From assembly GCA_934565415.1 (NCBI GenBank), contig CAKTHQ010000020.1, forward strand, positions 1 to 40,412: 40,412 nucleotides of DNA, in the 5' to 3' direction. Each line of letters begins with the position of its first letter. The stretch's first letter is position 1. Shown here piece by piece: positions 1 to 40,412 of the stretch. Origin of the DNA: an uncultured Oscillospiraceae bacterium. GTDB taxonomy: Bacteria; Bacillota; Clostridia; Oscillospirales; Oscillospiraceae. The notes under the pieces are model-generated. The model saw nothing but the letters and a program-made list of their open reading frames with translations, was not told where the DNA came from and ran no database searches. Made by a program: the position numbers and the translations under genes.

Positions 1-72
1 GGCTTTAAGGAGACAGGGAGAAAGAACGCAATAACAAATAAACTTGATGAGATTGAGTTCGCATTGACATAA
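1..72 (+). CDS. C-terminal end of an unidentified protein (partial)
   Basis: An open frame runs from the first base to a TAA at 70-72 and encodes 23 residues ending in ALT. It carries no motif that I recognise. It lies 25 bases upstream of the GNAT start on the same strand and has similar AT-rich composition, so it may be the tail of an upstream cotranscribed gene. So short an open stretch at a window edge could also be chance. Confidence 0.35.
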   Translation, partial: GFKETGRKNAITNKLDEIEFALT

Positions 73-97
73 ATTCCAATTTGACGGAGTAATGGAT

Positions 98-541
98 ATG
101 AAAATCCGAGAAGTGAACGAGAATAAAAAGCGGTTTATATCATTATTGTTATTAGCTGATGAACAGGAGAGCATGGTTGATCGCTATCTTGAAAAAGGAA
201 CTATGTATGTGCTTGAAGACAATGATGTAAAAGCTGAATGTGTTGTCACCGATGAAGGTAACGAAATACTTGAAATTAAGAATATCGCAGTCGATCCGGA
301 AAATCAGGGAAAGGGCTATGGCAAAGCACTAATTGATTTTCTTGCCAGTAAATATGCAGATGAATATTCTGTTTTGCAAGTTGGAACAGGTGACAGTCCA
401 TTGACGATACCATTTTATGAAAAATGTGGATTTGTTCGTTCTCACAGGATCCCCAATTTCTTTACTGACAATTATGACCACCCAATTTATGAGGGCGGAG
501 TACAACTAATGGATATGGTATATTTGCAAAGACATATATAA
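98..541 (+). CDS. GNAT-family N-acetyltransferase
   Basis: This encodes a 147-residue acetyl-CoA-dependent N-acetyltransferase of the GNAT fold, predicted cytoplasmic. The central segment has a beta strand ending in IAVDPENQGKGYGKALI, the acetyl-CoA pyrophosphate-binding loop (Q/R-x-x-G-x-G/A type). It is followed by a helix and a C-terminal FYEKCGF segment typical of the family. Two in-frame ATGs exist at 92 and 98. The ACGGAG ribosome binding site (84-89) is only 2 bases from the first but 8 bases from the second, so I start at 98. The gene is clearly more AT-rich than the core genes after position 2430, which suggests acquisition. The substrate cannot be told from sequence. A strong terminator follows the stop. 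Confidence 0.85.
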   Translation: MKIREVNENKKRFISLLLLADEQESMVDRYLEKGTMYVLEDNDVKAECVVTDEGNEILEIKNIAVDPENQGKGYGKALIDFLASKYADEYSVLQVGTGDSPLTIPFYEKCGFVRSHRIPNFFTDNYDHPIYEGGVQLMDMVYLQRHI

Positions 542-558
542 CTTCCGGTTTATCGACT

Positions 559-596
559 AGCTCTCCCGGAAAACCTCTCCGGGAGAGCTGTTTTTT
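559..596 (+). terminator. Rho-independent terminator after the GNAT gene
   Basis: A perfect 12-bp stem (559-570 with 578-589) with a 7-base loop is followed by G and six T residues. It sits 18 bases after the GNAT stop. The T-run overlaps the stop codon (595-597, minus strand) of the spoIVB fragment, so it may once have separated two convergent genes. Confidence 0.9.
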
Positions 597-717
597 ACCC
601 CGCCGCCTCCAGCATATTCTCGATAAAGATCCCGTACCCCGCCGTCGGATCGTTCACCAGCACATGGGTCACGGCGCCGATGAGCTTGCCGTCCTGCAAA
701 ATGGGACTGCCGGACAC
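595..717 (-). pseudogene. spoIVB 3'-terminal fragment (SpoIVB C-terminus)
   Basis: Read on the minus strand, this encodes about 40 codons ending in TAA. The product matches the C-terminus of the intact SpoIVB at 2430-3392, including the [10 protein letters not shown] serine-protease motif and the [14 protein letters not shown] tail, with 35 of 38 aligned residues identical. The codons differ mostly at synonymous positions, so this fragment descends from a spoIVB under purifying selection in another lineage and is not a recent local duplication. Homology ends abruptly at about 717 and no start codon or N-terminal part is present. It cannot encode a working protease. I infer it is the displaced end of a former spoIVB allele or a fragment that came with imported DNA. 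Confidence 0.85.
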
Positions 718-785
718 GAGTGATTGTCATTATGGACAACACGACATGTTTGTATAGCCTTTTCATTTGTGCTGTTGAAAGCCAA

Positions 786-814
786 TTGCTTTCTTTTGCG
801 CTGTATGGTAAAAT
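786..814 (+). promoter_or_regulatory. Sigma-A-type promoter for the DUF1016 gene
   Basis: TTGCTT (786-791) and TAAAAT (809-814) are separated by 17 bases, and the inferred start codon is 50 bases downstream. The stretch 718-863 between the spoIVB fragment and this gene otherwise shows nothing I recognise. Confidence 0.5.
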
Positions 815-863
815 ATTCGGAGAAAAAGGTGCGTTTCATTTCATGAGAATGGAGGATTTGCAA

Positions 864-1874
864 ATGCTGATGAACAGTGGCGAGTACTTGGATTTGGTAC
901 AGAATATCAAGCAGGAAATCCAAAGTGCGCAATATAGGGCAGCGTTGAATGTCAACAGGGAACTGATATGCCTGTACTACGACATTGGGTCAGCCATCAA
1001 CGAGCATAAAACCTGGGGAAATAAATTTATTGAGAACCTTGCTACAGACATTAGGCTGGCATTCCCGGAAGCAAAAGGGTATTCGGTGCGAAATCTCAAG
1101 TATATGGCGAAATTTGCGCTCCGTTTTCCGAACTTCGAAATTGTGCAAGCGGCGCTTGCACAAATAACGTGGTATCATCACATTGCATTGATGGATAAGG
1201 TGAGGACAGCGGAGGAGCACATTTGGTATGCCAATAAAGCAGCTGGGAACGGGTGGTCACGCAATGTTTTGGTACACCAAATTGAGATAGGGCTCTATCA
1301 ACGCCAAGCGCTGGCTAAGAAAATAGCAAATTTTGAAGAACGCTTACCCTCCCCGCAAAGTGAGCTTGCCGCACAGACGATGAAAGACCCCTATGTGTTT
1401 GACTTTATCCCGTTTAAAGAAGATATGGTGGAACGGGATATTGAGCAGGCGCTTGTGAAAGATGTTACAAAGCTCCTGCTGGAATTGGGGACGGGATTTG
1501 CTTTTCTTGGGAACCAATATCACCTGAATGTGGGTGGAGATGATTTTTACATTGATTTGCTGTTTTACAATCTGAATCTTCGCTGTTATGTGGTGATCGA
1601 ACTGAAAACCGGTGAATTCAAGCCGGAATATGCTGGGCAGCTGAATTTCTATCTTTCAGCGGTAGATGGGATTCTAAAAAAAGAAAATGATCATCCCTCT
1701 ATTGGCTTGCTGCTGTGTAAGAGCAAAAATGACCTGGTGGCGGAATATGCACTCAAGGATATGTCCAAGCCCATGGGCGTCAGTGCGTATAAAGTAACCA
1801 ACAGCCTGCCGGAAGAACTGCAACGGCAACTGCCATCGATTGAAGACATTGAAAAACGGATTCAAAAGGAATAA
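864..1874 (+). CDS. DUF1016/YhcG-family PD-(D/E)XK nuclease protein
   Basis: This encodes 336 residues, the usual length for DUF1016 (YhcG) proteins. The N-terminal half is the helical DUF1016_N region (conserved QIEIGLYQRQ-type segment). The C-terminal half is a PD-(D/E)XK nuclease fold with catalytic-type residues D231 (in YIDLLFY) and E246-x-K248 (in IELKTGE), so the active site looks intact. The frame stays open upstream to 720, but GGAGG at 851-855 lies 8 bases before the ATG at 864, which sets that start; ATGs at 843 and 849 are alternatives. The family is known from mobile islands and near restriction-modification loci, with a nucleic-acid role that is poorly defined. Here it stands without restriction genes, in an AT-rich segment bracketed by spoIVB repeats, which suggests a transferred cargo gene. 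Confidence 0.88.
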   Translation: MLMNSGEYLDLVQNIKQEIQSAQYRAALNVNRELICLYYDIGSAINEHKTWGNKFIENLATDIRLAFPEAKGYSVRNLKYMAKFALRFPNFEIVQAALAQITWYHHIALMDKVRTAEEHIWYANKAAGNGWSRNVLVHQIEIGLYQRQALAKKIANFEERLPSPQSELAAQTMKDPYVFDFIPFKEDMVERDIEQALVKDVTKLLLELGTGFAFLGNQYHLNVGGDDFYIDLLFYNLNLRCYVVIELKTGEFKPEYAGQLNFYLSAVDGILKKENDHPSIGLLLCKSKNDLVAEYALKDMSKPMGVSAYKVTNSLPEELQRQLPSIEDIEKRIQKE

Positions 1875-1965
1875 TTGCACAGGAATGTCACTTGCCATCC
1901 CTGTATTCATAAAACGAAATTTGCAGAGATGGTAAATTCTAAAACAAAATTTATGGAGGCCTTGT

Positions 1966-2370
1966 ATGAAGAAGATTGTATATATAATGCTATGTATTCT
2001 GCTTGTATGTAGTTTGAGTGCTTGTGGTGGAAATGTCAGTAAAGTTAATACGCATAATGTAGATTCTGAAATTTATTCAGAAGAGGATATTAACGCTGCT
2101 ATTGACACCATAAAAAAAGAATTTAAGAACGATTGGAAAGGATGTACTCTTACAGAGATTTATTATGCAGGAGATGACAGTTCTAAAGACCATCAAGATT
2201 GGGCAGATAGGAACAATGCAGATGAAGTCATTGTTTTGCAGTCTACATTCGATGTTGATTCATCTGGAGGAGATGGTTCTTTGAATCCAAATAGTACATA
2301 CAATGGTTGGAATTGGATTTTAGTTAGAACAAATGGCGGACAATGGCAACATGTTGATCATGGATATTAA
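1966..2370 (+). CDS. Small secreted lipoprotein, possibly DUF4829-like
   Basis: This encodes 134 residues. A lysine start, a hydrophobic stretch (residues 4-16) and a lipobox LSAC with the lipidated Cys at about residue 20 show export and membrane anchoring by the lipoprotein pathway. The mature part is polar, with a single later Cys, and ends in a W-rich segment (NGWNWILV, GGQWQHVDHGY). This pattern recalls small Clostridia proteins annotated as DUF4829, but I am not certain of that assignment. GGAGG precedes the ATG by 9 bases. The gene is strongly AT-rich, like the DUF1016 gene 91 bases upstream, and shares its likely foreign origin. No function is assigned. Confidence 0.75.
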   Translation: MKKIVYIMLCILLVCSLSACGGNVSKVNTHNVDSEIYSEEDINAAIDTIKKEFKNDWKGCTLTEIYYAGDDSSKDHQDWADRNNADEVIVLQSTFDVDSSGGDGSLNPNSTYNGWNWILVRTNGGQWQHVDHGY

Positions 2371-2373
2371 GTC

Positions 2374-2552
2374 AAATTCCAGTTTATAGAACCGGCGCTC
2401 TCGGAAAACCTTCCAAGAGCGCCGGTTGTTCATCCTGCCTGGAGCATATTTTCAATAAAAATCCCATATCCACAAGTTGGATCGTTGACGAGAACATGGG
2501 TCACCGCCCCGACCAGTTTTCCGTCCTGGAGGATGGGCGAGCCCGACATCCC
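2374..2552. repeat. Right copy of the spoIVB-end direct repeat
   Basis: This is the partner of 541-717: lead-in, hairpin with AAAACC loop core, and the final codons of the intact spoIVB. In this copy homology continues uninterrupted into the full protease gene, so it is the resident or reconstituted end. Confidence 0.8.
2391..2426. terminator. Hairpin between convergent lipoprotein gene and spoIVB
   Basis: A perfect 11-bp stem (2391-2401 with 2416-2426) lies between two convergent stop codons. Neither side has a long T-run, so it is probably a weak bidirectional terminator. It corresponds in position and loop to the stronger hairpin at 559-589. Confidence 0.65.
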
Positions 2553-3392
2553 TTGCACAATGCCGCCGGTGCATTTGAGCAGCTCCGGGTCGGTGACCTT
2601 TAGAAGCATATTCCGATAGGTTTGCCGGTCTTTTGGATATAATTTCAGAATTTCCACAGAATACTCCTTGGGTGGGCCCTCCCGGACGGAGGCGAGGATG
2701 GTGGCGCTGCCGGTGCGTAAAGACTCCCAGCTTCCTACAGGCAGGGCGCGGCCGGGGAAGCCTTGGGCACATTTTCCCAGGATGCCCTGGGGAGTATTGC
2801 AGGTGATGGTGCCCAGGGGAATTTCCGAGGTGGCTTTGCCTTTTAAGAGACCGGGGGTGCCGGATTTTCCCATTTGGGCGGCTACCGGCTGGGCGGGGTA
2901 GATGCTGCCGCTTTTCAGGGGCAGAAGACAGTCTTTGCCGGTGCTGACCCCGTGGCCCAGGGCGCCGAAGGTATTGCTTTCCGGATCGTACCAGGTGACG
3001 GTGCCGATGCCGGTGATCCCCTGGCGCAGGTAGACCCCCAGCAGGGGCCGCCCGTTTTGCGCTTGAGGCTGAATTTCCAGGGTCATATCCTTGCTGCCCC
3101 GCCGGACGCCCAGCGTGGCGGTCCCGGTGCTGTTTTCCAGGGCTTTGGATACCTGGTCCGCCTCCGTAATGGGCTTGCCGTTGACGGAGCAGACCTCATC
3201 TCCGATCCGCAGCCCGGCGGCCTTGGCGTTTGCGCCGTACAGATCGTCAAAGGCTGCCACGGTGACGGTGCCGCTGCGAATTTCCAGCCCCACCAGGGTC
3301 CCTACGGGAACCAGCATATCCGCCGCCTGTGCAGAAAACGGCAGGATAAATACAAATAACAACAAGAAAATGCTGCTTAATTTTCGCTTCAT
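2430..3392 (-). CDS. spoIVB: SpoIVB peptidase (sporulation, sigma-K checkpoint)
   Basis: SpoIVB is a serine protease of family S55 secreted from the forespore into the intermembrane space, where it triggers processing of pro-sigma-K. The 320-residue product has a signal/anchor segment (residues 1-22), a PDZ domain (LRIGDEVCSVNGKPI, roughly residues 45-120) and the peptidase domain. That domain holds the FGALGHGVS histidine motif and the [12 protein letters not shown] serine motif. It is shorter than the about 426 residues of the Bacillus protein, mostly at the N-terminus. The frame is open further upstream, but AGGAGGG lies 6 bases before the ATG at 3392 and the hydrophobic signal starts there. 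The usual neighbours recN and spo0A are absent. A diverged copy of its 3' end lies at 595-717. Confidence 0.93.
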   Translation of the reverse strand: MKRKLSSIFLLLFVFILPFSAQAADMLVPVGTLVGLEIRSGTVTVAAFDDLYGANAKAAGLRIGDEVCSVNGKPITEADQVSKALENSTGTATLGVRRGSKDMTLEIQPQAQNGRPLLGVYLRQGITGIGTVTWYDPESNTFGALGHGVSTGKDCLLPLKSGSIYPAQPVAAQMGKSGTPGLLKGKATSEIPLGTITCNTPQGILGKCAQGFPGRALPVGSWESLRTGSATILASVREGPPKEYSVEILKLYPKDRQTYRNMLLKVTDPELLKCTGGIVQGMSGSPILQDGKLVGAVTHVLVNDPTCGYGIFIENMLQAG

Positions 3393-3520
3393 GCGTTGCC
3401 CTCCTTTCTTTCTCCGCCTTGTTAATATGCCGCGGTGGTTTGGCTTTAACCGCTGAAAAAGTCGAAAATTCTGGGCGAGGGAGGGAAATGTGGAAAAAAT
3501 TGGAAATGTGTGGTATGATG

Positions 3521-3653
3521 AATAAGAGTTTGTGGGGACTATCCCACGGATGAACGTACAGGCCCTCCTCTTGCCCCTCCATGCAGGAGGGGGCAAGGGG
3601 ATTTCTCCCGCCCGCCGGTGCCTACCATTTACCCCCACAACTCCCCATTTATT
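3521..3653. repeat. Palindromic interspersed repeat, copy 1
   Basis: This intergenic element has ends in inverted orientation (TTTGTGGGG at the left, CCCCACAACTCCCCATTT at the right) and an inner near-palindrome CCCCTCC-ATGCA-GGAGGGG. It shares end sequences, the inner palindrome and a GCCGGTxCCTACC block with 9901-10025. It has no coding capacity that looks real and no transposase. It accounts for most of the 281-base gap between spoIVB and msrC. Confidence 0.65.
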
Positions 3654-3673
3654 AAATTACAGAAGGAGTCTCT

Positions 3674-4132
3674 ATGAACAACTTTACAACCGATTACCTG
3701 GCCCTCACCCAGCAGATCAAATCCCTTACCGAGGATGTGCCCTACCTTACCGCCAACCTGGCCAATGTATCGGCCCTTCTTTGGCAGAGTGTGCCGGGGC
3801 TGAACTGGGCGGGGTTTTACTGCATGACAGACGGGGCCCTGGTGCTGGGGCCCTTCCAGGGGAAGCCGGCCTGTATTCGTATCCCTGTGGGCAAAGGCGT
3901 TTGCGGCGGGGCGGCGGAGCAGGGGAAGACCCTCAGGGTGGAAAATGTCCATGAATTCCCCGGGCACATTGCCTGCGACGGGGCATCCAACTCGGAAATC
4001 GTCGTTCCCCTGTGGAAAAACGGAGAGCTCTGGGGCGTATTGGATATGGACAGCCCCCATTTTGGTAGATTCACCCCGGCGGACCAGGAAGGATTGGAGC
4101 AGGCGGCAAGGGCCATTGAAGGCTTCCTGTAA
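3674..4132 (+). CDS. msrC: Free methionine-(R)-sulfoxide reductase (GAF domain)
   Basis: This enzyme reduces free Met-(R)-sulfoxide in the cytoplasm, using a GAF-fold domain with redox cysteines. The 152-residue product is one GAF domain with C67, C77 and C101. The spacings of 10 and 24 residues are the same as in characterised fRMsr enzymes, within the motifs PACIRIPVGKGVCG and FPGHIACDG. The conserved SEIVVPL segment follows. An AGGAG site 7 bases before the ATG fixes the start. It lies between the palindromic repeat and the Fe-S operon. An oxidative-stress link with that operon is plausible but not shown. No clear terminator follows; the next promoter begins about 50 bases after its stop. 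Confidence 0.92.
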   Translation: MNNFTTDYLALTQQIKSLTEDVPYLTANLANVSALLWQSVPGLNWAGFYCMTDGALVLGPFQGKPACIRIPVGKGVCGGAAEQGKTLRVENVHEFPGHIACDGASNSEIVVPLWKNGELWGVLDMDSPHFGRFTPADQEGLEQAARAIEGFL

Positions 4133-4178
4133 CCTTTTTTGGCAATCTCAGTCAATCAGTGCTAACAATTTACATCTG

Positions 4179-4232
4179 CCTATTGACAAGGTAGGTAAAA
4201 TATGGTATGCTCCCTACCGAGATAGTAGGGAG
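4179..4232 (+). promoter_or_regulatory. Two candidate IscR/Rrf2 operator dyads
   Basis: Two dyads share the same arms and spacing, CCTA-N9-TAGG. The first (4179-4195) overlaps the -35 box. The second (4210-4232, extended to seven perfect arm bases) starts at the -10 box and covers the expected transcription start. Their centres are 34 bases apart. Because the operon ends with an Rrf2/IscR regulator, autoregulation by Fe-S status is the likely role; that is inference. Confidence 0.55.
4183..4211 (+). promoter_or_regulatory. Sigma-A promoter of the iscS-iscU-iscR operon
   Basis: TTGACA (4183-4188) and TATGCT (4206-4211) are separated by an ideal 17 bases. The first gene starts 57 bases after the -10 box. 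Confidence 0.8.
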
Positions 4233-4268
4233 ACTGTGTCTCCAGGAACCATAGGAGGTTTTTCATTT

Positions 4269-5456
4269 ATGACTGTTTACGCGGACAATGCGGCAACCAC
4301 CAAGATGAGCCAGACGGCCATCGATGCCATGCTGCCCTATATGACCACCATTTACGGCAACCCTTCCAGCCTGCACTCCGTAGGCCAGCGGGCCAAGGAG
4401 GCTCTGGACGCCGCCCGGGAGACCGTGGCCCAGTGCCTGGGCTGCGAGCCCCGGGAGATCATCTTCACCTCCGGCGGATCCGAGGCCGACAACCAAGCCA
4501 TCATTTCCGCCGCCCGGCTGGGGGAGAAGAAGGGGAAGAAGCACATCATTTCCACTGCCTTTGAGCATCATGCCGTGCTGCACACCCTGAAGAAGCTGGA
4601 AAAGGAAGGCTTTGAGGTGGAGCTGCTGGATGTACGCCAGGGCCACAACATCACCGCCCAGCAGGTGAAGGATGCCATCCGCCCCGATACCTGCCTGGTG
4701 ACCACCATGTATGCCAACAACGAGATCGGCTCCATTCTGCCCATTGCGGAGATCGGCGCCGTTTGTAAGGCCGCCGGTGTGCCCTTCCACACCGATGCCG
4801 TTCAGGCCGTGGGCCATGTCCACATCAACGTGAAGGAACAGAACATCGATATGCTGAGCCTGTCCGGCCACAAGTTCCACGGCCCCAAGGGCATTGGCGC
4901 CCTGTATGTCCGGAAGGGCTTCCCCCTGGTGAACATCATTGAGGGCGGCGCCCAGGAGCGGGGCAAGCGGGCAGGTACCGAGAATATCCCCGCCATCTGC
5001 GGCATGGCTGCTGCCATGAAGGAAGCCTGCGACCACATCGACGAGAACGCCGCCAAGGTCTCCGCCATGCGGGACAAGCTGATCGAGGGCCTAAGCAAGA
5101 TCCCCCACAGCGCCGTGAACGGTGATTTGAAAAACCGGCTCCCCGGCAACGTGAGCTTCTGCTTTGAGGGCATCGAGGGCGAGAGCCTGCTGCTGCTGCT
5201 GGACCAGAAGGGCATCTGCGCCTCCTCCGGTTCCGCCTGCACCTCCGGCTCCCTGGATCCCAGCCATGTGCTGCTGGCCATCGGCCGGGTCCACGATGTG
5301 GCCCACGGCTCCCTGCGCCTGAGCCTGTGCGAGTGGAACACCATGGAGGAAGTGGACTACATTCTGAAGGCCGTTCCCGAAGTGGTGGAGTACCTGCGGG
5401 GTATGTCCCCCGTGTGGAGAGACCTGCAGACCGGTAAGAGAGAATATATTCTGTAA
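4269..5456 (+). CDS. iscS: Cysteine desulfurase (NifS/IscS type)
   Basis: This PLP enzyme takes sulfur from L-cysteine and passes it as a persulfide for Fe-S cluster building. The product has 395 residues, normal for class I desulfurases. Visible are the N-terminal YADNAATT motif, the PLP-binding lysine K202 in SLSGHKFHGPKG, and the persulfide cysteine C324 in the flexible loop SSGSACTSG. The frame is open upstream to 3945, but AGGAGG (4253-4258) and the family N-terminus set the ATG at 4269. It is followed after 17 bases by the scaffold gene iscU and then by the regulator, forming a minimal Fe-S assembly operon without chaperones or ferredoxin. Confidence 0.95.
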   Translation: MTVYADNAATTKMSQTAIDAMLPYMTTIYGNPSSLHSVGQRAKEALDAARETVAQCLGCEPREIIFTSGGSEADNQAIISAARLGEKKGKKHIISTAFEHHAVLHTLKKLEKEGFEVELLDVRQGHNITAQQVKDAIRPDTCLVTTMYANNEIGSILPIAEIGAVCKAAGVPFHTDAVQAVGHVHINVKEQNIDMLSLSGHKFHGPKGIGALYVRKGFPLVNIIEGGAQERGKRAGTENIPAICGMAAAMKEACDHIDENAAKVSAMRDKLIEGLSKIPHSAVNGDLKNRLPGNVSFCFEGIEGESLLLLLDQKGICASSGSACTSGSLDPSHVLLAIGRVHDVAHGSLRLSLCEWNTMEEVDYILKAVPEVVEYLRGMSPVWRDLQTGKREYIL

Positions 5457-5473
5457 TTTGGAGGAAACAAAAA

Positions 5474-5902
5474 ATGGCACTTTACAGTGAAAAAGTTATG
5501 GATCATTTCACCCATCCCCGGAATGTTGGCGTCATTGAGGATGCCAACGGCGTAGGCGAGGTTGGCAACGCCAAGTGCGGCGACATCATGAAGATCTACC
5601 TGAAAATCGAGGACGAAATCATCAAGGATGTGAAGTTCGAGACCTTCGGCTGCGGCAGCGCCATTGCCTCTTCTTCCATGGCCACCGAGATGATCAAGGG
5701 CAAGTCCATCCACGAGGCCATGGCCCTGACCAATAAGGCCGTTGCTGAGGCCCTGGACGGCCTGCCCGCCCACAAGCTGCATTGCTCCGTCCTGGCGGAA
5801 GAGGCCATCAAGAAGGCCCTGAAGGACTACTATGACCGCTCCGGCCTGCCCTACGACGAGAAGGACTTCCCGGACTGCGAGCATTGCGACCACTGCGAAT
5901 GA
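5474..5902 (+). CDS. iscU: Fe-S cluster scaffold (IscU/NifU N-domain type)
   Basis: This is the scaffold on which Fe-S clusters are built with sulfur from the upstream desulfurase. Its 142 residues carry the three cluster cysteines C35 (NAKCGD, with D37), C60 (FGCGSA) and C104 (LHCSVLAEEA). After the canonical domain there is a short acidic tail ending in DCEHCDHCE, adding three cysteines at the very C-terminus. A GGAGG site precedes the ATG. The stop overlaps the ribosome entry of iscR: only one base separates the two genes. Confidence 0.95.
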   Translation: MALYSEKVMDHFTHPRNVGVIEDANGVGEVGNAKCGDIMKIYLKIEDEIIKDVKFETFGCGSAIASSSMATEMIKGKSIHEAMALTNKAVAEALDGLPAHKLHCSVLAEEAIKKALKDYYDRSGLPYDEKDFPDCEHCDHCE

Positions 5903-5903
5903 T

Positions 5904-6314
5904 ATGATCGTATCCACCAAAGGACGCTATGCCCTGCGGGTTATGCTGAGTTTAGCCCAGCGGGGCGGGGAAGAGTACATCCCCATTAAGGAGATTGCGG
6001 AGGAAGAGGGCATTTCCCTCAAGTATCTGGAATCCATTATGACCCAGCTCAGCAAGGGCGGCCTGGTAGATGCCCTCCACGGCAAAGGCGGCGGCTATCG
6101 CCTGAACCGGAAGCCGGAGGAATACACCGTGGGCAGCATCCTGAAGCTTACCGAGGGCGGCCTGGCTGTGGTGTCCTGCACCGCGGAGGGCCCCTCTGCC
6201 TGCTCCCGCAGCGCCTGCTGCGAGACAAGGCCCATGTGGGACAAGCTGGACAAGATGATTAATGACTTCTTCGAAGGGATCACATTGGCGGATCTTTTGA
6301 AGGAGAATGAGTAA
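5904..6314 (+). CDS. iscR: Rrf2-family Fe-S-responsive regulator (IscR-like)
   Basis: This is a DNA-binding regulator that senses an Fe-S cluster and usually controls Fe-S biogenesis genes. The 136-residue product starts MIVSTKGRYALRVML, the standard Rrf2 N-terminus. It has a winged helix (IKEIAEEEGISLKYLESIM and the GKGGGYRL wing) and cysteines C92, C100, C105 and C106 as candidate cluster ligands. The frame is open upstream from 5832, but the family N-terminus begins at 5904. No ribosome binding site is visible; the ATG lies one base after the iscU stop, so translational coupling is likely. Having the regulator last in the operon differs from the iscR-first order of enterobacteria. Confidence 0.92.
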   Translation: MIVSTKGRYALRVMLSLAQRGGEEYIPIKEIAEEEGISLKYLESIMTQLSKGGLVDALHGKGGGYRLNRKPEEYTVGSILKLTEGGLAVVSCTAEGPSACSRSACCETRPMWDKLDKMINDFFEGITLADLLKENE

Positions 6315-6321
6315 AATAAGT

Positions 6322-6355
6322 CGGCCCGAGCAGGCGTTGCTCGGGCCGGTTTTTT
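6322..6355 (+). terminator. Terminator of the isc operon
   Basis: A perfect 11-bp GC-rich stem (6322-6332 with 6338-6348), a 5-base loop and a G-T6 tract lie 8 bases after the iscR stop. The convergent envelope operon ends 6 bases further on. Confidence 0.92.
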
Positions 6356-6360
6356 ATGCC

Positions 6361-7890
6361 TTAATAGAAGTTTTCTTTGTAGAAGGTGGATTGTTTTTGC
6401 AGCTCTGTGCTCAGGTAGTCGTAGCCCAGCTCCTCCAGAAGAGTGGGGGCATCGGAGAACAGGTCCACACCCATACCAAGCCGGTTGCCGGGGATCTCAA
6501 AGCCCATGGCAGACAGAATGGTGGGGAACATATCCAGCTGGGTGAACTGCCGGCCCTCGGTGGGCAGCACCGGGGTCTTGGCGGCGTTCAGGATGCAGTT
6601 GTAGATTCTGCGGTTTTCAGAAGGGACGCCTTCTACTAGGTCAGTTTCCATCCGGGTGTGGTCGCCCAAAAGAACGATGGTGGTGTTTTCGTAGAAGGGC
6701 TGCTGGCTGCACCAGGTGAGGAATTCCTGAAGCTGGCGGTTTGTGCAGTCCAGAACGGTGGGGAGCACCTCGCCGTTGAATTTCTCCGGCTCACAGTTTT
6801 CGCAGATATAGCCGTGAGAGGGGTGCGTATCTACAGTCAGCATGGTCAGATTGAAGGGTTCGTCCAGACTGGAAAGCCGGAGCAGCTCATTCTGGGCAAT
6901 TTGAAACAACTTTTGATCCTCAAATCCCCACCAAACGAAGTAATCCGGTGGAACAGTACCCTTCTTGCGGGCTGTGTAAAGGTCATAGATTTCATAATTC
7001 CCATGCTGGGAAAAGTATTGCCCGCGGCCGCCGAAGGTTGCATCGGATCCGCACATGAATTCCTGATTGTAACCGTTTTCATCCAGAATTTTTCCCAGAG
7101 TTTGCAGCTTTTCAGCAAAGCTGCCGTAGAATGTCAGGTCGTTATTGTTCAGAGGAAAGTTAAAGGGAATGCCGGAGGTGCTGCCAACCAAAGCGGAAAA
7201 TGTCCAGGCAGTGTTGGGAAGATTTCGGGCACCGCCAAGAACGGAATCGCTGGAGCCGAAGGAGGTGTTTTCCAAGGCAAGCTCCGTCAGGTAGGGAATG
7301 TAGTTCTGCGTGTTGGCACCGCCATGGGCTTCGTCCGCAAAGGTTGTTTCCATGCTTTCCAGGTAGATACAGAGTAAGTTCCGCTTTGTATTTGCGACGA
7401 TTTCCACATCGCTGGGCATCACATAGTAGTCGTCATAAATGTTTGTCCTGGATAGATTGACTTTGACATAATCAACGACATTGTAGGTGGCCTGCACATA
7501 ATAGCAGGTCATCAGCAGGGTCCCTAGACTGACGCTGCCAACCAGCACACGACTCAATGCACGGGAAGAAAGGGAGAAACATTTCTTCCAAAGTCTGATA
7601 TTAAGCCAGAAGGAGACCCGGTTCCATTTTTGGACAAAAAAGGTAAGCGCTGTAAAGCATAGCAAACCAATCAAGAGCTTTGGCAGACAAAAGAGAAGCG
7701 CACTGGATACCAAATCCCCATTGACACCCGTAAGGGGGGCGCGAATGGTGAACATCATTTCAGCCAGTTCTACATGAAAGGTTTTGAAGACCCAAATGGC
7801 AACTACAGATAGGGTTAGGCTGAGCACAAAAATGACCCAGGCCAGAATGAGAAAGAACGAAGGCTTGCGGCCTGTATTTTTTGTTTTCAT
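6361..7890 (-). CDS. Sulfatase-fold phosphoglycerol transferase (OpgB/LtaS type)
   Basis: This encodes 509 residues: an N-terminal membrane part with about three to four hydrophobic helices (residues 12-170), then an alkaline-phosphatase/sulfatase-fold domain facing outside. Metal and catalytic motifs resemble OpgB (MdoB) more than staphylococcal LtaS: CIYLESMETTF near the start of the domain, a PNTAWTFSALVGS segment with the expected nucleophile Thr, THPSHGY, and LLGDHTRM. Such enzymes move glycerol phosphate from phosphatidylglycerol onto a glycan or teichoic acid. The ATG at 7890 overlaps the stop of the small membrane gene upstream by four bases (ATGA), so the two are coupled. The acceptor is unknown; the GtrII-type gene in the same operon suggests a glucosylated surface polymer. 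Confidence 0.85.
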   Translation of the reverse strand: MKTKNTGRKPSFFLILAWVIFVLSLTLSVVAIWVFKTFHVELAEMMFTIRAPLTGVNGDLVSSALLFCLPKLLIGLLCFTALTFFVQKWNRVSFWLNIRLWKKCFSLSSRALSRVLVGSVSLGTLLMTCYYVQATYNVVDYVKVNLSRTNIYDDYYVMPSDVEIVANTKRNLLCIYLESMETTFADEAHGGANTQNYIPYLTELALENTSFGSSDSVLGGARNLPNTAWTFSALVGSTSGIPFNFPLNNNDLTFYGSFAEKLQTLGKILDENGYNQEFMCGSDATFGGRGQYFSQHGNYEIYDLYTARKKGTVPPDYFVWWGFEDQKLFQIAQNELLRLSSLDEPFNLTMLTVDTHPSHGYICENCEPEKFNGEVLPTVLDCTNRQLQEFLTWCSQQPFYENTTIVLLGDHTRMETDLVEGVPSENRRIYNCILNAAKTPVLPTEGRQFTQLDMFPTILSAMGFEIPGNRLGMGVDLFSDAPTLLEELGYDYLSTELQKQSTFYKENFY

Positions 7891-8183
7891 GAGCGATATT
7901 CGACCTTCAGAGAAATGTTTTTGAGAATCAAGTTGGCAAGGAAGCATACGACGCTATAGAAGGCAGCCATAAGCATGGAGTAGCTGATGGAGTCCGTTGG
8001 AATCTCCTTTAAAAGGAGAGACTGAATGGCAGAGGTAATAAAATGTCCGCTCCACAGGCACAGCAGAATATTCCAGCCGTAATAAAAAAGACGGTCCCAT
8101 GTGTTTTTTAGGTTCTGCCTCATACAGCGGCTTACGGCTTCGGATACCACCACAGGCAGAATGAAAAGATTGATAAATTCCAC
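7887..8183 (-). CDS. Small three-helix membrane protein
   Basis: This encodes 98 residues with three predicted membrane helices (about residues 4-20, 33-56 and 66-86) and a basic loop after the first. It starts with GTG at 8183, with GGAAGG about 11 bases upstream, and its stop overlaps the ATG of the phosphoglycerol transferase by four bases. It is shorter than GtrA flippases and I do not recognise the family. Its position between a GtrII-type glycosyltransferase and a phosphoglycerol transferase suggests an accessory subunit for envelope glycan decoration; this is inference from context only. The 92 bases upstream (8184-8275) are very AT-rich and hold no clear promoter. Confidence 0.75.
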   Translation of the reverse strand: MEFINLFILPVVVSEAVSRCMRQNLKNTWDRLFYYGWNILLCLWSGHFITSAIQSLLLKEIPTDSISYSMLMAAFYSVVCFLANLILKNISLKVEYRS

Positions 8184-8275
8184 AGTGAAAAGCCCCTTCC
8201 TGAAAGATAAAAATATAGATATAAAGTAATCTAAAAAGAAGAATAAAATGTGAACAAAGTACGAAATCCGAAGAA

Positions 8276-9799
8276 TTATGCTGGCCGTAATTTTACAACA
8301 ACGGCCCCGTTTACCAATGCGATGGATCCCTTATCCGGATAGCAGGGCATGGCCTGTACCTCCGGCAGGTTTTCGTAATTGCTGCCGTCCACATAAGGCG
8401 GCGTAAAGCCGCACCAGAGGGTGAGAAAATCCTGCCAGGAGTAGCCGATGCTGAAAGGAGAGGCATCGTAGGGCAGGGGGGCCATACTGATGGCGCTGTA
8501 ACCCTCAATGCTGCGGAAGGTGGGATCCATGGCATGGAAGGTGTCTCCCACAAGAGCCACCGGGGTGGAGGCGGTGTAACCGGGGGTGGACTTGATGGCG
8601 GCCGCCATAGAGGTAAAATAGGAGATTGACCGCTCCTGAATCAGCTGTCCCCGGGCGTAGGTGGCGTTGTCCGTGCGGACGCAGAACAGGCAGAAGACGG
8701 CGAGCAGGGCGGCGGCTGCCTTTTGAAGATTTGGACGGGGCAGCCATTCCGAAATGCACAGAACCAATAAGAAGGGGGCCAGGAGGCCAAAGAGCATCAG
8801 GTTGTACACATCCTCCTGGGCGCAGACCACATAGATAAAGTTGACCGCCAGGGGGAAGCAGGCAAAAGCCAGCAGGGCGGCAACGGCCTTGAGGGGAAAC
8901 TGCCTTGCAAACCGGAGCACCAGCCAAAGCCCCCAAATGCCGATGCCCAGCAGGGCCAGCCGGTAGCAGTCCAGAAGCCGATAGGGCAGGAGGAACGCAT
9001 ATCGGTCCGCCTTTTCGGGAAAGAAGAAGAGGTAAATCGCCAGCTTGACCCGCTGCAGGTACTGGGAAAGGGTGGCGGAACCCATGGTGGAGATCCCTTT
9101 GTAATCGGTAAGGGAATCGTGGAGAAGGGAGGTAGACAGCTTGACGCTGGCAAGGTAGACAGCCGCAATCACGATACAGCCCAGGCAATACCACAGAATC
9201 TCTTTAAGAAGCGCAGAAAAGGCCCATTGTTCTCGATCGAGCAGTCCCTTTAGAAAATAAATGAGCAGCAGACTGAGAAACAGGGGCAGAAACGCCTGAT
9301 AAATGCCCAGCCCCAGGCAGACCAGAATAACAGACACCCCAAAGGGCTTGATGCCCCGATGCAAGCACATTTCCTTCCCGCCCAGCAGCACCAGCCACAG
9401 GCCAAACAGATAGTAGGGGGCGGTGAAATTATAAAAGAACAGGCCGGACATCACGGGAAACACGGTGACAAGACCGCTGAGCAATACCTGGCTGCTTGTT
9501 TTTTGAAGGCCCAGCCAGGATGCCAGGGTACAGGCGCAGAGCCCCGCGAAAACAAATGTGATCAGGCCGCTCCACAGGGGCAGACTAAAATTGGGGGAGC
9601 CGAATATCCCCCGGACCACCGCCCCCAACAGCCCCAAAAACCACCGCCCGGAGCCGGTGGCGGCACCTACGGAGAAAAGATAATGGGCCCCGTCGGCCAT
9701 GGCAAACTGGGTGGTCAGCGCCATGCCGTGGGCCAAAACGCCAAACAGAAGGGTAGACAGCAGGCACGCCTTTATATACGGGGGGATTTTTCTTTGCAT
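8276..9799 (-). CDS. GtrII-type membrane glucosyltransferase
   Basis: This encodes 507 residues with about ten hydrophobic helices and a C-terminal soluble part of some 120 residues. The N-terminal loop carries the ADGAHYLFSVGAATGSGRWF segment (D...GRW) typical of the Glucos_trans_II family, which transfers glucose from a polyprenyl-phosphate carrier to surface glycans on the outer face of the membrane. I use the ATG at 9799. A TTG at 9820 would add seven residues, but the AAAGGA site lies within that extension, about 12 bases before the ATG. It is first in a minus-strand operon with the small membrane protein and the phosphoglycerol transferase. The carrier-charging enzyme and a GtrA flippase are not in the window. 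Confidence 0.8.
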   Translation of the reverse strand: MQRKIPPYIKACLLSTLLFGVLAHGMALTTQFAMADGAHYLFSVGAATGSGRWFLGLLGAVVRGIFGSPNFSLPLWSGLITFVFAGLCACTLASWLGLQKTSSQVLLSGLVTVFPVMSGLFFYNFTAPYYLFGLWLVLLGGKEMCLHRGIKPFGVSVILVCLGLGIYQAFLPLFLSLLLIYFLKGLLDREQWAFSALLKEILWYCLGCIVIAAVYLASVKLSTSLLHDSLTDYKGISTMGSATLSQYLQRVKLAIYLFFFPEKADRYAFLLPYRLLDCYRLALLGIGIWGLWLVLRFARQFPLKAVAALLAFACFPLAVNFIYVVCAQEDVYNLMLFGLLAPFLLVLCISEWLPRPNLQKAAAALLAVFCLFCVRTDNATYARGQLIQERSISYFTSMAAAIKSTPGYTASTPVALVGDTFHAMDPTFRSIEGYSAISMAPLPYDASPFSIGYSWQDFLTLWCGFTPPYVDGSNYENLPEVQAMPCYPDKGSIALVNGAVVVKLRPA

Positions 9800-9845
9800 A
9801 TCGTAAAATGTTCCTTTCAAAGGGAAGGTGTAAGATTCTAGGAAT

Positions 9846-9873
9846 ATTATACAGGATTACAGGCAAAAATCAA
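9846..9873 (-). promoter_or_regulatory. Promoter of the envelope operon
   Basis: On the minus strand TTGATT (9873-9868) and TATAAT (9851-9846) are separated by 16 bases, 47 bases before the GtrII-type start codon. With the repeat at 9901-10025 and the uvrA promoter, this fills the 358-base gap 9800-10157. Confidence 0.65.
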
Positions 9874-9900
9874 GAAAGGAATGGTCCGGCTGCGCTGCTA

Positions 9901-10025
9901 AATAGGGATTTGTGGGGTTAGTTGAATGGTGTCCGCCTGCGGGAAAAATCCCCATTCCCCCTCCATGCAGGAGGGGGGAAGAGCTTGCCGCCGGTACCTA
10001 CCGTTTACCCCGTCAAATCCCCATT
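9901..10025. repeat. Palindromic interspersed repeat, copy 2
   Basis: The left end AATAGGGATTTGTGGGG and right end ACCCCGTCAAATCCCCATTT are imperfect inverted copies of each other. Inside is a palindrome CCCCCTCC-ATGCA-GGAGGGGG with perfect arms. It shares these parts and the GCCGGTxCCTACC block with 3521-3653, while the rest differs, so the two copies are old. It sits between divergent genes without disrupting either. Confidence 0.65.
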
Positions 10026-10085
10026 TGTCGGGACAATCGCGGAACCGCATCCCCACTTTACCCGAAATTATGTTTGAAAAACCAC

Positions 10086-10114
10086 TTGTAACATTTGCGT
10101 CCCTGTGGTATAAT
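10086..10114 (+). promoter_or_regulatory. Sigma-A promoter of uvrA
   Basis: TTGTAA (10086-10091) and TATAAT (10109-10114) are spaced by 17 bases, 43 bases before the uvrA ATG. No GAAC-N4-GTTC LexA box of the Gram-positive type is seen nearby. Confidence 0.8.
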
Positions 10115-10157
10115 AGCAGCTGCAAAATTCGAAACCAAGCACCAGAGAGGGTAACCT

Positions 10158-12983
10158 ATGAACGACAAGATCATCGTCCGGGGGGCACGGGAAAATAACC
10201 TGAAAAATGTGGATGTGACCATTCCCCGGGACAAAATGGTGGTATTTACGGGCCTGAGCGGCTCCGGAAAATCCAGCCTGGCCTTTGATACCATTTATGC
10301 CGAGGGCCAGCGGCGGTATGTGGAGAGCCTGAGCTCCTATGCCCGGCAGTTTTTGGGGCAGATGGACAAGCCGGATGTGGATTCCATCGACGGCCTGTCC
10401 CCGGCCATTTCCATCGATCAGAAAACCACCTCCAAAAGCCCCCGGTCTACCGTAGGCACGGTGACGGAAATTTACGACTATCTCCGGCTCCTCTGGGCCC
10501 GGGTGGGCATTCCCCATTGCCCCAAGTGCGGTAAGGAGATCCGCCGCCAGACCATCGACCAGATCGTGGACCGGGTGGAGGCTTTGGGGGAGGGCACCCG
10601 GTTTGTGGTCCTGTCTCCCGTGATCCGGGGGAAGAAGGGTGAGCACGCTAAGGTGTTTGAGGACGCCCGGAAGCAGGGCTTTGCCCGGGTGCGGGTAGAC
10701 GGCATCCTGTACGACCTGACGGAAGAAATCAAGCTGGAAAAGAACAAGAAGCACTCCATCGAGCTGGTGGTGGACCGGCTGGTATTAAAGGAGGGCCTGC
10801 GCCGCCGCCTGACGGACTCCATCGAAACCGCCTGCGCCCATTCCGGGGGCCTCGTCATCATCCAGCTGCCTAAAGAGGACCGGGAGCTGAGCTTCTCCCA
10901 GAACTACGCCTGTGAGGACTGCGGCATCAGCCTGACGGAGCTGGAGCCCCGGATGTTCTCCTTCAACAACCCCAACGGGGCCTGCCCCAGCTGCACGGGC
11001 CTGGGCTTCCAGCTCATCGCCGACGAGGACCTGGTGATCCCGGATAAGGAGAAGTCCATTTTCGATGGGGCCATCCAGGCCTCCGGCTGGCAGAGCGCCC
11101 GGACGGATTCCATTTTCCGGATGTACTTTGAGGCCCTGTCCCAGAAATATCATTTTTCTTTAACAGAGCCTGTGAAGAACCTTTCCAAGGATGCCATGAA
11201 GGTGATCCTCTACGGCACCGGCACGGAAAAGCTGCGGATGACCTACAACCGGGGCAACGGCATGGGCGTTTTGGAGCAGCCCTTTGAGGGGATCCTCAAC
11301 AACATCTCCCGGCGGTACCGGGAGACCCAGTCGGACTCCGCCCGGAAGGAGCTGGAGGAGTGTATGGCCACCGCCCCCTGCCCCAGGTGCCACGGGGACC
11401 GGTTAAACGAGCTGGCCCTGGCGGTAACCGTCGGGGGGCTCAACATTATGGAGTTCTGCCGCATGAGCGTGGTCCAGGAATTGAAGTTTATGGAGAACCT
11501 GCACCTGGAGGGCAACATGGCGGCGGTGGCCCAGCAGATCATCCGGGAGATCGTCTCCCGGCTCCGGTTCCTGACGGATGTGGGCCTGAGCTATCTGACC
11601 CTGTCCCGGGGAGCGGGGACTCTGTCCGGCGGCGAAAGCCAGAGAATTCGGCTTGCCACCCAAATCGGCTCCTCTTTGATGGGGGTTCTGTATATTCTGG
11701 ACGAGCCATCCATTGGCCTGCACCAGCGTGACAACGATAAGCTATTGGCCACTCTAAAGCACCTGCGGGACCTGGGCAACACCCTGATTGTGGTGGAGCA
11801 CGACGAGGACACCATGCGGGCGGCAGATTATATTGTAGATGTGGGCCCCGGCGCCGGAAGCCACGGCGGAAATATCGTGGCGGCGGGGACTCTACAGGAG
11901 ATTCTGGACTGCCCGGAGTCCGTTACGGGCCAGTATCTCTCCGGAAAGAAAAAAATTCAGGTGCCGGAAACGAGGCGGCCCGGCAACGGGAAGTTTTTGA
12001 CCGTCCGGGGGGCCAGCGAAAACAACCTGAAAAATGTGGATATCCAGATCCCTCTGGGGACCTTTACCTGCGTCACCGGCGTCTCCGGCTCCGGAAAGTC
12101 CAGCCTGGTGAATGAGGTCCTGAATAAGACCCTGCTTTCCAAGCTGAACCATGCCCGGTGCCGCCCCGGCGCCTGCAAGTGCGTAGAGGGGCTGGAGAAC
12201 CTGGACAAGGTCATTGATATTGACCAAAGCCCCATCGGGCGGACCCCCCGGTCCAACCCGGCTACCTACACCGGGCTTTTCAACGACATCCGGGATCTGT
12301 TCGCCTCTACGGCGGATGCAAAAATGCGGGGCTACGGCCCGGGCCGGTTCAGCTTTAACGTCAAGGGCGGCCGGTGTGAGGCCTGTTCCGGCGACGGCCT
12401 GGTAAAGATCGAAATGCACTTTTTGGCGGATGTGTATGTGCCCTGCGAGGTCTGCCACGGCGCCCGGTACAACCGGGAGACACTGGAAGTGCTGTACAAG
12501 GGCAAGAACATTGCCCAGGTGCTGGACATGACCTGCGAAGAGGCGGTGGCCTTTTTTGAGAACCTGCCCAAGATCCGCAGAAAGGCCCAAATGCTCTGCG
12601 AGGTGGGCCTGGGCTATATCAAGCTGGGCCAGGCCAGCACCACCCTGTCCGGCGGCGAAGCCCAGCGGGTGAAGCTGGCCACGGAGCTGAGCCGGACGGC
12701 CACGGGACGGACCATTTATATCCTGGATGAGCCTACCACCGGCCTCCATGCGGCGGATGTGCACCGGCTGATTGAAGTCCTAAACAAGCTGGTGGACGCG
12801 GGAAATACGGTGCTGGTTATTGAGCACAACCTGGACCTCATCAAAACCGCGGATTATCTCATCGACCTGGGCCCCGAGGGCGGCGACGGCGGCGGCACCA
12901 TCGTGGCCACCGGCACCCCGGAAGAGGTAGCGGGGATCCCGGAGAGCTACACGGGGCAGTATTTGAAGAAATACCTGGAGTAA
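10158..12983 (+). CDS. uvrA: Excinuclease ABC subunit A
   Basis: UvrA is the damage-recognition ATPase of nucleotide excision repair; it loads UvrB on DNA. The product is 941 residues, the standard length. There are two ABC modules: Walker [10 protein letters not shown] near residue 33 and GVSGSGKSS near residue 643, with signatures [12 protein letters not shown] and [12 protein letters not shown]. Two zinc modules are visible, CEDCG...CPSC in the first half and CEACSG...CEVC in the second. GAGAGG precedes the ATG. It is monocistronic here; uvrB lies 3.5 kb further on the same strand after three unrelated genes and radC, so the two are not in one operon. Confidence 0.98.
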
Positions 12984-12989
12984 GAAATC

Positions 12990-13014
12990 CCCCCTGCGGA
13001 CGCACCGCAGGGGG
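12990..13014. terminator. Hairpin terminator between uvrA and the acyltransferase gene
   Basis: A perfect 10-bp stem (12990-12999 with 13005-13014) with a 5-base loop lies between convergent genes. T-runs are poor on both sides (ATTTCTT on the minus-strand side), so it may act weakly in both directions. Confidence 0.65.
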
Positions 13015-13037
13015 CTAGCTGTGTATGGAAGCGGTGC

Positions 13038-14090
13038 TTATTTCATCCCAAGCACGCACCAGCGGAGAATGGGGATGCGCCCTATGATCCGGTACAGCAC
13101 CCAGGCACCCAGAAGGCCGGACAGGGCGGTCAGGGGATAGCACAGCCAGGGCGTATGGATGCCCAGAGTGCTTAAAAAATATCCGCAGGCAGAAATACCT
13201 AAGTAATGGAACAGGTAAAGCCCCCAGCACCAGCTGTTCATCCAGGCGGAGAAGGGGGTGACGCGGTTTCCAAAGCGCTTCATGGCGGCAAAGACGGCCA
13301 AAATGCTGACCCAGGCGTAGGCATTGCACAAAAAGGTATCCAGCACCTGGTGATGGGCATAGGGCTGGCCCCAGAAGGCCAGCAAAAAGGCTACAAACAG
13401 CCCGGCGGCTCCGAGGGATAGGGGAAGCCAGAAGCGTTCCAGCCGCGCGGTTACCGCTTCCTGGGAAAAAAGAAAGTACCCCAGGAAGAAGCACAGGCCA
13501 TAAATACCAACCCGGTACACCGTGACCATGGGCACATTTAAAATCTGCGCGCTGCCCCAAAGAGGGAATACCAGAAGCAGCATCCCCCAGACCGGCATTT
13601 TTTCGCAGAACCGATACAGCCGGTTCTGCTCCAGCTTTCGCACCGGCAGCAGGAGCATGGAGTAAATCCAGCAAAGCTGCAAAAACCACAATACCCCCTG
13701 GCTGCTGGCCAGGGTGATGAGAATTCGTGCGGCCAGCGGCAGGCCATCAAAGCCCCCGCCGGAGATACGCATATTGACCAGACCCTGAAGCCACTGAAAG
13801 GCCAGGATTCCCAGTGTGGAAGGCACCAGGAGCTTTCTTGTCCGGGCACGAACGTATTCCTTTTCCGAATGCGTTTCCAGGAAGAGCCGGGAGGAAGCCC
13901 CGGATACCACAAACAGCAGTGCCATGAACCAGGGGTACACCAGGTATTGAAAGGCTTCCTGGTACTGCTGCGGGGCAAAGGGTCCCAGGCCCAGTTCCGG
14001 CTCGATGGCGCTGTAAAGGAAGAGCACATGGTAGATAACCACAAGAAGCTGGGTAGTCCAGCGGATGTTGTCCAAATAGGGTCGGCGCAT
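13038..14090 (-). CDS. Membrane acyltransferase, family 3 (OafA-like)
   Basis: This encodes 350 residues with about ten membrane helices. The N-terminus MRRPYLDNIRWTTQLLVVIYH, with the histidine at the end of helix 1, is typical of acyltransferase family 3 (PF01757). Members O-acylate surface sugars or other extracytoplasmic substrates. The conserved R-x-R-K-L segment on the inner side (RARTRKLLVPS, residues 80-90) is also present. GGAGG lies 8 bases before the ATG. The gene is monocistronic, convergent with uvrA and divergent from the XRE-AbrB regulator. The substrate is not known. Confidence 0.88.
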   Translation of the reverse strand: MRRPYLDNIRWTTQLLVVIYHVLFLYSAIEPELGLGPFAPQQYQEAFQYLVYPWFMALLFVVSGASSRLFLETHSEKEYVRARTRKLLVPSTLGILAFQWLQGLVNMRISGGGFDGLPLAARILITLASSQGVLWFLQLCWIYSMLLLPVRKLEQNRLYRFCEKMPVWGMLLLVFPLWGSAQILNVPMVTVYRVGIYGLCFFLGYFLFSQEAVTARLERFWLPLSLGAAGLFVAFLLAFWGQPYAHHQVLDTFLCNAYAWVSILAVFAAMKRFGNRVTPFSAWMNSWCWGLYLFHYLGISACGYFLSTLGIHTPWLCYPLTALSGLLGAWVLYRIIGRIPILRWCVLGMK

Positions 14091-14117
14091 GGAAAGGCCT
14101 CCTTTCTTTATGCGCCT

Positions 14118-14146
14118 ATTTTATTGCCGGAAAGAAAAAATGTCCA
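14118..14146 (-). promoter_or_regulatory. Promoter of the acyltransferase gene
   Basis: On the minus strand TGGACA (14146-14141) and TAAAAT (14123-14118) are separated by 17 bases, 27 bases before the ATG. It faces away from the promoter at 14190. Confidence 0.6.
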
Positions 14147-14189
14147 CCAGCTTGTGTGGGCATTGGAACAGTAAAAATGTTTGCGGCAG

Positions 14190-14218
14190 TTGCATTTTGA
14201 AAGGAAGGCCGGTATAAT
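14190..14218 (+). promoter_or_regulatory. Promoter of the XRE-AbrB regulator gene
   Basis: TTGCAT (14190-14195) and TATAAT (14213-14218) are separated by 17 bases. Transcription would begin near 14225, which rules out the upstream ATG at 14221 as the translation start. Confidence 0.7.
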
Positions 14219-14241
14219 GGATGCCAAAAGGGGGGATGGGG

Positions 14242-14649
14242 ATGCTTTCCCAGAATCTGTTGGAGCTTCGCAAGCGGAGGAAGCTGACCCAGGAGCAAGC
14301 GGCCTTTGCCATTGGCGTATCCCGGCAGGCGCTTTCCAAATGGGAGACCGGGGAATCTGTGCCGGACCTGGGGAACTGCCTGGCGCTGGCGGACTTTTAT
14401 GGGGTAACCCTGGACAACCTGGTCCGCTACAGTGCGGGAGAACAGGGGCTGCCCATTCCGCCCAAAGGGAAGCACTGCTTTGGAACCCTGACGGTGGGCC
14501 CGGAGGGGGAGCTGGTGCTGCCCAGGAAGGCTCTGGAGCTGTTTCAGATTGCCCCTGGGGAGGTGCTGCTTCTGCTGGGGGAGGAGGACAACGGTCTGGC
14601 ATTGGTCCGGAGGGAGGAATTTCTCTCCCGGTTTCAAAAGCTGCGGTAG
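14242..14649 (+). CDS. XRE-type HTH fused to an AbrB/SpoVT-like domain
   Basis: This encodes 135 residues. Residues 3-60 are a Cro/C1-type helix-turn-helix (LRKRRKLTQEQAAFAIGVSRQALSKWE, split by the turn). Residues about 80-125 resemble the swapped-hairpin AbrB/MazE fold: TVGPEGELVLPRKALELF, then IAPGEVLLLLG and GLALVRREEF. It is therefore likely a transcription factor with two DNA-binding or dimerising parts. Of three in-frame ATGs (14221, 14236, 14242) the last has the AGGGGGG site at a good distance and lies downstream of the predicted transcription start. It diverges from the acyltransferase gene by a 151-base shared promoter region and may regulate it. Its 3' end overlaps the end of the convergent kinase-like gene by 16 bases. 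Confidence 0.82.
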   Translation: MLSQNLLELRKRRKLTQEQAAFAIGVSRQALSKWETGESVPDLGNCLALADFYGVTLDNLVRYSAGEQGLPIPPKGKHCFGTLTVGPEGELVLPRKALELFQIAPGEVLLLLGEEDNGLALVRREEFLSRFQKLR

Positions 14650-15668
14650 CACTCCGCAGGCAAAACATCGGAAAGTTCGATGAGGCCGTGGTCCCGTTCG
14701 CCGGAGTAGTCCACCCGCAGGAATGGGGAGCGGAGACGCTTTGGAATATCCTGGCGTATTTCCAGGGTCATGGTTACCCGGGTGCCGGTAGAGCCGGGAC
14801 TGTCGATAAGCACGGTGCCCCCATGGCGGGTGGCGGCGGAACGGACCAGTACCAGCCCCAAGCCGATGCCATAGCGCCCGTCCTCGACGGTGGGCTGCCG
14901 CAGATACCGGCGGAAGAGGCTGCCCCGGAGGGCTTCCGGGATGCCTGCGCCCGGGTCCTGTACGGTCAGGCACAGCAGCCTTCCGGTTCTTGTCAGGCTG
15001 CAGAAAACGGTGTCGTCGGGAGAGGTAAACTTGGCGGCATTGGACAGCAGATTCAGCAGGGCCCGCTCCACCATCTGCGGATCTGCCAGGGTATAAATGG
15101 CCCCCTCGGGGACCTGATACCGCAGGTATCTTGGAACGGTTTCCAGCTGAGCGGCGGCTTTTTCGCAAATTTCCCGGAATAGGGCACAGATATCCAGCAG
15201 CTCGGGGTGAAAATCGGAGCCGGCGGCGGCAGACATATTGCCTACCACCCGGAGCATCCGGGCCAGGCTCCTGTTTAATCCGGGTGCTTCTGCGGCACCC
15301 TTTTCAGTAAGGGCTTCAGCCGTGGCGCACAGGCCGGAAAGGGGACTGCGCAGATCCCGGGCGGCCAGGGCCAGGGCGGTCAGGTCCTGATTCCAGCCCT
15401 CCTGTTCCAGAAGAAAATAGTCGGTATTTTCTCTGCGCTCTACGCTGGCGCCAAAAACGGTCCCGCCAATATTCAGGGTCAGGTAGAGACTGCCCCCCCG
15501 AAAGGATGCGTATTCCTCTGTACCTGTTGCAAGCAGCGGGACAACGGCGCTTCCAATGGGCAGCATAAGCCCCTGGGCTGCCGGGTTGCATAAGGCGATG
15601 CGGCCTTCCTGAACACAAAAGCAGGGGGCCGGGATCAGATGAATAAGGTCGGTATTTGGATTCTCCAT
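14634..15668 (-). CDS. Histidine-kinase-like protein lacking the phosphoacceptor His
   Basis: This encodes 344 residues with no membrane helix. Residues 1-90 look like a PAS-type sensor segment. The dimerisation-helix motif that should read H-E/D-L-R-T-P-L is ARDLRSPLSGL, with R104 (codon CGG) where the phosphoacceptor His belongs. The ATPase part looks intact: N-box LLNLLSNAAKF, G1 DPGAGIPE and G2 GIGLGLVLVRS. No response regulator gene is adjacent. It could bind ATP and act as a signalling scaffold or partner kinase, but it should not autophosphorylate in the usual way. AGGAGG before the ATG at 15668 sets the start; the frame is open to 16586 but that stretch is antisense to radC. Confidence 0.83.
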   Translation of the reverse strand: MENPNTDLIHLIPAPCFCVQEGRIALCNPAAQGLMLPIGSAVVPLLATGTEEYASFRGGSLYLTLNIGGTVFGASVERRENTDYFLLEQEGWNQDLTALALAARDLRSPLSGLCATAEALTEKGAAEAPGLNRSLARMLRVVGNMSAAAGSDFHPELLDICALFREICEKAAAQLETVPRYLRYQVPEGAIYTLADPQMVERALLNLLSNAAKFTSPDDTVFCSLTRTGRLLCLTVQDPGAGIPEALRGSLFRRYLRQPTVEDGRYGIGLGLVLVRSAATRHGGTVLIDSPGSTGTRVTMTLEIRQDIPKRLRSPFLRVDYSGERDHGLIELSDVLPAECYRSF

Positions 15669-15756
15669 GAGGTTCCTCCTGATACGGGCTGAGGTTAGTT
15701 TGCGCAGAAACGGGGAAAACTTCCCCCTACTTTTTCGACAATTTATGCGTAACATT

Positions 15757-15785
15757 ATTTTATCTGATTTATAGAAAAATAGCAA
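15757..15785 (-). promoter_or_regulatory. Promoter of the kinase-like gene
   Basis: On the minus strand TTGCTA (15785-15780) and TAAAAT (15762-15757) are separated by 17 bases, 88 bases before the ATG. A small perfect hairpin (15712-15726, GGGGAA-AAC-TTCCCC) lies in the resulting leader. Confidence 0.6.
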
Positions 15786-15812
15786 GAGAGATTTCCGCAA
15801 AAGGAGAGAACG

Positions 15813-16499
15813 ATGCACGAAGGACACAGGGCAAGGCTCAAAAAACAATTTGCGGACGGGGGACTGGACGGGTTTACGGATGTGCAGACCCTGGAGCTGC
15901 TGCTTTTTTACGCGGTTCCCCGCCGGGATACCAATGCGCTTGCGCACAGCCTGCTGGACCACTTCGGCAGCCTCAGCCAGGTGCTGGAGGGAAGCCCGGA
16001 GGAGCTTCAGAAGGTGGAGGGAATCGGAGATCATGCGGCGCTGCTGCTGACGCTGATTCCTCAGCTGGCAAGGCGCTATATGGTAAACAGAACCCAGGAT
16101 GTGAAGGTGCTGCCCACGCTGGACAGCTGCGCCCAATATCTGGTACCCAGGTTCTTTGGCCGGAAGACGGAGACGGTATTTTTGCTGTGCCTGGATGCCA
16201 AGTGCAAGGTGCTGTGCTGCAAGGAGGTAGGCTCCGGCGGCACCAATTCCGTGGCTATTTCCGTCCGGAAAATCGTAGAGACGGCCATTGGCATGGGTGC
16301 CTCTACGGTGGTGCTGGCCCACAACCATCCCAGCGGCCTGGCAGTGCCCTCTCCGGAGGACATCCAGGTGACCCGGCAAATCGCCCAGGCGCTGAAGGCT
16401 GTGGATGTTTTGCTGGCGGACCATATCATTGTGGCAGACGACGACTATGTATCCATTGCCGCCTCGGATGCCCGCTTTAACCAATGTCTGCTGCTGTAG
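15813..16499 (+). CDS. radC: RadC family JAB/MPN-domain protein
   Basis: This encodes 228 residues: an N-terminal helix-hairpin-helix region (residues about 15-85, with [12 protein letters not shown]) and a C-terminal JAB/MPN metalloprotease-like fold. The zinc motif [16 protein letters not shown] is intact. RadC was named for DNA repair, but that role is disputed and its biochemical function is unknown. AAGGAGA precedes the ATG by about 6 bases. Only 14 bases separate it from uvrB, so the two are probably cotranscribed. Confidence 0.93.
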
Positions 16500-16513
16500 C
16501 AAAGGAGGACAAC

Positions 16514-18481
16514 GTGGATCATTTTGAATTGGTTTCGGAATACAAGCCCTCCGGCGACCAGCCGGAGGCCATTGAGGCACTGACAAACGGCGTCAACTGG
16601 GGCCTGCGGGAGCAGACCCTTCTGGGTGTCACAGGCTCCGGCAAGACCTTTACCATGGCCTCCGTCATTGCCAAGCTTAACCGGCCCACTCTGGTTCTAG
16701 CCCATAATAAGACGCTGGCAGCCCAGTTGTGCTCGGAATTCCGGGAGTTTTTCCCCAACAACGTGGTGGAGTACTTTATCTCCTACTACGATTATTACCA
16801 GCCGGAGGCCTATATTGCTCATACGGATACCTATATTGAAAAGGATTCCGCGGTAAACGAGGAAATCGACCGCCTGCGGCACTCCGCCACCTCCTCCCTG
16901 TTTGAGCGGCGGGATGTAATCATCGTGGCTTCCGTCAGCTGCCTGTATGGCCTGGGTGACCCCATCGACTATAAAAGCATGGTCATTTCCCTGCGGGTGG
17001 GTATGGAGAAGCCCATGGATGAAATTCTCAAAAAGCTGACGGAAATCCGATACGAGCGGAACGACATTGATTTCTCCCGAAACAAGTTCCGGGTCCGGGG
17101 GGATACCCTGGAGGTCTATCCTGCCTACTGGTCCGGGAAGGCCATCCGGGTGGAGTTCTTTGGGGACGAAATCGACCGCATCAGTGAAATCAACGCCGTA
17201 TCGGGTCTTCCCGAACGGTATGTGGACCATGTGGCCATCTACCCCGCCAGCCACTATGTGGCATCCAAAGAAAAACTTCAGCGGGCCATGCTGGAAATTC
17301 AGAAGGAATGCGACGAGCAGGTAAAAAAATTCCAGTCGGAAAACAAACTCGTCGAAGCTCAGCGCATTGCCCAGCGGACCAATTACGACCTGGAAATGAT
17401 GACGGAAATCGGCTTTTGCAGCGGCATCGAGAACTATTCCCGGGTAATCCAGGGCCGGGCCCCGGGGACCCCGCCGACGACGCTCCTGGACTATTTTCCG
17501 GAAGACTACCTGATGTTTGTAGACGAGAGCCATGTGACCCTGCCCCAGTGCCGGGCCATGTACGCCGGGGACCGGAGCCGGAAGGATGCCCTGGTAAACT
17601 ATGGCTTCCGCCTGCCTTCTGCTTATGACAATCGCCCCCTGAACTTCGGGGAGTTCGACCAGAAGATCAACCAGGTCATTTATGTATCGGCCACCCCCGG
17701 GGAATACGAAAAGTCCCGGTCCGGCCAGATTGTGGAGCAGGTGATAAGGCCTACGGGCTTACTGGACCCCCAGGTGGAGGTACGGCCCATCGACGGCCAG
17801 ATTGACGATCTGATCGGGGAGATCAATGCCCGGACCGCCCGGCAGGAGCGGGTATTGGTAACGACGCTCACCAAGAAGATGGCCGAGGACCTGACGGTGT
17901 ACCTGCAAAAGGCGGGCATCAAGGTGCGGTATATGCACTCCGACATCGGCGCCATGGAGCGGATGGAGATTATAAGAGACCTGCGGCTGGCCAAATTTGA
18001 TGTGCTTGTGGGCATCAACCTGCTGCGGGAGGGCCTGGACCTGCCGGAAGTAAGTCTGGTGGCCATTCTGGATGCAGATAAAGAAGGCTTTCTTCGCAGC
18101 GAGACCAGCTTAATTCAGACCATGGGCCGGGCAGCCCGGAATGCCGACGGCAAGGTCATTATGTATGCCGACACCGTGACCCCCTCTATGCGGGTGGCCA
18201 TGGACGAAACCGCCCGGAGAAGAGAGCTGCAGGATGCCTACAACAAAGCCCACGGCATCGTGCCCAAGACGGTGATCAAGTCCGTTCGGGATCTGATTGA
18301 AATTTCCTCCCCCACCGCCGAGCGGAAGGGCCGCAATGGGGTAAAGATGACCAAGGCGGAAAAGGAAAAGGAAATCGCCCGCCTGGAAAAGCAGATGAAG
18401 GAGGCGGCCAAGATGATGGAATACGAGTACGCCGCCGTACTGCGGGACCAGATTGTGGAACTCCGGGGAAACGGGCTGTAA
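16514..18481 (+). CDS. uvrB: Excinuclease ABC subunit B
   Basis: UvrB is the damage-verification helicase of nucleotide excision repair. The product has 655 residues, as expected. Visible are Walker [13 protein letters not shown] (near residue 39), the beta-hairpin region [10 protein letters not shown], the DESH box ([10 protein letters not shown]), helicase motifs V and VI ([19 protein letters not shown]) and the C-terminal UVR coiled coil for UvrC and UvrA contact. The frame is open from 16484, but AAAGGAGG lies 6 bases before the GTG at 16514 and the family N-terminus begins there, so I use the GTG start. Confidence 0.97.
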
Positions 18482-18494
18482 GCGGTTTTCCCCC

Positions 18495-18522
18495 TTGCAA
18501 AACTGAGAAACCCTGTTATAAT
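18495..18522 (+). promoter_or_regulatory. Promoter of the ktrB-to-rnc operon
   Basis: TTGCAA (18495-18500) and TATAAT (18517-18522) are separated by 16 bases, 59 bases before the ktrB ATG. No terminator separates it from the uvrB stop, so readthrough from uvrB is also possible. Confidence 0.7.
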
Positions 18523-18581
18523 GAAAAAAACTCTACAAAATTGTTCCTGTTGCCCTGAAGCCCAGGGAGAAAGGCAGGCTT

Positions 18582-19961
18582 ATGTCCTTTAAAGATAAAA
18601 TACTGTCCCGGATGATTGCCCGGCGTGGGAGGCCGTTAAGCGCAACCAAGGTTATTGCCATGACCTTTTTTGTGATTATCCTTTTGGGTACCGCCCTTCT
18701 GATGCTGCCGGTTTCCACAAGAGACGGCCGGGGCTGCGACTTTTTGCGGGCCCTGTTTACGGCCACCTCAGCCACCTGCGTTACGGGGCTTACTCCCTTT
18801 GATACCTATACCCAGTGGTCCACCTTTGGCCAGGCGGTGCTGTTGCTCCTGATTGAAATCGGCGGCCTGGGCTTTATGTCCATTGCCACCATGTTCGTCT
18901 TTCTCACCCGGAAGCGCATCGGCTTAAAGCAGAGAATGGTCATGGCCCAGGCTCTGAGTCTCAACGATATGGAGGGCGTGGTCCGGCTCCAGCGGACGGT
19001 GATCTTTGGCAGCCTGACCATCGAGGCCCTGGGGGCGCTGATTTTGGCGCTGTATTTTGCACCCTACTTTGGCTTGGGAAAGGCTCTGTGGCTGGGTGTA
19101 TTCCATTCCGTTTCCGCTTTCTGCAACGCGGGCTTTGATATTTTCGGCTTCCTGGAGCCGGGGGCATCCCTGATGACTTTCCAGAACGACCCAGTGGTGC
19201 TGCTGACCCTGGGGGCGCTGGTGGTGATCGGCGGCCTGGGCTTCCTTGTGTGGGAGGAGCTGGCGGAAAAAAAGCCGTTTTCCCGGATGTCCGTATATAC
19301 CCGGCTGGTGCTGGCTACCACAGGAATCCTGCTGCTGGCAGGATGGGCGCTTACCTGCCTGCTGGAGTGGAATAACCCGGAAACCCTGGGGAATATGTCT
19401 CTGGGCGGAAAGCTGTTAAATGGCCTGTTTCAGTCCGTTACTCTGCGTACCGCCGGCTTCGCGGCCATCGACCAGGGTAGCCTGACCGAGGGTGGAAAGG
19501 CCGTATCCATGATTATTATGCTTATTGGCGGCTCTTCCGGCTCTACGGCAGGCGGTCTGAAAACCGTTACCTTTGTGGTGCTGGTGCTGTTTGTCTGGTC
19601 CCGGCTCCGGAACCGGAGCAGCGTCTGGGCCTTCGAACGGACCGTTCCGGACAGCCAGGTGCTGGATGCCATGACCCTGTTTTCGGCTATGCTGCTGCTT
19701 GCCATGTTCGGGGCGGTGTTTATCTGCGCTACCTCTCCCGTAGGCTTTACCGATGCCATGTATGAGTCCATATCGGCCCTGGCCACGGTAGGCCTGACGG
19801 CGAATACTACCCTGCGGCTCAGTGTGCCGGCTCAATTTTTAATTATTCTGTATATGTATTTTGGCCGCGTGGGCATTCTCACCATCAGCCTGGGCTTCCT
19901 GACGGGAGACAAGGCGGTGGAGCGGTTCCGCTATGCCCAGACCAATCTGCTTATCGGTTAA
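18582..19961 (+). CDS. ktrB: Potassium uptake channel subunit (KtrB/TrkH)
   Basis: This is the membrane subunit of a Trk/Ktr potassium transporter. Its 459 residues match KtrB length rather than the longer TrkH. Four membrane-pore-membrane repeats are visible by their filter segments: TSATCVTGL, SAFCNAGFD, TLRTAGFAA and LATVGLTAN, each with the conserved filter glycine. The second intracellular loop contains the glycine-rich LIGGSSGSTAGG gating region. It is followed after 11 bases by the cytoplasmic gating partner ktrA. Confidence 0.95.
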   Translation: MSFKDKILSRMIARRGRPLSATKVIAMTFFVIILLGTALLMLPVSTRDGRGCDFLRALFTATSATCVTGLTPFDTYTQWSTFGQAVLLLLIEIGGLGFMSIATMFVFLTRKRIGLKQRMVMAQALSLNDMEGVVRLQRTVIFGSLTIEALGALILALYFAPYFGLGKALWLGVFHSVSAFCNAGFDIFGFLEPGASLMTFQNDPVVLLTLGALVVIGGLGFLVWEELAEKKPFSRMSVYTRLVLATTGILLLAGWALTCLLEWNNPETLGNMSLGGKLLNGLFQSVTLRTAGFAAIDQGSLTEGGKAVSMIIMLIGGSSGSTAGGLKTVTFVVLVLFVWSRLRNRSSVWAFERTVPDSQVLDAMTLFSAMLLLAMFGAVFICATSPVGFTDAMYESISALATVGLTANTTLRLSVPAQFLIILYMYFGRVGILTISLGFLTGDKAVERFRYAQTNLLIG

Positions 19962-19972
19962 GGAGGAAAGAT

Positions 19973-20620
19973 ATGAAATCCTATGTTGTGATCGGCCTGG
20001 GGCGGTTTGGTTCCAGCCTGGCCAAGCAATTGTGCAAGCTGGGGGCGGAGGTGCTGGCCCTGGATATTAAAGGGGACCTGGTGCAGCAGGTGGCCGGGGA
20101 TGTGACCCACGCCGTAGTGGGCGACGCCCAGGATAAGGAGGTCCTGCGGGCCCTGGGGGTAAGGAACCTGGACTGCGCCGTGATTGCCATTGGCGACAAT
20201 CTGGCGGCATCGGTGCTGATTACCATGAACCTGAAGGAACTGGAGGTTCCCTTCATCGTCTGCAAGGCCCACGACGAGACCCACCGGAAGGTGCTGGAAA
20301 AGCTGGGCGTGGACCGGGTGGTCATTCCGGAGCAGGAATATGCCCAGCGGCTGGCCCGGACCCTGAACAGCCACAATGTGCTGGATTACATCGAGCTGTC
20401 GGAGGACTTTGGCATTCTGGATGTGCCTGCCCCCGGAAGCTGGATCGGAAAATCTCTGCGGGAGCTGAATGTTCGGGCCAAGCTGGGTGTGAACATCATT
20501 GCCGTGGAAAACGCAGGGAAGACCAATGTGTCCCCCGTTGCGGACTACATTGTGCGGGAAGGGGATACCCTGGTGGTTTTGGGAGATAATATCGCCCTGG
20601 AAAAGGTACAGAAGCTATGA
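19973..20620 (+). CDS. ktrA: Potassium uptake regulatory subunit (KtrA, RCK)
   Basis: This is the cytosolic RCK subunit that gates the KtrB channel in response to nucleotides. Its 215 residues have an N-terminal Rossmann RCK_N domain (VIGLGRFGSSLA at residues 6-17, the acidic residue D36 after strand 2) and a C-terminal RCK_C (TrkA_C) domain from about residue 135. One copy of each domain makes it KtrA-like rather than the doubled TrkA. AAGGAGG precedes the ATG. The last codons overlap the start of the methyltransferase gene by four bases. Confidence 0.95.
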   Translation: MKSYVVIGLGRFGSSLAKQLCKLGAEVLALDIKGDLVQQVAGDVTHAVVGDAQDKEVLRALGVRNLDCAVIAIGDNLAASVLITMNLKELEVPFIVCKAHDETHRKVLEKLGVDRVVIPEQEYAQRLARTLNSHNVLDYIELSEDFGILDVPAPGSWIGKSLRELNVRAKLGVNIIAVENAGKTNVSPVADYIVREGDTLVVLGDNIALEKVQKL

Positions 20621-21369
20621 CGGAAGAACGGATCACCTCCCGGAGAAACCCGCTCATTCAGCAGGTGCGCAAACTGCTGACCTCCCGGAAAGAGCGGGAA
20701 AAAGCGGGGCTCTTTGTTTCCGATGGCACAAAGCTTTTGCAGGAGGCAATCCGCTTCTGCCCGGGATTGGACACGGTTTTTTTTACGGAGAACGCAGAAG
20801 TGGATTTGCCGGTGTCCGTCCGGAAAGTCTATGTCAGCAAAGAGGTTATGGAGGCGATTTCGCCGATGGAAACCCCCCAGGGGGCAGTGTTCCTGTGCAG
20901 GATGCCTCCGAAGCAGCCCTTTGCAGCCCAAAAGGGGATGCTGCTGCTGGACGGCATCCAGGACCCGGGGAACGTAGGCACCATATTGCGGACGGCGGAT
21001 GCCTGGAATGTACCGGTGGTACTCCTGGAGGGCTGCGCCGATCCCTTCAGTCATAAGGTGGTCAGGTCTTCCATGGGGGCGGTATTCCGCACCCCGGTAA
21101 CGGTAAGTACCTGGCAGGAGGCGGAGCGCGGCTGCCGGGGGGCAGGGATTCCGTTGGCCGTCACGGCTTTGCGGGACACCGCGGAGGACATTCGGAAAGC
21201 GGATGTGAGGAATATGGCCGTGGTTATCGGCAGCGAGGGCCAGGGCGTCCGGCGGGAGATTCTGGATGCTGCGGACCGGTGCCTGATGATTCCCATGAAC
21301 CCCCATTGTGAATCCCTGAATGCCGCTGTTGCCGCCGCTGCGGTCATGTGGCAGATGGAAAAGGTTTAA
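20617..21369 (+). CDS. SpoU/TrmH-family RNA 2'-O-methyltransferase
   Basis: This SPOUT methyltransferase transfers a methyl group from S-adenosylmethionine to a ribose 2'-OH in RNA. The 250-residue product has an N-terminal substrate-binding domain (residues 1-95) and the knotted catalytic domain with motif 1 DPGNVGTILRTADA, motif 2 IGSEGQGV and motif 3 IPMNPHCESLNAAVA. Its length and N-terminus (ITSRRNPLIQQVRKL) point to a 23S rRNA enzyme of the RlmB/TsnR type, but the exact nucleotide is not predictable. The ATG overlaps the ktrA stop (ATGA), implying coupled translation. Confidence 0.92.
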   Translation: MTEERITSRRNPLIQQVRKLLTSRKEREKAGLFVSDGTKLLQEAIRFCPGLDTVFFTENAEVDLPVSVRKVYVSKEVMEAISPMETPQGAVFLCRMPPKQPFAAQKGMLLLDGIQDPGNVGTILRTADAWNVPVVLLEGCADPFSHKVVRSSMGAVFRTPVTVSTWQEAERGCRGAGIPLAVTALRDTAEDIRKADVRNMAVVIGSEGQGVRREILDAADRCLMIPMNPHCESLNAAVAAAAVMWQMEKV

Positions 21370-21390
21370 AAACAAGAAGGAGGGACTTGC

Positions 21391-22593
21391 TTGCTGCTGC
21401 ACTGGTTATGGCTGGCGGAGCGTCCGGGGCTGAAGGATACCGTTAAAAATGCGCTGGTACGGGCGTTTCTGGATCCGGAAGCCCTGTTCTACAGCAAAAT
21501 AGAGGACCTCCGTCAGGCACAGATTCCGGGCCTGACAGAGGAAATGGCCCAGTCCCTTCTGGACAAGGACCTGACCTCTGCCGGGAAGATTCTGGAAAAC
21601 TGCATGGAAAGGCAGGTTTCCGTATTGACCATGGGGGATCCCTGTTATCCGGAACGGCTGCGGGTGCTGGGGGATATGCCGGTGGTGCTCTATTACAAGG
21701 GAACCGTCCCGGATTTTGACCATACGCCTACCGTTGCCCTGGTGGGGACCCGGCGGGCCAGCGCCTATGGCCTGCGTACCGCCCGGCGGCTGGGAGCTGA
21801 GATTGCCCAGGGGGGCGGACTTGTGGTATCCGGCCTGGCAGACGGCATCGACAGCGAGGCCATGTGGGGCGCTTTGCAGGCGGACGGCCGGGTGACCGGC
21901 GTTTTGGGCTGCGGTGCGGATGTGGTTTATCCCAGGAAAAACCGGGAGCTGTTTTCTCAGACGGAGCGCCAGGGGTGTATTCTTTCGCAGTATGCTCCCG
22001 GGACCCCGCCTCTGAAATGGAACTTTTTGGAGCGGAACCGGATTATCAGCGGCCTGAGCTGCGGTACGGCGGTGATTGAGGCCCCGGAGAAGAGCGGCGC
22101 CCTTTCCACGGCCCGGCACGCCCGCCGCCAGGGCCGGGAGGTATTTGCCGTGCCGGGAAATGTAGAGGACCCCAGATTTGCGGGCAGCAACCGATTGCTG
22201 CGGGAGGGGGCCATTGCCATAGGCTGCGGCCGCGACCTGCTGGCGGAATATGAAGGAATGTTTGCCCCGCGAGAGCCCCGGGAGCATCCGGTTCAGGAGC
22301 CTGTTATCCCGGAGAAAATACCGGCAAATCCCATTCCAAAGAAAAAATTAACCCCAAAGGCCATTGACAAAGCCGCAAAACCGCTTTATAGTGACCAAGG
22401 ACCTTCTTCCCCAGCGCTCTCCGAGGAGGAGCACCGGGTGGTTGAGGCCATCGGTCCGGGGGAACGGCTGGTGGATGAAGTGATCGCCCAGGTCCCGTTC
22501 CCGGCGGGCAAAACCTTGAGCATTCTCACCATGCTGGAGCTTCGGGGCATTGTGGCCCGGGATTCCGGCAAACGTGTTTCGCGGAAGCGATAA
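21391..22593 (+). CDS. dprA: DNA-processing protein DprA (RecA loader)
   Basis: DprA protects incoming single-stranded DNA in transformation and loads RecA. The 400-residue product has an N-terminal helical/SAM-like region, the Rossmann DprA core (ALVGTRRASAYG, VVSGLADGIDSEA, LGCGADVVYPRKN, FLERNRIISGLS, VFAVPGNVEDP) and a C-terminal winged helix (residues about 335-400). An Ala/Pro/Lys-rich linker lies between core and winged helix. The start is TTG at 21391 with AAGGAGGG 6 bases before; no ATG fits. The dprA-topA-trmFO order is common in Firmicutes. No other competence genes are in the window. Confidence 0.94.
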   Translation: MLLHWLWLAERPGLKDTVKNALVRAFLDPEALFYSKIEDLRQAQIPGLTEEMAQSLLDKDLTSAGKILENCMERQVSVLTMGDPCYPERLRVLGDMPVVLYYKGTVPDFDHTPTVALVGTRRASAYGLRTARRLGAEIAQGGGLVVSGLADGIDSEAMWGALQADGRVTGVLGCGADVVYPRKNRELFSQTERQGCILSQYAPGTPPLKWNFLERNRIISGLSCGTAVIEAPEKSGALSTARHARRQGREVFAVPGNVEDPRFAGSNRLLREGAIAIGCGRDLLAEYEGMFAPREPREHPVQEPVIPEKIPANPIPKKKLTPKAIDKAAKPLYSDQGPSSPALSEEEHRVVEAIGPGERLVDEVIAQVPFPAGKTLSILTMLELRGIVARDSGKRVSRKR

Positions 22594-22635
22594 ATATATG
22601 GCGAAGAGTTTTTTCGCCGGAAAAGGAAGTATTTC

Positions 22636-24906
22636 ATGGGCAAAGCCAACAATCTGGTGATCGTTGAGTCGCCTTCCAAAGCAAAGACCATCGGAAAATA
22701 TCTGGGGCCGGACTATGTGGTAAAAGCCAGCATGGGCCACCTGCGGGACCTGCCGAAAAGCCGCATGGGCGTGGACCTGGAGCATGATTTTACGCCGGAG
22801 TACCTGCCGGTGCGGGGCAAGGAAGCCCTGATTAAAGAATTAAAGGCCGCTGCCAAGGATGCCGAAACCGTGTATCTGGCAACGGACCCTGACCGGGAGG
22901 GAGAGGCCATCTCCTGGCACTTGAAAGAACTGCTGAACCTGCCGGACACCAAGGCCCACCGGGTGACCTTCCACGAGATTACCCAGAAGGTGGTAAAGGA
23001 TTCCATCCGGCACCCCCGGGATATTGACTACGACCTGGTGGATGCCCAGCAGGCCAGAAGAATCTTAGACCGGATCGTGGGCTACGAGCTGTCCCCGCTG
23101 CTGTGGAAAAAGGTCCGCAGAGGGCTCTCTGCCGGCCGTGTCCAGAGTGTGGCAACCCGGATGGTGGTGGACCGGGAAGAGGAAATCCGGGCCTTCCAGC
23201 CCAAGGAATACTGGTCCCTGGATGTAACCCTGAATCGGGTCAACCGCCCCGGCTCCTTTATCGCGCACTACTACGGAGAAGAAAAGAAGCGGGAGCTGGA
23301 AAACGAGGATCAGACGAACGCCGTGATCCGGGACATCCAAGGAAAAGATTTTACCGTTACCAACGTAAAGAAGGCAGAGAAAAAGCGCACCGCCGCTCCT
23401 CCCTTTACCACCTCCACCCTGCAGCAGGAGGCCTCCCGAAAGCTGAATATGCCCCCTAGGAAGACCATGATGGTTGCCCAGCAGCTGTATGAAGGCGTGG
23501 ATGTGGCAGGGGAAGGAACCTTGGGCCTTATCACCTATATGCGTACCGACTCCCTGCGGCTCAGCGACGAAGCCATGGCCGCCGCCGCTCAGTTCATCAG
23601 TGCCCGCTACGGGAAGGAATACTACTATGGCTCCTTCCATGTATATAAAACGAAAGCAAATGCGCAGGATGCCCACGAGGCTATCCGCCCAACAAATGTG
23701 GAGCTGGACCCGGAGCGGATCCGTGGCAGCCTGACTCCGGACCAGTATCGGCTGTATAAGCTTATCTGGAGCCGGTTTTTGGCCAGCCAGATGGCAAACG
23801 CCCTGTATGATACCGTGTCCATCGATACGGAGTGCGCCGGGCATACCTTCCGTTCCAGCCACCAGAGCCTTCGCTTCCCCGGCTTTATCGCCGTATATGA
23901 AGAGGGCAAGGACGAGGAAGGGGAGGCCGTAGGCTCCCCTCTGCCGGACCTGGCCGTGGGGGAGAAGGCTGCCGCCGGTAATTACGACAAGCAGCAGCAC
24001 TTTACCCAGCCTCCCGCCCGATACACGGAGGCTACCCTGGTAAAGGCTATGGAGGAGCAGGGGGTAGGCCGGCCTTCCACCTACGCCGCCACCATCTCCA
24101 CCATTGAGGACCGGGAATATGTGCTTAAGCAGGACCGCCGTCTGGCCCCCACAGCTTTGGGCGAGGTGGTTACAGGGCTTATGAAGGAGCGGTTCCAGGA
24201 CATTGTAGATGTGAGCTTTACCGCCAACATGGAAAGCCGCCTGGACGATGTGGAGGCTGGGAAGCAGAACTGGAAGGCCCTGCTTGCCGACTTCTACAAG
24301 GGCTTTGAAAAAGAAATGAAGGATGCGGAAACCGCCCTGGAGGGGGTCCGCCTGAAGGTGCCCGAGGAGGAAACCGACGAAATTTGCGAGCTCTGCGGCC
24401 GGAAGATGGTTATCAAAATGGGCCGGTTCGGAAAATTCCTGGCCTGCCCCGGGTTCCCGGAGTGCAAGAACGCCAAGCCTCTTGTGGAGCGGATGCCCGG
24501 GCGCTGCCCCAAGTGCGGCAGTGGGCTATTGAAGCGGAAGTCCAAGAAGGGCTACGCCTTCTACGCCTGCGAGCGGGGGCCCGAGTGCGGCTTTATGACC
24601 TGGGATGTGCCTACTGCCGAGGACTGCCCGGAGTGTGGGCAGACCATGTTCAAAAAATCCGGCAAGGGCCGGATGAAGCCCTTCTGCATCAATGAGCATT
24701 GCTCCCGGTTCCTGCCGGAGGATCAGCGGGGCTACTATAAAAAGAAGACTGCGGAAGGCGCTCAGGAGCCCGGGGAGCCGGAGGGCCAGCCCGAGGAAAA
24801 GAAGCCTGCCAAGAATTCGGCGGCTAAGAAGACGGCTGCCAAGACCGCCACGAAAAAGCCCGCCGCCAAAGGAAAAGTAGCAAAGAAGACCACCAAGAAG
24901 GAGTAA
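22636..24906 (+). CDS. topA: DNA topoisomerase I (type IA)
   Basis: This enzyme relaxes negative supercoils. The product has 756 residues. Motifs are the TOPRIM domain (VIVESPSKAKTI with E10, and TDPDREGEAI), the catalytic tyrosine Y301 in GLITYMRTDS, and three C-terminal zinc ribbons (CELCG, CPKCG, CPECG). A tail of about 35 residues rich in Lys and Ala follows and resembles histone-H1-like DNA-binding tails. The ATG has AGGAAG at a normal distance. A 6-bp hairpin (22600-22618) lies in the 42-base gap after dprA. Confidence 0.97.
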   Translation: MGKANNLVIVESPSKAKTIGKYLGPDYVVKASMGHLRDLPKSRMGVDLEHDFTPEYLPVRGKEALIKELKAAAKDAETVYLATDPDREGEAISWHLKELLNLPDTKAHRVTFHEITQKVVKDSIRHPRDIDYDLVDAQQARRILDRIVGYELSPLLWKKVRRGLSAGRVQSVATRMVVDREEEIRAFQPKEYWSLDVTLNRVNRPGSFIAHYYGEEKKRELENEDQTNAVIRDIQGKDFTVTNVKKAEKKRTAAPPFTTSTLQQEASRKLNMPPRKTMMVAQQLYEGVDVAGEGTLGLITYMRTDSLRLSDEAMAAAAQFISARYGKEYYYGSFHVYKTKANAQDAHEAIRPTNVELDPERIRGSLTPDQYRLYKLIWSRFLASQMANALYDTVSIDTECAGHTFRSSHQSLRFPGFIAVYEEGKDEEGEAVGSPLPDLAVGEKAAAGNYDKQQHFTQPPARYTEATLVKAMEEQGVGRPSTYAATISTIEDREYVLKQDRRLAPTALGEVVTGLMKERFQDIVDVSFTANMESRLDDVEAGKQNWKALLADFYKGFEKEMKDAETALEGVRLKVPEEETDEICELCGRKMVIKMGRFGKFLACPGFPECKNAKPLVERMPGRCPKCGSGLLKRKSKKGYAFYACERGPECGFMTWDVPTAEDCPECGQTMFKKSGKGRMKPFCINEHCSRFLPEDQRGYYKKKTAEGAQEPGEPEGQPEEKKPAKNSAAKKTAAKTATKKPAAKGKVAKKTTKKE

Positions 24907-24910
24907 GCCC

Positions 24911-26212
24911 ATGGAAGTTAAAGTCATCGGGGCTGGGCTGGCCGGATCGGAAGCCGCCTGGCAGCTGGCCAAGCGGGGCATTTCCGTAAAGCTGTACGAA
25001 ATGAAGCCCACAAAGATGAGTCCTGCCCACCACTCAGAGGACTTTGCGGAGCTGGTCTGCTCCAATTCCCTCCGGGGAGACCGGCTGGAAAATGCCGTGG
25101 GCCTGCTGAAAGAGGAGCTGCGCCGGTGCGGGAGCCTGATTTTGGAGTGCGCCGAAGCCACCCGGGTAGAGGCCGGGGGCTGCCTGGCCGTAGACCGGGC
25201 AGGCTTTTCCAAAATGGTCACGGAGAAAATCAGGGGGAACCCCCTCATCACCGTCGTTTCCGAAGAGGTGACCGGTGTCCCCGAGGGGCCGGTGATCATT
25301 GCCACGGGACCCCTGACCTCCGACAAGCTGTCCACAGCCATTGGGGAATATTTTGGGGCGGACTATCTCCACTTTTTTGACGCAGCGGCGCCCTTGGTGA
25401 CTGCAGAGTCCGTGGATATGGATCTGGCCTGGTGGCAGAGCCGTTACGACCGGGGAACACCGGATTATGTAAACTGTGCCATGGACAAGCAGCAGTATGA
25501 GGCCTTTGTAAAAGAACTCATCTCCGCCCAGGAAGCGGAGGTCCACGGATTTGAAGACAAGCGGGTTTTTGAGGGCTGTATGCCGGTGGAGGTTATGGCA
25601 CGGCGGGGCATGGATACCCTGCGCTACGGCCCCATGAAGCCTGTGGGCCTGACGGACCCCAAAACCGGGGAGGAGCCCTACGCTGTTTTGCAGCTGCGGC
25701 AGGACAACGCCGCCAAGAGCATCTACAACCTGGTGGGCTTCCAGACCCACCTGAAATTCGGGGAGCAGAAGCGGGTATTTTCCATGATCCCGGCCCTCAA
25801 AAACGCGGAATTCGTCCGCTACGGGGTCATGCATCAGAATACCTTTTTGCAGAGTCCCAAGCTGCTGGATCGGTACTATGCCGACCGGCGGAATCCGATG
25901 GTCGCCTTTGCCGGGCAGATGACAGGTGTAGAAGGGTATGTGGAGTCCACTGCTTCCGGCTTCCTGGCCGCGGTAGCTATGGCCGCCAAGGTACAGGGAA
26001 GAGAAATCCCGGATTTCCCCAAAACCACCGCCATCGGGGCTTTGGGCCTGTATATCAGCGACAGCAGCATCGAAAATTTTCAGCCTATGAACGTGAATTT
26101 CAGCATCATTTCGTCCCTTAACTATCGGGTGCGGAAGAAAGCGGAAAAGAATCTGGCAATTTCTCAGCGGGCCCTGGAGAAAATCGACGAGCTCCTGGCC
26201 CAAGGATTTTAA
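24911..26212 (+). CDS. trmFO: Folate-dependent tRNA (uracil-54) methyltransferase
   Basis: TrmFO makes the T-loop ribothymidine (m5U54) of tRNA using methylenetetrahydrofolate and FADH2. The 433-residue product has the FAD Rossmann motif GAGLAGSEA (residues 7-15), the conserved VCSNSLRGD segment and DYVNCAMDK, two segments whose cysteines are implicated in catalysis in the family. The C-terminal FAD site (AGQMTGVEGYVESTASG) is also present. It starts 4 bases after the topA stop, with AAGGAG inside the topA end as ribosome site, so translation is probably coupled. Confidence 0.97.
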   Translation: MEVKVIGAGLAGSEAAWQLAKRGISVKLYEMKPTKMSPAHHSEDFAELVCSNSLRGDRLENAVGLLKEELRRCGSLILECAEATRVEAGGCLAVDRAGFSKMVTEKIRGNPLITVVSEEVTGVPEGPVIIATGPLTSDKLSTAIGEYFGADYLHFFDAAAPLVTAESVDMDLAWWQSRYDRGTPDYVNCAMDKQQYEAFVKELISAQEAEVHGFEDKRVFEGCMPVEVMARRGMDTLRYGPMKPVGLTDPKTGEEPYAVLQLRQDNAAKSIYNLVGFQTHLKFGEQKRVFSMIPALKNAEFVRYGVMHQNTFLQSPKLLDRYYADRRNPMVAFAGQMTGVEGYVESTASGFLAAVAMAAKVQGREIPDFPKTTAIGALGLYISDSSIENFQPMNVNFSIISSLNYRVRKKAEKNLAISQRALEKIDELLAQGF

Positions 26213-26234
26213 ACAAGAGAGGAAGGGAACGCGA

Positions 26235-27272
26235 ATGAAGATCATCCTGGATGCGATGGGCGGCGACCTGGCCCCCGAGGCGCCGGTATTGGGTGCCATC
26301 GAAGCAGTCAAGGCCTACGGGGCGGAGATTACCCTGGTAGGCCGCAGCGGGGAAATACTGGAGATTTTGCAGAAGCACGGCTATTCCGACCTGCCGCAGG
26401 GCATGGAGATTGCCGGGGCGGAGGATGTAGTGGATATGCACGACGACCCCGGCACGGTGATCCATAAGCGGAAGAATTCCTCTATGATTATTGGCCTGCG
26501 GCTCCTGGCAGAGGGGCAGGGGGATGCTTTTGTTTCCGCCGGGTCCACCGGTGCCTTGCTCAGCGGGGCTACCCTGATCGTCAAACGGGTCAAGGGCATC
26601 CGCCGGGCTTCCATGGGCCCCGCCATGCCCAATAAGGCCGGGGGGCAGACCGTCATTGTGGACTGCGGTGCCAATGCCGAGTGCACTCCGGAGTTCCTGC
26701 TGCAGTTCGGCCTGGTGGGTACGGTGTATGCAAAAAGCAAGCTGGGTATCCAGAATCCCAAAGTGGGCCTTTTAAATATCGGCACCGAGGACAGCAAGGG
26801 AACGGATTTGCAGCGAGATGCCTACGCCCTTTTGAAGGACGCCGGGGAGAAGGGCCTCCTGAACTTCGTGGGCAACGTGGAAGCGCGGGATGTGCCCCTG
26901 GGGGCCGTGGATGTAGTGGTGTGCGACGGTTTTTCGGGCAATGTGCTGCTAAAATCCATTGAGGGCACGGCTATGTTTATGGGCAGCCTTATGAAAAAGA
27001 TGTTCAAAAAGAACGTTTTTTCTAAGCTGGGTTACCTGCTGTGCGCTTCCGGTGTAAAGGATATGATGAAGCTTCTGGATTACCACGAAATTGGCGGCAC
27101 TCAGTTGCTTGGCATTCAGAAGCCGGTTATCAAGGCCCACGGAGCATCCGATGCCCTGGCCTTCCGGAACGCCGTTAAGCAGGCTATGGACGCAGCCGGC
27201 CAGGACCTGACCCCGGAGCTTACAAAAATGCTGGCAGAGCTTGCCAAATATAAGGAGCAGACAAATACATGA
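26235..27272 (+). CDS. plsX: Acyl-ACP:phosphate acyltransferase PlsX
   Basis: PlsX makes acyl phosphate from acyl-ACP for the first step of phospholipid synthesis at the membrane surface. The 345-residue product begins MKIILDAMGGDLAPEAPV, the family hallmark, and carries SAGSTGALL and VVCDGFSGNVLLKS. Ribosome site AGAGGAAGG precedes the ATG. Its last codons overlap the rnc start by four bases. In many bacteria acpP stands between plsX and rnc; here it is missing. Confidence 0.96.
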   Translation: MKIILDAMGGDLAPEAPVLGAIEAVKAYGAEITLVGRSGEILEILQKHGYSDLPQGMEIAGAEDVVDMHDDPGTVIHKRKNSSMIIGLRLLAEGQGDAFVSAGSTGALLSGATLIVKRVKGIRRASMGPAMPNKAGGQTVIVDCGANAECTPEFLLQFGLVGTVYAKSKLGIQNPKVGLLNIGTEDSKGTDLQRDAYALLKDAGEKGLLNFVGNVEARDVPLGAVDVVVCDGFSGNVLLKSIEGTAMFMGSLMKKMFKKNVFSKLGYLLCASGVKDMMKLLDYHEIGGTQLLGIQKPVIKAHGASDALAFRNAVKQAMDAAGQDLTPELTKMLAELAKYKEQTNT

Positions 27273-27952
27273 TTAAAGATTTGGAAGAAGCCATCGGCTA
27301 TCGATTCCATAACATTACCCTTTTGCAGAATGCCCTGACCCATTCCTCCTATGCCAACGAGCGGTGGCACAATAGCCTGCTGAGCAACGAGCGGCTGGAA
27401 TTCCTGGGGGACAGCATTCTGGGAATGCTGGTGGCGGAATACCTGTACCGCAGCTTCCCGGACCGCCCGGAAGGGGAGCTGACAAGAATGCGGGCCGATA
27501 TGGTCTGCGAAAAGACCTTGGCCAAGGTTGCCCACCAGATCCACCTGGGGGACCACCTGATGCTGGGCCACGGAGAAGAGCAGGGGGGCGGCCGCAGCCG
27601 GGACAGCATCCTGGCCGACGCCGTAGAGTCCGTCATCGCCGCCAGCTTTCTGGATGGCGGCCTGGATGCTGCCAAGAAATTTATCAAGACCTTTATCCTG
27701 GTAGAGGTCCCGGTAACCCAGCTCCATAATGTGGACTACAAGACCAAGCTCCAGGAGCTGGTACAGCAGAAGAAAAACCAGGTCCTATCCTATGAGCTCA
27801 CCGACGAGCAGGGCCCGGACCACGACAAGCACTTTGCCGTTTCCGTCTCCCTGAATGGAGAGGTGGTAGGCAAGGGCGAGGGCCGCAGCAAAAAGCGGGC
27901 CGAGCAGGAAGCCGCCAGAAACGCCATCGATGTGCTGTTTCCGGGGAAATAA
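27269..27952 (+). CDS. rnc: Ribonuclease III
   Basis: RNase III cleaves double-stranded RNA, including rRNA precursors. The 227-residue product has the endonuclease domain with signature NERLEFLGDSILGMLVAEYLY and the second acidic cluster DSILADAVESVIAA. A C-terminal double-stranded-RNA-binding domain starts at about residue 155 and ends in the KKRAEQEAARNAI helix. It is the last gene of the long operon and starts within the plsX end (ATGA overlap). Confidence 0.97.
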   Translation: MIKDLEEAIGYRFHNITLLQNALTHSSYANERWHNSLLSNERLEFLGDSILGMLVAEYLYRSFPDRPEGELTRMRADMVCEKTLAKVAHQIHLGDHLMLGHGEEQGGGRSRDSILADAVESVIAASFLDGGLDAAKKFIKTFILVEVPVTQLHNVDYKTKLQELVQQKKNQVLSYELTDEQGPDHDKHFAVSVSLNGEVVGKGEGRSKKRAEQEAARNAIDVLFPGK

Positions 27953-27953
27953 G

Positions 27954-27992
27954 AAAAGCTGCGATCCGGTGGTTGCCGGGTCGCAGCTTTTT
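27954..27992 (+). terminator. Terminator of the ktrB-rnc operon
   Basis: An 11-bp stem (27954-27964 with 27981-27991) extended by an inner CCGG pair ends in a T5 run. It begins 2 bases after the rnc stop. Confidence 0.9.
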
Positions 27993-28048
27993 GTAGGATA
28001 GCCGGTGCGTGTATACAAGCTCACGGAAGCCGGGCTTACATGGCCGGC

Positions 28049-28330
28049 TTACAAATCACCACAGGAAGATGCACAGCTTCCGTCCGTTTTCTCCCTGGTG
28101 GCCAGAATTGCCCCCCCGATATGCCTGCTCCAGCTGGGCGCGGACGGTCTCCTCGTCGTATTTCATGGCATTGTTGGCAATAATGCTTGCATATCCGTGA
28201 GCAAACAGGAAAATCGTCAGGAAAATCTTCTTGGTCTGTACCATGCTCATATCCAGGGCCTTCTGCATGGCAGAAAGAATGGGGGCCAGGGCCTCGTCGT
28301 CGATCAGCTCCGGCAGGGTTCTCTTTGCCT
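28049..28330 (-). pseudogene. Decayed TetR/AcrR regulator, C-terminal remnant
   Basis: The minus strand encodes about 90 residues resembling the C-terminal ligand domain of TetR/AcrR regulators: KRTLPELIDDEALAPIL, TIFLFAHGYASIIANN, YDEETVRAQLEQAYRG. An in-frame TAG comes just before this and there is no HTH part, so the 5' two-thirds of the gene is lost. A run of seven C at 28111-28117 (G on the coding strand) shifts the frame. With six, the end would read YRGAILATREKTDGS to a TAA at 28049, the more natural finish. It lies directly upstream of, and divergent from, an ABC exporter pair, the usual place for its regulator. It occupies most of the 476-base gap between rnc and the exporter. Confidence 0.72.
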
Positions 28331-28363
28331 ATGCTGTATTCCCGAAAACATCCATTTCTTCAA

Positions 28364-28392
28364 TTGAAAAAACAACCCATTTGTGGTATGAT
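28364..28392 (+). promoter_or_regulatory. Promoter of the ABC exporter operon
   Basis: TTGAAA (28364-28369) and TATGAT (28387-28392) are separated by 17 bases, 37 bases before the TTG start. It adjoins the broken end of the TetR remnant. Confidence 0.7.
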
Positions 28393-28428
28393 TCAGAAAC
28401 CGAAAGAAACTCAAAAGAGGTGGATGCT

Positions 28429-30153
28429 TTGAAACAAATCATCAAGTACATGAAGGGCTTCGAGAAGCAGTGCATCCTGGGGCCGCTGTTCAAGCTCCTG
28501 GAGGCGGGGCTGGAGCTGTTGGTGCCGTTGGTGGTAGCCAGCATTGTGGATACGGGCATCGGCGGCGGAGACAAGGCGTATATCATCAAGATGTGTCTTG
28601 TTATGATCGGCTTAGGTCTCGTGGGCCTCCTTTGCTCCGTAACGGCCCAGTACTTTGCGGCCAGCGCGGCGGTGGGCTTCTGCACCCGGCTGCGGCACGC
28701 TCTTCTGGAGCACGTTTTGGGGCTGAGCTATACCCAGATCGATACGATGGGTACCTCTACTCTGATTACCCGCATGACCTCCGATATTAACCAGGTGCAA
28801 AGTGGCGTGAACCTGACCCTGCGGCTGCTGCTGCGGTCCCCCTTTGTGGTGTTTGGCGCCATGATTATGGCCTTTACCATCGATGTCCAGTCGGCCCTGG
28901 TATTTGCGGGGGTTATCCCGGTGCTGTGCGGCATTGTTTTTGGCATTATGCTCATTACCATGCCCAAGTACAAGGGCGTTCAGGCAGGGTTGGACCAGGT
29001 GACCTCCGCTACCCGGCAGAACCTGACCGGTGTCCGGGTGCTGCGGGCTTTCTGCAAGGAGGACAGCGAAATTGCATCCTTCCAGGATAAAACCCAGGAG
29101 CTGACCCGCCGCCAGCTGCTGGCAGGGCGAATTTCCTCCCTGATGAACCCCGTGACCTATGTGGTCATCAATCTGGCAATTGTCATCCTGGTAAACGTGG
29201 GAGCTGTAAAGGTTCAGACCGGCGTTTTAACCCAGGGCCTGGTAATTGCCCTATACAACTATATGTCCCAGATTCTGGTAGAGCTTATCAAAATGGCAGA
29301 CCTCATTATCAATATGACCAAGGCCGTGGCCTGCGCCGACCGGATCGGGGCCGTCCTCTCCACCGAGAACGACCAGGCAGACGGTACAGACCACTGTTCT
29401 ATTCAGGGCGCCGTGGAATTCCGGCACGTTACCGCCCACTACGCGGGAGCCGGTGACACATCCCTGACGGACATTGATTTCCAGGTGGCGCCGGGGCAAA
29501 CCGTTGGCATCATCGGCGGCACCGGTTCCGGCAAGAGCACTCTGGTAAACCTGATCCCCCGGCTGTATGATGCGGCGGAAGGACAGGTGCTTGTCGATGG
29601 GAAGAATGTGAAGGATTATTCCCTGGAGGACCTGCGGAAGAAAATTGGCATTGTGCCCCAGAAGGCGGTGCTGTTCCAGGGCACCATTCAGGACAATCTG
29701 CTCTGGGGCAATCCCAATGCTACGGAAGAAGATCTATGGGATGCCCTGAAGGTGGCCCAGGCCGACGAGGTGGTCCGGGGCAAGGCAAAGGGGCTCCAGG
29801 AACCGGTGGAGCAGGGGGGCATGAACTTCTCCGGCGGCCAGCGGCAGCGGCTGACCATTGCCCGGGCCCTGGTGCGGCACCCCAAGATTCTGATTCTGGA
29901 CGACAGCGCTTCCGCCTTGGACTACGCCACCGACGCCAACCTGCGGATGGCCATCCGGGCTATGGAAAACCCGCCTACCACTTTTATCGTCTCCCAGCGG
30001 GCGGCCTCCGTCCGGTTTGCGGATGAAATTCTGGTATTGGACGATGGACTTTTGGTAGGCAGGGGCACCCATGAGGAGCTTCTGGAAAGCTGCCCTGTGT
30101 ACCAGGAGATCTACTATTCTCAGTTCCCCAAGGAGGTGGCTGCAAATGGCTAA
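28429..30153 (+). CDS. ABC exporter half-transporter with degenerate ATP site
   Basis: This encodes 574 residues: six membrane helices (residues about 15-300) and an ATPase domain. Walker A GGTGSGKST lies near residue 363 and the signature FSGGQRQRL near 466. The Walker B end reads LILDDSASALD, with Asp in place of the catalytic Glu, and the switch position reads SQRAAS, with Gln in place of His. These are the marks of the non-hydrolysing site in heterodimeric exporters of the TM287/288 or BmrCD kind. The start is TTG at 28429 with AAGAGGTGG upstream; the open frame back to 28231 crosses the promoter and TetR remnant and is not coding. It overlaps its partner gene by 8 bases. Confidence 0.92.
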   Translation: MKQIIKYMKGFEKQCILGPLFKLLEAGLELLVPLVVASIVDTGIGGGDKAYIIKMCLVMIGLGLVGLLCSVTAQYFAASAAVGFCTRLRHALLEHVLGLSYTQIDTMGTSTLITRMTSDINQVQSGVNLTLRLLLRSPFVVFGAMIMAFTIDVQSALVFAGVIPVLCGIVFGIMLITMPKYKGVQAGLDQVTSATRQNLTGVRVLRAFCKEDSEIASFQDKTQELTRRQLLAGRISSLMNPVTYVVINLAIVILVNVGAVKVQTGVLTQGLVIALYNYMSQILVELIKMADLIINMTKAVACADRIGAVLSTENDQADGTDHCSIQGAVEFRHVTAHYAGAGDTSLTDIDFQVAPGQTVGIIGGTGSGKSTLVNLIPRLYDAAEGQVLVDGKNVKDYSLEDLRKKIGIVPQKAVLFQGTIQDNLLWGNPNATEEDLWDALKVAQADEVVRGKAKGLQEPVEQGGMNFSGGQRQRLTIARALVRHPKILILDDSASALDYATDANLRMAIRAMENPPTTFIVSQRAASVRFADEILVLDDGLLVGRGTHEELLESCPVYQEIYYSQFPKEVAANG

Positions 30154-31891
30154 GGAAACCCAGACCGAGACCCTGAAGAAGGTTCTGAAACGGCTGAAAC
30201 GCTATACCCCCGGAATTTTGCTGTCGCTCCTCAGTGCGGCAATCTCCGTGGTTATGTCTTTGTATATCCCGGTGCTCATTGGTAAGGCCATCGACTGCAT
30301 CGTAGAAGCGGGGAAGGTGGACTTTGTTCAGATGAAGGGTTGCCTCACCGGCGTGGCAGTGTGTGCCTTGGCCGCGGGACTGGTGCAATGGGGAATGCGG
30401 GAAATCAACAACCGCATTACCTTCCAGGTGACCCGGGACATCCGGAACGAGGTCTTCCGGCACATCCAGGTATTGCCCCTGAGCTACCTGGACCAGCACC
30501 CCCAGGGGGACTTGGTCAGCCGGGTGATCTCCGATGTGGATACCTTTGCCGACGGTCTGCTTATGGGCTTTACCCAGTTTTTTACCGGCATTATGACCAT
30601 TTTGGGGACCCTCATCATTATGCTGACCATCCATCCCATTATCGCCCTGGTGGTGATTTTGGTTACGCCCCTATCCCTGGTGGTGGCGGGCTTTATCGCC
30701 AAGCGGACCTACTCTATGTTTACCCTGCAGAGCGTCACCCGGGGCGAACTCACCGGCATTGTGGATGAGGCCATTGGACAGATCAAGGTGGTCCGGGCCT
30801 TTGGCCACGAGCAGGCCAGCCTGAATCAATTCGATGAGGTCAACGGGCGGCTGGACAAGGCCTCTTTGCAGGCGGTGTTTTTCTCCTCTCTGACCAATCC
30901 CTGCACCCGGTTTGTAAACTCCGTGGTGTACGCCCTGGTGGCCCTTACCGGCGCCCTCTTCTGCCTGACGGGAGGTATTTCCGTAGGCAGCCTGACCATC
31001 CTATTAAACTACGCCAACCAGTACACCAAGCCCTTTAACGAAATTTCCGGTGTGGTAACGGAGCTGCAGAACGCCCTGGCCTGCGCGGGCCGGGTGTTGG
31101 AGCTCATCGAGGCCCCCGTCCGGACACCGGAGCCGGAGCATCCGAAGAAGCCTGAGACGGTGGAAGGCAGCCTGGAAATCAGGGACCTGAAGTTCTCCTA
31201 CACTCCGGACAAGCCCCTGATTGACGACTTTAACCTGTCCGTGAAACCCGGCCAGCGGATCGCCATTGTTGGCCCCACGGGCTGCGGCAAGACCACCTTT
31301 ATTAACCTATTGATGCGGTTCTACGATCCCCAGGGCGGCACCATCTGCCTGGACGGCGTGAACACCCGGGATATGACCCGTGCGGACCTGCGGCACTGCG
31401 TGGGCATGGTCCTGCAGGATACCTGGCTGAAGGCCGGTACCATCCGGGACAACATCTCCATGGGCAAGCCCGAGGCCACCATGGAGAAGGTCGTTGCCGC
31501 CGCCAAGGAGGCCCATGCCCACAGCTTTATCAAGCGCCTGCCCCAGGGCTACGATACGGTCATCGGAGAGTCCGGCGGCTCCCTGTCCCAGGGCCAGAAG
31601 CAGCTGCTGTGCATCGCCCGGGTGATGCTGTGCCTGCCGCCTATGCTCTTCCTGGATGAGGCCACCTCCTCCATCGATACCCGGACGGAGATCCGCATCC
31701 AAAAGGCCTTCGACACCATGATGCAGGGCCGCACCAGCTTCATCGTGGCCCACCGCCTTTCCACCATCCGGGAGGCGGATGTGATCCTCGTGATGAAGGA
31801 CGGCCACATCATCGAGCAGGGCAACCACGAGACCCTCCTGAAGCAGGGCGGCTTCTATTCCAAACTGTACGAAAGTCAGTTTGCACACTAA
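30146..31891 (+). CDS. ABC exporter half-transporter, catalytic partner
   Basis: This encodes 581 residues: six membrane helices, then an ATPase with Walker A GPTGCGKTT (near residue 375), canonical Walker B LFLDEATSSID with the catalytic Glu, and switch AHRLST. Its signature reads LSQGQ instead of LSGGQ, which fits its position facing the degenerate site of the upstream subunit. The two together form a heterodimeric type IV (ABCB-like) exporter of drugs, lipids or peptides; the substrate is not predictable. The ATG at 30146 has AAGGAGG upstream and overlaps the end of the first gene by 8 bases. Confidence 0.93.
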   Translation: MAKETQTETLKKVLKRLKRYTPGILLSLLSAAISVVMSLYIPVLIGKAIDCIVEAGKVDFVQMKGCLTGVAVCALAAGLVQWGMREINNRITFQVTRDIRNEVFRHIQVLPLSYLDQHPQGDLVSRVISDVDTFADGLLMGFTQFFTGIMTILGTLIIMLTIHPIIALVVILVTPLSLVVAGFIAKRTYSMFTLQSVTRGELTGIVDEAIGQIKVVRAFGHEQASLNQFDEVNGRLDKASLQAVFFSSLTNPCTRFVNSVVYALVALTGALFCLTGGISVGSLTILLNYANQYTKPFNEISGVVTELQNALACAGRVLELIEAPVRTPEPEHPKKPETVEGSLEIRDLKFSYTPDKPLIDDFNLSVKPGQRIAIVGPTGCGKTTFINLLMRFYDPQGGTICLDGVNTRDMTRADLRHCVGMVLQDTWLKAGTIRDNISMGKPEATMEKVVAAAKEAHAHSFIKRLPQGYDTVIGESGGSLSQGQKQLLCIARVMLCLPPMLFLDEATSSIDTRTEIRIQKAFDTMMQGRTSFIVAHRLSTIREADVILVMKDGHIIEQGNHETLLKQGGFYSKLYESQFAH

Positions 31892-31903
31892 AATGTGAAA
31901 TCG

Positions 31904-31928
31904 TAGGGGCGGCTATCAGCCGCCCCTA
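31904..31928. terminator. GC-rich hairpin after the ABC exporter
   Basis: A perfect 11-bp stem TAGGGGCGGCT / AGCCGCCCCTA with a 3-base loop lies 13 bases after the exporter stop and has no T-run. It could act as a weak terminator or mRNA stabiliser, or be a REP-like dispersed element; one copy is seen in the window. Confidence 0.55.
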
Positions 31929-31965
31929 TGGGATACGCTTTGGTAAAAAGGAAAGGAAAAACAGA

Positions 31966-32367
31966 ATGAAACAGGCGATAAGAACGCTGGCCCTCGCGCT
32001 GCTGTGTCTGCTGATAATGACCTTGGCATCCTGCGGTTCAAAGGCGAAAGGGGAAAGCACCCTGGCTCTGGGAGACGGCTGGACTGATGTTTTTCGGGGG
32101 CAGGGCGGAGAAGGGAAGACTGTGGAGCTGGTCAATGCCGCGACCAGCGGTTATGATGTACAGTTCCGGATCCTTTCCATGGAGGCCAAGGTCCTTTCCG
32201 GGCCGGAAACTGTGGTATCCGGCTACTCCTGGTCCGTGGAATGTCCAACCGTTCCCTTTGTGGTCCAGGCCCGGGCAGCGGACGGAATGAAACGGGAGTA
32301 CACTCTGGCCTATGGGGCGGACAAACCGTTGGAGGTCTGCACACCTTCGGAGAATTTGGATAAATAA
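31966..32367 (+). CDS. Small predicted lipoprotein of unknown function
   Basis: This encodes 133 residues. A signal peptide with two basic residues and a long hydrophobic core ends in the lipobox LASC (Cys about residue 24), so the protein should be lipid-anchored outside. The mature part is about 110 residues of mainly predicted beta strands, including GYSWSVECPTVPFVVQARA, and may form an Ig-like sandwich. I recognise no family. GGAAAGG precedes the ATG. It follows the ABC exporter by 74 bases, with the GC hairpin between, and is convergent with the kinase gene. Confidence 0.72.
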   Translation: MKQAIRTLALALLCLLIMTLASCGSKAKGESTLALGDGWTDVFRGQGGEGKTVELVNAATSGYDVQFRILSMEAKVLSGPETVVSGYSWSVECPTVPFVVQARAADGMKREYTLAYGADKPLEVCTPSENLDK

Positions 32368-32371
32368 CGAT

Positions 32372-32420
32372 AAAGAATCCCGCCCAGGCGCCATCAAAAC
32401 GCCGGGGCGGGAATCTTTTT
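32372..32420. terminator. Bidirectional terminator between lipoprotein and kinase genes
   Basis: A stem of about 13 bp with one A-A mismatch (32372-32385 with 32405-32418) is followed on the plus strand by a T5 run and preceded by an A-rich flank that serves the minus strand. It separates the two convergent stops. Confidence 0.82.
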
Positions 32421-32422
32421 AC

Positions 32423-35284
32423 TTAGGCGATGGTAAACTCATTGGTGGCCACAGGGGCGCCGTTGAAGTAGACGGTGACGGAGTAGCTGCCGATGTCTGT
32501 GGGGCCCTTGGGCAGGTCCAGCTCACCCAGCTGGTAGTTGCCGTCGAAGAAGATATCGTACCAGTCCAGAGTCTCGGTGGAGACCAGGGAGGGGATGGGG
32601 TCCCCGCCGGCATCCCGGAAGACATACATGACCTGGATGTCCTCATGCTGGACGTAGAACTTGACGGTGGCTTCCAGAGCCATGGACATCTGGTCCCCGG
32701 ACTGGAAGACGGTGGTGTAGTCGCTTTCGGCTACATCATCTGCCAGCCACTTTCCGCTGGGGGTCTTCAGAAGCCGGGACTTGATCTTATCCGCGGACAG
32801 ACCCTGGGTGGAGAAGGGCTCCGCTGCTGTGGTGTCGTAGGTGGTGGTGTTATTGAAGATGGAGGTGTCGTCGGACAGTTGCAGGCTCAGCCGATAGGTG
32901 GTATCCGGAATCATGGGGGAGATGGAAGCGGAGCTGTCGGCGCACTTGATGACGCTGGAGGAATCGGAGTTGTTCAGGGAGTATACCAGAAGCCAGCCGT
33001 CGGCGGGTGCCTTGCCGTCGAAGGTCCAGCTCACATCCAGGGTGCCTTCCTCGGACTCTGTCACATCAAAGGAGGTAATGGTGATGGGGTTGGCGGAAAT
33101 GGTCATCCGGGTGGGCTCGGTCTGCCCGGCGGCGGTAACCTCGATGGTATAGGCAGTATCGTTTTTGGTTTTGCTGAAGGTGGCAATGGTGCCGGTGACG
33201 GTCTGGGTCTCGTCGTACTTGTCGGCATAGCACCGGACGGTCCAGCTGCCAACGGAGATATTGGCGGGGCCTTCCCAGCCGACGGTCAGGTCGCCGTCCA
33301 GACGGGAGATGACCTCCAGATTGTTGGCGGTAATCAGACTGACTACTTTGAACCGGGTATTGGTCTGGCCGGTGAGCTTGGAATCATCGGAAGCGTAGAG
33401 CTGGAAGACATATTCCTTTCCCACAGTCAGGCCCTTCAGGGTCACGGAGTGGCCGGTGAAGTTCTGCATGATGTTCTCTTCCCCTTCGCAGCTGGCGGAG
33501 ACCACCCAGCTTTCGGGGTCGTGGCCGTTGACGGTGAGATTCAGCACCACATAGCCTTCATCAGGCCCGGATATGGCATTGAAGCTGACAATCTCCGTTT
33601 GCCCCTCAGTGGTAAACACATCGGAAATCTGGCCCGTGAGCTTGTGCAGCCCTTCGGAGGTAACCAGAATGTTATACAGGGAGTTGGGGGAAAGGCCGGT
33701 AAAGGTGGCCTTTCCGTCCTGCACGGGGGCCTCCAGGCTGTTGCCGTACACATCGGTGCAATGGACGGTAAGCATACTGTCCGGCACGCCGGAGGATACG
33801 GAGACTACCAGCTCGTCCTGGGTACCGCTGACGGTTAGGCTGTCGATGGGCTGCAGGTAGAAGTTGTTGTAGAACCAATAGCCGAAGCCGCCGAAAACGG
33901 CTGCCAGGACGATCAGCGTCAGCAGCACCAGGGGGGCCTTGCTCTTGGGCTTATCGGAAACGGTGACCGGGGTCACATTCTCCATAATGGGCTTCTTGAC
34001 TGGCCGGGGGGTCATGGTGGGGTAGCGCTGCTGGGGCTTCAGGATGTCCTTCACCTGGTCCAGCTCGCTGTCCAGGTTGAACTCCTGGGGCTCCTCCGGG
34101 GTGACCACCGGGAAGATGATGTCATCCTGGGGCTCCTCCGTCCCGGGCACTTCCGGCGTCTCTTCCTCCGGGATAACCGTCTTTTCCGGCTCCGCGGCGG
34201 CGATACTGCCCGGATTAAAGCGCATGGTGGACTGGGAAAGCAGCTCCTCCTGAATACCTTGGGGCTCTGTGGGCAGCTCCATGCGGATCATGGTGCTGTC
34301 CGTAACGCCGGGGGCGTCCGTTGTTTCCGGCGCTTCCGCCGGAGCGGACACTTCCGGTGCCGCGGGAATGGGGGCTTCCGGAACGACGGCGCCAACGGGG
34401 GTATCCGTCGGGGCACCGGTTTGCAGATAGGAAACAAGAGCCGTTCCCAATTGTTCGGGGCTTTCCCACCGGTCTTCCGGCTTAGGGGCCAGGGCCTTCA
34501 GAATGATCTGGGCCATCGCCTCGTCCGCACCGGCGGGGGCATCCAGGGGCCGGGCGGGGTCTTCCGGCATGGTGGGGAGCACACCGCCGTTAAAGAGCCT
34601 GTAGAGAATCATACCCAGGGCATAGGTGTCCAGGGTGGTGTTCAGGCAGGCCATAGGGTCCCGGACCTCCGGGGCCGTGTAGTCGCTGATATAGCGTTCC
34701 GGCATGGAGCTGTAGCTCAAGTACCGGGTGGATACAAAGCCCAGGTCTGCAATCTGGAAGTGGTCGCCGGATACCATGATGTTCGAGGGCTTCAGATCGA
34801 TGTACAGGTAGCCTGCCCGGCGGCACAGGGAGAGGGCCGCACACAGGTCAATGGCCATGGTAACGGCCTGGGCCTGGGTAATGGTATTCCGGCGGATGGC
34901 TTTTTCCAGAGTCCGGCCGTAGCGGCTGACCAAGTACACCTGGTAACCCAGCCGATCGGTTTTCATAGGAGCTACCTGCCAGCCTACAAAGCCCGCAAAG
35001 CCATCCAGCTTGGAAAGACTCTGCAAAAACTCTGCCTCTGCGGCGGTATCGTCAGCCTGCTGCCGGAAATAGTCCAGGGCAGCGGCGGGGTCCTTGTAGG
35101 CACCCGTTACCAGCAGGGCATCCAGCTGCACCTGGGAAGCGGGCATGGACAGGATCTTTACAATATATTTTTCATCGGAGCTCTCCTTCATAGCCGGGTG
35201 ACAGCTGACACCCGGACGCTCGGCCATGGCACTTCCCAGGTGGAAGCCGTCGAGCAAAGGAGAGACCAAGGATTCTTCGGACAT
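32423..35284 (-). CDS. Transmembrane Ser/Thr kinase with Fn3-like extracellular modules
   Basis: This encodes 953 residues. The kinase domain (residues about 20-290) has the ATP lysine in YIVKIL, catalytic loop YIDLKPSNIM (HRD replaced by Y-I-D, so a non-RD kinase), metal motif ADLGF and the APE-like YTAPEV. The glycine-rich loop is poorly conserved. A Pro/Glu-rich linker follows (290-445), then one membrane helix (about 450-472). An outer part holds about four repeats of roughly 90 residues with Fn3-like strand patterns, plus a C-terminal module. PASTA repeats, usual in Gram-positive PrkC kinases, are absent, as is a PP2C phosphatase gene. AAGGAGG sets the ATG at 35284. It is divergent from the zinc-ribbon/Big2 membrane protein. 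Confidence 0.87.
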   Translation of the reverse strand: MSEESLVSPLLDGFHLGSAMAERPGVSCHPAMKESSDEKYIVKILSMPASQVQLDALLVTGAYKDPAAALDYFRQQADDTAAEAEFLQSLSKLDGFAGFVGWQVAPMKTDRLGYQVYLVSRYGRTLEKAIRRNTITQAQAVTMAIDLCAALSLCRRAGYLYIDLKPSNIMVSGDHFQIADLGFVSTRYLSYSSMPERYISDYTAPEVRDPMACLNTTLDTYALGMILYRLFNGGVLPTMPEDPARPLDAPAGADEAMAQIILKALAPKPEDRWESPEQLGTALVSYLQTGAPTDTPVGAVVPEAPIPAAPEVSAPAEAPETTDAPGVTDSTMIRMELPTEPQGIQEELLSQSTMRFNPGSIAAAEPEKTVIPEEETPEVPGTEEPQDDIIFPVVTPEEPQEFNLDSELDQVKDILKPQQRYPTMTPRPVKKPIMENVTPVTVSDKPKSKAPLVLLTLIVLAAVFGGFGYWFYNNFYLQPIDSLTVSGTQDELVVSVSSGVPDSMLTVHCTDVYGNSLEAPVQDGKATFTGLSPNSLYNILVTSEGLHKLTGQISDVFTTEGQTEIVSFNAISGPDEGYVVLNLTVNGHDPESWVVSASCEGEENIMQNFTGHSVTLKGLTVGKEYVFQLYASDDSKLTGQTNTRFKVVSLITANNLEVISRLDGDLTVGWEGPANISVGSWTVRCYADKYDETQTVTGTIATFSKTKNDTAYTIEVTAAGQTEPTRMTISANPITITSFDVTESEEGTLDVSWTFDGKAPADGWLLVYSLNNSDSSSVIKCADSSASISPMIPDTTYRLSLQLSDDTSIFNNTTTYDTTAAEPFSTQGLSADKIKSRLLKTPSGKWLADDVAESDYTTVFQSGDQMSMALEATVKFYVQHEDIQVMYVFRDAGGDPIPSLVSTETLDWYDIFFDGNYQLGELDLPKGPTDIGSYSVTVYFNGAPVATNEFTIA

Positions 35285-35469
35285 TTGATTCGCCTCCTTA
35301 ACTCCCATATCATACCGGAAAACCAGGAAAAAATCAATCCTTTTCTTTATTCAAACATAACGATTGTATGAATAGACGGAGAAATCCCTATTTACAGCAC
35401 TCCAGCCGGGCCAAAGTCCTTCTCAAAGGGCACTGTAAAAAATACCAGCGGGAAAATCTGCCTTTCCTC

Positions 35470-35498
35470 TTGTAATCTGAAAAAAATAGTGATATAAT
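35470..35498 (+). promoter_or_regulatory. Promoter of the zinc-ribbon membrane protein gene
   Basis: TTGTAA (35470-35475) and TATAAT (35493-35498) are separated by 17 bases. Transcription near 35505 would leave a leader of about 120 bases before the ATG. Confidence 0.75.
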
Positions 35499-35522
35499 TT
35501 GACGATAAAAGGGAACCTTTGG

Positions 35523-35607
35523 CCGGGAGCGCTCTGCGCTTTGCAGAAGCTCTGCCCGGGACAAAGAAGCAAAAAACTTGGGCGTTTCCGTCCATTGCGG
35601 AAAGCCC
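35523..35607 (+). promoter_or_regulatory. Structured 5' leader with two hairpins
   Basis: Between the promoter and the ribosome binding site (AGGAGG, 35614-35619) two stem-loops can be drawn. The first is imperfect (35523-35559, CCGGG paired with CCCGG, inner TCTGC with GCAGA). The second is 10 bp with one bulged G (35580-35607), ending 6 bases before the ribosome site. It matches no riboswitch class that I recognise. With the promoter it makes up most of the 342-base gap 35285-35626; the rest (35285-35469) shows no further element I can name. Confidence 0.45.
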
Positions 35608-35626
35608 ATGGTGAGGAGGATTATCC

Positions 35627-36700
35627 ATGAGTAAGATCACTTGCGAGGTTTGCGGCACCGTATTCCCGGATACGGCTTCCTGCTGCCCCATCTGCGGCTG
35701 GTCCCCCAAGGGGGAGCAGGCTCAGGCAGAGCCCGGCATGGGAGAATTTGATGTAAATGCCCCTAAGGCGCCGGAAGCACCGGCCGCGGCGGAAATGCAC
35801 CAGGGCCGGAATCCCCAGCAGGGCCGCCGGATCTTTGATTTTGACGAGGCCAACGGCCCCAAGGTTGCTTCCGCCCATACGGAGGACGACGATACCGCCT
35901 ACTATGGCGGGGAAACGCCCATGGAAGAGCAGCCCCGCAAGACCAATACGGCGCTTGTAGTGATTCTGGTGATGTTTATTGTACTGGTGCTGCTGGTAAC
36001 CGGAATTTTGGTGGTGAAGTTCCTGCTGCCCGGGAAAAAGGCTGAGGATACCAAGGCCACTACCAATCCCACCATTATGGCGGAGACCGTAGAGACCATG
36101 GCCACCGAGCCGGAAACCACCGAGGCACCTACCGTGCCCTGCACCAGCCTGTATGCCCCCACGGTAAGCACCCTGACCAAGGAAGGGGAGCTGTGGAAGC
36201 TGAATGTAAAAGCCTCCCCCGAGGATACCACCGATGAAATTACCTACACCTCCGAGGACGAGAGCGTGGTTACCGTCAGTGCGGAGGGCAACGTGACGGC
36301 GGTAGGCAATGGTACTACCAACATTGTGGTTACCTGCGGCGACCAGACGGTAAAGTGCCCGGTTACCGTGGCCATCGAAGAGACGGAGCCCACTACCGAG
36401 GCTACCGAAGCCACCGAGGCTGCCGAAGCGGATGCCACCGAGGAAACCAAGTCTTCCTCCTCCGGCGATGTGACTCTGAAGCTGAAGCGGTCCGATATTA
36501 CCTTCTCCCGGCTGGGCGTATACTACACGCTGCAGCTGGACTGTGACCTGGATGCGTCGGATGTGACCTGGAGAACCTCCAACTCCGCCATTGCCAATGT
36601 GAACAACGGCGTGGTAACCGCTATGGGCCCTGGCATTGCCAAGATCACCGCCAAGTACGGCGACCAGGAAGTCAGCTGCATTGTCCGCTGCAAGTTCTAA
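35627..36700 (+). CDS. Zinc-ribbon, single-pass membrane protein with Big2-like domains
   Basis: This encodes 357 residues. The N-terminus is a cytoplasmic zinc ribbon (CEVCG at residues 6-10, CPICGW about 21-26), followed by a low-complexity linker and one membrane helix (about 107-131). Outside are a Thr/Glu-rich spacer, a first bacterial Ig-like (Big2) module with YTSEDESVVTVSAEGNVTAVGNG, a second TE-rich spacer, and a second Big2 module with WRTSNSAIANVNNGVVTAMGPG. The architecture mirrors the divergently encoded kinase: inside domain, one helix, Ig-fold modules outside. A joint function as a surface sensor and target is attractive but unproven. Confidence 0.83.
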   Translation: MSKITCEVCGTVFPDTASCCPICGWSPKGEQAQAEPGMGEFDVNAPKAPEAPAAAEMHQGRNPQQGRRIFDFDEANGPKVASAHTEDDDTAYYGGETPMEEQPRKTNTALVVILVMFIVLVLLVTGILVVKFLLPGKKAEDTKATTNPTIMAETVETMATEPETTEAPTVPCTSLYAPTVSTLTKEGELWKLNVKASPEDTTDEITYTSEDESVVTVSAEGNVTAVGNGTTNIVVTCGDQTVKCPVTVAIEETEPTTEATEATEAAEADATEETKSSSSGDVTLKLKRSDITFSRLGVYYTLQLDCDLDASDVTWRTSNSAIANVNNGVVTAMGPGIAKITAKYGDQEVSCIVRCKF

Positions 36701-36713
36701 AAGAAAACAAAGG

Positions 36714-36740
36714 CCCGGTCCTAAAACAGGACCGGGTTTT
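36714..36740. terminator. Terminator between convergent genes
   Basis: A perfect 9-bp stem (36714-36722 with 36728-36736), loop AAAAC, then TTTTG on the plus strand. It serves the zinc-ribbon gene and possibly the convergent DUF378 gene. Confidence 0.85.
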
Positions 36741-36741
36741 G

Positions 36742-36945
36742 TTATTCGGCATCCCGAAAGGCTGCCTTGCGGAAGAAAAAGGTGATGCACCATAATCCGG
36801 CCAGGCCTACCAGGGTATACACAATGCGGCTCAAAATGCTTGCCGAGCCGCCGAAGAGCCAGGCCACCAGGTCAAAGCGGCACAGGCCCACAAGTCCCCA
36901 ATTGATGCAGCCGATGACCGATAAGATCAGAGCAACGGTATCCAA
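36742..36945 (-). CDS. DUF378 family small membrane protein
   Basis: This encodes 67 residues with two membrane helices. The motif IGCINWGLVGLCRFDLVAWLFGG is characteristic of DUF378, a widespread small membrane family of unknown function. The frame is open from an ATG at 36981, but AAAGGAGGG (about 36952-36960) lies 6 bases before TTG at 36945 and the family N-terminus starts there, so I choose TTG. It is monocistronic; no good promoter is visible in the 90 bases upstream. Confidence 0.8.
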   Translation of the reverse strand: MDTVALILSVIGCINWGLVGLCRFDLVAWLFGGSASILSRIVYTLVGLAGLWCITFFFRKAAFRDAE

Positions 36946-37038
36946 TACGATCCCTCCTTTGGACAGGAAGAGCATACCCAATTGGGGCGGGTTTTATTCT
37001 CCCGATGACGGCACTGCATCCTGATTTTGCGAATCAAC

Positions 37039-37070
37039 AACCCCGGGACTGCCATAACAGCCCCGGGGTT
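37039..37070 (-). terminator. Terminator after ychF
   Basis: A 9-bp stem (37039-37047 with 37062-37070) lies 9 bases beyond the ychF stop. On the minus strand it is followed by GTTGTTGATT, a moderate T-run. Confidence 0.7.
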
Positions 37071-37078
37071 TTGCAGCA

Positions 37079-38176
37079 TTATACGTTAAACAGGAAGTTG
37101 ACGATGTCGCCGTCCTTCATCACATAGTCCTTGCCCTCACTGCGGACCAGACCCTTTGCCTTGGCGGCGGCCATGGTGCCGCAGGCCTTCATATCCTCGA
37201 AGGCGATGACCTCGGCCCGGATGAAGCCCCGCTCAAAATCGGTGTGGATCTTACCGGCGGCCTGGGGGGCCTTGGTGCCCTTCTTAATGGTCCAGGCCCG
37301 GCACTCGTCGGAACCGGCGGTCAGGAAAGAGATAAGGCCCAATAGGGTGTAGCTGCTGCGGATCAGCCGGTCCAGGCCGGATTCCTTCACGCCCAGCTCT
37401 TCCATGAACATGGCCTTCTCCTCGGGATCGTCCAGCTCGGCAATGTCAGCCTCCAGCTTGGCACAGATGGGGATAATCTGGCTGCCCTCTTCCTCGGCCA
37501 GCTTCTTCACCGCCAGGTAGTGGCGGCTGCTCTCCGGATCGTTGACCTCGTCCTCGGAAAGGTTGGCAACATAGATGGTCTTCTTCAGGGTCAGCAGGTC
37601 AGAGGTGGAAATCAGGGCCAGGTCCTCGTCACTGCATTCAAAGGTCCGGGCCAGCTTGCCCTGGTTCAGGTGGGTCAGCAGGTCCGAGAACAGCTCGGCT
37701 TCCTTCAGGAACCGCTTATCGCCGCCCTTGGCTGCCTTCTGGCACTTGTCGATGCGCCGCTCCACCATCTCAATGTCGGCCATGACAAGCTCCAGATTGA
37801 TGATGTCGATATCCCGCAGGGGATCGGTGGAGCCCTCTACATGAGTCACGTTGGAATCTTCAAAGCACCTTACCACATGAACAATGGCATCGGTGGTGCG
37901 GATGTTCGACAGGAACTTATTGCCCAGGCCCTCACCCTTGGAGGCGCCCTTTACCAGGCCTGCAATGTCCACAAATTCAATGACGGCGGGGGTCACCTTC
38001 TTGGGCTTGTGCAGATCGGCAAGCCAGGTAAGCCGCTCGTCCGGCACGGAAACCACGCCCACGTTGGGGTCGATGGTGCAGAAAGCATAGTTGTCGGCAG
38101 GGACGCCGGCATTGGTAATGGCATTGAACAGAGTGGATTTGCCCACATTGGGCAGTCCCACGATACCTAATTTCAT
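37079..38176 (-). CDS. ychF: Redox-responsive ATPase YchF (OLA1 family)
   Basis: YchF is a ribosome-associated P-loop protein of the Obg/TRAFAC class that prefers ATP. The 365-residue product has G1 GLPNVGKST (residues 7-15), G3 [10 protein letters not shown], a coiled-coil insertion and a C-terminal TGS domain ([19 protein letters not shown]). AAAGGAG precedes the ATG. An integrase gene on the same strand ends only 94 bases upstream with no clear terminator or promoter between, so ychF may be transcribed through the integrase or from a weak promoter in that gap. Confidence 0.97.
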
Positions 38177-38229
38177 ATTTTTAAAATCTCCTTTATTTTC
38201 TAGATTGTTTTTGACATAAGGGGTGGTTT

Positions 38230-38270
38230 CCGCACCAATTCCGCACCGATTTTTCCCCAGCGCACCAATT
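38230..38270 (-). repeat. Three AATTGGTGCGS direct repeats next to int
   Basis: On the minus strand AATTGGTGCGC (38270-38260), AATCGGTGCGG (38251-38241) and AATTGGTGCGG (38240-38230) lie directly after the int stop. Related sites recur upstream of int at 39554-39590. Position and repetition fit arm-type binding sites of the tyrosine recombinase. Confidence 0.6.
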
Positions 38271-39458
38271 TTAACCGGCGCAGGCGGCAGCCTGCTCGAA
38301 TTGTTTCACGGCGGAGACAAGGGAAATGTCTGTAACGTGTACATAGCGATCCATGGTGGTTTTGATGCTTGCGTGACCGAGCAGCCGTTGCAGGACTTTT
38401 GGCATAACGCCCCGCTCGATGGCACGGGTGGCATAGGTGTGCCGCAGGGCGTGCATACAAAATCGTCGGATGCCGGCCTCGTCGCAAAGCTTATACAGGT
38501 GCGTATCGTAGGAGCTGTTTTTGGCAGGTTCGCCGGTGCGGTAGTTGATAAAAACCAGGTCCCGCATACACAGGTATTTGGTCTGACCCGTTCGACGATC
38601 CACATATTCCAGAACCTGCGACAGCAGCTCGGATTCTTTGCGGGTATGCCGTTCATCGTAGCACGATTTTAAGATGTTGTACGCCTGATTCGTCAGAGGG
38701 ATGGTTCGGTAGCTGCTGGCGGTCTTTGGAGGGCCAGCCCGCCAAACGCCTTCTCCGTGGCGATATTCCAGAGTCTTGCTGACGGTAAGTGTCCGCTTTT
38801 TCCAATCGATGGCATCCCGGGTGAGGCCAATCATTTCCGAGGTTCGCAAACCGGTTTCCAACAGAAGCGCATATTGCCTGTAGTTGTGGGAGCGTTTCGC
38901 TGCCTCCAGAAATTTTTTCTGTTCTTCCACAGTCAGGAATTTGATGTCATCCACAGCCCGAACGGGTTTTGTATAGCGAACACCGTCCATGGGATGCTTA
39001 ATAAGCATATCATTCATAACTGCGGCCCGGAACATGGTTCCCATGGTGATGTATGCCTGACGAATGGTGGAACCTGCGTAGGTCGTTTCCATTTGGTTCA
39101 GGACGATTTTGCAATGCATGGGTTTGACATCACACAGACGCATATTCCCGATGACTGGTTGAATATTGATTCGATACCGTTCCCGGTAGTTCCGTTTTGT
39201 GTTTGAAGCTAGATCTACAATCAGATTGTCAATCCAGAACGAAAACCAGGAATCTACTGTCATATCGGAGGAAGCGGTAACCAGACCATGTTTCTCCTCA
39301 TATTGTATATCAGCCAGCCAGTTACGGGCTTCCGGGAGTGTATCAAAATGCTTTTCCCTGCGGGAACCGTTTTTGGAAGTAAATCTGGCGGTGTACTTTC
39401 CGTCCTTTCTTTGGCAGATACCTTTGCCGCATTCTTTGCCTTTTAGGTTTTTGCCCAT
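38271..39458 (-). CDS. int: Tyrosine-type site-specific integrase (Tn916-like)
   Basis: This encodes 395 residues. The N-terminus (KGICQRKDGKYTARFTSKNG) is an AP2-like arm-binding domain, followed by a SAM-like core-binding domain (about 65-165) and the catalytic domain. Active-site residues are visible: Arg in TGLRTSEMIGL (about 204), Lys in PPKTASSYRT (about 245), HALRHTYATR (about 336), His in LLGHASIKTT (about 360) and the nucleophile Tyr in MDRYVHVTD (about 371), so it looks active. AAGGAG precedes the ATG. An excisionase gene lies just upstream in the same orientation. No transfer or phage genes are seen within the window, so the rest of the element is lost or lies beyond the right edge. 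Confidence 0.94.
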   Translation of the reverse strand: MGKNLKGKECGKGICQRKDGKYTARFTSKNGSRREKHFDTLPEARNWLADIQYEEKHGLVTASSDMTVDSWFSFWIDNLIVDLASNTKRNYRERYRINIQPVIGNMRLCDVKPMHCKIVLNQMETTYAGSTIRQAYITMGTMFRAAVMNDMLIKHPMDGVRYTKPVRAVDDIKFLTVEEQKKFLEAAKRSHNYRQYALLLETGLRTSEMIGLTRDAIDWKKRTLTVSKTLEYRHGEGVWRAGPPKTASSYRTIPLTNQAYNILKSCYDERHTRKESELLSQVLEYVDRRTGQTKYLCMRDLVFINYRTGEPAKNSSYDTHLYKLCDEAGIRRFCMHALRHTYATRAIERGVMPKVLQRLLGHASIKTTMDRYVHVTDISLVSAVKQFEQAAACAG

Positions 39459-39509
39459 TCGTGAACTCCTTTCCTGAGTACAGGAAACGTAGTTTCACCA
39501 CGACGCTCT

Positions 39510-39538
39510 AATATACCATAAAAGCGTGAGTTTTTCAA
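39510..39538 (-). promoter_or_regulatory. Promoter of int
   Basis: On the minus strand TTGAAA (39538-39533) and TATATT (39515-39510) are separated by 17 bases, 51 bases before the int ATG. Confidence 0.65.
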
Positions 39539-39553
39539 TATCTTTTGGGCTTT

Positions 39554-39590
39554 TTGGTGCGCACCAATTTGACATTTCCGGCACCATTTT
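39554..39590 (-). repeat. GGTGCG sites between xis and int, with a 14-bp palindrome
   Basis: TTGGTGCGCACCAA (39554-39567) is a perfect palindrome and AAAATGGTGCCGG (39590-39578) is a further relative. They match the sites at 38230-38270 and lie just upstream of the int promoter, so integrase or excisionase binding here could also control int expression. Confidence 0.6.
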
Positions 39591-39609
39591 ATGGAGAAAT
39601 CGTTTGGTT

Positions 39610-39831
39610 TCAAATGGCAGCCATTCCTTCAATGTATTCTTCAAAGGCTTTCCGTTTTACCAGTTTTTTCGTACCCACAAACAGCACGAAGGGGCAGTTG
39701 GGGCGCTTCAGCATTTCATCGATTTTGTTGATTCCAATGTTGCTGTACTCCGCTGCTTCCCGGATAGAGAGCAGCATTTTTCGGTCAATCGGCAGGAGCA
39801 TTGCCTGCTGTTCTTGATTTGTCATAGGCAA
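39610..39831 (-). CDS. xis: Excisionase (Tn916 Xis-like)
   Basis: This encodes 73 residues with a winged-helix excisionase pattern: LLSIREAAEYSNIGINKIDEML followed by FVLFVGTKKLVKRKAFEEYIEG. Such proteins bend DNA at the element ends and direct integrase to excision. The start is probably TTG at 39831, with AAAGG 9 bases upstream; the ATG at 39825 is possible but 15 bases from that site. It precedes int by 151 bases on the same strand. The 142 bases upstream (39832-39973) hold no convincing promoter. Confidence 0.85.
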   Translation of the reverse strand: MPMTNQEQQAMLLPIDRKMLLSIREAAEYSNIGINKIDEMLKRPNCPFVLFVGTKKLVKRKAFEEYIEGMAAI

Positions 39832-39973
39832 AAATAATATCCTTTCTTTTTACAATCGGCCAAGATTTTCGCTGGCTATCGCACGATGATTTCCATTTGT
39901 GCTAATATTGTTCTATACGTTAGCAAGAAAGTAATTCAAAAGCTGCCACAGTATCAGTTCCTCAACCTTTTAT

Positions 39974-40285
39974 TTAGGATTCACAACACACAATCATGTT
40001 TCTGCATTCTTTCTGTAAATCGGAAAAGATACCCCACATTGGTTTACAGTATTCCTGTAATTCATTTGGCATCGACTGGAACCCTCTTATCTGAATTGTC
40101 CTGCTCTCATTCTCATCAAAGTATCCATCGATGCAATCCCGAACTGCATCCCCGTTTTTTCCGCAGCACGCTGGAAATCCGAAACTTTTTCGAATGCGTT
40201 CATGGAGATCATCCAGATATTTGCATCCAGAAAAGTCAACAACAATGGGATTATCTGTTACCAATGTATATGCATAATAGTCCAT
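39974..40285 (-). CDS. Barstar-like ribonuclease inhibitor
   Basis: This encodes 103 residues. The segment VVDFSGCKYLDDLHERIRKS, followed by PACCGKNGDAVRDCIDG, matches barstar (G-x-x-x-x-x-x-x-L-H, then P-x-x-Y/C-G-x-N-x-D-A-x-x-D-C). Barstar inhibits barnase-type RNases with an acidic helix, and the DGYFDENESR region could supply it. CGGAGG lies 7 bases before the ATG at 40285. The longer open frame to 40351 runs into the tRNA and is not coding. No RNase toxin gene is adjacent, so it is an orphan immunity or antitoxin-like gene. The tRNA-Trp terminator lies only 12 bases upstream of its start codon, leaving no room for an own promoter. Confidence 0.75.
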   Translation of the reverse strand: MDYYAYTLVTDNPIVVDFSGCKYLDDLHERIRKSFGFPACCGKNGDAVRDCIDGYFDENESRTIQIRGFQSMPNELQEYCKPMWGIFSDLQKECRNMIVCCES

Positions 40286-40296
40286 TTTCACACCTC

Positions 40297-40334
40297 CGAA
40301 AAAAGAAAACCACCGAACAAATCTTGTTCGGTGG
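40297..40334 (-). terminator. Terminator after tRNA-Trp
   Basis: A perfect 11-bp stem (40310-40320 with 40324-40334), 3-base loop, then on the minus strand GTTTTCTTTTTT. It lies 4 bases after the encoded CCA end of the tRNA and just before the barstar ribosome binding site. Confidence 0.9.
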
Positions 40335-40337
40335 CTT

Positions 40338-40412
<75 letters not shown>

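What the first reader, a model, noticed from the sequence alone, without database searches (positions are those of the whole stretch)
541..2552. spoIVB-anchored cassette: a foreign gene pair framed by two diverged spoIVB 3' ends
A 123-base fragment encoding the SpoIVB C-terminus (595-717), with its own terminator, repeats the end of the intact spoIVB at 2430. The two encode nearly the same residues (35 of 38) but differ at most synonymous sites (84 of 114 bases equal by hand count), so one came from another species. The DUF1016 and lipoprotein genes lie exactly between. This resembles integration in which imported DNA carries a replacement gene end and rebuilds the target, as integrating elements do at tRNA or sporulation genes. 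The break falls in the GMSGSP catalytic motif. The GNAT gene with its terminator looks like an earlier cassette at the same site. No integrase is present, so homologous recombination within spoIVB is the main alternative.
Basis: partly seen in the sequence, partly recalled or inferred. Interest (0 to 1): 0.75.

Follow-up and report, generated by a model that had tools for sequence, protein, structure and literature searches.

The report
Gene cassettes stacked behind spoIVB
In a number of gut spore-forming bacteria, small foreign gene cassettes are stacked at one fixed point in the sporulation gene spoIVB, separated by leftover copies of that gene's end, and the same point is the landing site of mobile elements that carry three serine recombinases.

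Summary
The window holds an intact spoIVB and, 1.8 kb away, a displaced spoIVB end only 73-75% identical in DNA. Seventeen of 81 spoIVB loci, window included, have extra spoIVB ends, up to four behind the intact gene. The intervals between ends are about 1 kb, mostly AT-rich, with varied cargo: nuclease, barnase/barstar, GNAT, Fic, HTH. Displaced ends switch to non-spoIVB sequence at one base, RTG|(TCN/AGC)GG; 35 of 44 are preceded by a motif of fixed geometry, TTGTCC-N17-TG|. The same motif|end junction terminates mobile elements with three tandem large serine recombinases, and in one near-complete chromosome (G326) a 94.7-kb element splits spoIVB there, its two ends giving a 52-bp palindromic attP centred on TG. 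So site-specific recombination made the junction. How recombinase-less cassettes move is inferred; accretion onto such elements is favoured. Against the simple reading that each cassette brings its own spoIVB end: the one testable left edge has 97% identical cargo but 82% identical ends, some ends are mosaic, and no recombinase of this clade was seen in 18 genomes with displaced ends or the motif. A new variant of serine-recombinase island arrays.

The parts
2430..3392 (-). intact spoIVB (PDZ + peptidase S55)
   Evidence: PF05580 E 7.6e-67, PF17820
2430..2546 (-). current spoIVB 3' end, from codon S of SGSP to the stop; the TG before it is 2547-2548
   Evidence: repeat of 595-714; junction by alignment with other loci
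2390..2427 (.). hairpin behind the current end
   Evidence: 17-nt arms, 94% complementary; partial match only to L001
1966..2370 (+). cargo gene 2: 134-aa lipoprotein-like protein, no curated family above cut-off
   Evidence: lipoprotein by eye (signal peptide ending LSAC)
843..1874 (+). cargo gene 1: DUF1016/YhcG PD-(D/E)XK nuclease, candidate defence family PDC-S02
   Evidence: PF17761, PF06250; PADLOC E 2.7e-145
715..741 (-). P motif: 27-nt half attachment site, TGTTGTCC-N17-TG
595..714 (-). displaced spoIVB 3' end
   Evidence: 90.7% identical to L001's intact end
558..590 (+). terminator-like hairpin; T-run on the + strand
   Evidence: 96% identical to the hairpin behind L001 spoIVB
92..541 (+). 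GNAT acetyltransferase, GC 0.36; possibly part of an older cassette
   Evidence: PF13508, PF00583; its far side is off the window

Best explanation
The window shows one unit of a site-specific cassette array at codons GM|SGSP of spoIVB. SHOWN: the array type recurs in Oscillospiraceae and other Clostridia; displaced ends begin at one base and 35 of 44 are preceded by a motif P of constant geometry, TTGTCC-N17-TG|; the same P|spoIVB-end junction ends mobile elements whose last genes are three tandem large serine recombinases (LSRs); in G326 such an element splits spoIVB at this base and its two ends form a 52-bp palindrome around TG. INFERRED: the triplet integrates by attP x attB (attB = the intact spoIVB codons) and excises by attL x attR. 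A cassette keeps attB intact on its left and an attR (P|end) on its right. An incoming element can insert beside it, leave through the far attR and carry the cassette along (accretion), and in a new host leave through the near attR and deposit it. Each round moves an old spoIVB end one step away, where it decays, while the proximal end keeps SpoIVB whole. Homologous exchange among the repeated ends then shuffles them.
For: Arrays: 17 of 81 loci, 19 arrays with 29 intervals, median 1,049 bp, proximal displaced end better preserved in 13 of 14 pairs. Fixed junction and geometry; the shared module is P plus the end only. Motif sites directly followed by a spoIVB end: 13 of 13 and 8 of 9 in 400 unselected genomes. 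LSR triplets ending at P|end. Same element, different hosts: L094/L095 identical for 6,586 positions up to TG|, then 23 of 71 differ. Empty and occupied site: L035/L099, 97.9% over 6,003 nt starting at TG. Split gene and palindromic attP in G326. L095 has a further LSR behind its P|end, 48% identical to the middle LSR of the triplet, as a composite would.
Against: Cassette movement itself was not seen. End and cargo do not share a history in the one testable left edge (97.4% against 82.5%); 4 of 20 within-array pairs of ends are mosaic. In 18 genomes with displaced ends or the motif, 15 have some serine recombinase but none is above 39% identical to the spoIVB-clade LSR3, and the arrays' own loci have none of the clade. 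Of 14 LSR3 relatives (47% identity or more) with sequence behind the gene, 6 lack a spoIVB end there. Only one split spoIVB was found in 400 genomes.
Confidence: 0.7

Rival explanations
1. Homologous recombination alone: DNA carrying a spoIVB end inserts by crossing over within the repeated end; P is a passenger left by an old element.
For: Mosaic ends in L034, L017, L058, L015; the L001/window block stays near-identical for about 44 nt beyond TG and then diverges inside the end; cargo shared by L015 and L055 starts at the stop codon.
Against: Junctions would scatter, but 35 of 44 lie at TG with P at fixed spacing; P is conserved between unrelated cargo and is half of an LSR attP.
Confidence: 0.15
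2. Remnants: cassettes are right-hand leftovers of LSR elements that lost their left part in place, spoIVB being repaired each time with an end from a relative.
For: Distal ends decay; no spoIVB-clade LSR3 in the 18 genomes checked; end and cargo can differ in history.
Against: Interval sizes cluster near 1 kb (median 1,049 bp) and several hold complete one- or two-gene modules such as barnase with barstar; one cargo is 97.4% identical in hosts whose SpoIVB are 46% identical.
Confidence: 0.2
3. Free cassette circles: excised circles with a P|end site insert at spoIVB through LSRs acting in trans, as integron cassettes do.
For: The unit left after such an event, attB-type on the left and P|end on the right, is what is seen; arrays lack their own recombinase.
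Against: It needs an attR-type x attB exchange, which is not a standard serine-integrase reaction (general knowledge); no circle was looked for or seen.
Confidence: 0.2

Closest known systems
Dehalococcoides ssrA genomic islands (PMC3146451, passages read)
   Same: Tandem islands behind one essential gene, separated by repeats of its 3' end that are preceded by a conserved motif; serine recombinases; 15 islands without an integration module; accretion proposed there.
   Different: RNA gene and 20-bp repeats; DsiA/DsiB pair, not a triplet. Here a protein gene is cut before its SGSP motif, the displaced ends are about 117 nt of coding sequence, and units are about 1 kb.
Serine-integrase triplets of streptococcal ICEs (PMC4701971, passages read)
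   Same: Three serine integrase genes in tandem, same orientation, at one end of the element; very short (2-8 bp) direct repeats.
   Different: Targets there are mutT, traG and hsdM; cassette arrays are not in the passages I saw.
CIMEs and accretion (PMC5704250, passages read)
   Same: Units without integration genes that keep att sites and stand in tandem with other elements.
   Different: Those are decayed ICEs/IMEs with attL and attR; here the left site is an intact attB inside a functional gene and units are integron-cassette sized.
Sporulation-gene intervening elements: skin in sigK, gin in gerE (PMC5595907, passages read)
   Same: Serine-recombinase elements in a sporulation gene; gin has three recombinase genes; the G326 element splits spoIVB likewise.
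   Different: In those the gene is broken until excision. In the window and the arrays spoIVB is whole.
Integron gene cassettes (general knowledge)
   Same: Small units in series, each with a recombination module, varied cargo including toxin-antitoxin genes and acetyltransferases, oldest apparently farthest from the entry point.
   Different: Serine, not tyrosine, recombinases at this site; half of a palindromic attP plus a coding gene end instead of a folded attC; cargo on both strands; no recombinase of this clade beside the arrays.

Membership tests
CIME (cis-mobilisable element) | no integration gene of its own | tested here: met
   Window interval 715-2546 encodes a nuclease and a lipoprotein-like protein only; an LSR3 profile found none of the clade in L001-L080, the window and L180-L185
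CIME (cis-mobilisable element) | flanked by att sites of a related element | tested here: met
   attB-type codons on the left, P|end (attR-type) on the right
CIME (cis-mobilisable element) | moved in cis by an element accreted next to it | not testable with these tools
   L095 is a possible composite; no movement was observed
Triplet large-serine-recombinase element | three LSR genes in tandem at the element end | tested here: met
   For the autonomous relatives: full triplets in L094, L095, L098, L099, L141, L144, L149, L229; L097 = L148 is cut by its contig end. Not met by the window's cassette
Integron cassette array | tyrosine integrase IntI beside the array | tested here: inconclusive
   Elements at this site carry serine recombinases. 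IntI itself was not searched for
Integron cassette array | attC sites that act as folded single strands | tested here: inconclusive
   The module is half of a 52-bp double-strand palindrome plus a gene end; no attC search was run
Sporulation-gene intervening element | splits a sporulation gene | tested here: not met
   Met for G326, not met for the window, whose spoIVB is whole
Sporulation-gene intervening element | excises during sporulation to restore the gene | not testable with these tools
   needs cells
Dehalococcoides ssrA island | integration in ssrA by DsiA/DsiB, a CcrAB-like pair | tested here: not met
   Target is spoIVB; enzymes come as triplets; CcrA/B/C models match only far below their cut-offs

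The most novel reading that the evidence does not exclude
Gut Clostridia possess an integron-like gene-cassette capture system run by large serine recombinases. The platform is the SGSP codons of spoIVB, and each cassette carries a module of about 147 bp (half attP plus a spare spoIVB end) that regenerates both the host gene and the landing site, so that cassettes can be stacked repeatedly and exchanged between genera.
Probability: 0.3. Interest if true: 0.9.

Novelty: new variant of a known kind. Interest (0 to 1): 0.72.

Why it matters
It marks a recurring place where cultured and uncultured gut spore formers hold foreign genes, some of toxin-antitoxin and candidate defence type. It gives exact attachment sites (attB, attP, attL, attR) and candidate recombinases that can be tested in laboratory strains. 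It would show how a serine-recombinase system can use a protein-coding gene repeatedly without breaking it, and it makes displaced gene ends an ordered record of past insertions. The repeats may also explain contig breaks behind spoIVB (7 of 80 loci end within 500 nt of the gene).

Tried and rejected
Rejected: recent tandem duplication within the genome (the window's ends are 72.8% identical). Rejected as sole cause: homologous recombination in spoIVB (fixed junction). My own note, that the spoIVB end travels with the cargo, was written from a 93.6% figure over 468 nt; split it into 82.5% end and 97.4% cargo, so I no longer hold it as shown.

Led nowhere: type A motif in viral contigs (none); attP palindromes and attL junctions in viral contigs (5 and 2 hits, no LSR3-like ORF in the stretches held); attL pattern in 400 genomes (9 places in 9 genomes; G326 is the only exact match, the other 8 I judge chance from their letters); LSR3 profile in 300 genomes (85 genomes match at 1e-80 or better, so such recombinases are common; one stands out, G326; regions of 8 further matches showed no spoIVB end); the window's cassette in 400 genomes (28 genomes match; G001 shares the nuclease part at 95%; the other long nuclease matches are 69-75%; the lipoprotein part matches G376 at 74%; the rest are short). 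Dropped before counts: L045, L074 and L184r from the mosaic test (decayed ends; 11 of the 14 arrays used); L175-L179 were not checked.

In print: nothing on spoIVB as an attachment site was seen (open-licence full text only; most subscription papers are not held).
Full report
OBSERVATION. The first 3.4 kb of the window hold, on the minus strand, spoIVB (2430-3392; PF05580) and a displaced spoIVB end (595-714). The ends are 75% identical over 112 nt. A DUF1016/YhcG nuclease gene and a small lipoprotein-like gene lie between. GC is 0.44 and 0.34 for these two ORFs, 0.36 for the GNAT gene beyond, and 0.59 for spoIVB. No whole genome is held for the window.

IT RECURS. With the window, 17 of 81 have extra spoIVB C-terminal ends, up to four behind the intact gene (L006). 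At a stricter cut-off 15 of 80 do; of 64 with at least 3 kb behind the gene, 12 do; 7 of 80 contigs end within 500 nt of the gene. One carrier, L001, is titled Pseudoflavonifractor sp. MSJ-30 and not marked as a metagenome assembly. With two loci found later, 19 arrays have 29 intervals between successive ends: median 1,049 bp, range 186-7,055. One interval (L077) is too short for a cargo value; of the other 28, cargo is AT-richer than the 6 kb upstream in 27, the exception (L183) lacking a true chromosome side. Of 14 ordered pairs of displaced ends within an array, the proximal one scores higher in 13, as expected if new units enter next to spoIVB.

CARGO. Twenty cassette proteins were scanned against Pfam: three barnase-type ribonucleases, two barstars, and one each of GNAT, zeta/CPT-like kinase, Phd/YefM antitoxin, Fic, SPFH/Band 7, HTH, DUF1275 and BspA-type LRR; one sub-threshold hit; six with no family. 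Of ten proteins scanned against PADLOC, three had hits: the window's nuclease (candidate defence family PDC-S02) and two from the 7-kb interval of L001 (a PDC-S01 protein and a type IIG restriction-methylation protein); seven had none.

THE JUNCTION. Intact and displaced ends switch at RTG|(TCN or AGC)GG. To the right both are spoIVB. To the left intact genes read CARGGNATG, displaced ends a 27-nt motif of two related types, TGTTGTCCNTAATGNCAATCACTCGTG and TTTTGTCC....CTTGACA....TG. TTGTCC stands 17 nt before TG in 33 of 46 script rows; leaving out one duplicate and one intact gene and correcting two indels, in 35 of 44. Of the other nine, seven have lost the start of the end and two have a diverged motif. 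Compared with 20 other sites, the window's site has mean identity 0.28-0.38 from -60 to -31, 0.61-0.84 from -30 to +119, and 0.22-0.35 beyond: the shared module is P plus the spoIVB end. In 400 genomes of one family the type A motif (up to 1 mismatch) occurs 9 times in 8 genomes, with no hit for the reversed control; 8 of 9 are followed at once by a spoIVB end. In 44 genomes picked because they hold spoIVB loci it occurs 13 times in 9 genomes (up to 2 mismatches), 13 of 13 followed by an end, some of them frame-shifted. Three genomes are in both samples.

THE RECOMBINASES. A degenerate pattern for the conserved peptide [11 protein letters not shown] gave 5 viral-collection loci; blastn of the window's site against phage records gave 13 records, most of them weak. 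L094, L095, L097, L098 and L099 have tandem LSR genes running up to P|spoIVB end (Pfam for L099). L096 and L100-L103 instead hold a longer spoIVB match, probably bacterial DNA. An LSR3 alignment (A1) found 48 viral-collection loci. Of 19 at 47% identity or more, 14 have at least 95 nt behind LSR3 and 8 of these have a spoIVB end there; L135, L136, L137, L139, L140 and L142 do not. Of 24 checked loci at 40% identity or less, none has one behind the gene, though two of them (L153, L165) end too soon to tell. L094 and L095 are identical for 6,586 positions up to TG| and differ at 23 of the next 71; L147, L148 and L149 share the last 60 nt of one element followed by three different spoIVB ends. 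L148 is the same contig as L097. L099 and L035 (Firmicutes CAG:176, whole spoIVB) are 97.9% identical over 6,003 nt starting at TG: an occupied and an empty site.

A SPLIT GENE. Among 300 family genomes, 85 have some match to the LSR3 profile at 1e-80 or better, and one stands far out (G326, E 2.2e-220; next 1.8e-114). In its 3.16-Mb contig spoIVB matches up to residue 283 and the rest lies 94.7 kb away, behind three LSRs and P and before an ORF that I read as spo0A. The left junction reads CAGGGCATG|GTAGTGAGTTATAATAGGGACAACT. The two element ends together give AGTTGTCCC, 16 nt, TG, 16 nt, GGGACAACT: a 52-bp site with perfect 9-bp arms, the usual shape of a large serine integrase attP (general knowledge). 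The window's P motif has the sequence type and spacing of its left half. That the Ser of SGSP is the catalytic residue is recalled; an inactive SpoIVB in G326 until excision is inference.

WHERE THE ENDS COME FROM. The window's displaced end and hairpin match L001's intact end (90.7%) and hairpin (96%); the current end has no hit above about 83%, and its hairpin matches L001 only in part. L001 carries the same nuclease-P block at 94.2% over 979 nt, while a 2.6-kb stretch beside spoIVB is 83% and the spoIVB region 69% identical. So the two ends have different histories. Metagenome proteins P0005 and P0006 differ at two residues before the junction and at two after it, C/A and Q/E, which are also among the differences between the window's two ends. 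Against a fixed bond between end and cargo: L015 and L055 share cargo at 97.4% over 349 nt starting at the stop codon, while the ends before it match at 99 of 120 positions and the DNA before TG at 14 of 58; their SpoIVB are 46% identical. Four of 20 within-array pairs of ends (L034, L017, L058, L015) are mosaic by a run test at p < 0.05, against 17 of 305 between arrays. Homologous exchange between ends therefore happens after or during insertion.

MECHANISM. The favoured reading uses only standard serine-integrase reactions. An LSR element inserts at the intact codons (attB) beside a cassette and can leave through the near or the far attR. Leaving through the far one takes the cassette along; leaving through the near one in another host deposits it. 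L095, with a triplet, P|end and a further LSR of the middle type behind it (48%), may be such a composite. This step is inferred. Against it, no spoIVB-clade LSR3 was seen in 18 genomes with displaced ends or the motif, although 15 of them have more distant serine recombinases. Free circles acting in trans, in-place remnants, and homologous recombination are the rivals.

COMPARISON. The nearest described case is the ssrA island array of Dehalococcoides (PMC3146451, passages). Serine-integrase triplets are known from streptococcal ICEs with other targets (PMC4701971, passages). CIMEs and accretion: PMC5704250 (passages). Sporulation genes split by serine-recombinase elements, including gerE with three recombinase genes: PMC5595907 (passages). 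PMC6814731 (passages) concerns three separate recombinases of a C. difficile island, not a triplet. I file the window's cassette as a CIME-like unit of a new array system, not as an integron.

LIMITS. Most loci are metagenome assemblies; the edges rest on several independent contigs, one locus not marked as a metagenome assembly and one near-complete chromosome. Which of the three LSRs acts, and which enzyme serves type A sites, is unknown (L144, with a near type A motif, is the best lead). The GNAT gene may or may not be a second cassette.

Noticed in passing
window 38271-40412: A tyrosine-integrase-like ORF (38271-39458, minus) and a barstar-like ORF (39974-40351, minus) next to a tRNA gene (40341-40412, minus) in low-GC DNA: looks like a separate tRNA-integrated element. 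Families read by eye from the translations; tRNA.
   Followed up: no
L006 12808-13389, L034 827-1414 and 2313-2861: Cassette barnase-type ribonucleases carry an N-terminal stretch that matches Phage_Mu_F (PF04233); two of the three matches are below that family's cut-off.
   Followed up: no
L007 13934-14367, L017 11347-11780: Two spoIVB ends whose first third is replaced by another sequence, 84% identical between the two genomes.
   Followed up: no
L007 14380-14620, L008 3281-3521, L017 13760-13952: A small conserved ORF (61-87 aa where called) behind the last spoIVB end in several genomes, perhaps the native downstream gene.
   Followed up: no
G326 element, L229 and L244: The 94.7-kb element that splits spoIVB begins with ParA/ParB-like ORFs (read by eye).
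   Followed up: partly
L194-L195 (IMG/VR contig of L141): A triplet-LSR element with RecD2-like helicase, YqaJ recombinase and VWA/AAA proteins among 10 proteins scanned; phage or conjugative nature not settled.
   Followed up: partly
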